In this document: piece after piece, positions 1-64,000 of the stretch
Layout: every line of letters begins with the position of its first letter
How positions within the stretch are numbered: the first letter of the stretch is position 1
Assembly: GCF_016888005.1 (NCBI RefSeq)
Contig: NZ_JAFDVE010000014.1
Coordinates: 1 to 64,000, forward strand
From: Phycicoccus sp. CSK15P-2
Lineage (GTDB): Bacteria; Actinomycetota; Actinomycetes; Actinomycetales; Dermatophilaceae
Reading direction: 5' to 3'
Length of the DNA: 64,000 nt
Notes under the pieces: model-generated
Database searches by the model: none
What the model was told of the DNA's origin: nothing
What the model saw: only the letters and a program-made list of their open reading frames with translations
Program-made: the position numbers and the translations under genes

Positions 1-117
1 TTCAACCACCTCAAACACCACCGCGGCTTCGCCACCCGCTACGACAAGCTCGCCGTCCGCTACGCCGCCACCGTCCACGTCGCCAGCATCGACCACTGGC
101 TGCGACGACTTTCGTAA
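1..117 (+). CDS. IS5-family transposase, C-terminal fragment
   Basis: The 38 residues that remain after the window edge end in a GFATRYDKLAVRY...WLRR pattern. That is the usual C-terminus of DDE transposases of IS5-type insertion sequences. Only the last part of the gene lies in the window, so completeness of the element cannot be judged. The TAA stop sits inside the presumed right terminal repeat, as is common in compact IS elements. The family call rests on the short motif and the adjacent repeat. Confidence 0.7.
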   Translation, partial: FNHLKHHRGFATRYDKLAVRYAATVHVASIDHWLRRLS

Positions 118-124
118 CAGGCCC
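109..124. repeat. Presumed right terminal inverted repeat of the IS
   Basis: CTTTCGTAACAGGCCC overlaps the transposase stop and resembles the outer ends of actinobacterial IS5-type elements (GGGCCTGTTACGAAAG when read inward). The next bases, TAG, could be a 3-bp target duplication. They also form the stop codon region of the minus-strand mobA-like gene. The left end is outside the window, so the repeat pair cannot be confirmed. Confidence 0.5.
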
Positions 125-690
125 TAGGTCCCGTCCTCGAACGCGGCGAGGTCGGCCATCGTGTCGACGTCGTGGGCGGCCGCTCCCGCCACGAGCACCT
201 CGACGTGCGGCAGCTCGAGCAGCGCCCTCGCCGGGCCGCCTCCGGCCGGACGGGTGGCGAAGGTGGCCAGGGCTCTTGTGCGATACACCGCGAGCAGCGG
301 GTTGGGCACGCGCTCGTCGTCGGTGCCGACGGCCGCCTCCACCTCGGGGCCGGCACCCGTGAGGACATCCACCAACATGGTCAGCGCCGGCGCTGCCCCG
401 GGCATGTCCCCCGCGACGACGACGGCGAGGTCGGTGCGCACCTGGCGAGCCCCGGCCAGGACGGCCGCCAGGGGTCCGGCGCCCGGCGGGTCCTCCTGGA
501 CCCAGGTGACGCCCTGCTCGACGTCGCGCGGGGCGCCCACCCCCACAACCGGCCAGCCGGGTGGCAGGGAGCCGAGCAGGGTGCCGAGGACCGTCGTCCC
601 CCGCAGCGGAGCCGCCAGCTTGTCCGACCCGAACCGTTCGGAGCGGCCCCCGGTCAGGACGAGGGCGGTGACGGACGGCGCAGCTGTCAT
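124..690 (-). CDS. mobA: MobA-like molybdenum cofactor guanylyltransferase
   Basis: A nucleotidyltransferase-fold protein of about 188 residues. MobA attaches GMP to molybdopterin in the cytoplasm. The N-terminus has the nucleotide-binding signature LVLTGGRSERFGSDKL (a GGxSxRxGxDK loop). DPPGAGPLAA and VVVAGDMP follow, the latter carrying the metal-binding Asp of the family. I chose the ATG at 690 because a TACCCT hexamer lies 6 nt upstream on the same strand, consistent with a leaderless transcript. The stop codon falls in the bases flanking the IS right end, so the insertion landed exactly at the gene's 3' end. No other molybdopterin genes are visible, so a different NTP-transferase role is possible. 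Confidence 0.75.
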   Translation of the reverse strand: MTAAPSVTALVLTGGRSERFGSDKLAAPLRGTTVLGTLLGSLPPGWPVVGVGAPRDVEQGVTWVQEDPPGAGPLAAVLAGARQVRTDLAVVVAGDMPGAAPALTMLVDVLTGAGPEVEAAVGTDDERVPNPLLAVYRTRALATFATRPAGGGPARALLELPHVEVLVAGAAAHDVDTMADLAAFEDGT

Positions 691-907
691 CCTCGAAGGG
701 TAGGGAAGTCCCACCGGCCCGAGGGACGGGGTTCCTCGTCGGACGCGGAGGCGGAGTCTCTTGTCTCTGAACTCCGCCTGAGAGCGGCCACGGCATGTTT
801 ACGTCCGGGAAACCTCTGGCAATGCGCAGGCCACGCCCTGGCTATAGCGTGACGACACGTAGGCAGCCGGCGTACAGGGAGTCGGCTGGCAGGGACTACG
901 AGGAGCC

Positions 908-2764
908 GTGTTGGCGATCATCGACCGTACGTTGGTGCCCGAGCACCACGAGCCGAGACACCGCCGTCCGCGGCGGGCCACCCACACGAAGCGAGCCGTC
1001 GCGGTGCTCGCGATCTCGGACCAGGACGAGTACTTCCGGGTGCGGGACCTGCGGCTGCGAGCTGCCTTGACCGAGGCCGTGTTCGACCGGGTAGCTGCCT
1101 GGCTGCACCGCGACGAGTGGGCGATGTTGGACGACGACCTCGCCGTCCTCGTCCTCGACCTGCCCGCCGGCCGGGCTGCGCGGGTCCGGGCCAGGCTCAA
1201 CGAGATCTCCGCGTGGGTGGCTCGTGAGCCGCTGGTGCTCGCCGACGGCTCCGTGCACAAGGTGGACGTCGGCGTCGGTTGGGACCTGCACGACCCCCGG
1301 GTGGGTACCGCTGCCGCGCTCGAGCCCGCACTCACCGCCGCGCAGGACGCGGTGCGCCAGCGCGACCTCGACGCCAAACAGTTCCGCGGCCCGCGCCGCT
1401 CGACCCCCTTCGGCTCGATCGGGGCCCAGGTGGCGCTCAGCTACGGGATGGCCCTGCTCGCCCCGTTCTTCCTGCTCGTCGGCCTCCACCAGAGCGGTCT
1501 CGAGCTGGGCTCGGTGGCCTACTGGGTGGCGGTGGCGGTCCTCGCCGTGACCTCGGCGACGCTGTGGTCGGAGACCTTCCACAGCCTCGACCCTCCGCAG
1601 CCTCCCGAGCTGCTGGACGGTCCCGCCCCGTCGGCGTCGGCCGTCATCGCGGCCTACCTCCCCAACGAGGCCGAGACCATCGTCGCGACCGTGCGGTCCT
1701 TCCTCGCCCAGGAGTACGCGGGCACCCTGCAGGTCGTCCTGGCCTACAACACGCCACGGCCGCTGCCCGTCGAGGCCGAGCTGGCCGAGATCGCCGCTGC
1801 CGACGACCGGCTGCTCCTCCTCCCCGTCCCGGACAGCACCTCGAAGGCGCAGAACGTCAACGCCGCGCTCTGGCACGTCACGGGTGAGTTCGTCGGCATC
1901 TTCGACGCCGACCACCACCCGATGGCGGGGGCCTTCGACCGTGCCCGCCGCTGGCTCGAGGGCGGCTACGACGTGGTCCAGGGGCACTGCGTCATCCGCA
2001 ACGGTGCCGAGTCGGCCCTCACCCGGCTCGTGGCGGCCGAGTTCGAGCAGATCTACGCGGTGAGCCACCCGGGGCGCAGCGTGCAGCACGGGTTCGCGCT
2101 CTTCGGTGGCTCCAACGGCTACTGGCGCACCGCTGCGCTGCGCGAGCTGCGGATGCGGGGCTCGCGGCTCACCGAGGACATCGACGCCTCGATCCGGGCC
2201 GTGGGCGCCGGTCTGCGGATCGCGAGCGACCCAGGCCTGGTCAGCCACGAGCTGGCGCCCGTCACCGTCCGCTCGCTGTGGCACCAGCGCCTGCGGTGGG
2301 CACAAGGATGGTTCCAGGTGTCGGTGAGCTCGGTGCTCACCCAGGTGCGCAACCCCGTCCTCGACGCCAGGCAGCGGTTCGGCATGTTCGTCCTGCTCGG
2401 CTGGCGGGAGGCGATGCCGTGGTTCTCCACGCTGCCGCTGCCCGTGCTCGCCTACCTCTTCTGGCGGGACGGCTCGGTCGACCTCACCTCGCCGCTGTTC
2501 CTCCTGACGACGCTCTACACGCTGCTCGCCGGGCCCGTGCAGGCGCTCGCCGCGTGGCGGCTCGCCGTCCCGTCTCTGCGCGTGCACCCCGGCTGGTTCG
2601 TCTGGTACGCGCTGGTGACACTGCTCGTGTACTCGGAGGCCAAGAACGCGGCCTCCCGGGTCGCGCAGCTCAAGCACCTCCGGGGAGAGCGCCAGTGGGT
2701 CGTCACCCCCCGGCTGGCTCCCGCGCCGCGGTCCCAGGCTGCCGACCCCGCCCTGAGAGCCTGA
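908..2764 (+). CDS. GT2 polysaccharide synthase with degenerate GGDEF-like N-terminal domain
   Basis: A 618-residue membrane glycosyltransferase of the processive GT2 type. Residues about 29-150 follow the strand/helix pattern of a GGDEF domain, but the signature is replaced by LDDDLAVLVLD. VHKVDVGVGW matches the later beta strand of that fold. TM segments at about 166-215 come next. The catalytic region has FDADHHP (about 332), LTEDIDASIR (about 420) and QRLRWAQGW (about 459), the D,D,D,QxxRW set of cellulose/hyaluronan-type synthases, followed by C-terminal TM helices. The GTG start has AGGAG very close upstream, and TTG at 911 is an alternative. TAGCGT at 845-850 is a plausible -10. The gene overlaps the acyltransferase start by one base (TGATG). 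Polymer synthesis is well supported; the sugar is unknown, and c-di-GMP control is inference. Confidence 0.8.
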   Translation: MLAIIDRTLVPEHHEPRHRRPRRATHTKRAVAVLAISDQDEYFRVRDLRLRAALTEAVFDRVAAWLHRDEWAMLDDDLAVLVLDLPAGRAARVRARLNEISAWVAREPLVLADGSVHKVDVGVGWDLHDPRVGTAAALEPALTAAQDAVRQRDLDAKQFRGPRRSTPFGSIGAQVALSYGMALLAPFFLLVGLHQSGLELGSVAYWVAVAVLAVTSATLWSETFHSLDPPQPPELLDGPAPSASAVIAAYLPNEAETIVATVRSFLAQEYAGTLQVVLAYNTPRPLPVEAELAEIAAADDRLLLLPVPDSTSKAQNVNAALWHVTGEFVGIFDADHHPMAGAFDRARRWLEGGYDVVQGHCVIRNGAESALTRLVAAEFEQIYAVSHPGRSVQHGFALFGGSNGYWRTAALRELRMRGSRLTEDIDASIRAVGAGLRIASDPGLVSHELAPVTVRSLWHQRLRWAQGWFQVSVSSVLTQVRNPVLDARQRFGMFVLLGWREAMPWFSTLPLPVLAYLFWRDGSVDLTSPLFLLTTLYTLLAGPVQALAAWRLAVPSLRVHPGWFVWYALVTLLVYSEAKNAASRVAQLKHLRGERQWVVTPRLAPAPRSQAADPALRA

Positions 2765-4041
2765 TGTCGGCCCGTCCCGCACACGCCGCGCCCGAGGCTG
2801 CCCCGGCGGGCGCGTCCGGGGCGCCCTCGTCGTCGACGCGCTACCCCTTGGACCCCCTGCGGGCCGTCGCCGCGCTCTCGGTCGTGATGTTCCACGTCTA
2901 CCAGTACGAGTTCGTGGACATCCACCAGTCCGCCGCCCGGGTGGCTCCCCTGCGCCTGCTCACCGTCGTCAGCTCGGCGGCCGTCGACCTCTTCTTCGTC
3001 ATCAGCGGGTTCCTGCTCTACCTCGGGGTCGCGCGCTCGGCGCTGAGCGGAGGCCCGGGGCGGTCGGCTCGGATGACACTGCTGCGCCGCGTCGTGCGTC
3101 TCTACCCCCTGTACGCCCTCATCATCCTGGCGGTGTGGGGTGTGACGAACACGCGGCTGCCGGGCGTCTGGCAGGACCTCGTCCTGCACCTGACGATGAC
3201 CCAGATCTACAGCCAGGAGTACATCTTCTGGACCAACGGGCCCGCGTGGTCGCTCGCTGTGGAGTTCCACTTCTACGTGCTCGTCGCGCTCTCCATGCCG
3301 GTCGTCGCGGCCACGTGCCGTCGTCGGGACACCACCGGCGGGCGTACGTGGGTGCTCCTCGCCCTGCCGGCGGCCCTCCTCGTCGTGGGGCTGGCCTGGC
3401 TCACCTACGCGATCGTCGTCGCGCAGACCCCGGTGACGCACTGGCCCACGTGGTTCGGCTTCCTCGCCAAGGCCCCGATGTTCGGACTCGGCATGGGGCT
3501 GGCCGTCATCGTGGTCCGGGGCGCGCGGATCCACCGCCGGAGCGTGCGGGTCGGGTCGCTGGGGCTGGCCGCGGCCGGGTCCGTCGTCGCCCTCGCCTAC
3601 GGCACCTCGGGCCCGGCCGACCAGCCGTCGCACGAGTGGTGGCACCTCGTGTACGCAGCGACGTCACTCTTCGTGCTCGCGCCGGTCGTCCTGTCGTCGG
3701 CCGGGCCGCCGCGGCTGCTGACCTGGCGTCCGATGGTCTTCCTGGGCACGATCAGCTACGGCATCTACCTGCTGCACGAGCCGGCGATGCGCCTCCTCGG
3801 CCACGTCGGGCTGCTGCCGACCTCGGGGGCGAACACCCTGACCGTCGTCGCCGGCTGGCTGCTCGTGTCGGCGGTGGCGGTCGCCGGTGCGTGGGCCAGC
3901 GCCGCGCTCGTCGAGCGCCCGGCCCTGAAGCTGCTCGCGCTCTTCGAGCCCGACGGGAGGCGCCGAGAGTACTACCCGCACCTCGTCGAGAGCCGTCGGC
4001 CTGAGGCTCGCCGGCACCCGGCAGAAGTGGGCGCCGGCTGA
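2764..4041 (+). CDS. Acyltransferase 3 family integral membrane O-acyltransferase
   Basis: A 425-residue multi-pass membrane protein of the OafA/acyltransferase 3 family, which transfers acyl groups to sugars or other surface molecules. Family motifs are YPLDPLRAVAALSVVMFH near the N-terminus (containing the conserved His), FFVISGFLLY, RRVVRLYPLY, the WSLAVEFHFY block and GTISYGIYLLHEP near the C-terminus. Its ATG overlaps the stop of the upstream GT2 synthase, so the two are almost certainly translationally coupled. This suggests that the polymer made by the synthase is O-acylated. The gene is convergent with the methyltransferase, with only 12 bp between. Confidence 0.85.
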   Translation: MSARPAHAAPEAAPAGASGAPSSSTRYPLDPLRAVAALSVVMFHVYQYEFVDIHQSAARVAPLRLLTVVSSAAVDLFFVISGFLLYLGVARSALSGGPGRSARMTLLRRVVRLYPLYALIILAVWGVTNTRLPGVWQDLVLHLTMTQIYSQEYIFWTNGPAWSLAVEFHFYVLVALSMPVVAATCRRRDTTGGRTWVLLALPAALLVVGLAWLTYAIVVAQTPVTHWPTWFGFLAKAPMFGLGMGLAVIVVRGARIHRRSVRVGSLGLAAAGSVVALAYGTSGPADQPSHEWWHLVYAATSLFVLAPVVLSSAGPPRLLTWRPMVFLGTISYGIYLLHEPAMRLLGHVGLLPTSGANTLTVVAGWLLVSAVAVAGAWASAALVERPALKLLALFEPDGRRREYYPHLVESRRPEARRHPAEVGAG

Positions 4042-4053
4042 GCGGGTTGCCGC

Positions 4054-4692
4054 TCAGCCCACCCGCGTCGCCCGCACGACGACGTCGTCCACGTGATGTC
4101 CGCCGGCCCCGCCGGTGATGACGCGGTGACGCAGCTCCGGCCCGCTCACGGTCCATCCGTCGCCCAGGCCCGTCGCGACATCGGCCGGGAGGAGCAGCAG
4201 GTCAGGGTCGAAGCGCGGGCCCGGCTGCGCCTCCGTGCCGTGCCCGTGGCCGTGGTCCTGTCCGTACGCACTCGTGTCGTGGTGGACGACGAGCAGGGTG
4301 CCGCCCGGCGCGACGAGGGACGTCAGTCGCCCGAGGGGCTGCGTGTCCTTCTCGAGGACGGCGTAGAAGGCCGAGACGAGGTCGAACCCGCCGGCCGGGA
4401 GGTCGAGTCCGGCGAGCGTCCCGTGCCGCCACGTCACCCGGACGCCGGCGGACTCGGCGTGCAGCCGGGCGCGGCCCAGAGCCACGACGGACGGGTCGAT
4501 GCCGGTGACCTCCCATCCCCGCCGCGTCAGCCACACGGCGTCGGCGCCCTCGCCGCAGCCGACGTCGAGCGCCCGTCCGGGCGCGAGGCCGGCCGCCTCG
4601 ACCGTGAGGGCGTGGTTCGGCTCGCCGCTCCAGATGCCCTCCTGCTCGGAGTACCGCTCGTCCCACACGTGCTGGTCGCTCATGCTCGTCAT
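4054..4692 (-). CDS. SAM-dependent class I methyltransferase
   Basis: A 212-residue Rossmann-fold methyltransferase. ALDVGCGEGADAVWL is motif I of SAM-dependent enzymes, followed by GIDPSVVAL and a FDLVSAFYAVL motif. The start at 4692 (MTSMSDQHVWDERY) was chosen over a much longer upstream frame because residues before it are low-complexity and overlap a hairpin. A CACACT hexamer ends 6 nt upstream of this ATG. The second Met, at 4683, is an alternative. WDERYSEQEGIWSGEPN is typical of actinobacterial tellurite/thiopurine-type methyltransferase paralogues. The substrate is unknown. Confidence 0.8.
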   Translation of the reverse strand: MTSMSDQHVWDERYSEQEGIWSGEPNHALTVEAAGLAPGRALDVGCGEGADAVWLTRRGWEVTGIDPSVVALGRARLHAESAGVRVTWRHGTLAGLDLPAGGFDLVSAFYAVLEKDTQPLGRLTSLVAPGGTLLVVHHDTSAYGQDHGHGHGTEAQPGPRFDPDLLLLPADVATGLGDGWTVSGPELRHRVITGGAGGHHVDDVVVRATRVG

Positions 4693-4731
4693 GACGGCAG
4701 TGTGCGCCCGCCGGATGCCCGGGGCCGCCTC

Positions 4732-4752
4732 CTGTTGCCGTTGCGGCAACAG
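4732..4752. terminator. Perfect 9-bp hairpin downstream of the ybaK-like gene
   Basis: CTGTTGCCG and CGGCAACAG form a perfect stem around a TTG loop, starting 4 nt past the stop of the minus-strand YbaK gene. There is no T-run, which is usual for actinobacterial terminators. It also lies 40 bp upstream of the methyltransferase start, so an operator role is possible. Confidence 0.55.
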
Positions 4753-4756
4753 CGGG

Positions 4757-5230
4757 TCATCCTCCGGCCGGGTCCGTGACGTCGGCGACGTCGGCGTCGA
4801 GCGCGACCACGAGGTCGTCGGCGTCGACCGTGGCGGCGACGCCGTGGGCCCCCGCCCCGATCGAGACGGTGCGCCCGGTGAGCGTGGCATCCGCGACGAC
4901 CGGCAGCGTCCGGGACGAGCCGAACGGGGTGATCGTGCCGCGCTCGTACCCGGTGACCTCGAGCGCGGTGGCGGCGTCCGGCATCGACATCCGGCTCACG
5001 CCGAGGTGCGCACGCAGCTTGGGCCAGGAGATCTCGCGGTCGCCGGGGACGAGGACGAAGAGGTGGTCGTCCTCGGCACGCCGGACCACGAGGGTCTTGA
5101 CGACGGCCCCGGGCTCGACGCCCCGCAGCCGCGCGGCCTCCTCCAGCGAGGAGACCCGGCCGTGCTCGGTGACCTCGTGGGCCAGGCCCGAGGCGGCGAG
5201 GGCCACCCGGGCCCGTTCGGCTCCGTCCAT
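4757..5230 (-). CDS. YbaK/EbsC aminoacyl-tRNA deacylase family protein
   Basis: A 157-residue YbaK-fold protein. Members hydrolyse mischarged aminoacyl-tRNA such as Cys-tRNA(Pro) in trans. The conserved lysine is seen in GAVVKTLVVR (about residue 45), and TPFGSSRTLPVVAD and the GAGAHG region (about 125) match the family core. It covers a single domain with no synthetase fusion. TAGGCT sits 6 nt before the ATG on the coding strand, consistent with leaderless expression. Substrate tRNA cannot be told from sequence alone. Confidence 0.85.
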   Translation of the reverse strand: MDGAERARVALAASGLAHEVTEHGRVSSLEEAARLRGVEPGAVVKTLVVRRAEDDHLFVLVPGDREISWPKLRAHLGVSRMSMPDAATALEVTGYERGTITPFGSSRTLPVVADATLTGRTVSIGAGAHGVAATVDADDLVVALDADVADVTDPAGG

Positions 5231-5337
5231 CCGGCCAGCCTAGGGCCGCGGCCGTCCAGCTTCGACAACCGGACGCGGCGCACAATCGATCTGCCCAACA
5301 AGCCCCGCGGGAGCTGCGGACTTGGTGCAATGGAGGC

Positions 5338-6582
5338 ATGTCCAGCAGGTCGGCATCGGGTGCGACGATGCGTGCCTTCCACCGCATGTGGGCAGACCTC
5401 GAGGAGGTCGGGCTCGACGGCTCGACGGGGGGCTACCGCCGCTTCGCCTGGACCCGGACCGACCACGACCTGCGCGAGTGGTTCGCGGGCGAGTGCGCCG
5501 CTCGCGGCCTCGACGTCACGACCGACCGCGTGGGCAACCAGTGGGCCTGGTGGGGCGACCCCGACGCCGCGGTGGCCGCAGGGGAGCCCGGTGTCGTCGT
5601 GGGCAGCCACCTGGACTCCGTCGTCGACGGCGGTGCGTTCGACGGCCCGCTCGGCGTCGTGTCCGGCCTCGCCGCGATCGACGCCCTCCGCGAGCGGGGC
5701 GTCGTGCCGCGCCGTCCCGTCGGTCTCGTGAGCTTCGTCGACGAGGAGGGCGCGCGCTTCGGCACCACCTGCGCCGGCTCGCGGGTCGTCACCGGCTCGC
5801 TCTCGGCCGACCGCGCCCGCGCGCTGCGCGACGCCACCGGGACGACGATGGCCGAGGCGATCAGCCGGTTCGGTGGCCGTCCCGACGATCTCGGCCGGGA
5901 CGACGAGGCGCTGGCGCGGGTCGGCGCGTTCGTCGAGCTGCACGTCGAGCAGGGACGCGTGCTCGACGTCCTCGGCCGGCCGGTCGGGGTGGGCAGCGAC
6001 ATCTGGCCACACGGACGCTGGCGGATCGACGTCCCCGGGATGGCCAACCACGCCGGCACGACGGCGCTCGACGAGCGCGAGGACGCCATGCTCGGGCTGG
6101 CGGCCGCCGTCATCGCGGCGCGGCAGGCCGCCCAGGAGCGTGGCTGCCTCGCCACCGTGGGGAAGGTCGACGTCGCTCCGGGCGGGGTCAACGCGATCCC
6201 CAGCTCGGTCACCTGCTGGCTCGACGCCCGGGGCCCCGAGGCCTCGTCGGTGCGCGACGTCGTCGACGACGTGCGCGACGTCGTGGCCGAGTTCGACGCC
6301 CTCGTCACCGAGGAGTGGTGGGACGCCGCCACCAGCTTCGACGACGGCCTGACCCGGCGGATCGCCGACCTGCTCGACGACGCCCCGCTCATCGCCACGG
6401 GCGCGGGGCACGACGCCGGGGTCATGGCCGGGGCCGGGGTGCCGACCGCGATGGTGTTCGTGCGCAACCCCACGGGGGTCAGCCACTCGCCGGACGAGTG
6501 GGCGACGACGGACGACTGCCTGGCCGGGGTGGCCGCGCTCACCGCCGTGGTCGACGACCTCGTGGGCGACTGCGCGGCCTGA
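5338..6582 (+). CDS. M20-family Zn-dependent amidohydrolase (allantoate amidohydrolase / N-carbamoyl-amino-acid hydrolase type)
   Basis: A 414-residue dinuclear zinc hydrolase of the hydantoinase/carbamoylase family. GSHLDSVVDGGAFDG, EEGARFGTTC, ELHVEQG, NHAGTT, GAGHDAG and GVSHSPDE supply the metal ligands and the dimerisation-domain contacts. These enzymes cleave carbamoyl or ureido groups in purine or pyrimidine nitrogen salvage. The ATG is preceded by GGAGG at 5332. No other allantoin or hydantoin genes are nearby, so the exact substrate is open. Confidence 0.85.
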   Translation: MSSRSASGATMRAFHRMWADLEEVGLDGSTGGYRRFAWTRTDHDLREWFAGECAARGLDVTTDRVGNQWAWWGDPDAAVAAGEPGVVVGSHLDSVVDGGAFDGPLGVVSGLAAIDALRERGVVPRRPVGLVSFVDEEGARFGTTCAGSRVVTGSLSADRARALRDATGTTMAEAISRFGGRPDDLGRDDEALARVGAFVELHVEQGRVLDVLGRPVGVGSDIWPHGRWRIDVPGMANHAGTTALDEREDAMLGLAAAVIAARQAAQERGCLATVGKVDVAPGGVNAIPSSVTCWLDARGPEASSVRDVVDDVRDVVAEFDALVTEEWWDAATSFDDGLTRRIADLLDDAPLIATGAGHDAGVMAGAGVPTAMVFVRNPTGVSHSPDEWATTDDCLAGVAALTAVVDDLVGDCAA

Positions 6583-6597
6583 GCGGCGTCCTGGCGG

Positions 6598-6873
6598 TCA
6601 GACCGGCTCGCCGGCGATGTCCTTGGGCAGGTGCCCTGCGGAGCTGCGGTAGTACTGGGCGGCCTTGCGCTCGGTGAGCGTGCGGGCCGCGCCGACGGCG
6701 AGGCCGAGCAGCGCGGCGTAGGCGACCGCCTTGCCGATGGGGGCGTCGGGGCTCTTCGGGTTCACCGTGTCCTGGCCCGCCTTGGCCCAGGCGGCGTCGA
6801 CGACCTTCTTGGCGACGATGCCGGCGAGGATGGCCCCACCGCTGCCGAGGATCTTCCAGCTGATGGTTCCCAC
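6598..6873 (-). CDS. DUF4235 domain small membrane protein
   Basis: A 91-residue protein matching the actinobacterial DUF4235 pattern: KILGSGGAILAGIVAKKVVDAAWAK, then NPKSPDAP, then a second hydrophobic segment ending in RTLTERKAAQYYRSS. It has two short hydrophobic stretches (about 8-22 and 49-63), suggesting membrane association. The function of the family is unknown. It is transcribed away from the riboswitch-controlled operon on the other strand, with about 90 bp before the aptamer. Confidence 0.75.
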   Translation of the reverse strand: MGTISWKILGSGGAILAGIVAKKVVDAAWAKAGQDTVNPKSPDAPIGKAVAYAALLGLAVGAARTLTERKAAQYYRSSAGHLPKDIAGEPV

Positions 6874-6947
6874 GGTGCTCCTCCGCTCGATCGAAGCAGG
6901 TCAGGCAGGTGCCCGACGGCTCGTCGCCACTGTATCCCCGACCGCGT

Positions 6948-6953
6948 TATGCT
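6948..6953 (+). promoter_or_regulatory. Candidate -10 box for the TPP riboswitch transcript
   Basis: TATGCT lies 12 nt before the first base of the aptamer P1 stem, the right distance for transcription to begin just ahead of the riboswitch. A clear -35 is not seen. Confidence 0.5.
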
Positions 6954-6965
6954 CGGCACGTCCAC

Positions 6966-7050
6966 CGACAGGGGAGCGCTCCGGCGCTGAGAGTGCGGTC
7001 CGCCGCAGACCCTCGAACCTGATCCGGTTAGCACCGGCGATAGGGAGTCG
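6966..7050 (+). ncRNA. TPP (THI-box) riboswitch
   Basis: All conserved blocks of the thiamine pyrophosphate aptamer are present in order: GGGGAGC, GCTGAGAGTGCGG, CCGCAGACCC, GAACCTGATCCGGTTAG, CACCGGCG, TAGGGAG. The ends CGAC (6966-6969) and GTCG (7047-7050) close the P1 stem. The only Shine-Dalgarno-like run for the next gene (AGGGAG, 7042-7047) is inside the aptamer. Ligand binding should therefore block translation directly, without a separate expression platform. It regulates the YkoE/YkoDC transporter. Confidence 0.95.
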
Positions 7051-7769
7051 TGAATTCCACCATGTCCTCGTCCACGTCAACCGTCGAGGCGCCGGTCCGC
7101 CGGCGCTCGATCACCGCGACCCGCCCGCTCATGGGATGGCGCACCGTCGACCTCCTCACCGCGGCCCTCATCGGCGCGGCCCTCGGCCTCGTCTTCTGGG
7201 GATGGGGCGTCTTCTACACCGGCCCGCTCACCGCGCTGCAGATCGGGTACGCCCCGCTCATGGGCCTGTTCGTCGGCCCCTGGCTCATGGCGGGTGTGCT
7301 CGGCGGGCTCGTCGTCCGCAGGCCGGGCGCGGCGCTGTTCTGCGAGGTCGTCGCGGCGCTCGTCTCGATGATCCCCGGCACGACGTGGGGCGTCGGCGTC
7401 CTCTTCGCCGGGATCCTCCAGGGGCTCGGCGCCGAGCTCGCGTTCGCGCTCCTCGGCTACCGGTTCTTCGGGGTCGCCGCGGCCGCGTTCGCGGGTGCGC
7501 TCGCCGCTCCGCTCGAGTGGCTGTACGAGACCTTCAGCTTCCCCGAGTCCTGGGCCGACGTGCCCGTGCTGTCGGCGTTCGCGGGCAGCGGCGGCTACTA
7601 CGGCGAGTGGGAATGGCCCGAGAAGCTCGCGTACCTCGGGACGATGACGGCCTCGGGTGTCGTCCTCGCCGGCGTCGTCGCCTGGCTGCTGACCCGGGCC
7701 CTGGCCCGCGCCGGTGCGCTGTCGGCGTTCCCGCCGGGGCAGGAGGTCCGCGAGTCACGCGCGGTCTGA
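7050..7769 (+). CDS. ykoE: YkoE-type ECF transporter S component (thiamine precursor uptake)
   Basis: A hydrophobic protein of about 235-239 residues with at least five TM segments. It has the YkoE features WRTVDLLTAALIGAALG, the GPLTALQIGYAPLMG region and SMIPGTTWGVG. YkoE is the substrate-binding subunit for hydroxymethylpyrimidine/thiamine in ECF transporters. It sits directly behind the TPP riboswitch and just upstream of the ATPase/EcfT gene. Two starts are possible: GTG at 7050 (2 nt after AGGGAG and within P1) and ATG at 7062 (14 nt after). The ATG is more attractive structurally. Confidence 0.85.
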   Translation: MNSTMSSSTSTVEAPVRRRSITATRPLMGWRTVDLLTAALIGAALGLVFWGWGVFYTGPLTALQIGYAPLMGLFVGPWLMAGVLGGLVVRRPGAALFCEVVAALVSMIPGTTWGVGVLFAGILQGLGAELAFALLGYRFFGVAAAAFAGALAAPLEWLYETFSFPESWADVPVLSAFAGSGGYYGEWEWPEKLAYLGTMTASGVVLAGVVAWLLTRALARAGALSAFPPGQEVRESRAV

Positions 7770-7773
7770 CACC

Positions 7774-10038
7774 GTGACCGTGACCCGGGCCACCCGGGGC
7801 CACGTCGAGGTCCGTGGCCTCACGTGGCGCCCCTACGGCCGCCGGGAGCCCGTCCTGCGGGAGCTCGACCTCACGCTGACCCCCGGTGAGCGGGTGCTGC
7901 TCGTCGGGCCCTCGGGCTCGGGCAAGTCCACCCTGCTGCGTGCGCTGGCCGGGCTGCTCGGCTCCGTGGAGGCGGGCGAGCTCTCCGGCACGGTGACGCT
8001 CGACGCCGACGCCCCCGGTGCACGTCCGGGGGCGGTGGGCCTCGTGCTCCAGGAGCCGGGGGCGGGGGTCGTCGCGGCGACCGTCGCGCGGGACGTCGCC
8101 TTCGGCCTCGAGAACGTCGGGACACCGCGCGAGGCGATGCCCGCGACCGTCCGGCGCTCGCTCGACGCCGTTGCGCTCGGCGACCTCGACCTCGACACGC
8201 CCACGTCGGCGCTCTCCGGCGGCCAGACCCAGCGGCTGGCGCTCGCCGGCACGCTCGCCCTCGACCCCTCGCTCGTCCTGCTCGACGAGCCGACGGCGAT
8301 GCTCGACCCCACCTGCGCCGCCGAGGTGCGCCAGGCCGTCGCCCGCGTGGCCGAGCGGGGCGACCGCACGCTCGTCGTCGTCGAGCACGTCCTCGAGCCG
8401 TGGGTCGACCTCGTCGAGCGGCTCGTCGTGCTCTCGGCGGAGGGCGCGGTCGTCGCGGACGGGCCGGTCCGCGACGTCCTCGCCGAGCAGCGCGACCAGC
8501 TCCTCGCGATGGGCGTCTGGGTGCCCGGCGCCGACGTCCCGGACCCGGCCGCCGTCGACCCCGACCTCTTCGCGACCTCCGACGTGCACGGCAGCTCGTT
8601 GCGGGCGCAGCGGTTCTGCGTGGAGCGCACCACCCGGCTCCTCGACGGCACCGCCCGCCGTCGCTGGGCCGCCGTGCTCGACGAGCCGCTGGACGCCGTC
8701 CCGGGCACGCTGACGGCGCTCGTCGGGCGGAGCGGGTCGGGCAAGTCGACGCTCCTGCAGGCGCTCGCGGGCTTCCTCGGGAGCGTCCCGGCCGGAGCGG
8801 TGTACGTCCCCGGACCGGACGGCTCCGACGCCGAGCCGGGCGACCTCGACGCCCCGGCCCTCGCCCGCACCCTCGCGTGGGTGCCGCAGTGGGCGAGCTC
8901 GACGATCGTCGCGCCGACGGTCCTCGACGAGGTCCTCGCCACGTCCCGGGCCACCGGTGACGTCGACGACCGCACCCAGGAGCGCGCGCGAGGCGTCCTC
9001 GCCGCCCTCGGGCTGGCCCGTCTCGAGGGAGCCGACCCGCGGGAGCTGTCCGGCGGCGAGCAGCGCCGGCTCGCGGTGGCGTCCGCCGTCCTGCACGGTC
9101 CGCCGGTCCTTCTCGCCGACGAGCCGACGGTGGGCCAGGACCGGCACACGTGGGCGGCCGTCGTCGGGCTCGTCGCGGCCTACCGCGCCGCAGGGGGAGC
9201 GGTCGTGGCGGCCACGCACGACGCCGCGGTCGTCGCCCGGGCCGACACCGTGCACCAGGTGCGGCCACCAGAGCGTCCGCCCGCGCCGCCACCGTCCCGT
9301 CCACCTCTCGTCGCCCGGTGCGGGCCGCTGGCGCTGCTCGCCGGCGCGTTCCTCGGCATCCCCGCCGGGGTGGTCTCGCCCCACTGGACGACGAGTCTCG
9401 CGGTCCTCGCGGTGCAGGTCGTCCTCGCCGCCGTGGGCCTGGCGGCGCCGGGGGAGGGGCCGGCGCCGGGGGAGGGGCCGGCGCCGCCACGACGGCTCCG
9501 GACCGTCGCACTCCGGATGGCCCCGGGGCTGCTCGCCGCGCTCTCCGTGGGCTGGTCCACCTGGTGGCTCGCCGGGCACGACGTCGACGCCGCGCTGACG
9601 GTCGCGCTCCGGGTGCTCGTCATCGTCCTGCCGTCCGCGGTGCTCGTCCCCTGGATCGACCCGGACCGGCTCGGCGACCATCTCGCGCAGCGGCTGGGGC
9701 TGCCCGACCGTCCGGTCGTCGCCACCGCGTCGGCCCTCCAGCGGGTGCACACCTTCGGGGCGGTGCTCTCCGAGATCGAGCGGGCCAGACGGGTGCGGGG
9801 CATCGGGGTGTCCACCCGCCGTCCGGCGACGGTCGTCGCGCACCTCTCGGCCCTGACGATGGGGCTGCTCGTGCGCACCCTGCGCGCGGCCGCCGAGCTC
9901 GCGGTCGCGATGGACGCCCGGGGCTTCGCCACCGCCCAGCGGCGCACCTGGTGGGCCGCGGCGCCGTGGCGCCGGCGGGACACGGCGCTGCTCGTCCTCG
10001 CCACCCTGCCGCTCGTCGTCGCGCTCACGTGGGGCTGA
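7774..10038 (+). CDS. Fused ECF transporter ATPase (two ABC domains) plus EcfT permease, YkoDC type
   Basis: A 754-residue three-part fusion. Domain 1 has Walker A GPSGSGKST (about 43), LSGGQTQR and LVLLDEPT. Domain 2 has GRSGSGKST (about 319), LSGGEQRR and LLADEPT. The last 240 residues are a hydrophobic EcfT-like permease with several TM segments and the coupling region EIERARRVRGIG. A Pro/Gly/Glu linker with an 18-bp tandem repeat lies just before the permease TM region. The GTG start at 7774 is 4 nt after the ykoE stop. With YkoE it makes a complete importer under TPP control. YkoD and YkoC are commonly separate genes, so the fusion is notable. Confidence 0.85.
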   Translation: MTVTRATRGHVEVRGLTWRPYGRREPVLRELDLTLTPGERVLLVGPSGSGKSTLLRALAGLLGSVEAGELSGTVTLDADAPGARPGAVGLVLQEPGAGVVAATVARDVAFGLENVGTPREAMPATVRRSLDAVALGDLDLDTPTSALSGGQTQRLALAGTLALDPSLVLLDEPTAMLDPTCAAEVRQAVARVAERGDRTLVVVEHVLEPWVDLVERLVVLSAEGAVVADGPVRDVLAEQRDQLLAMGVWVPGADVPDPAAVDPDLFATSDVHGSSLRAQRFCVERTTRLLDGTARRRWAAVLDEPLDAVPGTLTALVGRSGSGKSTLLQALAGFLGSVPAGAVYVPGPDGSDAEPGDLDAPALARTLAWVPQWASSTIVAPTVLDEVLATSRATGDVDDRTQERARGVLAALGLARLEGADPRELSGGEQRRLAVASAVLHGPPVLLADEPTVGQDRHTWAAVVGLVAAYRAAGGAVVAATHDAAVVARADTVHQVRPPERPPAPPPSRPPLVARCGPLALLAGAFLGIPAGVVSPHWTTSLAVLAVQVVLAAVGLAAPGEGPAPGEGPAPPRRLRTVALRMAPGLLAALSVGWSTWWLAGHDVDAALTVALRVLVIVLPSAVLVPWIDPDRLGDHLAQRLGLPDRPVVATASALQRVHTFGAVLSEIERARRVRGIGVSTRRPATVVAHLSALTMGLLVRTLRAAAELAVAMDARGFATAQRRTWWAAAPWRRRDTALLVLATLPLVVALTWG
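9444..9485 (+). repeat. 18-bp in-frame tandem repeat in the transporter linker
   Basis: The 18-bp unit GGCGCCGGGGGAGGGGCC occurs twice in a row and begins a third time, encoding APGEGP repeats. It lies in the flexible linker between the second ATPase and the permease helices, so copy changes would alter linker length by six residues without a frameshift. Confidence 0.85.
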
Positions 10039-10084
10039 CACCGGGGTCCGGCGCTGTCGGAGGTGCCGGGCATACTGGTGGATC

Positions 10085-11338
10085 GTGTCCGCCGACCCCG
10101 TGACCACCCCCGACGCACGGGTCCGCATCCCCCGTGAGATCTGGGTCCTCATCGCCTCGGCGTTCGTCATCGCCCTCGGCTTCGGGCTCATCACGCCAGT
10201 CCTGCCGCAGTTCGCGCAGAGCTTCGGCGTGGGCGCCACCGCGAGCAGCGTCGTCGTCAGCGCCTTCGCGTTCTTCCGGCTGCTCTTCGCCCCCGCGGGC
10301 GGCCGGCTCATCGCCCGGCTGGGGGAGCGGCCCGTCTACCTCGCGGGCCTGGTCATCGTCGCGGTCTCCACCGGTGCCACCGCCTTCGCGCAGACGTACT
10401 GGCAGCTGCTCGTCTTCCGCGGCCTCGGCGGCATCGGGTCGGTGATGTTCACCGTCTCGGCCGTCGCGCTCATCGTCCGGCTCGCGCCGCCGTCCATCCG
10501 GGCCCGGGTGTCGTCGGTCTACGCCTCGGCATTCCTCATCGGAGGCGTCGGCGGTCCGGTCGTCGGCGGGCTGCTCGGCGGGCTGGGCCTGCGGGTGCCG
10601 TTCCTCGTGTACGCCGTGGCGCTGCTCGCCGCCGCCACCATCGTCTTCGTCTTCCTCAAGGACACCTCGCTGCGCCCGAAGGAGGGTGCGCCGGTGCTGC
10701 CGGTCATGACCGTCCGGGACGGCTGGCGGGACAGTGCCTACCGCGCCGCCGTGGGCTCGGCCTTCGCCAACGGCTGGGGAAACTTCGGTGTGCGCAACGC
10801 CATCCTCCCGCTCTTCGCGGCGGCCGTCATCGTCGACCGGAGCCTCGACCAGGCCACCCGCGAGACGCACCAGTCGCTCGTCGCCGGGGCCGCACTCGCG
10901 GCCTTCGCCGCAGGCAACGCCATCGGGCTCACCGTCGCCGGCCGCACCTCGGACGCGGTGGGACGCAAGCCCTACATCGTCGGTGGCCTGCTCGTCTCGG
11001 GTGTCTTCACCGCGGCCACCGGGCTGGCGACGAGCCTGCCGATGCTCATCGCGTTCTCGGTCGCCGCGGGGCTCGGCTCGGGGGCGCTGAACCCGGCTCA
11101 GCAGGCCTCGCTCGCCGACGTCGTCGGTCGCGAGCGCAACGGCGGGCCGGCGCTCGCCGCCTTCCAGATGGCCCAGGACACCGGCGCCATCATCGGGCCG
11201 GTCATCGCCGGCACGCTCGTCGACCACGGCAGCTTCGGTCTCGCGTTCGTCGTCACCGGTGTCATCACCCTGGCCGCCGCGCTGCCGTGGCTGCGTGCCC
11301 GAGAGACCCATCCGGTCCGCCGGGTGACCGTGGCCTGA
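10085..11338 (+). CDS. MFS transporter
   Basis: A 417-residue, 12-TM major facilitator protein. It has GLITPVLPQFA in TM1, a GGRLIARLGERPV loop 2-3 motif A variant and GRTSDAVGRKPYIV in the second half. CATACT ends 8 nt before the GTG, suggesting its own leaderless promoter rather than strict dependence on the riboswitch transcript 46 bp upstream. The substrate is unknown. Export of a drug-like compound is the usual inference for this DHA1-like type. Confidence 0.8.
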   Translation: MSADPVTTPDARVRIPREIWVLIASAFVIALGFGLITPVLPQFAQSFGVGATASSVVVSAFAFFRLLFAPAGGRLIARLGERPVYLAGLVIVAVSTGATAFAQTYWQLLVFRGLGGIGSVMFTVSAVALIVRLAPPSIRARVSSVYASAFLIGGVGGPVVGGLLGGLGLRVPFLVYAVALLAAATIVFVFLKDTSLRPKEGAPVLPVMTVRDGWRDSAYRAAVGSAFANGWGNFGVRNAILPLFAAAVIVDRSLDQATRETHQSLVAGAALAAFAAGNAIGLTVAGRTSDAVGRKPYIVGGLLVSGVFTAATGLATSLPMLIAFSVAAGLGSGALNPAQQASLADVVGRERNGGPALAAFQMAQDTGAIIGPVIAGTLVDHGSFGLAFVVTGVITLAAALPWLRARETHPVRRVTVA

Positions 11339-11369
11339 CCGCCCGGGCCCGGGCCGCCGACGTGGCGGC

Positions 11370-12284
11370 CTACCAGCTCGTCTCGACGCACGCCCGGGTG
11401 CCGCGGGGCTCCACCTGCAGCGTCGCGTGGTCGATGCCGAACCGTTCGCGCAGCCGCTCCCCGGCCGCCTCGAGGACGACCGCGGTGTCGGTCCCGTCGG
11501 CGCACACGAGGTGGGCGGTCGCGACGTGCATCCCCGAGGTGAGCGTCCACAGGTGCAGGTCGTGCACGTCGACGACGCCCGGCACCGAGCGCAGGGCGGT
11601 CTCCGTCTCGTCCGGGTGGATGCCGGCCGGGGCGTGCTGGCCGAGGACCGCGACGACCTCCCGCCCGAGCAGCAGCGCCCGGACCGCGACGAAGACGGCG
11701 ATGGCCAGCGCGACGACCGTGTCCCAGACCGTGCTGCCGGTGGACGCGACGAGCGCGCCGGCCACGATCACGCCGACCGAGCCGAGCGTGTCGGCGACGA
11801 CCTCGAGGTAGGCGCCCTTGACGGTGAGGCTCTCCCCGGCGCCTCCGCGGAGCAGGAGCAGGGCGACGACGTTGACGAGCAGGCCGAGGGCGCCGACGAC
11901 GAGCATCGCCCCGGTGGCGACCTCGGGGGACCCGCCCATCCGCCCGAGCGCCTCGGCCACGATGTAGCCGGACACCCCGAGCATGAGCAGCACCGCGATA
12001 CCGGACGCGAACACCTCGGCGCGGTACGACCCGAAGGTGCGCCGACCCGTCGTGTCGGGACGGGTGGCGATCCGGGTCGCGACGAGGGCGGCACCGAGCG
12101 CGACGACGTCCGCGGCCATGTGCCCGGCGTCGCTGAGGAGGGCGAGCGAGCCGGAGACCCAGCCGGCGACGAGCTCGACGACGAAGAACGCGGCGACGAG
12201 ACCGAACGCGACCCGCAACCGCCAGCGGTGCGCCGCGCCCGCGTGGGCGGCGGGGACGTTCGCGTGGCCGTGGCCCGTGCCCAT
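11370..12284 (-). CDS. Cation diffusion facilitator (CDF) metal efflux protein
   Basis: A 304-residue CDF transporter with a His-rich N-terminus (GTGHGHANVPAAHAGAAH), six TM helices and a cytoplasmic C-terminal domain. The metal site pattern HxxxD is seen as SDAGHMAADVVAL in TM2 and YLEVVADTLGSVG in TM5. VDVHDLHLWTLTSG is the conserved C-terminal domain motif. Members export Zn2+ or Co2+ against protons. A GGAGGCGAGGCG run precedes the ATG. TAGCGT on the coding strand about 40 bp upstream is a likely -10, back-to-back with the promoter of the divergent M20 gene. Confidence 0.9.
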   Translation of the reverse strand: MGTGHGHANVPAAHAGAAHRWRLRVAFGLVAAFFVVELVAGWVSGSLALLSDAGHMAADVVALGAALVATRIATRPDTTGRRTFGSYRAEVFASGIAVLLMLGVSGYIVAEALGRMGGSPEVATGAMLVVGALGLLVNVVALLLLRGGAGESLTVKGAYLEVVADTLGSVGVIVAGALVASTGSTVWDTVVALAIAVFVAVRALLLGREVVAVLGQHAPAGIHPDETETALRSVPGVVDVHDLHLWTLTSGMHVATAHLVCADGTDTAVVLEAAGERLRERFGIDHATLQVEPRGTRACVETSW

Positions 12285-12350
12285 CGCCTCGCCTCCATCC
12301 GCTCGGGGACGTCTCCCCGACGACGCTACCCGGCGCGCTAGCGTGCGGCG

Positions 12351-13619
12351 ATGACCCACCCGCTGACCCCGGCCGAACGGCGGGCGCTCGACGCGGTCGA
12401 CGACGACGCCACGGTGGCCGCGCTCACCGCGCTCGTCCGGGTGCCCAGCGTGACGGGCACGGCAGCCGAGGGCGAGGCGCAGCACCTCGTCGCCGGGTGG
12501 ATGGCGGAGGCGGGTCTCGAGGTCGACCTCTGGCGCGAGGACCTCGACGCGCTGCGGTCCGCGCCGGCCTTCCCCGGCTCCGAGGCGCCCCGGGACGAGG
12601 CGTGGGGCCTGGTCGGGACGGGCCCCGGTGGCGGCGTGCCGGGGCTCGTGCTGGCCGGGCACGTCGACGTCGTCCCGGTCGGTGACCCGGGCGCGTGGTC
12701 GGCCGACCCGTTCGCGGCGGTCGTCGCGGACGGCCGGGTGCACGGGCGCGGGGCCTGCGACATGAAGGCCGGAGTGGCCGCGAACCTCGCCGTGGCGCGC
12801 GCCCTGCACCGCTCGGGGGTGCGCCTGCAGCGGCCGCTCGCCGTGCACTCGGTCGTCGGCGAGGAGGACGGCGGGCTCGGCGCGTTCGCCACGCTGCGGC
12901 GCGGGCACACGGGGGAGGCGGCGGTCATCACCGAGCCCACCGCCGGCCGGGTCGTCACGGCCAACGCCGGCGCCCTGACCTTCCGGCTCGAGGTCGCCGG
13001 GCGCGCCGCGCACGGCAGCACCCGGCTCTCCGGGGTGTCGGCCCTCGACGCCTTCGCCGTCGTCCACGCCGCGCTGCGCGAGCTGGAGGCGGACCGGCAC
13101 GAGCGCCGCGAGCCGCTCTTCGCCGACGAGCCGCTGCCCTACGGCATCAGCGTCGGCACGGTCCTCGCCGGGGACTGGGCGAGCACCGTCCCCGACCTGC
13201 TCGTCGCGGAGGGGCGGATGGGCGTCCGGCTCGGCGAGGACCCCGCGGCGGCCCGGTCCGCGTTCGAGCGGGCCGTGGCGCAGGCGGCCGCCGCCGACCC
13301 GTGGCTCCGCGACCATCCTCCGGTCGTGACCTGGCCCGGCGGGCAGTTCGCGTCCGGGCGGCTGCCGGCGGGCCATCCGCTCGCGGCCGAGGTCGCCGAC
13401 GCCGTCGAGGCCCTCGGCGGCCCGCGGCCGGCCGTCGGCGCCGCACCGTACGGATCCGACCTGCGCCTCTACACGGAGGCCGGCGTCCCGACGCTGCAGT
13501 ACGGCCCCGGCGACATCGCCCTGGCCCACGCGGCGGACGAGTCGGTCGCGGTCGAGGAGCTGCTCGCCGTGACCCGGGCCCTCACGGTCCTCGCGTGCCG
13601 CCGTCTCGGCGCGCACTGA
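12351..13619 (+). CDS. M20 peptidase, ArgE/DapE family
   Basis: A 422-residue zinc deacylase/peptidase. LAGHVDVVPVG carries the first metal ligand and catalytic Asp, GRGACDMKAGVAA the bridging Asp, and GEEDGGLGA the catalytic Glu. AHGSTRLSG belongs to the dimerisation domain. It is longer at the N-terminus than ArgE. TAGCGT ends 6 nt before the ATG, indicating a leaderless message. Substrates may be N-acyl amino acids or dipeptides; the context does not decide. Confidence 0.85.
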   Translation: MTHPLTPAERRALDAVDDDATVAALTALVRVPSVTGTAAEGEAQHLVAGWMAEAGLEVDLWREDLDALRSAPAFPGSEAPRDEAWGLVGTGPGGGVPGLVLAGHVDVVPVGDPGAWSADPFAAVVADGRVHGRGACDMKAGVAANLAVARALHRSGVRLQRPLAVHSVVGEEDGGLGAFATLRRGHTGEAAVITEPTAGRVVTANAGALTFRLEVAGRAAHGSTRLSGVSALDAFAVVHAALRELEADRHERREPLFADEPLPYGISVGTVLAGDWASTVPDLLVAEGRMGVRLGEDPAAARSAFERAVAQAAAADPWLRDHPPVVTWPGGQFASGRLPAGHPLAAEVADAVEALGGPRPAVGAAPYGSDLRLYTEAGVPTLQYGPGDIALAHAADESVAVEELLAVTRALTVLACRRLGAH

Positions 13620-13688
13620 GACCCGGCGTCGCCCCGCCCGTCCCGGACGCCTCGGGGCGGCCGCCGCCGGGATGGAAGAGTGGGGACC

Positions 13689-14714
13689 ATGAGCGCTGCC
13701 GACGTGACGATCGACGGACTCTCCGACCGCTGGAGCACCCGGCGTCCCACCGCCGACGACGCACCCGCGGTCACCGAGCTCGTGGCGGCCCACCAGCAGG
13801 CGGCCAAGGGCTCGTCCGGCGTCGACCCCGAGGCGATCCTCGGCACCCTCGCGGGCTACGGCTCGTGGACCCGGCGGCAGGTGCTCGTCCACGACGGCGA
13901 CCGCCTCGTCGCCTGGCTGTCCGTGCACGACCGCGCGGCCGGCCGCACGCTCGTGGAGGTGACCGTCGACCCGGCCCTGGCGGACGCGGACTCCGCCGAG
14001 GTGGCCGGCACGCTGTTCGCCGCGGGCGAGCGGCACGCACGGGACATCGGCCGGATGCGCGGGCTGCGGACGACGCTGCTCGACTCGGGGGCCTACGCCG
14101 ACGACCTACGCCAGCAGGGGTGGCTCGGTGCCGCCGGCTACACCCACACCCGGACCTGGCTGCAGATGAGCCGGCCCGTCGACCCGGGAGAGGCCGAGTC
14201 CCTGCCCGCGCCGCGTGCGGGGGTCGCCGTCCGGCAGGTCCGGCGTCACGAGGACGGTCTGCCCGTCGCCCAGGACCTGCAGACGGTGCACCGCGTGCTC
14301 GAGGAGTCCTTCCAGGACCACTTCAGCTCCTACCGCGAGAGCTTCCCCGAGTTCGTCATGCGGCTGCGCGAGGACCCCGGGCACCGGTGGGACCACTGGT
14401 GGCTCGCGACGGTCGAGACCGACGAGGGCCCGCGTCCGGCCGGGGCCGTCGTCTCCTCCGTCCTCCGGCCGGACGCCGCGGGCGTCGAGGGCAGCTACGT
14501 CGACTACATCGGGGTGCACCGGAGGGCGCGGGGGCGGGGTGTCGCGAAGGCGCTGCTCGGCACCGTCATCGGCGACGCCGCGCAGCGGGGACGCAACCGG
14601 GTCGGGCTCGAGGTCGACGCCGACTCCCCGACCGGGGCGGACGGGCTGTACACCTCGATGGGCTGGGTCACGGACCACCGCACCCAGTCCTGGCACCGCG
14701 ACCTGGACCTCTGA
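13689..14714 (+). CDS. Double GNAT-domain N-acetyltransferase (MshD-like)
   Basis: A 341-residue protein with two GNAT domains. The N-terminal half is degenerate. The C-terminal half has the acetyl-CoA loop GVHRRARGRGVAKALLGTVIG (about residues 279-299) and LYTSMGWVTD near the end. This architecture is shared with mycothiol synthase MshD of actinomycetes, but the similarity seen here is only at architecture and motif level. A GTG at 13680 is an alternative start, and GGAAGAG lies upstream. I would call it a GNAT protein with mycothiol synthase as one possibility. Confidence 0.75.
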   Translation: MSAADVTIDGLSDRWSTRRPTADDAPAVTELVAAHQQAAKGSSGVDPEAILGTLAGYGSWTRRQVLVHDGDRLVAWLSVHDRAAGRTLVEVTVDPALADADSAEVAGTLFAAGERHARDIGRMRGLRTTLLDSGAYADDLRQQGWLGAAGYTHTRTWLQMSRPVDPGEAESLPAPRAGVAVRQVRRHEDGLPVAQDLQTVHRVLEESFQDHFSSYRESFPEFVMRLREDPGHRWDHWWLATVETDEGPRPAGAVVSSVLRPDAAGVEGSYVDYIGVHRRARGRGVAKALLGTVIGDAAQRGRNRVGLEVDADSPTGADGLYTSMGWVTDHRTQSWHRDLDL

Positions 14715-14724
14715 GCCGGCGCGG

Positions 14725-15384
14725 CTACCGGGCGATGTCGACGACGAGCCGGGTGGGTTCGGTGAGGACGCTCACCCGGAACGGCCGCTGCTGGCCGCGC
14801 ACGCCGATGACGGTCTCGCCGTAGCCCTCGAAGCCGCCGAAGATCGGGGGAGCGGCCATGACGGTGGTGCCCTCGAGGGATGCGGTGCCGGGCTCCAGAG
14901 GTGCCTCCGCCGACTCCTCGGGGATCTCGACGGTCGAGCTGCTCACCATGAGGAAGGCGTCCCCGGCGACGTCGATCGGCTCGCCGCTGCCCTGGGAGAC
15001 CGGTTCGTCGACGTAGCGCACCTGGAAGGTCGGCTCGCCCGACCCGGTGAACTCGTAGACGACGCGGTCGTAGCCCTCGTGGCGGCCGACCCGCACGGCG
15101 GTGCCGGTGCCGACCCGCGGGCCGAGCCGCGGCCACGACGGCGAGCGCTGCTCGTCGAGCGAGAAGCCGTCCTGCGGCGAACCGGTGCCGCTCTCCTCCG
15201 GGGTCGCGGTCGGCCGGGACGTGCCGGTCGTGGACGAGCCGGTGGCCGACGCGGGCGTGCTCGACGCCCCCGGGTCGGCCGGGGTGTCGGTGCCGCAGCC
15301 CGCGGCGGCGACGACGGCGGCGAGGGCGAGACCCGCCAGCCCGGCGGAGCGGGTGGGGCGCGAGGGAGTCAGGACTGCAGGCAT
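14725..15384 (-). CDS. Lipoprotein with AMIN-like domain
   Basis: A 219-residue secreted lipoprotein. A signal peptide with a hydrophobic core (LAGLALAAVVAAAG) ends in a lipobox at AAGC. A Ser/Thr/Pro-rich spacer of about 45 residues follows. The remaining beta-rich domain (VGRHEGYDRVVYEFTGSGEP...LVVDIAR) has the pattern of actinobacterial AMIN-like proteins. It is likely anchored to the outer face of the membrane. Its role is unknown. GGAGG at 15397-15401 supports either the ATG at 15384 or the GTG at 15387. Confidence 0.75.
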   Translation of the reverse strand: MPAVLTPSRPTRSAGLAGLALAAVVAAAGCGTDTPADPGASSTPASATGSSTTGTSRPTATPEESGTGSPQDGFSLDEQRSPSWPRLGPRVGTGTAVRVGRHEGYDRVVYEFTGSGEPTFQVRYVDEPVSQGSGEPIDVAGDAFLMVSSSTVEIPEESAEAPLEPGTASLEGTTVMAAPPIFGGFEGYGETVIGVRGQQRPFRVSVLTEPTRLVVDIAR

Positions 15385-15482
15385 CACGCGGTCATCCTCC
15401 CAAGAGCGGATGCCGTCCGGGCGCAGGACATCCCGATGCTCACCGAAACCGTGACCCGGCGCGCGGGAGCATACTGTCGGAG

Positions 15483-16496
15483 GTGGACCTCAGCCTGCGC
15501 CGGCTCGTGCTCCCGGCGAGCCAGAGACGCAGCATCGAGGAGCTCAGGGACGCCGTCGACCTGCGTCACGGGGACCGGCGGGCCAAGCTCACCGCCTTCT
15601 GGTCGATGCTCACGCTCTCGGCGGTCATCGCGACGGCTGGGGTCCTCTCGGACTCGACGGCAACGGTCATCGGCGCCATGATCATCGCCCCGCTCTCGAC
15701 GCCGATCATGGGTCTGGCGCTCGGGATCGTGACACGGGAGCGGATGGGGGCGACGCCCCTGGTCCTCCTCGGGGCGCTGCTCGTCGTCCTCGTCGGGTGG
15801 GGGGCGACCGCGCTCTCGCCGGGGTCGGTTGACCTCGCGAGCAACAGCCAGGTCCTCGGTCGCACCTCGCCGGGGCTCCTCGACCTCGCCGCCGCGGTGG
15901 CGACGGGACTCGCCGGAGCGCTCGCGCTGTCCCGCCGCGACGTCGCCGCGGTGCTACCCGGCGTGGCCATCGCCATCTCGCTCGTCCCTCCGCTCGCGGT
16001 CGTCGGGGTCTGCCTCGGCGAGGGCGACCACCTGGCGGCGGCAGGGGCGATGCTGCTCTTCACGAGCAACGTCGTCGCGCTCGTCATCGCCGGCACCGTG
16101 CTCTTCGCGGCACTCGGGTACGCGGACCTCGGCGAGCACGGCCGGGCCGTGGGGGCCCGGGCACGTTCGCGGGTCGTGCTCACCGGCGTCTTCCTGCTCG
16201 TCCTGACGCCGCTGTTCGTCAACACCGTGCTCGTCGTCGCGCTCCACTCGATGGCCGACGAGGTGGAGACCGAGACGCGGCGGTGGCTCGTCGTGGTCCC
16301 CGGTGCCGAGGTGACGAAGGTCGAGCCCAGCCTCGCGGGCTTCGTCGTCTCGGTGACGAGCCCGCAGGAGCCGCCGTCCCTCATCGAGCTGGAGGACGCG
16401 CTCGCCGACATCGTCCCGCCGTACACCCGCGTCACGGTCGAGCTGACGACGGGCCGACGCTACGAGCTGGGGGTCGTCAACCCGGGCTCGGGGTGA
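15483..16496 (+). CDS. DUF389 family multi-TM membrane protein
   Basis: A 337-residue membrane protein with about eight TM segments. The family signature VIGAMIIAPLSTPIMG (about residue 61) and LPGVAIAISLVPPLAVVG (about 159) is clear. A soluble C-terminal tail follows the last helix. DUF389 proteins have no firmly established transport substrate. CATACT ends 7 nt before the GTG, with GGAG between, so the message may be leaderless or nearly so. Confidence 0.85.
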   Translation: MDLSLRRLVLPASQRRSIEELRDAVDLRHGDRRAKLTAFWSMLTLSAVIATAGVLSDSTATVIGAMIIAPLSTPIMGLALGIVTRERMGATPLVLLGALLVVLVGWGATALSPGSVDLASNSQVLGRTSPGLLDLAAAVATGLAGALALSRRDVAAVLPGVAIAISLVPPLAVVGVCLGEGDHLAAAGAMLLFTSNVVALVIAGTVLFAALGYADLGEHGRAVGARARSRVVLTGVFLLVLTPLFVNTVLVVALHSMADEVETETRRWLVVVPGAEVTKVEPSLAGFVVSVTSPQEPPSLIELEDALADIVPPYTRVTVELTTGRRYELGVVNPGSG

Positions 16497-16545
16497 CCCC
16501 TCCCGGCCCGCCCGGCGCCGGGCGGGCGGGACGTAGTCTGGCGGC

Positions 16546-17541
16546 ATGGGTGGACGGGTGGCGGTGGCTCTCGGCGCCGGTGGCGCGCGGGGCTACGCCC
16601 ACATCGGCGTGCTCCAGGTCCTCGAGGAGCGCGGGTACGAGGTCGTGGCCGTCGCCGGGACGTCGATGGGGGCGCTGGTCGGTGGGCTGGCGGCGGCGGG
16701 GCGGCTCGACGCCTACACCGAGTGGGTCACCGGTCTCACCCAGTACGACGTGTGGCGGCTCCTCGACATCAACCCCCTGGGTGGTGGCGGGGCCATCCGT
16801 GCCGAGCGGATCTTCACGCGGGTCGGGGAGATCCTCGACGGCGCGCTCATCGAGGACTGTGCCGTCCCCTTCACGGCGGTCGCCACCGACCTCAACCACC
16901 GGCGTGAGGTGTGGTTCCAGCGCGGCCCGATGGCGACGGCCATCCGCGCGTCGGTCGCGATCCCGAGCCTCGTGACGCCGATCGTCGTCGACGGGCGGCT
17001 GCTCGTCGACGGCGGGCTGATGAACCCGGTCCCCATCGAGCCCACGGCCGCGGTGATGTCCGACCTGACGATCGCGGTGAGCCTGCAGGCGGGGCACAGC
17101 ACCGGGATGCCGGTCGCGCCGGTGCGGACCCCGGGGGCGCTCGTGGGGTCGGTGCGCTCGCTGACCGAGCGGGTCGGTGCGCTCATCGGGGGCTCGCACG
17201 ACCACGCCCGGGCTCCCGAGCAGCTCGTCGGCGGGGGTGTCGACGACGGCGTCGCCCGGGACGTCGAGCCCGTGACCGAGGGCGGTGGCTCTCCCGCGGT
17301 GCCGTCCGCGCCCGGCTACACGGCCGCTCCCAAGGAGCTCGCCTCGGCCGAGATCTTCAACCGCTCCTTCGACACGATGGCCGCGCTCATCACCCGCTAC
17401 CGGATGGCGAGCAACCCGCCGGACGTCCTCGTGTCGGTGCCGTCCGACGCCTGCCGGACCATGGACTTCCACCGGGCCGGGGACATGATCACGCTCGGGC
17501 GCGAGCTCACCGTGCGGGCGCTCGACGAGGCCGGGTACTGA
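16546..17541 (+). CDS. Patatin-like phospholipase
   Basis: A 331-residue serine hydrolase of the bacterial patatin/RssA type. The oxyanion loop GAGGARGYAHIGVL, the nucleophile motif GTSMGAL (Ser about 45) and the catalytic Asp in VDGGLMNPVP (about 157) form a complete Ser-Asp dyad. The C-terminal 100 residues are a lower-conservation extension. TAGTCT ends 6 nt before the ATG. Its stop codon is directly followed, in the same frame, by a truncated LLM oxidoreductase. Confidence 0.85.
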   Translation: MGGRVAVALGAGGARGYAHIGVLQVLEERGYEVVAVAGTSMGALVGGLAAAGRLDAYTEWVTGLTQYDVWRLLDINPLGGGGAIRAERIFTRVGEILDGALIEDCAVPFTAVATDLNHRREVWFQRGPMATAIRASVAIPSLVTPIVVDGRLLVDGGLMNPVPIEPTAAVMSDLTIAVSLQAGHSTGMPVAPVRTPGALVGSVRSLTERVGALIGGSHDHARAPEQLVGGGVDDGVARDVEPVTEGGGSPAVPSAPGYTAAPKELASAEIFNRSFDTMAALITRYRMASNPPDVLVSVPSDACRTMDFHRAGDMITLGRELTVRALDEAGY

Positions 17542-17586
17542 GCCTGCGCCACGCCGCCACCGGGTATCGGGCGGCCGGACGAGCCG

Positions 17587-18276
17587 ATGCTCGAGGCCTA
17601 CACGCTGCTCGGGGCGCTCGCGGCGGCCACCGACGACATCCAGCTGTCGACGCTCGTGACGGGAAACACCTACCGGAACCCTGCGCTCCTCGCCAAGCAG
17701 GTGACCACCCTCGACGTCGTCAGCGGCGGTCGTGCCGTGCTGGGCATCGGTGCCGGATGGTTCGAGCTCGAGCACCAGCAGCTGGGGTTCGAGTTCGGCA
17801 CCTTCACCGACCGCTTCAACCGGCTCGGGGAGGCCCTCTCCATCATCGAGCCGATGCTCCGCGGCGAGCGTCCGACCGTGCACGGCGACTGGTACCGCAC
17901 GGAGTCCGCGACGAACGAGCCGCGGCTGCGCGACGACCTGCCCATCCTCGTCGGGGGCGGTGGGGAGAAGAAGACGTTCAAGTACGCGGCGCGGCACGCT
18001 GCCCACCTCAACCTCATCTGCAACGCCTCGGAGATCCCGCGCAAGCTCGACGCCCTCGCGCAGCGGTGCGAGGAGGAACGGCGGGACCGGTCCACCCTGG
18101 AGACGAGCTTCCTCGCCTTCCTCGTCGTCGACGAGGACGGTGACGCCGCCCGCCGGATGCTCCGGGACAGCCTCGCGGCGCGGGGGGTCGACGGGCTGGT
18201 CTTCAACATGATCCAGAACGGGCACGTGCCCGGCGCGGTGCACGCGGCGGCGGCGCTCGGCCCGCTGGTCGGCTGA
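17587..18276 (+). pseudogene. LLM class F420-dependent oxidoreductase, missing its N-terminus
   Basis: The 229-residue frame matches the middle and end of luciferase-like F420 oxidoreductases: EAYTLLGALAAATDDIQLSTLV, YRNPALLAKQVTTLD, GRAVLGIGAGWFELEH and DLPILVGGGGEKKT. Recognisable similarity begins upstream of the ATG at about 17566 (GIGRPDEPM) in the same frame as the patatin gene, directly after its TGA. The first 70 or so residues (strand 1 and the substrate/F420 pocket) are absent. No Shine-Dalgarno or -10 element is seen. A deletion probably fused the 3' part of the gene to the patatin gene, so an active enzyme is unlikely. Confidence 0.75.
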
Positions 18277-18389
18277 GACCCCGGAGGATGGGGTCGTCCC
18301 GGTGTCGGCCGTGAGGGCAGGGGCGTGCACCGAGGCCCTGTCGGTGGGTCCCCGTAGAGTCTGGGGCACAGGGGAAAGGGTGGGGCGCG

Positions 18390-19802
18390 ATGGGTGAGGT
18401 CGTCGGCGACACGGCTGTGACGCAGCCGGGTTCGGTCGACCCTGTCGCCGAGTCCCAGCGTTTCGTCGACCGGCTGGCCGAGGTCGACGTCGACGCCCTG
18501 AGCGACCACGACCGTGCCCACTTCATCCGGACGCTCGAGCGCGTCAAGGGTGGCGCGAGCGCTGCCCAGGCGCGGGCCACGGACGCGCTGCGGCGCTCCC
18601 GGGAGGCGGCCGCACCACGGGACGCCGCGCGTTCCGTGGGGTCCGAGGTCGCGCTCGCGCGGCGCGAGTCACCGTCGGCAGGGGACCGGCTCGTCGGGCT
18701 CGCCCGCGCGCTCGTCCACGAGATGCCGCACACGATGACCGCACTCACCCGGGGCGACATCGTCGAGCGGCACGCCACCGAGTGCGTCCGCGAGACGGCG
18801 GTGCTGTCGGCGGAGGACCGGCGCGAGGTCGACCGCCGCCTGGCCGGGCTGCTGTCGCGGTTGTCCGCGCCGGCCCTCGGGCGTGCCGCGCGCCGGGTGG
18901 CCGCCGAGCTCGACGCCGCGTCCGTCGTCCGGCGGATGGACGCCGCGGTGGCGTCCCGGCGGGTCTCGGTGCGGCCGGCCCCGGACGGCATGGCCTACCT
19001 GACCGTGCTCGGCCCGATGCGCGACGTCGTGGGTGCCCACGCCGCGCTGCTCGCCCGCTCCCGGTCGGTCGTCGGCGGGCAGTGCCCCGAGGAGGGCCCT
19101 GACGGTCGCGGTGTCGGGGCGGTGGCCGCCGACGCCGCGCTGCGGCTGCTCTCCGGCCGCGAGGTCGGCCAGGTGCAGCCGCTCGAGGTCCACCTCGTGA
19201 TGACCGACCGGTCCCTCCTCGGCACGGGCGACCCCGGGTCCTCCGTCATGGAGCCCGCGCGGGTCCCCGGCCACGGCCCCGTCCCGGCTCCCGTGGCGCG
19301 TGCGTGGGTGCGCGACGCGGGCCCGGCGTCGGTCTGGCTCCGTCGGCTCCACACCTCTCCCGAGGGCCGCGACCTCGTCGCGATGGACTCGCGCCGCCGG
19401 GTGTTCGGCGGCCTGCTGCGGCGGATGCTCGTCCTGCGCGACGACGTGTGCTCCACCCCGTGGTGCGACGCCCCGATCGTCCACGCCGACCACGCGCGGC
19501 CCGTTCGCGAGGGCGGCGCCACCGTGTTCGAGAACGGCTCCGGCACCTGCGCCCGGTGCAACCAGGTCAAGGAAGCACCGGGGTGGCAGGTGGAGGTCAT
19601 CGGGAATGCGCCGCGCGAGCTCGTCGTGACCACCCCTGCCGGCCACCGACATCGCAGCACGTCACCACCGCTGCTCGGCTGGGGCAGCGACCCGCCACTC
19701 GTCCACCCGCCGCCCGCGCCACCGACCTCACCGAGATCACTGAGCGCACCGACCCCGTCGGCTCTCGAAGCCCGCCTCGCCGCACTCCTCGACGCCTCCT
19801 GA
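18390..19802 (+). CDS. HNH endonuclease with DUF222 domain
   Basis: A 470-residue protein of the large actinobacterial DUF222/13E12-like family. A long helical N-terminal domain (about 20-300) is followed by the HNH core: CSTPWCDAP, HADHARPVREGG, and NGSGTCARCNQVKE (about 353-395). The Cys pairs bind structural zinc. These proteins occur in many copies in actinomycete genomes and have been linked to mobile DNA, but no element ends are seen here. TAGAGT at 18357-18362 is a probable -10 with a short leader, and AAAGGGTGGGG serves as the ribosome site. Confidence 0.85.
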   Translation: MGEVVGDTAVTQPGSVDPVAESQRFVDRLAEVDVDALSDHDRAHFIRTLERVKGGASAAQARATDALRRSREAAAPRDAARSVGSEVALARRESPSAGDRLVGLARALVHEMPHTMTALTRGDIVERHATECVRETAVLSAEDRREVDRRLAGLLSRLSAPALGRAARRVAAELDAASVVRRMDAAVASRRVSVRPAPDGMAYLTVLGPMRDVVGAHAALLARSRSVVGGQCPEEGPDGRGVGAVAADAALRLLSGREVGQVQPLEVHLVMTDRSLLGTGDPGSSVMEPARVPGHGPVPAPVARAWVRDAGPASVWLRRLHTSPEGRDLVAMDSRRRVFGGLLRRMLVLRDDVCSTPWCDAPIVHADHARPVREGGATVFENGSGTCARCNQVKEAPGWQVEVIGNAPRELVVTTPAGHRHRSTSPPLLGWGSDPPLVHPPPAPPTSPRSLSAPTPSALEARLAALLDAS

Positions 19803-19809
19803 GCGCTGC

Positions 19810-20778
19810 CTATGCGCTCGGGCCGCTCAGGAAGACCTGCAGCGTGCCACCTATGACGAGGTCGACCTCCGTGCACCCCAGCGACTCGTCCGTCGCGGCT
19901 GCGGTCGGGGAGTGATCGACCTCGGCGAGGAGGTCCGCCACGACGTCCTCCGCCTCCGGAAGGGGGATGCACGTCTGGGCGACCCGCGTGCGCAGCTCGT
20001 CGCGGAGCCGGTGCAGCGGCCTGTGCGGTCCGCCCAGGGTGCTCGGGTCCATGCCGCGGCGGGTCGAGACCAGCAGCTCGCGGTCGCCGATGACGAAGGA
20101 CGCACACGGCCCCGGGCGTGGGGTGTCCTCGCCCAGCTCCTGCTCCACGACGGGCAGGTCGCGCAGGCCGACCCGTTCGGTCTCCCTACGGGCCCAGGCG
20201 AACGCGGACTCGGTGTCGAAGCATCGCGACCTGCCTCCGTCGACGTAGTCCTGGAGCGAGTGGTCGAGCCGGGTCAGCGCCTGGGCGTCCACCGTGTCCG
20301 GGACGGCGCGAGGAGCGTCGTCGGGCACCTGGTCGGCGGGGGCCACGACCACGACACCGCCGCCGTAGTCGAGGGCCACGGGGTCGACGATGGGCGTGAG
20401 TCCGGCCAGTGCTTGGTACTCCTGACAGTCCGCGACCGGGTCTTCGGTGATCGGAGGGCCCCCGGTGGAGTGGCGGGGCGAGGACGACGCAGGGTCGGTC
20501 CAGGTGCTCATGCAGGTGAGGTCGACCGTCGAGACCCACCGGTCGTGGGCTGCGTAAGCACCGGCTCCGCCGCCCACGAGGGCGAGCGCGAGACCGCCGG
20601 CGACCACGCCACGGCGGTGTCCGCGTCGACGCGGTGCGACAGGCCGGAGCGCCGCGCGACCGGTGCGGACCACGGCGTCGCGGAGGTCGGTGAGTGCCGC
20701 GTGGTCGACCCGGGACAGATCGACGTGCGCGACGGGGTCGGCGTCCTGCAGGGCCTGCAGGGGATCGGGACGGGTCAT
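19810..20778 (-). CDS. Single-TM protein coupled to an ECF sigma factor (putative anti-sigma or sigma-linked membrane protein)
   Basis: A 322-residue protein of no family I recognise. A cytoplasmic N-terminal segment of about 55 residues is Arg-rich just before one TM helix ([21 protein letters not shown], about 57-77). The external domain has several Cys residues (CMSTWTD, DCQEY, RCFDT, CASFV, QTCIP, GCTEV). Its ATG overlaps the stop of the upstream sigma factor gene, so the two are co-translated. That position and topology fit an anti-sigma factor, although no zinc-binding anti-sigma motif is visible. Confidence 0.6.
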   Translation of the reverse strand: MTRPDPLQALQDADPVAHVDLSRVDHAALTDLRDAVVRTGRAALRPVAPRRRGHRRGVVAGGLALALVGGGAGAYAAHDRWVSTVDLTCMSTWTDPASSSPRHSTGGPPITEDPVADCQEYQALAGLTPIVDPVALDYGGGVVVVAPADQVPDDAPRAVPDTVDAQALTRLDHSLQDYVDGGRSRCFDTESAFAWARRETERVGLRDLPVVEQELGEDTPRPGPCASFVIGDRELLVSTRRGMDPSTLGGPHRPLHRLRDELRTRVAQTCIPLPEAEDVVADLLAEVDHSPTAAATDESLGCTEVDLVIGGTLQVFLSGPSA

Positions 20779-21362
20779 CGGGACTCCTCCATGGGCGCGG
20801 TCGACGCGGTGCGTCCGGCTCTCCTCCGCCGCGAGGTGGTCTGCGGGATCTCGTGCGAGGCGTCCATCGCCTCTGTCAGGCGCCGCCGCGCCCGGTGCAA
20901 CCGGAGTCGCACGGTGGCCCGGCTCAGGCCCATCGCCACCGCGATCTCGTCGCGGGCCAGCTGCTCCCAGGCGACGAGCCGGAGGATCTCACGGTCGTTC
21001 TCGGACAGCCGTTCCATGGCGTCCCGGACCCGTTCGGCCCGGTGCGAGCCTCGACCGGCGACCGCCTCGGGGCCGGGAACGGCGTCGGACGTCAGCGAGT
21101 CCCGCAGGCGGTCCGCCAGGGCCAGGCGCCGCTGCTCGCCGCGATGGTGGTTGGCCAGGACGCGACGCGCCACGCCGAACAGCCAGGGCCGGGCCTCGTC
21201 GCCGCCGGGAACCTCGTCGAGACGGCGCCAGGCCACGAGGTAGGTCTCGGCGACCACGTCCGCGGCGTCGGACGGGTCGCCGACCCGCCGCACGGCATAC
21301 GCCAGCAGCGGCAGACGGGTCGCATCGAACAACCTCGTGAACCGTTCCTCGGCGGATGCCAT
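20775..21362 (-). CDS. ECF-type RNA polymerase sigma factor
   Basis: A 195-residue sigma-70-family protein. Region 2 is RLPLLAYAVRRVGDPSDAADVVAETYLVAWRR and what follows. Region 4 is LSENDREILRLVAWEQLARDEIAVAMGLSRATVRLRLHRARRRL. Regions 1 and 3 are absent, as in ECF sigma factors. The ATG at 21362 follows AAGGGGG. The next gene overlaps its stop by 4 nt (ATGA) and encodes a single-TM protein, likely its regulator. It is divergent from dnaK across a 220-bp region that holds HspR sites. Confidence 0.85.
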   Translation of the reverse strand: MASAEERFTRLFDATRLPLLAYAVRRVGDPSDAADVVAETYLVAWRRLDEVPGGDEARPWLFGVARRVLANHHRGEQRRLALADRLRDSLTSDAVPGPEAVAGRGSHRAERVRDAMERLSENDREILRLVAWEQLARDEIAVAMGLSRATVRLRLHRARRRLTEAMDASHEIPQTTSRRRRAGRTASTAPMEESR

Positions 21363-21466
21363 CTCGCCCCCTTCTCTCGACCGGTGACACCCGGGACATG
21401 TCCGGCTCCCGGAGAAGCGTTTCACCCGTCTCTGCACCGGCTGGGAATGACTGCGCAGATCCCAGA

Positions 21467-21487
21467 GTTGAGTCCGGTGAACGCAAG
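21467..21487. promoter_or_regulatory. HAIR-like HspR operator 1 upstream of dnaK
   Basis: GTTGAGT-N7-ACGCAAG differs by two bases from the HAIR consensus CTTGAGT-N7-ACTCAAG bound by HspR. It lies about 96 bp upstream of dnaK and is the weaker of two sites. Confidence 0.65.
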
Positions 21488-21529
21488 TTTGACGACGCGG
21501 ATTTGCGCAACACCACCCGCCCGGCCTAA

Positions 21530-21550
21530 CTTGAGCCAGAACCACTCAAC
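21530..21550. promoter_or_regulatory. HAIR HspR operator 2 at the dnaK promoter
   Basis: CTTGAGC-N7-ACTCAAC fits the HAIR consensus at 12 of 14 positions. A candidate promoter (TTGCGC at 21503, TAACTT at 21527, 18-bp spacer) overlaps it, so HspR binding would occlude the polymerase. hspR is the last gene of this same operon, giving autoregulation. Confidence 0.85.
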
Positions 21551-21582
21551 TCCGCATCACCAGCACAGCAAGGAGCAACCCC

Positions 21583-23477
<1,895 letters not shown>

Positions 23478-23481
<4 letters not shown>

Positions 23482-24137
23482 CCGACCAGTCGATGGACGA
23501 CTCGGTGAACACCGAGGCGGTGGGCGGCGGGCCGGTGCCCGGCGAGGAGGTGGCCCCGGAGGAGTCCGGGGCCACCGCCCCGGCGGAGGAGGACCCGGCG
23601 AGTGTCGAGGGCGACGTCGTCGACGCCGAGGTCCAGGACGACGTCGAGGCAGCGGTGACCGCCGAGGTCCCCGACGCCGCGGACGCCCACCCGGACACCG
23701 TCCTCGCGGCGGAGCGGCTCGCCGACCTCCAGCGGCTCCAGGCCGAGTACGTGAACTACAAACGGCGCGTCGACCGCGACCGCGCCGTCGTCCAGGAGCG
23801 CGCGGTGCGCGACGTCCTCGAGTCGATGCTCGGGGTGCTCGACGACATCCACGCAGCCCGGGAGCATGGGGACCTCGACGGTGGCCCGTTCGAGAAGATC
23901 GCCGACAAGCTCGAGTCCACGCTCGGGCGCTACGGGCTCGCCCGATTCGGCGCCAAGGGCGAGGCGTTCGACCCGCAGGAGCACGAGGCGCTCATGCACG
24001 CCCCGTGGCCCGCGGACGACGCCGACCTCCCGGCCGGCGCGGCGGGTACCACCGTCGTGACCGTCCTCCAGCCCGGCTACCGTGCGGGTGAGCAGGTCCT
24101 GCGGCCCGCTCGCGTCGCGGTCGCCGACCCCGACTGA
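23478..24137 (+). CDS. grpE: Nucleotide exchange factor GrpE
   Basis: A 219-residue GrpE. The N-terminal 75 residues are acidic and low-complexity. The coiled coil and core follow ([25 protein letters not shown]), and the beta domain contains [13 protein letters not shown]. It releases ADP from DnaK. The GTG start at 23478 overlaps the dnaK stop (GTGA), indicating translational coupling. Confidence 0.95.
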
Positions 24138-24170
24138 CCCACCCCCGAGTCGCCGGAAGGAGGCGCCGAC

Positions 24171-25211
24171 ATGGCCAGCCAGGACTGGTTCGAGAAGGAC
24201 TTCTACGCCATCCTCGGCGTCCCCCGGGACGCCGACGCGGCCGCGGTCAAGAAGGCGTACCGCAAGCTCGCCAAGCAGTACCACCCCGACCGCAACGAGG
24301 GTGACGCCGCGGCCGAACAGCGCTTCAAGGACGTCGGGGAGGCGCACGCCGTCCTCTCCGACCCCAAGCAGCGCCAGGAGTACGACGCGGTCCGCTCGAT
24401 GGCCGGGGGCGGCGCCCGCTTCCGGGCCGGAGCCGGCGGTCCCGGTGGGGCCGGCGGGTTCGAGGACGTCTTCAGCGCCTTCGGCGGTGGCGGTGGGGGC
24501 GGCGCGCGGGTCCGTTTCCAGCAGCCGGGCGGCGGTGGCTACGCGGGCGGCGACCAGGACATCAACGACCTGCTCGCCCAGATGTTCGGCGGCGCGTCCG
24601 CCGGTGGCGGCCGCGGCGCCGACCCGTTCGGTCCCGGCTTCGGCGCGCCCCGCGGACCGCGGCCGGGCGTCGACGTCCAGGCTCGCACCTCGCTCGCCTT
24701 CCGCGACGCGGTCGAGGGGTCGACCGTCACCCTCAGCACCGCCGAGGGTGGCCGGATCACGACGCGGATCCCGGCGGGTGTCCGGGACGGTCAGAAGATC
24801 CGACTGCGCGGCAAGGGCGCGGCGGGCGACCCCGGGGCGCCCAAGGGCGACCTCATCCTCACGGTCACCGTCGAGAAGCACCCCGTGTTCGGGCGGTCCG
24901 GGAACGACCTCACGGTCGACCTGCCGGTGACCTTCGCCGAGGCCGCCCTCGGCGCGACGGTGCGGGTGCCGACCCTCGACGGCGCGAGCGTCAAGGTCAA
25001 GGTCGCACCGGGTACCCCGAGCGGACGGGTGCTGCGGGTCAAGGGCCGGGGGGTCCCCGGCAAGGCCGGTACCGGTGACCTCCTCGCCAAGGTGAGCGTC
25101 GTCGTGCCGCAGCGACTCACCGACGAGGCCCGACACGCGGTCGAGACCCTGCGCGACGCCGACGGCGACGCCGACCCGCGTGCCACCCTGTTCCAGCAGG
25201 CCGCCACCTGA
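24171..25211 (+). CDS. dnaJ: DnaJ-family co-chaperone without zinc-finger domain
   Basis: A 346-residue J protein. The J domain (about 8-75) has the HPD motif in QYHPDRNEGD. A Gly/Phe/Ala-rich region (about 80-165) leads straight into the two C-terminal beta domains (GVDVQARTSLAFRDAVEGS onward). The four CxxCxGxG zinc repeats of classical DnaJ are missing, so it is a class B (CbpA-like) protein sitting in the dnaK operon. It stimulates DnaK ATPase. AAGGAGG lies ahead of the ATG. Confidence 0.93.
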   Translation: MASQDWFEKDFYAILGVPRDADAAAVKKAYRKLAKQYHPDRNEGDAAAEQRFKDVGEAHAVLSDPKQRQEYDAVRSMAGGGARFRAGAGGPGGAGGFEDVFSAFGGGGGGGARVRFQQPGGGGYAGGDQDINDLLAQMFGGASAGGGRGADPFGPGFGAPRGPRPGVDVQARTSLAFRDAVEGSTVTLSTAEGGRITTRIPAGVRDGQKIRLRGKGAAGDPGAPKGDLILTVTVEKHPVFGRSGNDLTVDLPVTFAEAALGATVRVPTLDGASVKVKVAPGTPSGRVLRVKGRGVPGKAGTGDLLAKVSVVVPQRLTDEARHAVETLRDADGDADPRATLFQQAAT

Positions 25212-25225
25212 CGGGAGGTCACGCC

Positions 25226-25681
25226 ATGGCCCGGCTCGACATCTCCGCCTTCGCCCCCGACGACGACACCCCCGTCTTCGTCATCTCGGTCGCGGCCGAG
25301 CTCGCCGGGATGCATGCGCAGACCCTCCGGCAGTACGACCGGCTCGGGCTCGTGACCCCGTCACGCACCAAGGGCGGCGGGCGCCGCTACTCCGCCCGGG
25401 ACGTCGCGCTGCTCCGCGAGGTCCAGAGGCTCTCCCAGGAGGAGGGCGTGTCGTTGTCCGGCATCGCCCGGATCCTCGAGCTCGAGCACCAGGTCGACGC
25501 CCTGCGCGCCCGCCTCGGCGAGCTCACCGCCGAGGTCGAGGCGCTGCGCTCGGCCTCGGGCCACGCGACCCGGGTGTTCTCGGTGAGCCCGGGCGGCGAC
25601 GTCTACGCCGCCCGGCTCGGCGAGCGCCCGCGCACCTCCCGCAGCCAGGCGCTCGTCGTGTGGAGCCCCGCCCGCCGCTGA
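25226..25681 (+). CDS. hspR: MerR-family heat-shock repressor HspR
   Basis: A 151-residue MerR-type regulator. The winged helix-turn-helix is AAELAGMHAQTLRQYDRLGLVTPSRTKGGGRRYS (about residues 23-56), followed by a coiled-coil segment. HspR represses dnaK and clpB by binding HAIR sites, with DnaK as co-repressor in Streptomyces. Three HAIR-like sites occur in this window, at dnaK (two) and clpB. It is the last gene of the chaperone operon, 14 bp after dnaJ. Confidence 0.95.
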   Translation: MARLDISAFAPDDDTPVFVISVAAELAGMHAQTLRQYDRLGLVTPSRTKGGGRRYSARDVALLREVQRLSQEEGVSLSGIARILELEHQVDALRARLGELTAEVEALRSASGHATRVFSVSPGGDVYAARLGERPRTSRSQALVVWSPARR

Positions 25682-25780
25682 CCGCCGGCCTCCTCGTCGG
25701 CCCGGTCGTGTCGCCGGTCGCCCCGACCGCGGTGTCGAGCCCGTCAGTGCTCGCCCGGCGGGGTGCGATAGACAAGAGCC

Positions 25781-27283
25781 ATGCCTCCCGCCAAGCGAAG
25801 TACCTCGACGACCAAGAAGTCCTCCGCCGAGAAGTCGACCGCCCGGAAGACGTCGGCGAGCTCGTCGAGTGCGACGACGAAGAGTGGCGCGAGTGCCGGC
25901 TCGCGGGACACCGCGCTCGGCCCGGGGGACAGCGCGTCCCGGTTCGAGGCGTTCACGGCGCTCGCCGAGGCGCGGGCGAAGGGCGAGATGGTCCCCCTGC
26001 CCCGGGTGCTCACCGGCCACGACCGGCGCGTCCACGTCCGCCAGACCCTCCGGGAGGACCACCGCTCCCGCATCTCCGACCGCTCCGAGGACGCGAGGGC
26101 CAAGTTCGACAAGCTCGCCGGCTCGCTCTACTCGTTCTTCCGCGGCACCGGCCTTCTCTTCTACCGCGACATGGCCGGCGAGGACGCCTGGATGCCGACG
26201 GTGCTCTGCCTCGGAGACGTCCACCCGGAGAACTTCGGGGTGATGCCGAGCGCCGACAACGTGCCGTTCTTCGGCGTCAACGACTTCGACGAGGCGTACT
26301 ACGCGCCGTTCACGTGGGACGTCAAACGTGGCGCCGTCGGGTTCCTCGTCGCTGCCGAGGTCGAGGGCGGGCTGTCGCCGAAGCGTCGCCGCAAGGCCGC
26401 TCGGTCGTTCGTCGAGGGCTACGTGGACGGGATGACCCGGTTCGCGAAGGACGGGGACGAGACCCGCCACCAGGTGCGGCTCGACAACGCACCCCCGCTC
26501 GTCAAGGCCCTCCTCGAGGACTCGCTCAACCAGCGCAGCACCTGGCTCGCGAAGAAGTACCACGACGAGTACGGGCGCGGCTTCAAGGCGAGCAGGAAGC
26601 TCGTCCCACAGTCCCGCCGCATCCCCGAGTTCCAGGAGGTCGTCGACCGCGTGGTCCGGGAGAACGACATGGAGGTCCCCGACCGCGCCGGCGCGATGAA
26701 GGTCAAGGACGTCGCGGCGCGAGTCGCCCAGGGCACCGCCTCCCTGGGCCTCACCCGGTACTACGTCATGCTCGAGGGGCCCACCGGAGACGGCAGCGAC
26801 GACGTCATCCTCGAGCTCAAGCAGGCCCGCCGGTCGGCCCTGGCCGGGCTCGCCCCGCCCACCGAGTTCGGGGTCGACGGCACGGGGGAGCGGATCACCG
26901 AGGCCGCGCGGGTCCAGCTCGTCAACGGCGACTGCTTCTTCGGACACGTCGAGTTCGAGGACCTCAGCTTCATGACCCGCGAGCGCTCGCCGTACAAGAA
27001 CGAGATCGACCTGGACGAGCTGTCGAAGAAGGAGTGGGCCGACTACGCCAGGCTGTGCGGGCAGACCCTGGCGCACGCGCACGCGCTGTCCGACGACGCC
27101 GGGGAGCGGGACGTCGACATCGAGCCACTGATCCTCGACGCCATCGGGTCGCCGGAGCTGTTCGTCGCGGACATCCTCGGCTTCGCCGGGGAGGCAGCCG
27201 ACCGGGTCCGGGCCGACCACGAGCACTTCCGGGCCGACCACGCCCTCGGCGCGTTCACCTCGGTGGACCGCGTCTTCCGCTGA
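25781..27283 (+). CDS. DUF2252 family protein
   Basis: A 500-residue protein. About 50 N-terminal residues are Lys/Ser/Thr-rich and probably disordered. The DUF2252 core has LPRVLTGHDRRVHVRQTLREDH, FYRDMAGEDAW, CLGDVHPENFGVM and GVNDFDEAYYAPFTWDVKR. The D-H-E-N and NDFDE patterns resemble aminoglycoside-phosphotransferase or kinase-like folds, which hints at a phosphotransferase, but the family is uncharacterised. It follows hspR by 100 bp without an obvious terminator. Confidence 0.85.
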   Translation: MPPAKRSTSTTKKSSAEKSTARKTSASSSSATTKSGASAGSRDTALGPGDSASRFEAFTALAEARAKGEMVPLPRVLTGHDRRVHVRQTLREDHRSRISDRSEDARAKFDKLAGSLYSFFRGTGLLFYRDMAGEDAWMPTVLCLGDVHPENFGVMPSADNVPFFGVNDFDEAYYAPFTWDVKRGAVGFLVAAEVEGGLSPKRRRKAARSFVEGYVDGMTRFAKDGDETRHQVRLDNAPPLVKALLEDSLNQRSTWLAKKYHDEYGRGFKASRKLVPQSRRIPEFQEVVDRVVRENDMEVPDRAGAMKVKDVAARVAQGTASLGLTRYYVMLEGPTGDGSDDVILELKQARRSALAGLAPPTEFGVDGTGERITEAARVQLVNGDCFFGHVEFEDLSFMTRERSPYKNEIDLDELSKKEWADYARLCGQTLAHAHALSDDAGERDVDIEPLILDAIGSPELFVADILGFAGEAADRVRADHEHFRADHALGAFTSVDRVFR

Positions 27284-27289
27284 CAGGCG

Positions 27290-28282
27290 TCAGCGTGCGG
27301 GCAGACGGGTCACCCAGTAGGAGGCGGTGTCCGGTGACTCGACCCCGAAGCGCGCGTTGACCGCCCACAGCCAGCCACCTGCGAGGGTCGCGGTCGACGG
27401 GACGTCGAGGGTCTCGTCGGTCAGCCGACCGCGCCAGCGCGCCGTCCAGCCGTCCTTCGTGGCACACAGGCGCAGCACCGAGACCTCCTGCTGGCCGCTG
27501 CCGCGGACGACGTAGACGGTGCGCCGACCGATCTCGATGCCGTCGCCGGCGGTGATGCCGGGGCCGCCCTGCACGGGCACCTCGGTCGTCACCCCGGTCT
27601 CCGGGTCCACGGCCCACAGGCCACCGGCGCTGCTGTGATCGAGGAGGAGCGTGCCGTCGCGCAGCTCGCGGATGCCGTTCGCGGCGAGGTTCGTGCCGTC
27701 GTAGCCGGGCCACTCGCCGCTGAGCGGCACGAAGGCAGGGGCGGCGCCGGTCGGGTCTCCGTCGTCGTCCACGGCGATCGTGGTGAGCCGGTCGACGCGG
27801 GAGTCGGTGACCCACACGGTGTCGTCGGTGACGACGAGGTCGTTGAGGAAGACACCACCGGGGACGACGACGTCGAGCTCCACGTCGCCGGTCTCGCCGT
27901 CGACGGCCCACACGTGGGCCTCGCTGCCGACGTTGCCCGCCGCCCAGACGAGGCCGGAGCGCTCGTCCCGGAAGAGGCCGCGCAGCTGGCGGCCCTCGGC
28001 GCCGGGCAGGAGGACGCCGACGGTGCCGGCGAGGAGGTCCCCGGTGACGATCCGGCCGTCGGCGAGCGAGCCGACGTAGTACGTCGTGCCGGGGCCGGAG
28101 GTGATGCCCTCGGGCCGGATGCCGTCCGGGAGGTCGACGGTCTCCGGGGCCTTGCGGGTTCGTGGCCGGCGGCGGGCGTCCGCGCGGTCGGGGAGGGCCA
28201 GGGCCCCCGCGGCGGCGAGGGCGGTGGCTCCGAGTGCGGTGCGACGGGTGGGCAGGGAGGGCAGCGGATGCGACGTGTCCAT
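27290..28282 (-). CDS. Exported SMP-30/beta-propeller-like protein with Tat-type signal
   Basis: A 330-residue protein. The N-terminus TRRTALGATALAAAGALAL followed by PDRADA resembles a Tat signal peptide with an AxA cleavage site. The mature part has repeated blades typical of SMP-30/gluconolactonase-type propellers: GIRPEGITSGPGTTYYVGS, VFLNDLVVTDDTVWVTDS, NGIRELRDGTLLLDHS. Catalysis is uncertain because the metal ligands of gluconolactonases cannot be aligned by eye. It is probably extracytoplasmic. Convergent with DUF2252, 6 bp apart. Confidence 0.75.
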   Translation of the reverse strand: MDTSHPLPSLPTRRTALGATALAAAGALALPDRADARRRPRTRKAPETVDLPDGIRPEGITSGPGTTYYVGSLADGRIVTGDLLAGTVGVLLPGAEGRQLRGLFRDERSGLVWAAGNVGSEAHVWAVDGETGDVELDVVVPGGVFLNDLVVTDDTVWVTDSRVDRLTTIAVDDDGDPTGAAPAFVPLSGEWPGYDGTNLAANGIRELRDGTLLLDHSSAGGLWAVDPETGVTTEVPVQGGPGITAGDGIEIGRRTVYVVRGSGQQEVSVLRLCATKDGWTARWRGRLTDETLDVPSTATLAGGWLWAVNARFGVESPDTASYWVTRLPAR

Positions 28283-28352
28283 ACTCCACCGTGCACCCGC
28301 GACCCCTGGTCGCGGGGGGATCGGCCCGGAGACGGCGACGTCCGTCGAAGGC

Positions 28353-29174
28353 TCAGCGGGGTGTGGCGACATGGCCCCGGGTGCGGGCGAGGCGCTTCAT
28401 CCCGTCGGCGGGCCGGATCGGCTCGGGCCACTTGGGCTCGGCGGTGTCGGCGCTGCTACGGCCGGTGACCCGCCGGTGGACCAGGGGCAGCACCTCGGTC
28501 CGGACGAACCGGGCCTCCTCGACGGCGGCCACGCGCCACGGGGTGCGCGGCGCCGCCTCGGCGAGGGAACGTAGCCGGAGGCTGTGGTCGAGCCCCAGCT
28601 CGCGCAGCACGGCGGCGGCCATCCGCTTGTGGCCCCACCGGCTCATGTGCAGCTTATCGGGGGCCCAGAGCCGGCGGTCGTCGTAGATCCTGAGCCGCGC
28701 GTGGTCGACGACGACCGCGTCGTGGTCGTCGGCGATCTCGCGGATGCCGGCGTTGAAGGCCCGGGCGCGGCGGTTCAGCGGCTCCAGCACGCTGCTCAGC
28801 CGAGGGTCGAAGACCGTCATGACGACGACCGTCGCGCCGCCGCCGGCGAGGGCGCCGACCGCCTCCTCGAACCGGGTGAGCACGGCGTCGACGTCGGAGC
28901 GCAGGGCCAGCAGGTCGTTGCCGCCCGCGAAGAACGACGCGAGCGTGGGCCGCAACGCGAGGGCGGGCCCGAGCTGCTCGTCGAGGACCTGGTCGATCCG
29001 CTTGCTGCGCAACGCGAGGTTGGCGTACTCCCACGCGGGATCAGTGCGGCCCAGCTGTCGCGCCATCCGGTCGGCCCAGCCGCGGTAGCCGTTGGGGTAG
29101 TGCAGGTGCGGGTCGCCCACGCCCTCGGTGAAGGAGTCGCCGATCGCGACGAAGCGTCCTGCGTCCACGGGCAC
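28353..29174 (-). CDS. SGNH/GDSL hydrolase (copy 1)
   Basis: A 273-residue GDSL esterase/lipase-type protein. Block I is FVAIGDSFTEGVGDP (Ser nucleophile about 13), a block II-like EYANLALRSKRIDQV, block III FFAGGNDLLA (Asn), and block V DKLHMSRWGHKRMAA with the Asp and His. The C-terminal tail ends in EPKWPEPIRPADGMKRL. There is no signal peptide. It is divergent from a close paralogue 139 bp away that shares motifs and tail. Confidence 0.85.
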   Translation of the reverse strand: MPVDAGRFVAIGDSFTEGVGDPHLHYPNGYRGWADRMARQLGRTDPAWEYANLALRSKRIDQVLDEQLGPALALRPTLASFFAGGNDLLALRSDVDAVLTRFEEAVGALAGGGATVVVMTVFDPRLSSVLEPLNRRARAFNAGIREIADDHDAVVVDHARLRIYDDRRLWAPDKLHMSRWGHKRMAAAVLRELGLDHSLRLRSLAEAAPRTPWRVAAVEEARFVRTEVLPLVHRRVTGRSSADTAEPKWPEPIRPADGMKRLARTRGHVATPR

Positions 29175-29313
29175 ATCGCACCACAGCGGTCGTGGCCGGC
29201 CGTGCGCTCGTCGAGTCCCGGACCGAGCCGTCGCGCAGTGTTCACCGCGGCGACGCCGACACGACGGGTGGCCGTCGCCGGTCCCGGGTGCCGTCATCCC
29301 TACCCTCCCTGCC

Positions 29314-30420
29314 GTGACCAGGTTCGTGGCCCTCGGGGACTCCCTGACCGAAGGGGTCGGTGACCCGCATCCGGCCTACCCCAACGGCTGGCGCGGTTGG
29401 GCCGAGCACGTCGCCGACGCACTGGGCCGACACGACCCGGAGGCCGAGTACGCCAACCTCGCCCTGCACGGACGGCGTGCCCGGCAGGTGCTCGACGAGC
29501 AGGTGCCGGCGGCGGTGGCGCTGCGCCCGACGCACGTGACCCTCTGGGCCGGCGGCAACGACCTGCTCGCGCCGCGGATGTGCGTCGACTCCGTGGCACA
29601 GACCCTGGCGGAGGCCCTCGACCGGCTCGCTCCGACCGGCGCGCGGGTGCTCCTGCTCACGGGGTTCGAGCACGCCCCGTCCCGCGTGCTGCGCCGGGCC
29701 CGGGGCCGGGCCGGTGCGCTCAACGACCGCATCCGCGGGCTCGCCGAGGAGCGGGGTGTCACCCTCGTCGACGTCTCCGACCTCGGCCGGTGGGGCCCGG
29801 ACGCCTTCGCCGTCGACCGGGTCCACCTCAACCCGTGGGGGCACCGGCTCGTGGCCCAGCGGGTCGCCGGTGCGCTGGGGCTCGGCCACCTCGGTGGCAC
29901 CTGGCGCGACGCGGCGCCGGCCGCCCGGACCGGCTCGTTCGTCCGGGGGTCGGAGACGGTGTGGTGGGCCGGCAGCGTCGCGCCGCACCTGTGGCGCTGG
30001 GCGACGGCCGCCGGCAGCCGGGAGCGGGCGGAGCCGAAGTGGCCGGTGCCGGTGCGGCCGGCGCACCGGATGGTCCCGTCAGGCGCGGCGCCGCGGGGTC
30101 AGGTCGACAGCCGTGCGTGCGCTCGGGCGGTCGCGCCGAGGACGACGGCCGCCGCGGCCACGGCACCGAGCGCCACGACCACGGAGGCCGGCTCGTCGGC
30201 GAGCCGGCCCCACGCGAGCCAGGCCAGTCCCCAGGAGGCGGCGAGGGCCACGGACCAGCGGCCGCGCATCCGGCGGGCGAGGAGGACGCCCACCGCGGCG
30301 ACGGCGGCGAGCACGACGAGCGCGGCCAGCCGGTTGCCGGCGGAGCCGAGGTCCGCCCCCGACGCGACGAGGACGGCGGTGACGTTCGCCGCCACCGCGA
30401 CGCAGACCCAGCCGAGGTAG
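29314..30420 (+). CDS. SGNH/GDSL hydrolase (copy 2) with unusual C-terminal extension
   Basis: The first 265 residues match copy 1 closely: FVALGDSLTEGVGDP, EYANLALHGRRARQV, LWAGGNDLLA, DRVHLNPWGHRLVA, EPKWPVPVRPAHRM. After that the frame runs on for about 100 residues of Ala/Arg/Thr-rich sequence to 30420, entirely antisense to the tspO-like gene. The extension looks like non-coding read-through: no homology is visible and composition is that of a shadow frame. TACCCT ends 7 nt before the GTG start (leaderless). The catalytic part is secure, the extension is not. Confidence 0.75.
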   Translation: MTRFVALGDSLTEGVGDPHPAYPNGWRGWAEHVADALGRHDPEAEYANLALHGRRARQVLDEQVPAAVALRPTHVTLWAGGNDLLAPRMCVDSVAQTLAEALDRLAPTGARVLLLTGFEHAPSRVLRRARGRAGALNDRIRGLAEERGVTLVDVSDLGRWGPDAFAVDRVHLNPWGHRLVAQRVAGALGLGHLGGTWRDAAPAARTGSFVRGSETVWWAGSVAPHLWRWATAAGSRERAEPKWPVPVRPAHRMVPSGAAPRGQVDSRACARAVAPRTTAAAATAPSATTTEAGSSASRPHASQASPQEAARATDQRPRIRRARRTPTAATAASTTSAASRLPAEPRSAPDATRTAVTFAATATQTQPR

Positions 30421-30899
30421 AGGCCGAACGTACCGTCGACGAGGACCGACTCGGCGTTGCCGTACGAGGGGCGGTCGGTGAGCCGGGCGACGAGCACGCC
30501 GAGCACCGCGACGAGGGCCCCGATGACGACGACGCTGGCCCACAGCCATCCCTGCTGGGTCACGAGCAGCCAGAGGGCGTTGAGGACCATCGAGGCGGCG
30601 GCGAGCCACCCGGTGCGACGGTGCCTGGTGTCGGTGGCCTGCTCGGGCAGCCACTGCCAGACGGTGTAGCCGAGCAGGCCGAGGTAGATCGGCGTCCAGA
30701 TCGAGAACGCCGGACCGGCCGGCGCGAGGAGGGTGGCGTCGGCGGAGAGCGCACCCCCGGACGACTCCTCGACCCGGGTCCCGAGGACGCCCAGCCCGAC
30801 GAGCGTGCCGAGGACGCAGAACACCTCGGCGGCCGTGACCGCGACCTGGCGGCGCCGATCGTCCGCCGTCGGGGTGGGCGGGGCGGTCGTCGACGTCAT
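30099..30899 (-). CDS. TspO/MBR-related tryptophan-rich membrane protein
   Basis: A 266-residue membrane protein with about seven or eight hydrophobic helices. The segment FSIWTPIYLGLLGYTVWQWLP, then ALWLLVTQQGWLWASVV and GWVCVAVAANVTAV, are Trp-containing helices like those of TspO-related proteins, but it is longer than the 160-residue TspO. Proteins of this size are usually named tryptophan-rich sensory protein. TAGCGT ends 6 nt before the ATG on its strand. Its last 320 bp are antisense to the extension of the SGNH gene. Confidence 0.75.
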   Translation of the reverse strand: MTSTTAPPTPTADDRRRQVAVTAAEVFCVLGTLVGLGVLGTRVEESSGGALSADATLLAPAGPAFSIWTPIYLGLLGYTVWQWLPEQATDTRHRRTGWLAAASMVLNALWLLVTQQGWLWASVVVIGALVAVLGVLVARLTDRPSYGNAESVLVDGTFGLYLGWVCVAVAANVTAVLVASGADLGSAGNRLAALVVLAAVAAVGVLLARRMRGRWSVALAASWGLAWLAWGRLADEPASVVVALGAVAAAAVVLGATARAHARLST

Positions 30900-30977
30900 G
30901 GACCGACGCTAGTCCGGCCGTGGACCGGTGCGGCGCCCGAGGGACACCCGCGCCGGCCGGGCGTCCATACTTCGGGG

Positions 30978-31244
30978 GTGACCGAACACCTCCTCGTCTT
31001 CCCCGACCGTGACGTGGCCGAGCAGGTCGCCGACGAGCTCACCGAGGAGGGGTTCACCGAGGTCCGGGTCGTCCGCGAGGCGCTCTCTGGAGAAGAGGAC
31101 GACGAGGACCACGAGTGGGGCGTGTACGTGCGCGAGAAGAACGTCGCCGACGAGACCGGGCCGGTGGAGCACGGTCTCGAGGACAGGTTCTCGGCCCTGG
31201 TCGCGGAGCACGGCGGCTGGTACGACCCGCACCCCGCCGGCTGA
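30978..31244 (+). CDS. Small acidic RraB-like protein
   Basis: An 88-residue acidic protein. The pattern LLVFPDRDVAEQVADELTEEG, then VRVVREAL and WGVYVREK, resembles RraB, the regulator-of-RNase-E family. The match is by eye and based on a short domain. It stands alone between tspO and clpB, with CATACT ending 6 nt before the GTG. If it is RraB-like, it would modulate RNase E/G, but that is inference. Confidence 0.55.
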   Translation: MTEHLLVFPDRDVAEQVADELTEEGFTEVRVVREALSGEEDDEDHEWGVYVREKNVADETGPVEHGLEDRFSALVAEHGGWYDPHPAG

Positions 31245-31348
31245 CCCGCTGCCCTCGACCGCTGACCGGCCAGGGTGCCGGTCAGCCGTGGACGGGGGAC
31301 GTCGTGTCCTGCCCGTGCCACCGGGGTGAGCGCGGTCCGGTCGCCGCA

Positions 31349-31369
31349 GTTGAGTGGAATACACTCAAC
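31349..31369. promoter_or_regulatory. HAIR HspR operator upstream of clpB
   Basis: GTTGAGT-N7-ACTCAAC is a perfect inverted repeat and matches HAIR at 12 of 14 bases. A second, overlapping inverted repeat, CACTCA-N7-TGAGTG (31362-31380), shares its right arm, so two dimers could bind on adjacent faces. It lies 60 bp before clpB. Confidence 0.9.
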
Positions 31370-31429
31370 TTTGATGAGTGTTTAACGACGTGAGACGACA
31401 TACCCCTCGCACGACCAGGAGAACCACGG

Positions 31430-33997
<2,568 letters not shown>

Positions 33998-34011
33998 CCT
34001 CGCCACCTCAA

Positions 34012-34071
34012 CATTTCGGGGTCACCCCGAAATGTCCGCGAGACCCCGGTTCGGAACCGGGGTCTCGCGGA
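34012..34071. terminator. Two abutting perfect palindromes after clpB
   Basis: Palindrome 1 (34012-34034) has 11-bp arms CATTTCGGGGT/ACCCCGAAATG with a 1-nt centre. Palindrome 2 (34035-34071) has 18-bp arms beginning TCCGCGAGACC, also with a 1-nt centre. They touch without a gap and lie 15 bp after the clpB stop. As RNA they would form very stable hairpins and so probably terminate clpB. The near-zero loop and the shared CGAGACCCCGG core with the fba terminator suggest a repeat-derived element. Confidence 0.75.
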
Positions 34072-34157
34072 CGAACCGGGGTGTCGGCGCCGCCGCGCCC
34101 GGACGCACCCGGCCATCGGCCGGACCGACGACGAGGGTGGCGGCTACCCTGACCGCC

Positions 34158-34853
34158 ATGCGCCGTCCCGTCCTCGCCGCGGCCCTGACGGCCCTCACCC
34201 TGTTCGCCGGATGCTCGGGGGGTGGTACCGAGGACGCTCCGCCCGAGCGCACCCCGGCGGAGCGTCTCGACGCCGCCCGGGTGGCCCTCGAGGGCGCCGG
34301 CTCCGTCGCCCTCGACCTCACGAGCGAGGACGTCCCGCCGCAGGAGAACGGCGTCACCGCGGCCCGTGGCTCCGGGGTCGTCGACGCCACCGAGCCGAGG
34401 TTTCAGGGCACGATCACCGGCACCGTCCGGGGCGTCGCCGCGACCGTCGACGTCATCGCCGTGGGCGACGACGCCTACCTCAAGCTCTTCACGCCCGACT
34501 ACGAGCCCTTCGACCTGTCGACCCTGAACGCCCCCAACCCCGCGGACTTCTTCGACCCCGCCGACGGCATCGCCTCCCTCCTCCCGCAGACCGCCGACCC
34601 CACCGTCGACGGCCGGGTGCGGGCGGGCAAGGAGGTGCTCCTCCAGGTGTCCGGCACCATCCCCGCGGAGCCCGTCGACACCCTCTTCCACATCGGCGAG
34701 GGGGAGGGCACCTACCGCGTCTCGTACGGGCTGACCGACGACGACCAGCTGCGGACGGCCACCCTCGTCGGCCCCTTCTTCGGCACCGAGGACTCCACCT
34801 ACCGGCTGACGCTCACCGACTACGGCGCCCCCGTTGAGATCTCCCGCCCCTAG
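34158..34853 (+). CDS. LppX/LprAFG-family lipoprotein (LprG-like)
   Basis: A 231-residue lipoprotein. The signal peptide RPVLAAALTALTLFAGCSGG ends in a lipobox with Cys about 19. The mature domain follows the LprG/LppX pattern: ERLDAARVALEGAGSVALDL, a GTVRGVAATVDVIAVGDDAYLKLF strand pair and DPADGIASLLPQT. In mycobacteria LprG carries acylated lipids across the periplasm and is co-transcribed with the MFS protein P55. Here too the next gene is an MFS transporter, overlapping by 20 bp. TACCCT ends 7 nt before the ATG (leaderless). Confidence 0.85.
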   Translation: MRRPVLAAALTALTLFAGCSGGGTEDAPPERTPAERLDAARVALEGAGSVALDLTSEDVPPQENGVTAARGSGVVDATEPRFQGTITGTVRGVAATVDVIAVGDDAYLKLFTPDYEPFDLSTLNAPNPADFFDPADGIASLLPQTADPTVDGRVRAGKEVLLQVSGTIPAEPVDTLFHIGEGEGTYRVSYGLTDDDQLRTATLVGPFFGTEDSTYRLTLTDYGAPVEISRP

Positions 34854-36507
34854 GGCGCTGCTCGCCGCGGCGTCCGTGGCGGTGGCGGTGGCGGCCGCGG
34901 ACACCTACGTCGTCGTCCTCGCCCTCACCGACATGATGCGTGGCGTCGGTGTCGGCATCGACGCCCTCCAGCGGGGGACGCCCATCGTCTCCGGCTTCCT
35001 CCTGGGGTACGTCGCCGTCCTCCCGCTCGTCGGCCGGGTCGCCGACGTCGTCGACCGCCGGCGGGTCCTCCTCGCCTGCCTGGCCGTGTTCGTCGTCGGG
35101 TCGGTCGTCACCGCCCTGGCCGTCGAGCTCCCGGTGCTCGTCGGTGGCCGGGTGGTGCAGGGCGCGGGCGGCGGCGGGCTGGTCCCGGCCACCCTCGCGC
35201 TCGTCGCGGACCACTGGCCCGCGGGACGCCGAGGCGTGCCCCTGGGCGTCGTCGGTGCCGTCCAGGAGGTGGGCTCGGTGCTCGGCCCCGTGCTCGGAGC
35301 CGCGGTCCTCGTCGTCGCCGACTGGCGGGCCATCTTCTGGCTCACCGCGGTCGCCGGCGTCCTCCTCGCGGTCGCCGTCGTCGCGGCCGGGGGAGGAGGG
35401 GCGCCGCGGCCCCGCCCGCTGCCCGCGGTCCTCGGGCTGCTGGCCCTGGGCACCGGATGGCTCGCCCTCGCCGCGCCGGACGCGCTCGCGACGAGCGTCA
35501 CGCTCGGTGTGCCGTTCGTCCCGTTCGGGGGCGCCACGTCCCGGGTGGCCACGCCCGTCGGGGTGGTCGCCGTCGTCCTCGGGCTGGCCGCGACCGGGGC
35601 CGGCCTGCGCGGTCGCCTGACCGCGCTGCGCCGGGTCGACCTCCTCGGCGCGGTGCTCGTCGGCGGGGCGCTCGGCTGCGTCGTGCTCACCTTCGCCGCG
35701 GCCGACCCCGAGCGTGAGGTCGTCGGGCCGCTCGGCTACGCCCTTCTGCCGGTCGCGGTCCTGCTCGTCGTGGCCTACCTGGCCCACCACCGCCACGCCG
35801 TCGTCCCCCTCGTGCCGCGCGGCCTCGTCCGGGGCCGGCTCGTCCGCGCGCTCGCCGTGTCGCTGCTCTCCGGCGTCGCGCTCGTCGCGGTCGTCGTGGA
35901 CGTCCCGCTGCTCGCCCGCCTGGTCCTCACCGAGGACCAGGCGGAGGCCGCGCTCGTCCTCGTCCGTTTCCTCGTGGCCGTCCCCGTGGGGGCCCTCCTC
36001 GGAGGATGGTTGCTGCACCGGCTCGCCGCGGGCGGGGTGGCCGCTGCGGGGCTGGCACTGGCTGCTGGAGGGCTCGCGGCGATGTCCACCTGGGGGGAGG
36101 GCTCGCTGCAGCAGGCGTCGTCGACGGTCGTCCTGCTCGCCACCGGGCTCGGGGTCGGCCTGGCCGTCGCACCCGTCAACGACGCCGCCCTCGAGGAGTC
36201 GGACGAGGACACCCACGGCACCGCCTCGGCCCTCGTCGTCGTCGCCCGGATGGTCGGGATGGTCGTCGGCCTCGCGCTGCTGACCGCCGTGGGGCTGCAC
36301 CGGTACTACGGCGCCGTCGCCGCGCTGCCCGACCCCACGGACACCGACGCGCTCCGCGCCGCGGCCGTCGTCCAGGTGTCGTCGGTGTTCCGCGGGGCGT
36401 CCGTGGCCGCGGCCGTGGGAGCGGTCGTGGCCCTGACGCTCGGGCGCGGTGTCCGGACGGCGGACGGCGACCACCGCGCAGGGGCGGCCGTCGGCGCCCG
36501 CGGGTAG
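34834..36507 (+). CDS. MFS transporter, DHA2/P55-like
   Basis: A 557-residue protein with about 14 TM helices. GRVADVVDRRRVLLACL is motif A and GRVVQGAGGGGLVPATLALVAD matches motif B/C of drug exporters. The TTG start at 34834 lies inside the lipoprotein gene, so translation is coupled to it. The lipoprotein/MFS order matches the lprG-Rv1410c (P55) operon of mycobacteria, which exports triacylglycerol-type lipids. Orthology is inferred from synteny and family, not shown. Confidence 0.8.
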   Translation: MRSPAPRALLAAASVAVAVAAADTYVVVLALTDMMRGVGVGIDALQRGTPIVSGFLLGYVAVLPLVGRVADVVDRRRVLLACLAVFVVGSVVTALAVELPVLVGGRVVQGAGGGGLVPATLALVADHWPAGRRGVPLGVVGAVQEVGSVLGPVLGAAVLVVADWRAIFWLTAVAGVLLAVAVVAAGGGGAPRPRPLPAVLGLLALGTGWLALAAPDALATSVTLGVPFVPFGGATSRVATPVGVVAVVLGLAATGAGLRGRLTALRRVDLLGAVLVGGALGCVVLTFAAADPEREVVGPLGYALLPVAVLLVVAYLAHHRHAVVPLVPRGLVRGRLVRALAVSLLSGVALVAVVVDVPLLARLVLTEDQAEAALVLVRFLVAVPVGALLGGWLLHRLAAGGVAAAGLALAAGGLAAMSTWGEGSLQQASSTVVLLATGLGVGLAVAPVNDAALEESDEDTHGTASALVVVARMVGMVVGLALLTAVGLHRYYGAVAALPDPTDTDALRAAAVVQVSSVFRGASVAAAVGAVVALTLGRGVRTADGDHRAGAAVGARG

Positions 36508-36517
36508 CGTCCCGACC

Positions 36518-37027
36518 ATGGCCTCCGTGAACGACATCCTCCTCGACGCCCTCGACCGGGTCCGCGAGACCGTGCACGGCCTCCTCGACGACACCCCCGA
36601 GGACCGGCTCGCCCAGCCGCCCGCCGAGGGCGCCAACACCGTCGCCTGGCTCCTCTGGCACCTCACCCGGGTCCTCGACGAGCACGTGGCGGAGGCCTTC
36701 GACCGCGACGTCGTGTGGACCGGCGACGGCTGGTACGAGCGCTTCGGGCTGCCCTTCCCGGCGAGCGCGCACGGGTACGGCATGTCCTACGACGACGTCC
36801 TCGCCGTGCGGTCCTCGGCCGAGGACCTCGGTGGCTACTTCGACGCCACGTACGCGCTCGTCACCGACGCCCTGCGCGGCCTCGACCCGGCCGACCTCGA
36901 ACGGGTCGTCGACGAGGACTGGGACCCTCCGGTCACCCTCGCGGTGCGTCTGGTCAGCGCGCTCAACGACGCCACGCAGCACGTGGGCCAGGCGTCCTAC
37001 GCGGCGGGCATCCTGACCCGTCAGTAG
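36518..37027 (+). CDS. DinB/DUF664-family protein
   Basis: A 169-residue four-helix-bundle protein. Metal-ligand histidines appear at TVAWLLWHLTRVLDEH and NDATQHVGQASYAAG, as in the DinB/DUF664 group of putative thiol-dependent metalloenzymes. Related actinobacterial proteins use mycothiol. TAGCGT ends 7 nt before the ATG. It converges on and overlaps the acylphosphatase gene by 7 bp. Confidence 0.8.
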   Translation: MASVNDILLDALDRVRETVHGLLDDTPEDRLAQPPAEGANTVAWLLWHLTRVLDEHVAEAFDRDVVWTGDGWYERFGLPFPASAHGYGMSYDDVLAVRSSAEDLGGYFDATYALVTDALRGLDPADLERVVDEDWDPPVTLAVRLVSALNDATQHVGQASYAAGILTRQ

Positions 37028-37293
37028 CGCACCTCGAAGGTCGCGGCCGCGGTCGGCTCGTCCGGCGCGACGTCGACCTCCTCCACCTGGGCCTCCGGTG
37101 CGCCCTCGAGACACCACGCCACCATCTCGTCGACCTCGCCCTCGGGTCCCTCGACGTGCAGCAGCACGTCGCCACCGTCCGTGTTGCGCACCCAGCCGCG
37201 CAGCTCGAGCCGGACGGCCTCGCGCGCCGCATGGCCGCGGAAGCCGACACCCTGGACTTCGCCGGAGACCCGGACCCGCACTGCCTTCGTCAT
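37021..37293 (-). CDS. acyP: Acylphosphatase
   Basis: A complete 90-residue acylphosphatase that hydrolyses acyl phosphates. The signature VSGEVQGVGFRGHAAREA has the catalytic Arg (about 19), and LRGWVRNTDGGDVLLHVEG carries the catalytic Asn. FEVRY is close to the usual C-terminus. Its start at 37293 gives the standard family length. Small and monocistronic. Confidence 0.93.
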   Translation of the reverse strand: MTKAVRVRVSGEVQGVGFRGHAAREAVRLELRGWVRNTDGGDVLLHVEGPEGEVDEMVAWCLEGAPEAQVEEVDVAPDEPTAAATFEVRY

Positions 37294-37318
37294 CGCACCA
37301 GCATGCCCCGGCAGCGGG

Positions 37319-37726
37319 TCAGGACGCGCGGCCACGGTCGGCGGCGACGTCCGCACCCCGCGGCAGCGGCAGCCGGGGGACCCCGCTCAGCCACTTGCGG
37401 TAGCGGCAGCACTCGCCGAAGGCGGCCAGTGCGTCCCAGAGGGCGGCGTGCGCGGACCACGGGAGGGGCTCGTCGCCGTCCCGCCAGGTCTCGCCGAACG
37501 AGACCCACGCGGGGACCCAGTCCGCGGCGTCGTCCCACGCGCCGCGCTTGGCCGTCAGCGTGCGGCGGCGGTACTGCTCCGCACGGCGGGGGCCGTCGGC
37601 GCAGATGGGTGCGGTCGCCATGGGCCAGACCCACAGGTCGCGCGTCATGAGCGCCACCTCGAGCTCGGGCAGGACGCGTGGCGCGACGAGCACCGTCGCG
37701 ACGAGCTCCCGGGATGGCGTGGGCAC
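37319..37726 (-). CDS. Hypothetical protein, Trp-rich, 135 residues
   Basis: I do not recognise a family. The protein is soluble-looking, with nine Trp residues and segments such as RDLWVWPMATAPICADG and ECCRYRKWLSGVPRLPLP that suggest a folded domain. The GTG start at 37726 is supported by TACGGT ending 6 nt upstream, the spacing seen at other leaderless genes here. It ends 25 bp before the acylphosphatase start and may be co-transcribed with it. Confidence 0.6.
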   Translation of the reverse strand: MPTPSRELVATVLVAPRVLPELEVALMTRDLWVWPMATAPICADGPRRAEQYRRRTLTAKRGAWDDAADWVPAWVSFGETWRDGDEPLPWSAHAALWDALAAFGECCRYRKWLSGVPRLPLPRGADVAADRGRAS

Positions 37727-37865
37727 CTCGGCACCGTAACCCGGCGCGCGGACGCGCGTCAGCCCCCGATCCGGAACGCGGTCGTGCCCGCGCGCCCGAC
37801 CACTCCGTCTCCTACACTCGAGGCTGCAGGGAGTCCGCGGTGCCCTTCGTCCGAAGGGGGAGTCG

Positions 37866-39812
37866 GTGTACGCCCGAGCCCACGAAGACCGCTACCAGCA
37901 CGCGCCCTCCGACGACGACACCGTGGCCGGGAGGCTGGGCGAGGCACTCGTCGCCGACGGCCGGCTCACGCAGGGACAGCTCGCCGAGGCGCTACAGGCC
38001 AGGACCCGCACCGGCTCGACACTCGCGTCGGTGCTCATCGCCACCGGTGCGGTCCGGCGACGGGACGTCTACGAGGTGCTGGCGCGGGTCTGGGGAAGGC
38101 CGTTCATCGACCTGACGACCACCGAGCTCGACCGCGACCTCCTCCGCTCGGTCGCCTTCGAGGAGCTCGTCGCGCGGCACTGGCTCCCGGTCCGTCGGCT
38201 GCCCGGCGGGGACGTGCTCGTCGCGACCTCGGTGGAACCGAGCCGGGAGCTGCTCGACGACGTCGAGAGCACCCTCGGGGGGCCGGCCGAGCTGCACGTC
38301 ACGACCGAGTGGGACCTCTCCCGCACGGTCATCCGGGCACACCACGACGTCGTCGCCGACCGCGCGACGATGGCCCTCTGGGAGCGCGACACCGACCAGT
38401 CGGCACGTCAGGTCGCCAACCGCACGCAGAAGGTCGTCGGAGGGGTCTCGCTCGCCGTGCTCGTCGTCCTCCTCGTCCTCGCGCCGCGCGCCACGCTCAT
38501 CGCCCTCTCGGCAGTCGGCGGGTTCGGCTTCCTCGTCAGCGTGGCGTTCAAGTTCGTCGTCTGTCTCGCGGGGGCGCGGCTCGACTGGTTCGAGTCCATC
38601 ACCGAGGAGGACCTCGCCGGGATGAGCGACGAGGACCTACCCTCGTACACCGTGCTCGTGCCGGTGTTCCGCGAGGCCAACGTCGTCGCGCACCTCATCG
38701 AGAACCTCGGGGCCCTCGACTACCCGCCGGAGAAGCTGCAGATCCTCCTGCTCCTCGAGCAGGACGACGACGAGACCCGCGAGGCTGCCCTCGCCTCGCG
38801 GCCCCCCGAGACGATCACCCTGCTCACCGTCCCGCGCGGGGCGCCGCAGACCAAGCCGCGGGCGTGCAACGTGGGGTTGTTCTTCGCGACGGGGGACTGC
38901 CTGGTCATCTACGACGCCGAGGACAAGCCCGACCCGGACCAGCTGCGCAAGGCCGCCGTCGCCTTCGACCGGGGCGAGGAGTCGCTCGTCTGCGTCCAGG
39001 CCGCCCTCAACTACTGGAACGCCGAGGAGAACGCCCTGACCCGGATGTTCACCCTCGAGTACTCGTTCTGGTTCGACTACATGCTCCCCGGGCTGGACCT
39101 GCGCCGGATGCCCATCCCGCTCGGCGGCACCTCCAACCACTTCCGGACCGCGGCGCTGCGCTCGCTCGGCGGCTGGGACCCGTTCAACGTCACCGAGGAC
39201 GCAGACCTGGGCATCCGGGCCGCCGCGCTCGGCACGACGGTCGGCGTCATCAACTCGACGACGTTCGAGGAGGCCAACCGCGCGTACGGCAACTTCGTCC
39301 GGCAGCGCTCGCGGTGGATCAAGGGGTACATGCAGACGACGCTCGTCCACCTGCGCCACCCGGTCCGGCTCGTGCGCACGGTCGGGTGGCGGGCCACCAT
39401 CGGCTTCGCGCTGCTCGTCGGCGGCACGCCGCTGTCCTTCCTCCTCGTGCCGCCGCTCTACCTGGCGTTCGTCCTCTCGCTGCTCGTGCCTCCGGACGCC
39501 CTGAGCCCCTACTTCCCGGGGTGGGTGCTCTGGGTCGCCCTGCTCAACCTGCTCGTCGGGAACGTCCTGATGATCTACGTGTCGATGATGGGCGCCTTCA
39601 AGCGCCGCCGGTACCGGCTCGTGCCCTGGGCCCTGCTCAACCCGCTCTACTGGCTGCTGCACTCGGTGGCCTCGTACAAGGCCCTGTGGCAGCTCGTCAC
39701 ACGGCCGCACTACTGGGAGAAGACCGACCATGGCCTCAGTGCTCTCGGCGGCGGAGACGCCGGACCTGCCGACCGAGCAGGAGATGCCGTGGGTCCCGCC
39801 GCGCCGGCGTGA
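37866..39812 (+). CDS. GT2 polysaccharide synthase with N-terminal MshEN (c-di-GMP-binding type) domain
   Basis: A 648-residue protein. Residues 23-77 hold the paired MshEN motifs: RLGEALVADGRLTQGQLAEA and STLASVLIATGAVRRRDVYE. MshEN domains of type II secretion/pilus ATPases bind c-di-GMP. Two TM helices (about 190-235) precede the GT2 domain with YDAEDKPDP (about 350), VTEDADLG (about 443) and RQRSRWIKG (about 480), then C-terminal TM helices. This is a processive-type synthase. TACACT at 37814-37819 is a plausible -10 with a 40-nt leader before the GTG start. The following membrane protein gene overlaps it by 83 bp in another frame. The polymer is unknown; c-di-GMP activation is a well-grounded inference. 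Confidence 0.85.
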   Translation: MYARAHEDRYQHAPSDDDTVAGRLGEALVADGRLTQGQLAEALQARTRTGSTLASVLIATGAVRRRDVYEVLARVWGRPFIDLTTTELDRDLLRSVAFEELVARHWLPVRRLPGGDVLVATSVEPSRELLDDVESTLGGPAELHVTTEWDLSRTVIRAHHDVVADRATMALWERDTDQSARQVANRTQKVVGGVSLAVLVVLLVLAPRATLIALSAVGGFGFLVSVAFKFVVCLAGARLDWFESITEEDLAGMSDEDLPSYTVLVPVFREANVVAHLIENLGALDYPPEKLQILLLLEQDDDETREAALASRPPETITLLTVPRGAPQTKPRACNVGLFFATGDCLVIYDAEDKPDPDQLRKAAVAFDRGEESLVCVQAALNYWNAEENALTRMFTLEYSFWFDYMLPGLDLRRMPIPLGGTSNHFRTAALRSLGGWDPFNVTEDADLGIRAAALGTTVGVINSTTFEEANRAYGNFVRQRSRWIKGYMQTTLVHLRHPVRLVRTVGWRATIGFALLVGGTPLSFLLVPPLYLAFVLSLLVPPDALSPYFPGWVLWVALLNLLVGNVLMIYVSMMGAFKRRRYRLVPWALLNPLYWLLHSVASYKALWQLVTRPHYWEKTDHGLSALGGGDAGPADRAGDAVGPAAPA

Positions 39813-40884
39813 CCGCTGGCCCCGGGACCCCATCGCCCGATGGGCGGTTCGGACCGGCCTGTCGCTGCCCTACCTCGCGCTCGCCTGGCTCGTCGTCGAG
39901 CGCGGCGTCTCCTCGCGCCTCAACGCCGCGACCGACGAGGCCGGGGCGGCCGTCGAGTGGGGGGCGAGCACCTTCGGATGGGTCAGCGAGGCCTACCCGC
40001 CGATCCCCGTGGGGATCGCCGGCGTGCTGCCCTGGGGGACCGCTGCGCTCAGCGTGGTCGGGGCGCTGGCGGCGGGCCCTCTGCTCCACTCGCTCGTCGA
40101 ACGCCTCGTGCGGCGCGACGTCCCCGTCCCGCTCGTCGTGCTCCTCATCGCGTCGGTCGCCCTCACCCCGCTGTTCGGGTACCTCGCCACGGAGGACCTG
40201 AGCGGTTTCCTCGCGCTCGCCCTGCTCGTCGTCGCCCTCGAGGGCTTCCTCCGGTTCGTCACCGAGGCCGACACCGAGGGAGGCTTCCAGGCGGGCCTGC
40301 TCCTCGGGGTCGCGGCGGCCTGCGACGTCTCGAGCGTCGTCTTCGCGCTCCTGCTCGGCGCGTCCGCGCCCTTCGTGGCGCGGGCGAGGTACCGCGGAGT
40401 CCCCGCCGCGGGCCGCGCCACCGCGGCGGTGCTCGCCTTCCCGGCCGTCGCGGCACTCCTGGGCTGGGCGTTCCTCGAGTGGCGGTTCAGCGGCACCGTG
40501 CTGGACTCCGTGCTCGAGGCCGCGACGGTCGAGCACTCCGGTGACAACCTCGGTGAGGCGGCCGTCCACGTGGCACGGACGACGCTCCACCTGCCGCTCT
40601 TCTACGTGTGCGGGGCGCTCCTGACGGTGCGCCGGCCGGCCGCGCTCATCGCGTACCTCATGCCGCTGCCGGGCCTCGTGGTGGCGGCCTGGCTCGGGCT
40701 GCACACCGGTGCCGGGGCGACCGTGGTCATCCTGTCCGGACTGGCGCTGCTCGCGGTGCCGGCCCGCCCGTCCCGAGGAGTCGCACTGCTGCTCGGCGTC
40801 GCTGCGGTGGCCCAGGTCGTGGTCGTCTGGCTGGTCGTCACGCCGAACCGGCTCGCCGGACCCTGGATCGCCCTGCTCTTCTGA
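39730..40884 (+). CDS. Multi-pass membrane protein coupled to the MshEN-GT2 synthase
   Basis: A 384-residue protein with about nine or ten TM helices after a 35-residue cytoplasmic N-terminus rich in Pro, Arg and Trp. I recognise no family motif; the distribution of helices and small loops resembles GT-C or PMT-like glycosyltransferases, but no DE/DxD motif is clear in the first loop. Its ATG lies 83 bp inside the end of the synthase gene, so the two are co-expressed. A role in polymer modification or export is inference. Confidence 0.7.
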   Translation: MASVLSAAETPDLPTEQEMPWVPPRRRDRWPRDPIARWAVRTGLSLPYLALAWLVVERGVSSRLNAATDEAGAAVEWGASTFGWVSEAYPPIPVGIAGVLPWGTAALSVVGALAAGPLLHSLVERLVRRDVPVPLVVLLIASVALTPLFGYLATEDLSGFLALALLVVALEGFLRFVTEADTEGGFQAGLLLGVAAACDVSSVVFALLLGASAPFVARARYRGVPAAGRATAAVLAFPAVAALLGWAFLEWRFSGTVLDSVLEAATVEHSGDNLGEAAVHVARTTLHLPLFYVCGALLTVRRPAALIAYLMPLPGLVVAAWLGLHTGAGATVVILSGLALLAVPARPSRGVALLLGVAAVAQVVVVWLVVTPNRLAGPWIALLF

Positions 40885-40893
40885 CGGCCCGGC

Positions 40894-41679
40894 TCATCCC
40901 TCGAGCTCGACGACGACCGGCGCGTGGTCGCTGGCGCCGGTGCCCTTGCGCTCCTCGCGGTCGATGGCGGCACCCGCCACGCGGTCGGCGAAGGTCCGCG
41001 AGCCGAGGACGAAGTCGATGCGCATGCCGCGCTTCTTGGGGAACGCGAGCCGCTGGTAGTCCCAGTAGGTGTAGACCCCCGGACCGGGGGCGTGCGGCCG
41101 GACGACGTCGACGTACCCGGCCTCGAGAAAGGCGCTGAAGGCGGCACGCTCCGGCGGGCTGACGTGCGACTTGTCCTCGTAGTACTCCATCGACCAGACG
41201 TCGTCGTCCTGGGGTGCGATGTTCCAGTCGCCGCAGAGGGCGACGGGTGTGCCGGCGCCGGACCACTCGACCGCGCGGTCGCGCAGCTGCCCGAGCCAGG
41301 CGAGCTTGTACGCCATGTGCGGGTCGTCGAGCGCGCGACCGTTGGGCACGTAGAGCGACCACACCCGCACGCCGCCGCAGGTGGCGCCGATGGAGCGCGC
41401 CTCGGCGGCGAGCGGCTCGCCCCAGCCGGGGTCGCCGTCGAACCCGACCTGGACGTCGTCGAGCCCGACCCGGCTGAGGACGGCGACCCCGTTCCATTGG
41501 TTGAGCCCGTGGTGCGCCACCTCGTAGCCGAGGTCGTGCAGCCGGTCGTAGGGGAACTGCTCGTCCTTGGCCTTGGTCTCCTGCATGGCGAGGACGTCGA
41601 CGTCGGCCCGGTGGAGCCAGGCCTCGACGCGGTCGATGCGGGAGCGGATGGAGTTGACGTTCCAGGTGGCGATGCGCAC
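40894..41679 (-). CDS. xthA: Exodeoxyribonuclease III
   Basis: A 261-residue AP endonuclease/3'-5' exonuclease of the EEP fold used in base-excision repair. TWNVNSIRSRIDRVEAWL, MQETKAKDEQFP (metal-binding Glu), ALCGDWNIAP and GASDHAPVVVEL (catalytic Asp/His) are all present. The GTG start is supported by TAGGGT ending 6 nt upstream. Convergent with the membrane protein gene, 9 bp apart. Confidence 0.93.
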   Translation of the reverse strand: MRIATWNVNSIRSRIDRVEAWLHRADVDVLAMQETKAKDEQFPYDRLHDLGYEVAHHGLNQWNGVAVLSRVGLDDVQVGFDGDPGWGEPLAAEARSIGATCGGVRVWSLYVPNGRALDDPHMAYKLAWLGQLRDRAVEWSGAGTPVALCGDWNIAPQDDDVWSMEYYEDKSHVSPPERAAFSAFLEAGYVDVVRPHAPGPGVYTYWDYQRLAFPKKRGMRIDFVLGSRTFADRVAGAAIDREERKGTGASDHAPVVVELEG

Positions 41680-41734
41680 CGGGTCACCCTAGCGACGGCC
41701 GCCGACGACTGCGTCCGGCGGCTACCGTGCGGGG

Positions 41735-42511
41735 ATGAGCACCGCCCTCGTCACCGGCGCCTCCGCTGGGATCGGCCGCGCCCTGGCCACCCGCCTCGCC
41801 CACGACGGGCGCGACCTCGTCCTCGTGGCGCGCGACCGCGCCCGGCTCGAACGGCTGGCCGACGGGCTGCGCAGGGAACGCGGCGTCGAGGTCGAGGTCC
41901 TCGTCGCCGACCTCGCCGACCGTGCGCAGACCGAGGAGGTGTGCCGGCGCCTCGCCGACCCCGACCGGCCGGTCGACCTCCTCGTCAACAACGCGGGGTT
42001 CGGTCTGCGACGGCCGTTCCTCGAGAACGACGTGCGCGAGGAGGAGGCGGCCCTCGACGTCATGGTCCGGGCCGTGCTGCTCACCTCGCACGCCGCCGGC
42101 CGGGCGATGCGGGCGCGCGGCCGGGGCGCCATCCTCAACGTCAGCTCGGTCGCCGGGTTCATGGCGAGCGGCACGTACTCGGCCGAGAAGTCGTTCGTCA
42201 CCGTGTTCTCGGAGTCCCTCGCCGGCCAGCTGCGCGGCACCGGCGTGACGGTCACCGCGGTCTGCCCCGGGTTCACCCGGACCGAGTTCCACGAGCGGGC
42301 CCGGATGCGCCGGCCGGGGGTCCCGGACTGGGTGTGGTCGGACGCCGACGAGCTCGCCCGCCAGGCGCTCGCCGACGTCGCCGCCGGCAAGGTCGTCTCG
42401 GTCCCCGGGCCGCACTGGAAGGCGGCGGCGTTCGGTCTGCGCGCCCTGCCCCGTCCCCTGGTGCGGGGGCAGGTGGCGCAGGCGGCCCGGTGGTTCCGCC
42501 GCCGCGGCTGA
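41735..42511 (+). CDS. Short-chain dehydrogenase/reductase
   Basis: A 258-residue classical SDR. The NAD(P)-binding TGASAGIGRALA (about 9), NNAGFG, the catalytic Ser in NVSSVAGF and the YxxxK pair in TYSAEKSFVTVF (about 150) are intact. Substrate unknown. TACCGT ends 6 nt before the ATG. The gene is divergent from xthA with 55 bp between, holding both promoters. Confidence 0.88.
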   Translation: MSTALVTGASAGIGRALATRLAHDGRDLVLVARDRARLERLADGLRRERGVEVEVLVADLADRAQTEEVCRRLADPDRPVDLLVNNAGFGLRRPFLENDVREEEAALDVMVRAVLLTSHAAGRAMRARGRGAILNVSSVAGFMASGTYSAEKSFVTVFSESLAGQLRGTGVTVTAVCPGFTRTEFHERARMRRPGVPDWVWSDADELARQALADVAAGKVVSVPGPHWKAAAFGLRALPRPLVRGQVAQAARWFRRRG

Positions 42512-42596
42512 GCGTCGGGCGCGCCGGGCGGCCCGGCCCGGCGGCGCGCCCGGGCGAGGTGCGGCACCTCCTCGGCACGGCACTACGGTGGGTGCC

Positions 42597-43151
42597 GTGA
42601 CCGACATCGCCGCCGACCGTGCCCGGCTCCTCGACATCGTCCGCGACAAGGCCGTGGTCCACGGCCGCGTCACCCTCTCCTCGGGCACGGAGGCCGACTA
42701 CTACGTCGACCTCCGGCGGATCACCCTCGACGGGGAGGCGAGCCCGCTCGTCGGGCGGGTCATGCTCGACCTCGTCGAGGACCTCGAGTTCGACGCCGTC
42801 GGTGGCCTGACCCTCGGCGCCGACCCCGTCGCCACCTCGATGCTGCACGCACGCGCCGCCGCGGGAGGCCGGCTCGACGCCTTCGTCGTCCGCAAGGCCG
42901 GCAAGGCGCACGGTCTGCAGCAGCGCATCGAGGGCCCGAGCATCGAGGGGCGTCGCGTCCTCGTCGTCGAGGACACCTCGACCACCGGGGCTTCTCCGCT
43001 CGAGGCCGCGACGGCGGCCCAGGAGGCGGGTGCCACGGTCGTCGCCGTCGCCACCATCGCCGACCGCGCCACCGGCGCGGCCCAGGTCTTCGCCGACCAC
43101 GGCCTCGAGTACCGGCACGTCTACTCGCTCGAGGACCTGGGCCTGGGCTGA
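42597..43151 (+). CDS. pyrE: Orotate phosphoribosyltransferase
   Basis: A 184-residue PRTase of pyrimidine biosynthesis converting orotate and PRPP to OMP. The PRPP loop is RVLVVEDTSTTGASPLEA (about 120-137), and VTLSSGTEADYYVDLRRITLDG and VVRKAGKAHG are family blocks. The start is set at GTG 42597 because TACGGT ends 7 nt before it; a GTG at 42588 lies inside that hexamer. A strong hairpin follows the stop. Confidence 0.93.
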   Translation: MTDIAADRARLLDIVRDKAVVHGRVTLSSGTEADYYVDLRRITLDGEASPLVGRVMLDLVEDLEFDAVGGLTLGADPVATSMLHARAAAGGRLDAFVVRKAGKAHGLQQRIEGPSIEGRRVLVVEDTSTTGASPLEAATAAQEAGATVVAVATIADRATGAAQVFADHGLEYRHVYSLEDLGLG

Positions 43152-43169
43152 GGAGCCCCGTCCGGACAA

Positions 43170-43205
43170 CACACGCCGCGTGACCCGAGGGCCACGCGGC
43201 GTGTG
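43170..43205. terminator. Bidirectional terminator between pyrE and the AGCS gene
   Basis: CACACGCCGCGTG and CACGCGGCGTGTG form a perfect 13-bp stem around a 10-nt loop. It starts 18 bp after the pyrE stop and ends 17 bp before the stop of the convergent symporter gene, so it can serve both. No clear T-run is present. Confidence 0.85.
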
Positions 43206-43222
43206 CTGTTCTGCGGGTGCGG

Positions 43223-44674
43223 TCAGCGGTGCGCGTGCTCCACCTGCTTGACCTCGCCACTCTTGACGCGGTCGAAGTACCCCTGGATCTCCCGGCGGAT
43301 CACCGGGGCCAGGATGTACAGCCCGACGACGTTCGGGATCGACATGAGGAAGATCATCGAGTCCGAGAGCGCGATGACCGGGTCGAGCGCGACGACCGAC
43401 CCGAGGATCGTCGCGAGCAGGAAGACCACCTTGAAGCCCTGCTCGGCGGCGAGGTTGTCACCGAAGAGGTACCCCGTGGCCTTCATCCCGTAGTACGCCC
43501 AGCTGATCATCGTCGAGAACGCGAAGAGCACGACGGCGATCGCGAGGACGTTCGGGAACCAGGGGATCACCGTCTCGAAGGAGTCGGAGGTCAGGGCGAC
43601 ACCGCCCAGCTCGGACGCGTCCGGGTTCGTGTACGTCCCGGTGATGATGATCGTCAGCGCGGTCATGGTGCAGATGACGACGGTGTCGATGAACGGCTCG
43701 AGCATGGCGACGAAGCCCTCGGTGGCGGGCTCCTTGGTCTTGACCGCCGAGTGGGCCACCGACGCGGAGCCCAGCCCGGCCTCGTTGGAGAACGCGGCGC
43801 GCTGGAAGCCGACGATGAGCGCGCCGATCGCGCCACCGGCGACGCCCTCGGGTGTGAAGGCTCCCGAGAAGATCTGGCCGATGGCCGTGCCCAGCGACGA
43901 GACGTTCCACAGGATGACGACCAGCGCCGAGACGAGGTAGAAGACCGCCATGAAGGGCACGATCTTCTCGGTCACCCGGGCGATGCTCTTGACGCCGCCG
44001 ATGATGACGAGCCCCGCGAAGACCGCGAAGCCGACGCCGATGATCCACGGGTTGCTGCCGAAGAAGCCGTCGTCACCGCCGGTGACCTCGACGATCTGCG
44101 CCGTCGCCTGGTTCGACTGGAACATGTTCCCGCCACCGAGCGCGCCGCCGATCATGAAGATCGCGAAGAACACGGCGAGGACGCTGCCCAGGCCGCCGAG
44201 ACCGCGCTCGGCCAGACCCTTGCGCAGGTAGTACATCGGCCCGCCCGAGACCGAGCCGTCGGCGTGCTCGTTGCGGTACTTCACGCCGAGCATGCACTCC
44301 GCCATCTTCGTGGCCATGCCGAGCAGGCCGGCGAGGATCATCCAGAAGGTGGCGCCGGGGCCACCCAGGGAGATCGCGATGGCGACGCCGGCGATGTTGC
44401 CCAGCCCGACGGTGCCGGAGACGGCGGTGGCGAGGGCCTGGAAGTGCGAGACCTCACCGGCGTCCTCGGGGTTGGAGTACTTGCCGCGGACGAGGTCGAC
44501 GGCGAGCTTCGGCCCTCGGACCTGCATGAAGCCAAGCCAGATCGTGAAGAAGGTACCGGCGATGACGAGCCACACGACGATGAGCGGCAGGCTCGCGCCC
44601 GCGATGTCGACGGAGAAGAAGACGGTGTCGGCGACCGCCGTCGCGAACTGCTCGAAGGTCTCTGCGATGTTCAT
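43223..44674 (-). CDS. Alanine/glycine:cation symporter (AGCS family)
   Basis: A 483-residue membrane protein with about 11 TM helices. GNIAGVAIAISLGGPGATFWM (helices 2-3), GGPMYYLRKGLAERG, and AAFSNEAGLGSASVAHSA are diagnostic AGCS blocks. These carriers import Ala or Gly with Na+ or H+. The start codon overlaps the stop of the upstream Usp gene by one base (TGATG), so the two are translated together. Confidence 0.92.
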   Translation of the reverse strand: MNIAETFEQFATAVADTVFFSVDIAGASLPLIVVWLVIAGTFFTIWLGFMQVRGPKLAVDLVRGKYSNPEDAGEVSHFQALATAVSGTVGLGNIAGVAIAISLGGPGATFWMILAGLLGMATKMAECMLGVKYRNEHADGSVSGGPMYYLRKGLAERGLGGLGSVLAVFFAIFMIGGALGGGNMFQSNQATAQIVEVTGGDDGFFGSNPWIIGVGFAVFAGLVIIGGVKSIARVTEKIVPFMAVFYLVSALVVILWNVSSLGTAIGQIFSGAFTPEGVAGGAIGALIVGFQRAAFSNEAGLGSASVAHSAVKTKEPATEGFVAMLEPFIDTVVICTMTALTIIITGTYTNPDASELGGVALTSDSFETVIPWFPNVLAIAVVLFAFSTMISWAYYGMKATGYLFGDNLAAEQGFKVVFLLATILGSVVALDPVIALSDSMIFLMSIPNVVGLYILAPVIRREIQGYFDRVKSGEVKQVEHAHR

Positions 44675-45105
44675 CAGGGCACCACCGTCACGGGGATCTT
44701 GGCTTGCTGGACGAGTCGGCTCGCGACCGAGCCGAAGACGGCCTCACGGAGGCCGCCGTCGCCGGTGCGGCCGACGATGAGGTGGACGGCGCCGACCTCG
44801 TCGGCGATGTCGGACATGGTGTCGGAGGGCTTGCCGTGTTTCACGAGCGCCTCGTGCGAGACACCGGCCTCCTCGGCGATGGCCGCCATCGGGACGAGGA
44901 TCTGCTCCTGGGCGGCCGAGATCTCGCTCTCGCGCTCACGGTGGCGGTGTTCGTTCTCCGAGGGGGTGGTGAAGGAGTACGGGGACCACGGGACGACGTG
45001 GACCAGCACCACCTTCCAGTCATTCTTCTGCGCGCGTTCGACGGCGAACTCCACTGCACGAGTGGAGACATCGCTGTTGTCGACGCCGACGACAACTGTG
45101 TCCAT
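44674..45105 (-). CDS. Universal stress protein family
   Basis: A 143-residue UspA-fold protein. The N-terminal VVVGVDNSDVSTRAVEFAVE and C-terminal VHLIVGRTGDGGLREAVFGSVASRLVQ give the ATP-binding G-2x-G-9x-G(S/T)-like motif of ATP-type Usps (GRTGDGG...GSVA). It is translationally coupled to a symporter, an arrangement in which a Usp domain often modulates the carrier. GGGAGG precedes the ATG. TAGGGT about 45 bp upstream is a likely -10. Confidence 0.88.
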   Translation of the reverse strand: MDTVVVGVDNSDVSTRAVEFAVERAQKNDWKVVLVHVVPWSPYSFTTPSENEHRHRERESEISAAQEQILVPMAAIAEEAGVSHEALVKHGKPSDTMSDIADEVGAVHLIVGRTGDGGLREAVFGSVASRLVQQAKIPVTVVP

Positions 45106-45225
45106 CAGGGCCTCCCGGTCCTGCGATCGGTGCGGTCCCGCGCCACCCTAGACCCGAGGATGTGACCGGCGCCATATCCCCGAGGTCGTAGGATTCGACG
45201 GAGCCCGACGCCCTCAGGAGGCCTT

Positions 45226-45798
45226 GTGATCATCACGATCGTCGTCATCGTCGTCCTCGTGGCGCTCCTCGCGTGGGCGGTGGGGGTCTACAACGGCCTC
45301 GTGAAGCTGCGCAACCTGGCGCAGGAGGCGTGGCGTCAGATCGACGTCGAGCTCACCCGCCGGCACGACCTCATCGGCAACCTCGTCGAGACCGTCAAGG
45401 GCTACGCGGCGCACGAGCGGGGCACGCTCGAGGACGTCGTGTCGGCACGGGCCAAGGCCATGGCTCCGGGGCAGTCGCCGGCGGAGCAGGCCGACAGCGA
45501 GAACCTCCTGAGCCAGGCGCTGGGTCGCCTCATCGCCCTCTCCGAGGCGTACCCGGACCTCAAGGCCAACGAGAACTTCATGGCGCTCCAGGCCGAGCTC
45601 ACCTCCACCGAGGACCGCATCGCGTCGGCCCGCCGCTACTACAACGCGACGGTCCGCGACCTCAACACCAAGGTCGAGACCGTCCCGTCGAACATCGTCG
45701 CCGGGCTGTTCCACATCACCCGCGAGGAGTACTTCGAGGCGGTGGGCGACGAGCGCGAGGCGCCGCGCGTCGACTTCGGCCAGCCGGACCCGACCTGA
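45226..45798 (+). CDS. LemA family protein
   Basis: A 190-residue LemA protein. One N-terminal TM helix (IITIVVIVVLVALLAWAVGV) is followed by the helical core YNGLVKLRNLAQEAWRQIDVELTRRHDLIGNLVETVKGY and EAYPDLKANENFMALQAELTSTEDRIASARRYYN. Function is unknown. AGGAGG is well placed before the GTG start; TAGGAT at 45189 is a likely -10 with a short leader. Confidence 0.9.
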   Translation: MIITIVVIVVLVALLAWAVGVYNGLVKLRNLAQEAWRQIDVELTRRHDLIGNLVETVKGYAAHERGTLEDVVSARAKAMAPGQSPAEQADSENLLSQALGRLIALSEAYPDLKANENFMALQAELTSTEDRIASARRYYNATVRDLNTKVETVPSNIVAGLFHITREEYFEAVGDEREAPRVDFGQPDPT

Positions 45799-45808
45799 CC
45801 CTCCCGGG

Positions 45809-45896
45809 CTTTCTCGCCTGCCCGAACTTTCTCGCCTGATGCCGGAACCTCCGATCGGGCACCCCGAACTTCTGGGCGTCCGACCGGAGGTTCCGG
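45809..45896. repeat. Intergenic direct and inverted repeat cluster
   Basis: CTTTCTCGCCTG occurs twice, at 45809-45820 and 45827-45838 (18-bp period). Then CCGGAACCTCCG (45842-45853) and CGGAGGTTCCGG (45885-45896) form a 12-bp stem enclosing 31 nt. The stem could terminate lemA transcription. The paired direct repeats are unusual for a terminator and suggest a repeat-derived palindromic element. Confidence 0.7.
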
Positions 45897-46008
45897 TGCG
45901 TAACCGGGCGCACCGCTGCGGCGGAACCGACGCCGTCCACCGGTCGATGGACGACGGATCCACCGGGCGGGCCTCGCGGCGCCCGCCACCCTCCGCGACG
46001 CTGGAGGC

Positions 46009-46878
46009 ATGACAGCAGCGATCCGGGTGCGCGGCCTGACGAAGACCTACGGCGACCACCGCGCCGTCGACGGTCTCGACCTCGACGTCCACCACGGCGA
46101 GGTGTTCGCCCTGCTCGGCCCGAACGGTGCCGGCAAGACGACGACCGTCGAGATCCTCGAGGGCTTCCGGGGCCGTGACGGCGGCGAGGTCGCCGTCCTC
46201 GGCACGGACCCCCAGGGCGCTCCGCGCGGCTGGCGGGACCGGATCGGCATCGTCCTGCAGACCACCGGCGGCCTGGACCTCCTGACGCCGCGCGAGGCGC
46301 TCCGCAGCACCGCCCGCTGCTACTCGCACCCCCGCGACGTCGACGAGGTCGTCGAGGCGACCGGCCTCACCGAGAAGGTGGACGCCCGCATCGCCGGCCT
46401 CTCCGGTGGCCAGAAACGGCGCCTCGACGTCGCGCTCGGCATCGTCGGCGGTCCCGAGCTGCTGTTCCTCGACGAGCCGACGACCGGGTTCGACCCGCAG
46501 GCCCGGCGCGACTTCTGGGCGCTCATCCGCGGTCTCGCCGAGGACGGGACGACGATCCTCCTCACGACGCACTACCTCGACGAGGCCGAGCACCTGGCCG
46601 ACCGCGTGGGCGTCATCGCGGCCGGCGCGCTGCTCGCGCTCGACACCCCGGCCGCGCTCGGCGGGCGGAGGACCGGCGAGGCGACCGTCTCGTGGGAGGA
46701 CGAGGGTGTGCCGCGCAGCCTCGTCACGGCTGAGCCGACCGCCGAGGTCGCCCGGCTCGCTGCCCGGTTCGGGGGAGAGGTGCCCGAGCTCACCGTGACC
46801 AGGCCCTCGCTCGAGGACACCTACCTCGGGCTCATCGCCCCGCACGTCACCACGGCGACCGAGGAGGTCCCGGCATGA
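46009..46878 (+). CDS. ABC-2 type transporter ATP-binding protein
   Basis: A 289-residue ABC ATPase. Walker A is GPNGAGKTTT (about 38), the signature GLSGGQKRRLDVALG (about 130), Walker B LLFLDEPTTGFDP, and the H-loop LTTHYLDEAEHLADR. The C-terminal extension is as in DrrA/daunorubicin-type exporters. It overlaps the permease gene by 4 bp. It is followed by a histidine kinase and response regulator, a typical arrangement for a regulated drug or lipid exporter. Confidence 0.9.
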   Translation: MTAAIRVRGLTKTYGDHRAVDGLDLDVHHGEVFALLGPNGAGKTTTVEILEGFRGRDGGEVAVLGTDPQGAPRGWRDRIGIVLQTTGGLDLLTPREALRSTARCYSHPRDVDEVVEATGLTEKVDARIAGLSGGQKRRLDVALGIVGGPELLFLDEPTTGFDPQARRDFWALIRGLAEDGTTILLTTHYLDEAEHLADRVGVIAAGALLALDTPAALGGRRTGEATVSWEDEGVPRSLVTAEPTAEVARLAARFGGEVPELTVTRPSLEDTYLGLIAPHVTTATEEVPA

Positions 46879-47669
46879 ACACCCTCGCCCTCGGGTTCGA
46901 CCGCACCGCGCTCGAGCTGCGGATGTACTCGCGCGAGAAGGAAGCGGTCTTCTTCTCCTTCCTCTTCCCGATCCTGCTGCTCTCGCTCTTCTCGGTCATC
47001 TTCTCCAGCCAGTTCGACGACCCCGGCGGGATGACGGCCGGCCAGTACTTCCTCCCCGGGATGGTCGCCGCCGGCGTCGTCCTCACGAGCTTCCAGACGA
47101 TGGCGCTCTCGGTCGCGACCGAGCGGGACGACGGCACCCTGAAGCGGCTGCGGTCGACGCCGATGCCCCCCGTGGCCTACTTCCTCGGGAAGGTCGGGCT
47201 CGTCGCGGTCAGCTCGGTGACCCAGATGGTGCTCCTCCTCGTCGTCGCACGCCTGGCCTTCGGGGTGGAGCTCCCGACGTCCCCGGACCGCTGGGCGGTC
47301 TTCGCCGCCGTCTTCCTCCTCGGGCTGGTCGGGGGCACCGTGCTGGGGGTGGCGTACTCGTCACTGTCGACGGCGCGTTCCATCGGCGCGGTCGTCATCG
47401 GGCCGATGCTCGTGCTCCAGTTCATCTCCGGCGTCTACATCGGCTGGGACAGCGTGCCCGGGTGGCTGCAGCAGGTCGCCGCGGTCTTCCCCCTCAAGTG
47501 GATCGCCCAGGGCATGCGCTCGGTCTTCTTCCCGGACGGGATGGCGTCGACGGAGATGGCGGGGTCGTGGGAGACCGGGCGCACCCTGCTCGTCCTCGCC
47601 GCGTGGGCCGTCGGCGGCCTGGTCCTGTGCACGCGCACCTTCCGCTGGTCCAAGCGCGGGACCGTGTGA
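46875..47669 (+). CDS. ABC-2 type transporter permease
   Basis: A 264-residue integral membrane protein with six TM helices. FFSFLFPILLLSLFSVIF (helix 1), ATERDDGTLKRLRSTPM (the conserved loop of ABC-2 permeases), and a FPLKWIAQGMRSVFFPD segment near the last helix place it in the DrrB/YhhJ type. It pairs with the ATPase immediately upstream. Substrate unknown. Confidence 0.88.
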   Translation: MNTLALGFDRTALELRMYSREKEAVFFSFLFPILLLSLFSVIFSSQFDDPGGMTAGQYFLPGMVAAGVVLTSFQTMALSVATERDDGTLKRLRSTPMPPVAYFLGKVGLVAVSSVTQMVLLLVVARLAFGVELPTSPDRWAVFAAVFLLGLVGGTVLGVAYSSLSTARSIGAVVIGPMLVLQFISGVYIGWDSVPGWLQQVAAVFPLKWIAQGMRSVFFPDGMASTEMAGSWETGRTLLVLAAWAVGGLVLCTRTFRWSKRGTV

Positions 47670-47692
47670 GGGCCACGGGGGAGGATGGCCCC

Positions 47693-48907
47693 ATGAGCGC
47701 GCAGGAGTGCCCACCCCGGGAGGGTGACTCCAGCGCCGCGCTGGACGCGATGTGGCGACGTCAGGAGCCCTACTGGCACGCGGTCTTCGCGGTGGTCTGG
47801 GTGGCGGCCGTCGTCGTCGCCTGGCTCGACGAGCCCGGGCGGTACGGACGCCTCCCGTCGGTCGTCCTCTTCGCCGTCATCGCCGTCGCGTACGCGCTCG
47901 CCGGGGTGCGAGGGCTTCGGCAGGACGCCCGGGCCGGGCTGGTCTACCACCTCGTCGCGTGGTCGGCGCTGCTCGGCATCCAGTGGGTCGACCCCGGCAC
48001 CGAGTCGTGGATGCTCTTCTTCGTCCTCTACCCCCAGCTGTGGGCGATGCTCCGGGTCAGGGACGCCGGGGTGGGCACCGTCCTGACCCTGACGGCCTTC
48101 GGCACGCTCCGGTTCGTCCAGAGCGGCTTCGACCGCGAGACCGTCGGGCCGATCCTCGTGACCTCGCTGATCTCGCTCGCCGTGTCGCTGTCCCTCGGCC
48201 TGTTCATCAACAGGATCGTGTCCGAGGCCGACTCGCGCGCCCGCACGATCGACGAGCTCCACGCCACCCAGGCGCGGCTGGCCGTCGTGGAGCGCGACCG
48301 CGGCGTGCAGGACGAGCGCGAGCGCATCTCCCGGGAGATCCACGACACCCTCGCGCAGGGCTTCACCTCGGTCGTGACCCTGGCCCGTGCCGCGGACGCC
48401 GCCCTCGCCCGGGGTGACGTCGCGACGGCCCGGGAACGGATCGGGATCGTCGAGCGCACCGCCGTCGACAACCTCGCCGAGGCCCGGCTCATCGTCGCAG
48501 AGCTGACACCCGGTCATCTCCAGTCGCGCACCCTCGCGGAGGCGCTGCAGCGCCTCGGGACGGCGGTGAGCCGCGAGGACGGGCTGCGCGCGTCCGTCAC
48601 GGTGGACGGCGAGCCGGTGCCGCTCGGGGGCGTCACCGAGGTCGTGCTGCTCCGGACGGCGCAGGAGGCGCTGTCCAACGTGCGACGCCACGCGGGCGCC
48701 GGCCGGGTCGACGTCACCCTCGCCTACGAGCCCGAACGCGTCGTGCTGACCGTCGCCGACGACGGCCGTGGCTTCGACACGACGGCCGACCGCGACGGGT
48801 TCGGGCTCGACGGCGTCCGAGCCCGGGCGGCCGAGGTCGGCGGCTCGGTGGACCTCGACACAGCCCCGGGCCGGGGGACCTCCGTGCGCGTGGCGGTGCC
48901 GCGGTGA
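47693..48907 (+). CDS. Sensor histidine kinase (HisKA_3/NarL type)
   Basis: A 404-residue kinase. Four to six TM helices span about 25-175. The dimerisation/phosphoacceptor helix is ERERISREIHDTLAQGF with the phosphorylated His (about 218). The ATP-binding domain has TAQEALSNVRRHAGA (N box) and VADDGRGFD (G1). The response regulator start overlaps its stop. The ATG at 47693 follows GGGGGAGGATGG. The signal is unknown; context links it to the ABC exporter, as in LiaS/DesK-like systems. Confidence 0.9.
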   Translation: MSAQECPPREGDSSAALDAMWRRQEPYWHAVFAVVWVAAVVVAWLDEPGRYGRLPSVVLFAVIAVAYALAGVRGLRQDARAGLVYHLVAWSALLGIQWVDPGTESWMLFFVLYPQLWAMLRVRDAGVGTVLTLTAFGTLRFVQSGFDRETVGPILVTSLISLAVSLSLGLFINRIVSEADSRARTIDELHATQARLAVVERDRGVQDERERISREIHDTLAQGFTSVVTLARAADAALARGDVATARERIGIVERTAVDNLAEARLIVAELTPGHLQSRTLAEALQRLGTAVSREDGLRASVTVDGEPVPLGGVTEVVLLRTAQEALSNVRRHAGAGRVDVTLAYEPERVVLTVADDGRGFDTTADRDGFGLDGVRARAAEVGGSVDLDTAPGRGTSVRVAVPR

Positions 48908-49530
48908 TCCGGCTGCTCGTCGTCGACGACCACCCCGTCGTGCGAGCCGGGATGGTCGCCGTGCTCGGGGAGGAGACCGACCTCGAGGTGGTGGGGGAGG
49001 CGGGCAACGGCGCGGAGGCGCTCGCGGTGGCCCCGCGCGTCGAGGCCGACGTCGTGCTCATGGACCTGCGGATGCCGGTCATGGACGGTGCGGAGGCGAC
49101 GTCTCGGCTGCGCGGGCTGCCGCAGCCGCCCGAGGTGCTCGTGCTCACGACCTACGACACCGACGCCGACATCGTGCGAGCCGTCGAGGCCGGCGCCCGG
49201 GGCTACCTGCTCAAGGACGCGCCGACGAGCGTGCTCACCGACGCCATCCGGCGTGCCGCGCGCGGGGAGACCGTGCTCGCCCCACCGGTCGCGGCCCGGC
49301 TCGCCGAGCGGCTCCGAGGCCCGAGCGGTCCGGAGCTCACGGGTCGGGAGACCGAGGTGATCGCCCTCGTGGCCCGCGGACTGTCGAACGCGGACATCGG
49401 GCGCGAGCTGTTCATCGGCGAGGCCACGGTCAAGACCCACCTCGTGCGGGCCTTCGCCAAGCTCGCGGTGACCGACCGGACCGCGGCGGTGGCCGAGGCA
49501 CACCGCCGCGGTCTGATCGACCTCGGCTGA
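48904..49530 (+). CDS. NarL/LuxR-family response regulator
   Basis: A 208-residue two-domain regulator. The receiver has VVDDHPVVRAGM and the phosphorylated Asp in VLMDLRMPVMDG (about 54), with Lys in LLKDAPTS. The DNA-binding domain is LTGRETEVIALVARGLSNAD and GEATVKTHLVRAFAKL. The GTG start overlaps the kinase stop (GTGA). It likely regulates the ABC exporter operon. Confidence 0.93.
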   Translation: MIRLLVVDDHPVVRAGMVAVLGEETDLEVVGEAGNGAEALAVAPRVEADVVLMDLRMPVMDGAEATSRLRGLPQPPEVLVLTTYDTDADIVRAVEAGARGYLLKDAPTSVLTDAIRRAARGETVLAPPVAARLAERLRGPSGPELTGRETEVIALVARGLSNADIGRELFIGEATVKTHLVRAFAKLAVTDRTAAVAEAHRRGLIDLG

Positions 49531-49561
49531 GACCCCAGGGCTGCGACCGAGGCGTCGACGC

Positions 49562-50245
49562 TCAGCCGTGGTGCTCGACGTCGTCGACGACCTCGGCCGA
49601 CTCCCGGACCACCTCGGCGGGAGCCATCTTCGCGTCGCGGCGGTGCCGGACGTACTCGATGACCATCGGCACCACCGAGAGGACCACGATGAGGAGGATG
49701 GCGGCCTCGAGGTTGTCCCGGACGAGCGGGACGTTGCCGAGGAAGTAGCCCGCGAGCGTGACGACGCCCACCCAGAACAGCGCGCCCACGCCGGACCAGA
49801 CGTAGAAGTGCCGGCGGTCCATCCGGCCGATGCCGGCGACGATCGTGATGTACGTGCGGACGATGGGGACGAAGCGGCCGAGGACGAGCGCACGGGCGCC
49901 GTACTTCTCGAAGAACGCCTCGGTCTTGTCGAAGTACTCGCGCTTGATGATCCGCCCGTCGCGGTGGCGCAGCGGCGCACCGACCGCCCGTCCGATCTCG
50001 TAGCCGACGACGTTGCCCGCGAAGGCGGCGACGAAGAGCGCCGCCATCGCGACGAAGACGTTGACCTGCAGCTGGCCGCTGGCGATGAAGATGCCGATGG
50101 CGAACAGCAGCGAGTCGCCGGGGAGGATCGGGAAGAACAGCCCGCACTCGACGAAGACGATGGCGAGCGACACCCAGAAGAAGGCCGTGCCGTAGGTGTC
50201 GAAGAGGTACTGGGGGTCCATCCAGTCCGGACCGAGTGCAGGCAT
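49562..50245 (-). CDS. DedA family membrane protein
   Basis: A 227-residue DedA/VTT-domain protein with about six membrane segments, including reentrant loops. FVECGLFFPILPGDSLLFAIG and GRFVPIVRTYITIVAGIGRM are the diagnostic blocks. DedA proteins act in lipid carrier recycling and membrane homeostasis. GGAGAGGTG precedes the ATG, and TACCCT lies 9 nt upstream of it, so the leader is at most a few bases. Confidence 0.92.
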   Translation of the reverse strand: MPALGPDWMDPQYLFDTYGTAFFWVSLAIVFVECGLFFPILPGDSLLFAIGIFIASGQLQVNVFVAMAALFVAAFAGNVVGYEIGRAVGAPLRHRDGRIIKREYFDKTEAFFEKYGARALVLGRFVPIVRTYITIVAGIGRMDRRHFYVWSGVGALFWVGVVTLAGYFLGNVPLVRDNLEAAILLIVVLSVVPMVIEYVRHRRDAKMAPAEVVRESAEVVDDVEHHG

Positions 50246-50326
50246 CACCTCTCCAGGGTAGGTGCTCTCCCGCAGGAGCCCCGCCTCGAGCGGCTCCGCC
50301 CGGACCGTCCGCCTAGGGTGGGAGAG

Positions 50327-50971
50327 GTGGACGAGGAGCGAGAGGTCGGGGTCGGGCCGTGGGAGGGGCCGTGGCCGGAGGGCGACCACTGGGACATCGA
50401 GCTGCTCCGTCTGGGTGACCGGCGCAACGTCGTCGACCGGTACCGCTACTGGCGGATGGACGCCGTCGTCGCCGACCTCGACACCCGGCGGCACGCGTTC
50501 CACGTGGCCGTCGAGAACTGGTGGCACGACCTCAACATCGGCTCGGTGGTGCGCACCGCGAACGCGATGAACGCTGCCGCCTTCCACGTCGTCGGGCGCC
50601 GGCGCTGGAACCGGCGGGGCGCGATGGTCACGGACCGCTACCAGCACGAGCACCACCACCCCGAGGTCGCGGACCTCGTGGCGTGGGCCGCGACGGCCGG
50701 CCCGGACGGCGGTGCGCTGCCGCTGGTCGGCATCGACAACGTGCCCGGGTCGGTCGCGATCGAGACGCACGACCTGCCCGAGGCGTGTGTCCTGGTCTTC
50801 GGGCAGGAGGGGCCGGGGCTGACCCCCGCGATGCAGGAGGCGTGCGACGTCGTCCTCCACATCGGCCAGTTCGGCTCGACCCGTTCGATCAACGCCGGCG
50901 CCGCCGCGGCCGTGGCGATGCACTCCTGGGTGCGCCGGCACGTGTACGGCCAGGTGCCGGGCAGCGCCTAG
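50327..50971 (+). CDS. TrmH/SpoU-family RNA 2'-O-methyltransferase
   Basis: A 214-residue SPOUT methyltransferase. Motif 1 is HDLNIGSVVRTANAMNAAAF, motif 2 VLVFGQEGPGLTP, and motif 3 GSTRSINAGAAAAVAMHSWV, which together form the knotted SAM site. It would methylate a ribose 2'-OH in tRNA or rRNA. TAGGGT ends 7 nt before the GTG start with GGGAGAG between. It converges with the next MFS gene, overlapping 4 bp. Its place between pyrE and fba fits actinomycete synteny. Confidence 0.88.
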   Translation: MDEEREVGVGPWEGPWPEGDHWDIELLRLGDRRNVVDRYRYWRMDAVVADLDTRRHAFHVAVENWWHDLNIGSVVRTANAMNAAAFHVVGRRRWNRRGAMVTDRYQHEHHHPEVADLVAWAATAGPDGGALPLVGIDNVPGSVAIETHDLPEACVLVFGQEGPGLTPAMQEACDVVLHIGQFGSTRSINAGAAAAVAMHSWVRRHVYGQVPGSA

Positions 50972-52245
50972 CCGGTCCGGGCGGGCTCGTCGGCCCGGCC
51001 GGAGACGTCGAGCCGGAGCGACCGCACCGCGGAGGTCATCATGGGCAGTGCCGATACCACGATCCCGAGGCCCCCGAGGACGACGCCGCTGCGCGTTCCC
51101 AGCGTCTCGCCGACGATGCCGGCGAGCGCCGCGCCGATCGGGATGGACCCGTACATCACCTGCGTGTAGGCGCCGGCGGACCGGGAGAGCTGGGTCTCCG
51201 GGATCAGGGTCTGTCGCATCGTCACGGAGTACACGTTGGCGTTGCCGAGCCCCACCCCGGAGACGAGCATGACGGCCCCGATGACGACGGCCAGGGCGAT
51301 GCCGTCCGTGGGCCAGAGGGCCATGAGCACCGGTGTGCCGCAGCTGAGGACGAGGGATGCGGCGAAGGCTCGGCCGAACCCGAGCCCCGCGGCGAGCCGG
51401 AGTGCGGTGAGGGTCCCGAGGAGCCCGCCGACACCGGCCATCGACAGGGCGAGGCCGTACGCCCCCGCGGAGACGCCCTGCTCCTGCACCGCCCAGAGGA
51501 TGAGGTTGATGACGAGGACCTCCTCGGCGAGGTTGAACAACGCCGCGTGCACGGTGAGCGCTCGCAGGTACCGGTTCCCCCAGAGGATCCGCAGGCCGGT
51601 CAGCACCGGCACCCGGGGGGCGTCGCCGTCCGGCGCGGGCCGCTCGCGGGCGACCGGCCGCCGGGGCCGGCCGAGAGCGACGCAGACGGCCGAGACGAGG
51701 TAGCTGGCTGCGTCGACCGCCATGGCCGCTGCCGGGCCGACCGCGGCGACGAGCAGGCCGGCGAGGCCGGGGCCGGCGACCTCGGTGACCGTCCGAGACC
51801 CCTGGACCGCCCGGTTCGCCGCGGCGAGGTCGGGCCGTTCGACGAGCGAGGGCACATGGGCGAAAGCGCTGATCCCGAACACGAGCGCGGCAGTCCCGGA
51901 CAGGAAGGCGATGACGGCCAGCACCGGGACCGAGAGCCACCCCGTCAGCGCGGCCACCGGCACGAGCCCGACGAGCGCGGCCTGGGCGAGGTCGGCAGGG
52001 ACCATCGTCCGACGGCCCTGGCGGCCCTCGAGCAGGTGGCCTGCGACGAGGGAGAACAGGAGGTACGGGAGCATCGCCGCGGTCGCGACGGCCCCGACCT
52101 CCCCCGGCGAGCCGTCGAGGACGAGGGCCGTGACCAGCGGGAGCGCGATCGTCGTCACCTGGCTCCCGGCGCTCGAGACGCTCTGTCCGAGCCAGTACCA
52201 GCGGAAGCTCCGGTCGGTGCGCACCAGCGCCACGCTCGCATCCAT
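50968..52245 (-). CDS. MFS transporter (EntS/macrolide-efflux type)
   Basis: A 425-residue, 12-TM MFS protein. DRSFRWYWLGQSVSSAGSQ at the N-terminus, VAGHLLEGRQGRRTMVPADL (motif A region) and GPGLAGLLVAAVGPAAAMAVDA are characteristic of the MFS_3 efflux group. It is divergent from a CGNR regulator across an operator-like region, which suggests the regulator controls this exporter. Confidence 0.85.
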   Translation of the reverse strand: MDASVALVRTDRSFRWYWLGQSVSSAGSQVTTIALPLVTALVLDGSPGEVGAVATAAMLPYLLFSLVAGHLLEGRQGRRTMVPADLAQAALVGLVPVAALTGWLSVPVLAVIAFLSGTAALVFGISAFAHVPSLVERPDLAAANRAVQGSRTVTEVAGPGLAGLLVAAVGPAAAMAVDAASYLVSAVCVALGRPRRPVARERPAPDGDAPRVPVLTGLRILWGNRYLRALTVHAALFNLAEEVLVINLILWAVQEQGVSAGAYGLALSMAGVGGLLGTLTALRLAAGLGFGRAFAASLVLSCGTPVLMALWPTDGIALAVVIGAVMLVSGVGLGNANVYSVTMRQTLIPETQLSRSAGAYTQVMYGSIPIGAALAGIVGETLGTRSGVVLGGLGIVVSALPMMTSAVRSLRLDVSGRADEPARTG

Positions 52246-52260
52246 GGAAACCCCTCTACT

Positions 52261-52336
52261 CTCATGGGTGAACCGATATATGCCCATGACGTTGGCATGA
52301 ACTATCCTCATGGTCAAGAGACCGGTCACCCATGAG
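52261..52336. promoter_or_regulatory. Divergent operator region between MFS exporter and CGNR regulator
   Basis: CTCATGGGTGA (52261-52271) and TCACCCATGAG (52326-52336) are perfect inverted 11-mers 54 bp apart, one near each gene's start. Between them ATGCC (52280-52284) and GGCAT (52294-52298) form a smaller palindrome. The right 11-mer overlaps the Shine-Dalgarno of the regulator. The symmetry suggests two binding sites bridged by looping or one extended operator for both genes. Confidence 0.65.
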
Positions 52337-52346
52337 GAGCGAGCGG

Positions 52347-52943
52347 ATGGCGACAGTGCGGTTCGTCCAGGTCGCGGGTGACCCGGCCCTCGAGCTGCTC
52401 AACACCGTCGACTGGCGGCTCAGCGAGGAGCGCCGGGGCGAGCTACTCGGCGACGCACCTCGTGTCCTGGACTGGGCGGCCCAGACGGGATTCCTCGACA
52501 GCGCGGAGCGAGTACGGCTCGGTGAGGTGGTCGACCGCGACACCGACGCCGCCTTGGCGCTCGTCAACGATGCCCAGCGGCTGCGCGAGAACGCCTACGC
52601 GATGCTCGTCGGCCACGACGACGCGGCCGCGGAGCGGGTGGTGGAGCGGTACCGGCAGTCGCTCGTGGACGCCCGGCTCGCGGCTGCGACCGACGGGGAG
52701 GCCCTCCGGTGGCTCGAGGCGAGCACGACCCCGAGGACCCCGGTCGACCGTGCCGTTCGGGGGGTCGTCGACCTCGCCCGCAGCGACCGGGTGCGCCTGC
52801 TCCAGCAGTGCGCGGACGACGTGTGCGGGTGGGTGTACCTCGACACGAGCCCACGCCACAACCGGCGCTGGTGCTCGGCGTCGGACTGCGGGGACCGCAA
52901 CCGCGCGCGCGCGTACTACCGGCGTCGGCGCGCGGCGGAGTAG
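52347..52943 (+). CDS. CGNR zinc-finger transcriptional regulator
   Basis: A 198-residue protein. The N-terminal ABATE-like domain begins with DPALELLNTVDWR. The C-terminal CGNR zinc finger is CADDVCGWVYLDTSPRHNRRWC followed by CGDRNRARAYYRRRR (about 154-195), a putative DNA-binding unit. The ATG at 52347 was preferred over 52332 because GAGGAG sits 7 nt ahead. It probably regulates the divergent MFS gene. Confidence 0.85.
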   Translation: MATVRFVQVAGDPALELLNTVDWRLSEERRGELLGDAPRVLDWAAQTGFLDSAERVRLGEVVDRDTDAALALVNDAQRLRENAYAMLVGHDDAAAERVVERYRQSLVDARLAAATDGEALRWLEASTTPRTPVDRAVRGVVDLARSDRVRLLQQCADDVCGWVYLDTSPRHNRRWCSASDCGDRNRARAYYRRRRAAE

Positions 52944-52979
52944 CGGAATAGGGCGGACGCCGCGGCTGCTGCTCCTGCG

Positions 52980-54038
52980 GTGAGCACCGCTTCCTCCCCC
53001 GCCCTGTCCGCCCTCGACCTCGTGCCGGTCCGCTCGGACCAGACGACGGGGGACGCCCTGGCCGCGACCCGGTCGCTCGCGCAGGTGGCGGACGCCCACG
53101 GCTACCGCCGCTACTGGCTGGCCGAGCACCACAACATGCCGGCCGTCGCGGCGACGAACCCGCCGGTGCTCATCTCGATGGTCGCGTCGGCGACCGAGCG
53201 GATCCGGGTGGGGTCGGGCGGCGTCATGCTCCCGAACCACGCGCCGCTCGTCGTCGCCGAGCAGTTCGCGCTGCTGGAGGCCGCGTTCCCGGACCGGGTC
53301 GACCTCGGGCTGGGCCGGGCGCCGGGCGCCGACCCGGTGACGTCCTGGGCGCTGCGCAGCGGCGGTGGGGGCGTCGAGGCCGATGCCGTGGACCGGTTCG
53401 CCGACCACGTCGACACCGTGCTCGCGATGATGTCGCCGGACGGTGTGGGCCTGCGGCTGGCCACCGGTGAGCACGTCCTGCGCGCCACGCCGCGAGCGAG
53501 GTCCGTGCCGGCCGTGTGGCTGCTCGGGTCCTCCGACTACTCGGCCCGGCTCGCGGCGTCCCGAGGGCTGCCGTACGTCTTCGCGCACCACTTCTCCGGG
53601 CGCGGCACCGCCGAGGCCCTGGCCCTCTACCGCGAGGGCTACGAGCCGTCGGAGGCCCACCCCGAGCCGCGTACCTTCCTCACCGTCAACGCGGTCGTCG
53701 CCGGCAGCGCCGAGGAGGCCCGGCGGCTGGCCGAACCCAACCTGCACCAGATGGTGGCGCTGCGCACCGGGCAGCCGCTGCGCGCCCAGCAGCTCGTCGA
53801 GGAGGCGGAGGGGCACGACCTTCCGGACGCGCACCGCGACCTCGCGGACGAGATGCTCCGGCGCTGGGTGGTCGGCACCCCGGAGGACGCGGCCGCGCAG
53901 GTGGCCCGGCTGGCCCGGACCTTCGACGTCGACGAGGTCATGGTGCACCCGGTCGCCGGCGCCGTCGACGGGACACCGGCCGGCCGCGCTCCGGCCCGCG
54001 AGGAGACCCTCCGCCTCCTCGCCGACGCCTTCTCGTGA
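52980..54038 (+). CDS. LLM-class flavin-dependent oxidoreductase
   Basis: A 352-residue luciferase-like protein of the MsnO8/bacterial-luciferase-like group. LSALDLVPVRSDQTTGDALAAT, GYRRYWLAEHHNMPAVA, GSGGVMLPNHAPLVVAEQFA and LGLGRAPGADP are family blocks. These enzymes use reduced FMN (or F420 in some). It is full length, in contrast to the truncated LLM gene at 17.6 kb. GTG start 37 bp after the CGNR gene, so possibly co-transcribed. Confidence 0.88.
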   Translation: MSTASSPALSALDLVPVRSDQTTGDALAATRSLAQVADAHGYRRYWLAEHHNMPAVAATNPPVLISMVASATERIRVGSGGVMLPNHAPLVVAEQFALLEAAFPDRVDLGLGRAPGADPVTSWALRSGGGGVEADAVDRFADHVDTVLAMMSPDGVGLRLATGEHVLRATPRARSVPAVWLLGSSDYSARLAASRGLPYVFAHHFSGRGTAEALALYREGYEPSEAHPEPRTFLTVNAVVAGSAEEARRLAEPNLHQMVALRTGQPLRAQQLVEEAEGHDLPDAHRDLADEMLRRWVVGTPEDAAAQVARLARTFDVDEVMVHPVAGAVDGTPAGRAPAREETLRLLADAFS

Positions 54039-54163
54039 CCATCCGCGACCGGCTTCCTCCCCGGCGGGGAGAAAGTTTCGGTAGACCTGTCGAGAGCGGC
54101 ATCGCTCGTCCGTCATAGGGGTGAGGTCGCGACCGGCGCGGCCCGCACCCGGAGGAGAACGCC

Positions 54164-54526
54164 ATGACCGAGTACGTCGTCCTCATCGTCGGTGACGCCG
54201 ACCGCTGGTGGACCACGATGGACGTCGACCAGCGCACGGCCGGCTACGCCGAGTACGCGCGCTTCGGCGAGGAGCTGACCAGGCGCGGCCACACGATCAC
54301 CGGTGGTGCCGAGCTGCACGCGACGAGCGAGGCCAAGCGCATCCCGCCCGGCGGCGGTCCGGTCACCGACGGCCCGTTCACCGAGACCGCCGAGCAGGTC
54401 GGCGGGTTCTACCTCGTGCAGTCCGAGGACCTCGACGACCTGCTCGACTGCTGCTCGATCATCGCGGCCCTCGGCGACGGCATCGAGGTCCGCCGCACCG
54501 TGCAGCCGGAGGACCGGCCGTCGTGA
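54164..54526 (+). CDS. DGPF-domain (YCII-related) protein 1
   Basis: A 120-residue YCII/DGPF protein. The DGPF motif appears in GGPVTDGPFTETAEQVGGFYLV. Such proteins are the typical partners of ECF42-type sigma factors, and the order DGPF, DGPF, sigma is what is found here. The function of DGPF proteins is not established. GGAGGAGAACGCC precedes the ATG. It overlaps the next gene by 4 bp. Confidence 0.88.
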   Translation: MTEYVVLIVGDADRWWTTMDVDQRTAGYAEYARFGEELTRRGHTITGGAELHATSEAKRIPPGGGPVTDGPFTETAEQVGGFYLVQSEDLDDLLDCCSIIAALGDGIEVRRTVQPEDRPS

Positions 54527-54888
54527 GGCGGTACACCATCCTCATCGTGTTCGAGCCCTGGGACTGGGAGAACGCCACACCCGAGGTCCGGCAGGAGTAC
54601 TTCGACGCGCACCACGCGTTCGAGACGTACGTCGCCGAGCACGGGAAGCGCCTCGCCGGCAGCGCGCTGTGCGACGCCGACACGGCGACGACGGTGGGGC
54701 GGGGGGTCGGCGAGGAGAGGGTGGTGACGGACGGGCCGTTCGTCGAGCTCTCGGAGCAGGTCGGCGGCTACTACGACGTCGAGCTGCCCGACCTCGACAC
54801 CGCCATCGCGGCCGCCCGGCTGCTCCCGGAGGCGTACACCCTCGAGATCCGCCCGGTCATGACGATCGACGGGTACGGGTCGGTGTGA
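54523..54888 (+). CDS. DGPF-domain (YCII-related) protein 2
   Basis: A 121-residue second DGPF protein with VVTDGPFVELSEQVGGYYDVE. The frame is open further upstream, but the GTG at 54523 overlaps the stop of protein 1 (GTGA) and gives a family-size product. Its own stop overlaps the sigma factor start in the same way, so all three genes form one tightly coupled operon. Confidence 0.85.
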   Translation: MRRYTILIVFEPWDWENATPEVRQEYFDAHHAFETYVAEHGKRLAGSALCDADTATTVGRGVGEERVVTDGPFVELSEQVGGYYDVELPDLDTAIAAARLLPEAYTLEIRPVMTIDGYGSV

Positions 54889-56141
54889 CGGCGGACGAGG
54901 TCCTGGCGGGGGTCGTCCGCGAGGAGTGGGGGCGTCTCGTCGCCCTCCTCGTCGGACGCTTCCGCCGGCTCGACCTCGTGGAGGACGCGCTCGGGGACGC
55001 CGTCGAGTCCGCCACCCGGCGGTGGGCGGCCGACGGCGTCCCGGACAACCCCTCGGCCTGGCTGCACACCGCGGCCCGACGGCGGGTGCTCGACCGGCTG
55101 CGCGCGGAGTCGACGGCGGCCCGCAAGGAGCCGCTCGTCGTCGTCGCGGCCACCCGCTCTCCAGGAGGTGCAGTGATGGCCGACCCCGGTGGCCTCGTCG
55201 AGGACGACGTGCTGCGGCTCGTCCTCATGTGCTGCCACCCCGCCCTGTCCCCGGAGGTCGCGAGCGCCCTGGCGCTGCGGCTCGTCGTCGGGGTCTCCAC
55301 GGCGGACATCGCCCGGCTCTTCCTCGTGCCCGAACCGACGATGGCCGCGCGGATCACCCGGGGGAAGAAGAAGATCGTCGCCGCCGGCATCCCGTACGGC
55401 GTGCCCGGCGCCGAGGAGCTGCCCGGGCGGCTGCGGACCGTTGCGCAGACGGCCTACCTCGCCTTCACGGCGGGGTACGCGCCCGGGTCCGGGCCGGATC
55501 TGCTGCGGGCCGACCTCGCGGGAGAGGCGGTGCGGCTCGTCCGGGTGACGCTCGCGCTGCGGCCGGACGAGCGGGTCCTCCGGGCGCTGCTGGCCCTCAT
55601 GCTCCTCCAGCACTCGAGGCGGGACGCCCGGGTGGGGCCGGACGGAGCGCTCGTCCTCCTGCCCGACCAGGACCGGTCTCGCTGGCACCACGACGAGGTC
55701 TCGGAGGCGCTGGCCCTGCTCGACCGGGTACCGCCGGACGTCGACCCGGTCACCGAGTCCTACCGGCTGCAGGCGGTCATCGGCGCCGCCCACGCCACGG
55801 CGCCGACGGCGGACGACACCCGGTGGGACCTCGTGTGTGAGGCGTACGACGCCCTGGCCGTCGTCAACCCCTCGCCTGCGGTGCGGCTCGCGTCGGCCGT
55901 GGCGCTCGCCGAGCGGGACGGCCCGGCCGCGGGACTCGCGGCCCTCGAAGGGCTCGACGGGGAGCTACCGGCGAGCCACCGCCTGCCGGCCGTCCGGGGC
56001 GAGCTGCTGGCCCGGCTCGGTGACGACACCGCGGCCGTCGCGTCGCTCACGACCGCGATACGCCTCTGCGGCAACGACGTCGAACGGGCCCACCTCGAGG
56101 CCCGCCGCGCCGCCGTCACCGTGGGGCCGGCCACCGGCTGA
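54885..56141 (+). CDS. ECF sigma factor of the ECF42 type (with C-terminal extension)
   Basis: A 418-residue sigma factor. Region 2 is RFRRLDLVEDALGDAVESATRRWAADGVP; region 4 is PEVASALALRLVVGVSTADIARLFLVPEPTMAARITRGKKK. A helical extension of about 220 residues (TPR/SnoaL-like position) follows, as in ECF42 proteins, which lack a classical anti-sigma factor and depend on this extension. The operon with two DGPF proteins fits. The GTG start overlaps the preceding stop. Confidence 0.88.
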   Translation: MTADEVLAGVVREEWGRLVALLVGRFRRLDLVEDALGDAVESATRRWAADGVPDNPSAWLHTAARRRVLDRLRAESTAARKEPLVVVAATRSPGGAVMADPGGLVEDDVLRLVLMCCHPALSPEVASALALRLVVGVSTADIARLFLVPEPTMAARITRGKKKIVAAGIPYGVPGAEELPGRLRTVAQTAYLAFTAGYAPGSGPDLLRADLAGEAVRLVRVTLALRPDERVLRALLALMLLQHSRRDARVGPDGALVLLPDQDRSRWHHDEVSEALALLDRVPPDVDPVTESYRLQAVIGAAHATAPTADDTRWDLVCEAYDALAVVNPSPAVRLASAVALAERDGPAAGLAALEGLDGELPASHRLPAVRGELLARLGDDTAAVASLTTAIRLCGNDVERAHLEARRAAVTVGPATG

Positions 56142-56236
56142 CGAGGGCGACCCCGAGCACCGGGAGCACCGCCCACCACACGAGAGGCCCTCCGGTCCGA
56201 CGAGCCCACGGGCGGCCATGACGTCGAGGCCGTCGC

Positions 56237-56426
56237 AGCCGCCGACGAGGAAGAACACCGGCATGACCCGGAACACCCAGGTGAGCGGATACGTGCACGC
56301 CGCGCGGTCGAGCACGGCGCCGGCGTCGATCCGGCCGTCGCGTACGACGACGGCCGCGAGGAGCCAGTGGCCGAGGACGACGACGGTGAGGGCCGCGACC
56401 CGGAGGAGGTCGACGACCCGCGCTCC
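56237..56426 (-). pseudogene. Remnant of an acyltransferase 3 gene (N-terminal part only)
   Basis: Read on the minus strand, this stretch gives VVDLLRVAALTVVVLGHWLL, RIDAGAVLDRAAC and LTWVFRVMPVFFLVGG, the opening of a well-known actinobacterial acyltransferase 3 subfamily. Similarity stops after the GG, and no Met precedes it in a normal position. The intact acyltransferase at 57.1 kb is of another subfamily and strand, so this is an independent decayed gene. It accounts for most of the 320-bp gap between the sigma factor and tetR; I see no other feature there beyond the tetR promoter. Confidence 0.65.
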
Positions 56427-56462
56427 GGTCGGCGCTCTGACTCTTCGTGCTAGATTTTGGCC

Positions 56463-57101
56463 GTGCAGTCAGATAACAGGCCAGATGGACAGAAACGGCT
56501 GTCCTTCATCGAGGAGGCCCGCCGCGCCCAGATCGTGGTCAGCGCCCAGGAGGTCCTCGCGCAGCTCGGCTACGCCAACACCTCGCTGGCGCGCATCGCC
56601 GAAAGCGCCGGCATCAGCAAGGGCGTGATCTCCTACCACTTCGCGGGCAAGAACGAGCTGATGGAACAGGTCGTCGAGAAGATCTACCGCGAGATCACCA
56701 CGTTCGTGCTGGCGAGGACCGAGCAGGAGGCCACCGCTGCCGGTGCGCTGCGGACGACGATCCTCTCGGTCGCCGAGTTCATGCAGGATCACCGCGCCCA
56801 GCTGCTCGCGCTCGGAGAGGTCCAGAGCAACCTCCGCACGCCCGACGGCGCCCGGCGCTACGGCATGGCCTTCAACGAGCCGATCTACCACGGCCGGGAG
56901 GAGCTGTTGCGCCGCGGCCAGGCCGACGGTGAGTTCCGCCCCTTCGACACCCGCGTGATGGCCGTCACCGTGCAGGCCGGCCTCGACGCGATGTTCGCCT
57001 ACTGGGTGAGCTACCCGGACCACGACCTGCACGCGCACGCCGTCGAGCTCGCGGACATGTTCGACCTCGCCACCCGACGTGAACGTCCCGGAGAGGCGTA
57101 G
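56463..57101 (+). CDS. TetR/AcrR-family transcriptional regulator
   Basis: A 212-residue TetR regulator. The HTH is AQEVLAQLGYANTSLARIAE and SAGISKGVISYHFAGKNELM (about residues 24-63). The ligand domain is variable. GTG 56463 is chosen because TAGATT ends 6 nt ahead. CTGACT (56437-56442) and AGTCAG (56467-56472) flank this promoter as an inverted repeat and may be the autoregulatory operator. The next gene begins 4 bp after the stop and is probably its target. Confidence 0.9.
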   Translation: MQSDNRPDGQKRLSFIEEARRAQIVVSAQEVLAQLGYANTSLARIAESAGISKGVISYHFAGKNELMEQVVEKIYREITTFVLARTEQEATAAGALRTTILSVAEFMQDHRAQLLALGEVQSNLRTPDGARRYGMAFNEPIYHGREELLRRGQADGEFRPFDTRVMAVTVQAGLDAMFAYWVSYPDHDLHAHAVELADMFDLATRRERPGEA

Positions 57102-57105
57102 ACCG

Positions 57106-58251
57106 ATGACCGTGGCCACCGACTCGACGACTGCGACGCGCACCGGTCCGCGGCTGCTGTACGTCGACAACCTGCGGACCGCACTGACGGTGCTCGTCGT
57201 CGTCCACCACGCCGCCGTCACGTACAGCACCATCCCGCGCTGGTTCTACCGGGAGGCCCCCACCGACGCCTCGGCCGCGGTCCTGGACTGCCTGCTCGTG
57301 CTCGACCAGGCGTTCTTCATGGGCGCCTTCTTCCTCGTCTCCGGCCTGTTCGTGCCCGGCTCGTACGACCGGAAGGGCGGCGGCCGCTTCCTCCGCGACC
57401 GGCTGCTCCGGCTGGGCGTGCCCCTGCTGGTCTGGCTGCTGGTCCTGCGGGCCGTGGTGACCGTCGGGCAGTACACGACCGCCCGGGACGACGCCGCCCA
57501 GCAGGGTGTCGACATGCCCTACTGGCAGTACTACCTCGGCGACTGGAACCTGGGGCCGATGTGGTTCGTCTGGGTGCTGTTCGCGTTCAGCGCGCTGTAC
57601 GCACTCTGGCGGCAGATGTTCGCCGGCGGGGAGGGCCGGACCCCGGCGACCGGACGGGCCCTGGGTGCCGCCCCGGTCATCGGGTTCGTCCTCGGGCTGT
57701 CCCTGCTGACCTACCTGTGGCGGATCGCGGTGCCGATGGGCCTCGGCATCACCGTCATGCCCACCCCCGGTTACCTGCCCCAGTACGCGGCGCTCTTCGT
57801 CGTCGGGGTGCTGGCCCCCCGGCGGGGCTGGCTGGAAGGGCTCCCCAGGACGGCTGCCCGGACCGGGCTCGCGGTCGCCGTCGTCGCGGCGGTCGCGCTG
57901 ATCCTGGTCATCGCCGCCTCCGGGGACGCCTACGGCGGTGACGGCACCTGGCAGTCCTTGGCCACGGCCACCTGTGAGTCGGCGCTGGCGGTGGGGGCCG
58001 TCATCGGCCTGCTGGTGCTCTTCCGCAGCCACCTCGGCGAGCAGGGGCGCTTGCGCAGGTTCCTCTCCGGCCACGCCTACACCGTCTACCTGATCCACCC
58101 GGTCGTGCTGGTCACCCTGGGCCTCGCCCTCGCCGGCGTGCAGGCGCCCGCCGTGGTCAAGTTCGTGCTCCTTGCCGTTCTCGGGCTGCCGCTCTGCTGG
58201 GCGCTGGCGTTGCCGGTCCGAGCGCTGCCGGGCGCCCGTCGGGTGCTCTGA
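57106..58251 (+). CDS. Acyltransferase 3 family membrane protein
   Basis: A 381-residue protein with about ten TM helices. LLYVDNLRTALTVLVVVHHAAVTY carries the family His, FFLVSGLFVPGSYDRKG and FLRDRLLRLGVPLLVW match the R-x10-F-like segment, and a GHAYTVYLIHPVVLVTL block lies near the end. It belongs to the glucan-biosynthesis-C/OpgC-like branch. It lies in an operon with the TetR regulator. Acceptor unknown. Confidence 0.85.
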   Translation: MTVATDSTTATRTGPRLLYVDNLRTALTVLVVVHHAAVTYSTIPRWFYREAPTDASAAVLDCLLVLDQAFFMGAFFLVSGLFVPGSYDRKGGGRFLRDRLLRLGVPLLVWLLVLRAVVTVGQYTTARDDAAQQGVDMPYWQYYLGDWNLGPMWFVWVLFAFSALYALWRQMFAGGEGRTPATGRALGAAPVIGFVLGLSLLTYLWRIAVPMGLGITVMPTPGYLPQYAALFVVGVLAPRRGWLEGLPRTAARTGLAVAVVAAVALILVIAASGDAYGGDGTWQSLATATCESALAVGAVIGLLVLFRSHLGEQGRLRRFLSGHAYTVYLIHPVVLVTLGLALAGVQAPAVVKFVLLAVLGLPLCWALALPVRALPGARRVL

Positions 58252-58370
58252 CCCGGGTGACTCACCTGGCAGTGAGGATGCCGGCCGCCGGTCTCGCGAC
58301 GCGCTGAGCCTGCCGCTCGGGTCGCCCCCCGGACAGCCGCCGGGCCGCGCGGCAGGACGTGGAAAGATCA

Positions 58371-58395
58371 GTGACGTACAGCACAGTCACGTCAC
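58371..58395. promoter_or_regulatory. Inverted repeat upstream of fba
   Basis: GTGACGT and ACGTCAC are perfect 7-bp arms separated by 11 bp, centred 25 bp before the fba start and touching its ribosome site GAGGAG (58396-58401). It could be an operator or a leader hairpin. No regulator is assignable from the window. Confidence 0.45.
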
Positions 58396-58407
58396 GAGGA
58401 GAGCATC

Positions 58408-59439
58408 GTGCCCATCGCAACGCCCGAGGTCTACGCCGACATGCTCGACCGGGCCAAGAACGGCTCGTTCGCCTACCCGGCCATCAACATCACGTCGAGC
58501 CAGACCGTCACGGCCGCGATCCGCGGCTTCGCGGAGGCCGGCTCCGACGGCATCATCCAGGTCTCCACCGGCGGTGGCGAGTACGCCTCCGGCTCGACGA
58601 TCAAGGACATGGTCACCGGCGCGAAGGCGCTCGCCGCGTACGCCGAGGAGGTCGCCAAGAACTACCCGGTGAACATCGCGCTGCACACCGACCACTGCCC
58701 GAAGGACAAGCTCGACGCGTTCGTCCGTCCGCTGCTCGCCGCGTCGGCCGAGCGGGTCGAGGCCGGCGGCCTGCCCATCTTCCAGTCGCACATGTGGGAC
58801 GGCTCGGCCGTACCGCTCGACGAGAACCTCCAGATCGCCGAGGAGCTCCTCGCGCAGTGTGCCGCGGCGAAGGTGATCCTCGAGATCGAGGTCGGCGTCG
58901 TCGGCGGCGAGGAGGACGGCGTCGAGAACGAGATCAACGAGAAGCTCTACTCCACGCCTGAGGACGCCATCGCCACGGTCAAGGCGCTCGGTGGCGGCGA
59001 GAAGGGCTACTACATGACCGCTCTCACCTTCGGGAACGTCCACGGCGTCTACAAGCCGGGCAACGTCAAGCTGCGCCCCGAGGTCCTCAAGGCCGCCCAG
59101 GAGGCCGCCGCGAAGGAGCTCGGCCTCGGTGCCGACGCCAAGCCGTTCCACCTGGTCTTCCACGGCGGCTCCGGCTCGCTGGCCGAGGAGATCTCGGCCG
59201 CGGTCGACTACGGCGTCGTCAAGATGAACGTCGACACCGACACCCAGTACGCCTTCACCCGGCCGGTCGCCGGCTACATGATGGAGAACTACGCGGGCGT
59301 CCTGAAGGTCGACGGCGAGGTCGGCAACAAGAAGCAGTACGACCCGCGCGCGTGGGGCAAGGTGGCCGAGGCCGCGATGGCCCAGCGCGTCGTCGAGGCC
59401 TGCGAGAACCTCCGCTCGGCGGGTACGCACCCCGCCTGA
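58408..59439 (+). CDS. fbaA: Class II fructose-bisphosphate aldolase
   Basis: A 343-residue zinc aldolase of glycolysis/gluconeogenesis. ALHTDHCPKDKL holds the catalytic Asp and zinc His (about 95), LTFGNVHGVYKPG and FHGGSGS the other ligands and phosphate site. FAYPAINITSSQTV near the N-terminus is typical of class IIA enzymes. GTG start with GAGGAG at good spacing. A long terminator follows. Confidence 0.96.
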   Translation: MPIATPEVYADMLDRAKNGSFAYPAINITSSQTVTAAIRGFAEAGSDGIIQVSTGGGEYASGSTIKDMVTGAKALAAYAEEVAKNYPVNIALHTDHCPKDKLDAFVRPLLAASAERVEAGGLPIFQSHMWDGSAVPLDENLQIAEELLAQCAAAKVILEIEVGVVGGEEDGVENEINEKLYSTPEDAIATVKALGGGEKGYYMTALTFGNVHGVYKPGNVKLRPEVLKAAQEAAAKELGLGADAKPFHLVFHGGSGSLAEEISAAVDYGVVKMNVDTDTQYAFTRPVAGYMMENYAGVLKVDGEVGNKKQYDPRAWGKVAEAAMAQRVVEACENLRSAGTHPA

Positions 59440-59463
59440 CGCCCACCGGCCCGCCCGGACGTA

Positions 59464-59514
59464 CGAGACCCCGGGGTGGTCATCGGATGACTCCGATGCC
59501 GCCCCGGGGTCTCG
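59464..59514. terminator. Branched hairpin terminator after fba
   Basis: CGAGACCCCGGGG (59464-59476) pairs with CCCCGGGGTCTCG (59502-59514) as a 13-bp stem. Inside it CATCGG and CCGATG form a second small stem. It ends 50 bp before the stop of the convergent roadblock gene. The outer arm shares CGAGACCCCGG with the palindrome after clpB. Confidence 0.85.
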
Positions 59515-59563
59515 CCGTGCCGGGCTGACGACCGGCGCCGTGAGCCGGTCGTCGGCTGGCCGG

Positions 59564-59923
59564 TCAGTGGCCCGCGGTGTGCTCGTTGACGGCTCGACGC
59601 AGCAACGCGAGGTTGGTGTTGGCGCGGTTCGCGGCGACGTAGATGAACGTCGAGCGGTTGTCCATCACCTTGATGAGGTGGAGCTGGTCGCTGAGCGTGA
59701 GGAGCATGTCCTCGAGCTCGGAGTTCAGGTGGAGGGCCTCCATCGTCTTGAACTTGCCCTTGACCATCTCGCTGTTGTAAGCGCTCGCGACGTCGAGGTC
59801 GAAGTCGGGGACGCTGGTCCGGGACGCCAGCGACATGCCGGAGTCCAGGTCGACGATCGACGCGCCGACGAAGCCGGTGACGTCGTTCTGGATGCCTTCG
59901 AGGATCTTGCTGTAGTCGGCCAT
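59564..59923 (-). CDS. Roadblock/LC7 domain protein (short form)
   Basis: A 119-residue protein with a roadblock/LC7 fold: ILEGIQNDVTGFVGASIVDL, SGMSLASRT, and LSDQLHLIKVMDNRSTFIYVAANRANTNLALLRRAV. Roadblock proteins act as partners or GAPs of small GTPases (MglB with MglA). An excellent AAGGAG sits 6 nt before this ATG. The same frame is open upstream to 60208, so a longer product is also possible. It is the last gene of a GTPase/roadblock operon. Confidence 0.85.
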   Translation of the reverse strand: MADYSKILEGIQNDVTGFVGASIVDLDSGMSLASRTSVPDFDLDVASAYNSEMVKGKFKTMEALHLNSELEDMLLTLSDQLHLIKVMDNRSTFIYVAANRANTNLALLRRAVNEHTAGH

Positions 59924-60208
59924 TTCTCTCCTTGGTGGTCGAGCGTCTGCTCGAGGTGGGTGTTCCTGAGGGTGGTGCTGGTCGTGCTCTTCGGTTTTTC
60001 CCTGCGAGTCTGTGACGGGTTCCGCCGGGTCAGGGTGCTCCGGCGGTCGGGCGGGTGTGTCCTCGGTGACGTCCTCCGATGGGTCGGTGGGTGTCTCCTC
60101 GGTGGCGGGGCCGGGTCGGAGTGGGACGAGAGCGGGCAGGTCGCTGGGCGTCACCCCGGCGTCGGCCGTGGTGACGGTCCACCCCAGCGCCCGCAGCCAC
60201 TTGCTCAT
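59564..60208 (-). CDS. Roadblock protein, possible N-terminally extended form
   Basis: A frame starting MSKWLRALGWTVTTADAG begins at an ATG that overlaps the stop of the upstream roadblock gene (ATGA coupling) and continues with no stop into the short form. The result is a 214-residue protein: about 35 ordered-looking residues, about 60 Pro/Glu/Asp/Thr/His-rich residues, then the roadblock domain. The coupled start argues the frame is translated; the strong internal site argues that the short form is made too. Codon GC3 falls in the linker, so a short separate peptide cannot be excluded. Confidence 0.45.
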   Translation of the reverse strand: MSKWLRALGWTVTTADAGVTPSDLPALVPLRPGPATEETPTDPSEDVTEDTPARPPEHPDPAEPVTDSQGKTEEHDQHHPQEHPPRADARPPRREMADYSKILEGIQNDVTGFVGASIVDLDSGMSLASRTSVPDFDLDVASAYNSEMVKGKFKTMEALHLNSELEDMLLTLSDQLHLIKVMDNRSTFIYVAANRANTNLALLRRAVNEHTAGH

Positions 60209-60705
60209 CGCCGGTCGGCACTCAGGCGCTCGTGGATACGGGTAGCGGTCTGACGGAGCTGGACGAGCAGCAGGCCGAGCTGGATGCCCTCGGCGTACGC
60301 GCCGAGGACGAAGTTGCCGAGCCCGGGCAGCCGGACGGCCACGAGGACGGTGTGGTCGTCGCCGGACGAGATCTGGACGGTGGCGTTGTCCATGCCCCGG
60401 TCGTCCATGACCTTGCGGTGGGCCGCCGCGACGCTGAACACCGAGCTCGTCAGCGCGGACAGGCGACCCACGTCGTTGTCTCGGACCCCGAGGGTGCACA
60501 CGTTGAGGCCGTCCGAGGTGCAGAAGAGCAGCGCCTTGATGTGCGAGGAGTGCTCGGCGAACTCGGTGAGCACCGGCTGGACGAACAGACCGAGGCTGCG
60601 GGACAGGATGTCCCAGTCCTGGGCGATGTGCTCCTCGATGCCGTTGATCGCGTCGTCCGACCCCGAGTGCGACCCGAGGGAGGTCCCCGGGTGCTGCTGG
60701 GTCAT
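60205..60705 (-). CDS. Second roadblock/LC7-like protein
   Basis: A 166-residue protein. An N-terminal 25-residue Ser/Gly/His tail leads to a roadblock-like fold: HIKALLFCTSDGLNVCTLGV, LSALTSSVFSVAAAHRKVMD, VQISSGDDHTVLVAVRLPG and FVLGAYAEGIQLGLLLVQLR. Its ATG overlaps the stop of the GTPase gene (TGATG). It is diverged from the other roadblock protein in this operon, so the two could form a heteromer on the GTPase. Confidence 0.8.
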   Translation of the reverse strand: MTQQHPGTSLGSHSGSDDAINGIEEHIAQDWDILSRSLGLFVQPVLTEFAEHSSHIKALLFCTSDGLNVCTLGVRDNDVGRLSALTSSVFSVAAAHRKVMDDRGMDNATVQISSGDDHTVLVAVRLPGLGNFVLGAYAEGIQLGLLLVQLRQTATRIHERLSADRR

Positions 60706-61310
60706 CAGGAGCTCACTTCGGCACCGACTCGCGGGCCGACCGCGGCGTCGATGGCGCGCTGGACGCTCTCGCGGTCGCGGGGGTCCGCGGCCACGAGGGG
60801 GATGCCCGGCGCGTACCGGTCGAGCAGCTCCCGGTAGTCCTCGAGCGCGGGGTGGTCCCCCGGCTCGTCGAGTCGCGTCACCGCGACGGTGATCCGGTCG
60901 TAGACGCCCTTGTCCTTGGCGCCGAGGTAACGAAGCCACTCGTCGGCCTCGTCGATGGCGTAGTCGTTCTGGCCGAAGAGCCACAGCACGAGACGCAGCT
61001 TCTGGGAGACGGCGGTCGACCGGACCATCTCGAAACGGACCTGTCCCGGTGTGCCATAGACGGCGACCTTCGCGCCACCGTCGTCCCGGTGCCACTCGCC
61101 GTAGTCGATACCGACCGTCGTCGTGCGCTTGCGGTCGACGCTCCCGTCCTTGTTCTTGCTGCGGCGCGGTGGCGCCCGCCGGACGTCGGTGTCGGCGACC
61201 TCGACGTCCGAGACGGCCCGTACGGCGGTCGTCTTGCCGACCCCGAGGGGTCCGCAGAAGACCACACGTTCCTGTTGACCGGTACCGACTACCGGCTTGA
61301 GTCGGCCCAC
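60705..61310 (-). CDS. Small Ras-like GTPase (MglA/conservon GTPase type)
   Basis: A 201-residue GTPase. G1 is FCGPLGVGKTT (about 19-28), G2 Thr in KRTTTVGIDYGEW (about 62-73), G3 VYGTPGQVRFEM (about 85-94), and G4 TRLDEP (about 145). G3 lacks the usual Asp of DxxG (Gly here), as in some MglA-type proteins. G5 is weak. It resembles the GTPases of streptomycete cvn loci and MglA. The GTG start follows AAAGGGG. It leads an operon with two roadblock proteins. Confidence 0.85.
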   Translation of the reverse strand: MGRLKPVVGTGQQERVVFCGPLGVGKTTAVRAVSDVEVADTDVRRAPPRRSKNKDGSVDRKRTTTVGIDYGEWHRDDGGAKVAVYGTPGQVRFEMVRSTAVSQKLRLVLWLFGQNDYAIDEADEWLRYLGAKDKGVYDRITVAVTRLDEPGDHPALEDYRELLDRYAPGIPLVAADPRDRESVQRAIDAAVGPRVGAEVSS

Positions 61311-61355
61311 GGCGACCGCCCCTTTCCCGACATGATGAAATTGCGCTTCTCAAAA

Positions 61356-61373
61356 AGTAAAGGATGAGTAAAG
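61356..61373. repeat. Tandem 11-bp-spaced AGTAAAG repeats in the GTPase/DUF3151 intergenic region
   Basis: AGTAAAG occurs at 61356-61362 and 61367-61373, exactly one helical turn apart, within the most AT-rich stretch of the window. On the minus strand these read CTTTACT and lie 46 bp before the GTPase start. They may be a response-regulator-like direct-repeat operator or part of the promoter. Confidence 0.55.
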
Positions 61374-61485
61374 ATCATGAAAGGCCTCGACGCGAGTTCG
61401 TCCAAACAGACGAGGGTCCTCACCTCGACGGCCCAGGTGGCATACCCGGACGATCATGCCCCATCTGCTCGTCTACCGTGACGGA

Positions 61486-61893
61486 ATGAGTTCCGCCGAC
61501 CTTCTCGGGATCCCGCCCACCCATCTCCCCGACGACCCGGCCGCGAGCCTGCTGGATGCCGGCGTGGCCCCGGACGAGGTCGCCGCGGCCCATCCGGCGT
61601 CCTCGCTCGCCTGGGCCGTGCTCGCCGAGGACGCCTTGGCCGACGACCGGGTCGTGGAGGCCTATGCGTACGCCCGGACCGGGTACCACCGGGGTCTGGA
61701 CGCCCTCCGCCGCAGCGGGTGGCGGGGGCAGGGGCCGGTGCCGTGGGAGCACGTCCCGAACCAGGGCTTCCTCCGCGCGCTGGCCGCGCTCTCCCGCGCG
61801 GCGGGGCTCGTCGGGGAGGAGGACGAGCGCCACCGGTGCGCGGAGTTCCTCCGGGCGTCGAGTGCGACGGGGGCGCGCGAGCTGGGTCTGTGA
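61486..61893 (+). CDS. DUF3151 family protein
   Basis: A 135-residue actinobacterial DUF3151 protein. Blocks LPDDPAASLLDAGVAPDEVAAAHPASSLAWAVLAE, YAYARTGYHRGLDALRRSGWRG and WEHVPNQGFLRALAALSRAAGL are clear. The family is uncharacterised but conserved beside fba and purA. ATG 61486 is preferred over 61456 because TACCGT ends 6 nt ahead (leaderless). A strong terminator follows. Confidence 0.88.
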   Translation: MSSADLLGIPPTHLPDDPAASLLDAGVAPDEVAAAHPASSLAWAVLAEDALADDRVVEAYAYARTGYHRGLDALRRSGWRGQGPVPWEHVPNQGFLRALAALSRAAGLVGEEDERHRCAEFLRASSATGARELGL

Positions 61894-61952
61894 GCCGCAG
61901 GAGGGTGCTCGCGGCGGCTCTCCGACGACGGCGCGGTCGCACGGGCATGGCG

Positions 61953-61981
61953 AGGGGCCCGGGCGGTGAGCCCGGGCCCCT
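61953..61981 (+). terminator. Terminator after DUF3151
   Basis: AGGGGCCCGGGC and GCCCGGGCCCCT form a perfect 12-bp, all-but-two G:C stem with a 5-nt loop GGTGA, 60 bp after the DUF3151 stop. The 3' arm is followed by TCTGC without a T-run. Confidence 0.85.
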
Positions 61982-62151
61982 CTGCAGCCGAGGCAGACCA
62001 CCAGCTGTGTGGCGCGCTTCCCTCTCGCCAAGAAACGCGCGTCCGATGGTCCCCTGCGACCTCGACCGCAGGGCCCATCGTGCAATGCCGGATGAGGACC
62101 GTGCGACACTTGGATGCCAATGGCAGTAAATGGCCAGAGCGACGACCAGGC

Positions 62152-62949
62152 ATGACGGGAGATTGTCCGGTGGATCAACGGTCACCCGATGACGACGGCG
62201 CCCTCCTCGTCCTCGAGGAGCACCTGCGCCGCGAGCACGCGCGCCTCGAGGACCGGCGCCGCGAGCTCGAGGCGGCACGGGCGCTCATCGCCCGGGTCAC
62301 GAGCCGTTCGCTCGGCGCCCGGGACTCGACGAGCGAGCAGATCCCCGAGACCATCGCCCCGTCGGTGGTCAACCAGCTCCTCACCGAGAGCTCGGGGATG
62401 GTGCGCAACTTCGTGCTCACCGTCGACGAGGGCCCGGCGCTCGACGAGTCGACGATGCGGGCGAACCGGGCACGCATCGAACGCGGGGACGCCCAGCGTG
62501 CGGTGTACCCCGCCGACGTCCTCACGACCTCGCGCGGGCAGCGATGGCTCGCCATCTGGGCCGAGGCCGGCGAGGACCAGCGCATCGTGCCGGCGACGAG
62601 CACGGAGTTCGCGGTCTTCGGCGACAGCGCCGTCATCGCCCTTGCCGGGTGGGACGACCTCGGGTCCGGCTACGTGGTCCTGCGCGACCCGCTCGTCGTG
62701 CGGCTGTACACCTCGTACTTCGACCTCGCCTGGAAGAGCGGAGTGCCCGCTCCCACGGTCGAGAACGAGGGCAGCAACGACCCGCGTCTCGTCGAGCTGC
62801 TCGAGCTCGGCCTCAAGGACGAGTCGATCGCCCGCCACCTCGGGGTGAGCCTGCGCACGGTGCGCCGCCGGGTGGCGCGGCTCATGGCGGTCAACGGCGT
62901 CGACACCCGCTTCCAGCTCGGCTGGGTGCTCGCGAGCCGACGGCAGTGA
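62152..62949 (+). CDS. LuxR-type helix-turn-helix regulator
   Basis: A 265-residue protein. A predicted coiled coil (ALLVLEEHLRREHARLEDRRRELEAARALIARV) precedes a TrmB-like/effector region and a C-terminal LuxR-type HTH: LVELLELGLKDESIARHLGV and SLRTVRRRVARLMAVNGVDTRFQLGWVL (about 205-260). There is no receiver domain. TGCCAATGGCA (62114-62124) upstream is a short palindrome and possible autoregulatory site. ATG 62152 follows CCAGG; GTG 62170 is an alternative. It lies just upstream of purA. Confidence 0.8.
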   Translation: MTGDCPVDQRSPDDDGALLVLEEHLRREHARLEDRRRELEAARALIARVTSRSLGARDSTSEQIPETIAPSVVNQLLTESSGMVRNFVLTVDEGPALDESTMRANRARIERGDAQRAVYPADVLTTSRGQRWLAIWAEAGEDQRIVPATSTEFAVFGDSAVIALAGWDDLGSGYVVLRDPLVVRLYTSYFDLAWKSGVPAPTVENEGSNDPRLVELLELGLKDESIARHLGVSLRTVRRRVARLMAVNGVDTRFQLGWVLASRRQ

Positions 62950-62990
62950 CCACCCCCTGCCCGGCCAGGGAGGACGCCCCGACGGCGCGG

Positions 62991-64000
<1,010 letters not shown>

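Follow-up and report, generated by a model that had tools for sequence, protein, structure and literature searches.

A recurrent MglA-type GTPase module outside the conservons in Phycicoccus, probably a signalling switch

The MglA-type GTPases best studied in bacteria are those of the myxobacteria and of the conservons. In the accessible part of PMC4316618, the G3 motif GTPGQ is common to MglA Groups 2-5, a deviant G4 accompanied by an Asp-Ala-Arg G5 is described for Groups 2 and 3, and an Asp-Gly pair is given for the MglB partners of Groups 2-5. Neisseria is assigned to Group 3 in the portion of the literature consulted, as is the mgl system of Snodgrassella, in which one mglA is found with two coupled and one orphan mglB, the orphan MglB having lost its GAP activity yet binding coupled MglB (PMC11112851, as far as its accessible part goes). 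A survey of the literature by title found no work describing the actinobacterial trio presented here, comprising a GTPase and two partner proteins referred to as RBA and RBB.

The locus and its three proteins

The window, i.e. the whole stretch of 64,000 nucleotides that was analysed, is part of the 3.9 Mb genome (G000) of Phycicoccus sp. CSK15P-2. The trio sits on the minus strand between fba and a DUF3151 gene, with purA beginning beyond the latter at 63066, outside the module:

60705-61310, minus strand: GTPase, an MglA-family small GTPase of 201 aa with a GTG start (start not proven), assigned from motifs and trees
60205-60705, minus strand: RBA, an MglB/CvnB-type roadblock protein of 166 aa, assigned from its family profile and Asp-Gly pair
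59564-59923, minus strand: RBB, a second, divergent and probably roadblock-like protein of 119 aa, with AAGGAG upstream, assigned from profile-profile comparison
59924-60208, minus strand: in-frame extension of RBB, a possible long form comprising MSKWLRALGW and a Pro-rich acidic stretch; its coding status is doubtful
58408-59439, plus strand: fba, class II fructose-bisphosphate aldolase, flanking and outside the module
61456-61893, plus strand: DUF3151 gene, flanking and outside the module

The three adjacent minus-strand genes picked out by the sequence-only reading are indeed present, and the trio recurs in two other Phycicoccus genomes: in HDW14 it is flanked by fba and DUF3151 as in the window, and in P. 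sonneratiae it lies beside DUF3151 and purA, the contig ending just past RBB. The clustering of the three genes is not a matter of chance. GC3 is of the coding type in the GTPase, RBA and RBB (0.89, 0.95 and 0.97, the median of 62 window genes being 0.95), and dN/dS against P. sonneratiae is approximately 0.28, 0.75 and 0.34 in the same order. Overlapping start and stop codons had been proposed to join all three genes; the overlap exists between the GTPase and RBA, where the stop TGA (60707-60705) and the start ATG (60705-60703) share one base, and probably does not extend to RBB, whose likely start lies further downstream. The start of the GTPase was taken as the GTG at 61310 rather than position 61265 favoured by the gene caller, because the shorter form cuts residues that are invariant in relatives. 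Elsewhere in the window, a TPP riboswitch (6960-7063, 63.6 bits) precedes what appear by eye to be transport genes, and a tRNA-Val of 94 bases was called at 18070-18163; the latter overlaps an apparent coding gene on the opposite strand and is possibly a false call.

Single-sequence searches yielded little, both for the GTPase and RBB against the PDB and for all three proteins against NCBIfam and Pfam, and profiles were therefore needed. For the GTPase, Pfam returned ATP_bind_1 (2.9e-6) and a sub-threshold Roc match, and the family profile matched Rab structures (best 8.6e-6). Its motifs read GPLGVGKT in G1, TTTVG in the switch, GTPGQ in G3, VTRLD in a degenerate G4, and ADPR in G5; over 14 aligned rows, the window included, little or no variation is seen in the P-loop, the TTxG switch, GTPGQ, or DPR. 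The sequence hallmarks of the MglA superfamily, namely the P-loop of G1, the conserved Thr of G2, and GTPGQ in G3, are all present, as is a linked MglB-type roadblock gene. The clear G1 noted from the sequence alone is real, but the clear G4 noted with it is not: Thr-Arg is invariant in the same 14 rows, but only 5 of them (window included) retain the Asp that follows two positions later. A G3 without Asp, at first taken to be unusual, is ordinary for the superfamily given that GTPGQ is published for Groups 2-5, and the conservon GTPase of the same genome carries the same motif. The notable feature is instead the G4 Asp, which has been lost from much of the clade as well as from its Pseudomonadota neighbours; with G4 degenerate, GTP binding by the GTPase, and with it base specificity, is putative.

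RBA is established by its family profile as an MglB/CvnB-type roadblock protein. Taken alone, it has no roadblock match in Pfam or NCBIfam; its profile matches roadblock structures (7f8m at 1e-9, cvnB5 at 6.3e-5) and aligns at 99% probability to a set which itself finds the CvnB5 and MglB structures. A Robl_LC7 match was obtained in 16 of 23 family members, and the Asp-Gly pair is invariant (23/23 aligned rows). RBA lies directly downstream of the GTPase in all 35 GTPase-bearing loci, comprising 23 from actinobacteria (window included) and 12 from Pseudomonadota, 14 of the 35 having supplied no row to the RBA profile and some of these being close kin of rows that are in it.

RBB is likely to be a divergent roadblock missed by Pfam, with a putative fold. 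The window protein gave no roadblock match in Pfam or NCBIfam, only weak matches to unrelated families; among 20 diverse members of its family, Pfam reported Robl_LC7 in four (best 0.0041) and LAMTOR5 in two (best 0.0009), with unrelated families matching one or two of the 20 members each at similar levels. Against the PDB, the best matches of an RBB profile were roadblocks at non-significant values (0.13 and above), and profile A4 gave no match below 0.95; the narrow profile A5 had no match to RBA, and the broader profile A7 matched the MglB set. In profile-profile comparison, the RBB family aligned over its full length to pooled roadblocks with an E-value of 3.5e-5 and a probability of 72%, and to the MglB set alone with 4.7e-4 and 33%, the best of 30 column shuffles serving as control for the MglB comparison reaching 0.032; the corresponding E-values were 0.024 for RBA and 0.64 for the GTPase. 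The earlier description of two different roadblock proteins thus stands for RBA on its family profile, and for RBB it is the profile-profile alignment, with Pfam and NCBIfam silent, that speaks for it.

The start of RBB is most likely the ATG at 59923, which is preceded by a strong ribosome site, AAGGAG, lies close to where BLAST alignments of relatives begin, and is 285 bases below the ATG overlapping the stop codon of RBA; RBB is therefore probably not joined to RBA by overlapping codons. The open reading frame from this upper ATG (60208) runs in frame with RBB, and the extension frame is open in five of the six loci with RBB directly below RBA (the window, P. sonneratiae, G130, G064, and Dermacoccus), HDW14 being the sixth, where the extension is out of frame. 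By eye, the first residues of the extension share a basic-aromatic pattern that closes with Gly and a hydrophobic residue, and in frame 0 none of 500 shuffles reached the likeness of its first 25 residues over the six loci; frames 1 and 2, used as controls, were weaker than frame 0, yet exceeded most shuffles at several lengths. The GC3 of the extension, 0.74, falls below the value of 0.88 that marks the lower 5% bound for the 62 window genes. Given this value, and with ribosome site and similarity both pointing to ATG 59923, the acidic Pro-rich N-terminal arm once suggested for RBB found no support; as a minor long form it is possible but doubtful.

Relatives, neighbours and phylogeny

The GTPase was detected in 15 of 186 genomes of the family (E 1e-15), in 3 of the 12 genomes of the genus, and in 2 of 246 genomes in an even draw of the phylum (E 1e-25), these two being the host genome itself and G064. 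The closest matches come from same-genus genomes, P. sonneratiae and Phycicoccus sp. HDW14. A TAG lies inside the GTPase match of HDW14, the Dermacoccus match has one near its N-terminal end, and genome G009 carries RBB alone at the same place (L044:7881-8240), the GTPase and RBA not being there. The solitary RBB of G009 and the TAG of HDW14 imply that the module may be dispensable, or that RBB may also act alone.

RBB is present in 14 of the 23 actinobacterial GTPase loci and lacking in nine. A second MglB-like gene was found upstream in six of these nine, as against none of the 14 with RBB (hypergeometric 0.0008, uncorrected for relatedness, several rows being close kin), and three of the six, from Millisia, Gulosibacter, and a Micrococcales MAG, also carry a protoglobin gene (Pfam). 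Other actinobacteria have RBB next to an MglB-type gene in 12 distinct loci that show no GTPase within ~1.5 kb; of eight such or similar regions of 11-13 kb, L279, L280, and L282 have MglB and RBB without a GTPase, and L283, L285, and L286 do contain one. In two large actinobacterial genomes (L279:5225-7626 and L280:5227-7549), a gene for a protein of 290-330 aa and an MglB-type gene lie between two RBB-family genes, and no GTPase was seen in the 13 kb covered. Relatives were sampled to the extent of 80 of 220, 52 of those 80 being Acinetobacter, in which RBB, GTPase, and MglB occur together in 46 of 52 loci; the 12 other Pseudomonadota loci among the 80 gave no RBB-family match. Twenty gammaproteobacterial loci contained MglB in 19, RBB in 6 (14 without), and protoglobin in 3 cases, and a plasmid of Comamonas odontotermitis bears GTPase, roadblock, and RBB in a row, the RBB being annotated as a hypothetical protein.

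Beside the core, some relatives carry further roadblock, protoglobin, PAS, OmpA-domain, Hsp90-family, or unknown proteins (the neighbour labels gyrA/gyrB, ECF or other transport, and 'membrane protein' were assigned by eye), and the words 'minimal' and 'stand-alone', once applied to the module, do not survive this survey. The protoglobin, PAS, OmpA, and Hsp90-family ATPase neighbours, none of which stands beside the window copy, suggest exchangeable inputs. Protoglobin genes near MglA-type GTPase and roadblock genes (L067:6163-6771, L072:6868-7488, L064:2516-3115, L188:5744-6301, L192:2747-3337, L197:2791-3354, and L276:2048-2596) were encountered in Thermus brockianus as well as in Actinomycetota and Gammaproteobacteria; the link to a heme protein is a recurrent one.

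An MglA/MglB-like module outside the conservon context was what the sequence-only reading had proposed, a linked kinase or DUF742 gene in relatives being named as one form of counter-evidence, and both the neighbour survey and the phylogeny against CvnD uphold the proposal. Neither the sensor kinase CvnA (phmmer with the kinase of L059, E 1e-4) nor the DUF742 protein CvnC (query from the L059 conservon) was found in any of 36 loci, the window included, which span 4.7 to 16.6 kb (12 kb for the window piece) and of which some are cut by contig ends. Both were recovered from the control locus, a complete ordinary conservon of the same genome (L059:7522-12278, contig C42), where Pfam confirmed HATPase_c, Robl_LC7, DUF742, and ATP_bind_1. 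In a first tree, 19 actinobacterial GTPase rows fall on one side of a branch (84/94), eight Burkholderiales-type rows adjoin them (84/92), and 19 conservon rows stand apart (100/99). For a second tree, two long gamma rows were taken out, and a Neisseria fragment, Thermus, Deinococcus, two more actinobacterial rows, and the Comamonas plasmid were put in. Here the 19 actinobacterial rows alone were weakly held (60/95), but a larger set joining them to the eight Burkholderiales-type rows, one gamma row, and the Comamonas plasmid was held (98/86), separate from the group with the Neisseria fragment (100/94) and from the conservons (100/100, 20 rows). These placements come from midpoint-rooted trees with long branches, in which published Groups 4 and 5 and Myxococcus MglA are not sampled. 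Judged by phylogeny and gene content, the module is not a conservon: it is related to the conservons, is less common than they are, and has kin among distant bacteria.

Possible function and the alternatives

Gene order, protein families, conservation, and co-occurrence together reveal a real and recurrent G-protein module that is not a conservon and is probably a signalling switch. The reading preferred here, which we consider moderately likely, is an MglA/MglB-type signalling switch in which the GTPase is combined with RBA as its constant partner and RBB as a second regulator. The MglA-family P-loop GTPase would work with both proteins as a switch; RBA, the constant partner, would probably be its activating protein, and RBB would pair with RBA or the GTPase and either carry the input or tether the complex, a regulator comparable to MglC beside MglB in Myxococcus. 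We infer nucleotide switching, a GAP role for RBA, a regulator role for RBB, and signalling rather than pilus polarity, the division of labour between RBA and RBB being modelled on the Snodgrassella orphan MglB because, in the accessible part of PMC11112851, that protein binds coupled MglB without GAP activity of its own. A further arrangement common to actinobacteria and some Pseudomonadota (for the RBB part, Acinetobacter), of which a second roadblock-like family missed by domain libraries forms part, could show how such switches exchange inputs, and it opens to experiment the question whether a single GTPase carries a hetero-complex of two dissimilar bacterial roadblocks.

A bolder and rather doubtful proposal is that of a separate class of G-protein module, in which a divergent MglA losing its base-specificity Asp would sit on a platform made of two roadblocks, RBA and RBB, the RBB family having been overlooked by domain libraries, and exchangeable inputs including globins and an Hsp90-family ATPase would take the role that the kinase plays in conservons. 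With that Asp being lost, the GTPase of such a class would possibly not be strictly GTP-specific.

More specific, and unlikely as matters stand, is a redox or gas-signalling switch with exchangeable sensors, whose window copy would receive its signal via RBB from a protein encoded elsewhere, perhaps an Hsp90-family ATPase. Protoglobin genes do lie near the GTPase in Millisia, Gulosibacter, the Micrococcales MAG, 3 of the 20 gammaproteobacterial loci, and Thermus brockianus, but they account for just 7 of the 117 loci scanned, two of the 7 being one and the same contig, and no globin or sensor stands beside the window copy. In G130 (L045:5036-9905), an N-extended RBB-like gene, an Hsp90-family gene whose end overlaps the GTPase start, the GTPase, RBA, RBB, and a gene for a protein with a weak globin match follow one another in one direction, although the globin match (E 0.039) is under the Pfam cut-off. 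The Phycicoccus genome itself has an Hsp90-family gene divergent from an N-extended RBB-like gene on another contig (C34; L061:6363-8078 and 8460-8762), near genes that by eye resemble gyrA and gyrB, and the pair is also found in G001 and G009. An RBB-like gene apart from RBB occurs in 15 of 186 family genomes, 7 of these 15 having it beside an Hsp90-family gene or fragment; the GTPase is present in just 3 of the 15, which speaks against the redox or gas reading, and the Hsp90 link across the family is weak.

Membership of the published MglA Group 3, as an actinobacterial counterpart of the beta- and gamma-proteobacterial mgl operons with one or two MglB, is likewise improbable. It would account for one GTPase with two roadblock-type partners, a deviant G4, an Asp-x-Arg G5, and GTPGQ, all in line with the accessible part of PMC4316618, and the Group 3 operons of Wuichet and Sogaard-Andersen (2014) resemble the module in pairing one GTPase with one or two roadblocks and in their deviant G4. 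In the second tree, however, the Neisseria GTPase fragment groups with gammaproteobacterial rows (100/94), not with the clade of the module (98/86), and gene calls at the window and Phycicoccus loci showed nothing like the linked Group 3 gene for a receiver-like protein of unknown function beside the module. The module has VTR in place of NKxD and DPR in place of DAR. It is not clearly a Group 3 system.

That the module sets polarity for gliding or for type IV pili, in the manner of the Myxococcus system, is far less probable. Homology to MglA/MglB invites it, and mutation of the Snodgrassella Group 3 orphan mglB has been linked to altered pilus-dependent motility (accessible part of PMC11112851), but of the 186 family genomes only four gave a PilT match (E 1e-20), none of them among the 15 GTPase carriers, which makes pilus polarity unlikely; for retractile pili, the polarity role proposed from the sequence alone is largely refuted. 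Least credible of all is an eroded conservon, in which the kinase and DUF742 genes were lost and a CvnB-CvnD pair was left: superfamily and GTPGQ are indeed common to both, but the GTPase lies outside the conservon clade in both trees, the 36 loci yielded neither gene, the order of GTPase then roadblock is unlike that of a conservon, and a full conservon exists elsewhere in the genome.

Comparison with known systems

The signalling switch preferred here shares with MglA/MglB of Myxococcus xanthus (with MglC) an MglA-family GTPase, an MglB-type roadblock, and a further protein that is a roadblock there and probably one here. It differs in its G3, which is GTPGQ as against the TVPGQ of Group 1 (accessible part of PMC4316618), in its degenerate G4, and in the absence of PilT from the 15 family carriers. 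The Ragulator and Rag GTPases offer an idea only, that of small GTPases on heteromeric roadblocks, with LAMTOR5 touched by 2 of 20 RBB members (best E 0.0009) and no membership claimed.

Outside Actinomycetota, the nearest GTPases among those listed are encoded in operons of Comamonadaceae and other Pseudomonadota, e.g. Comamonas badia (L086) and Rubrivivax (L084), represented by eight tree rows. The GTPase is followed by RBA in 12 of 12 of these loci, as in the module, whereas an RBB-family match was obtained in none of the 12. Instead, wherever upstream genes could be called, they encode a protein of ~125 aa and a middle protein of 180-300 aa; the former resembles RBB by eye, with no Pfam match in the two copies scanned. 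Compared with the conservons (AGPS, CvnA-D), the module stands apart in having neither kinase nor DUF742, in its separate GTPase clade, and in a second partner of another family, and is alike in being actinobacterial, in pairing a GTPase with an MglB-type roadblock, and in its GTPGQ motif.
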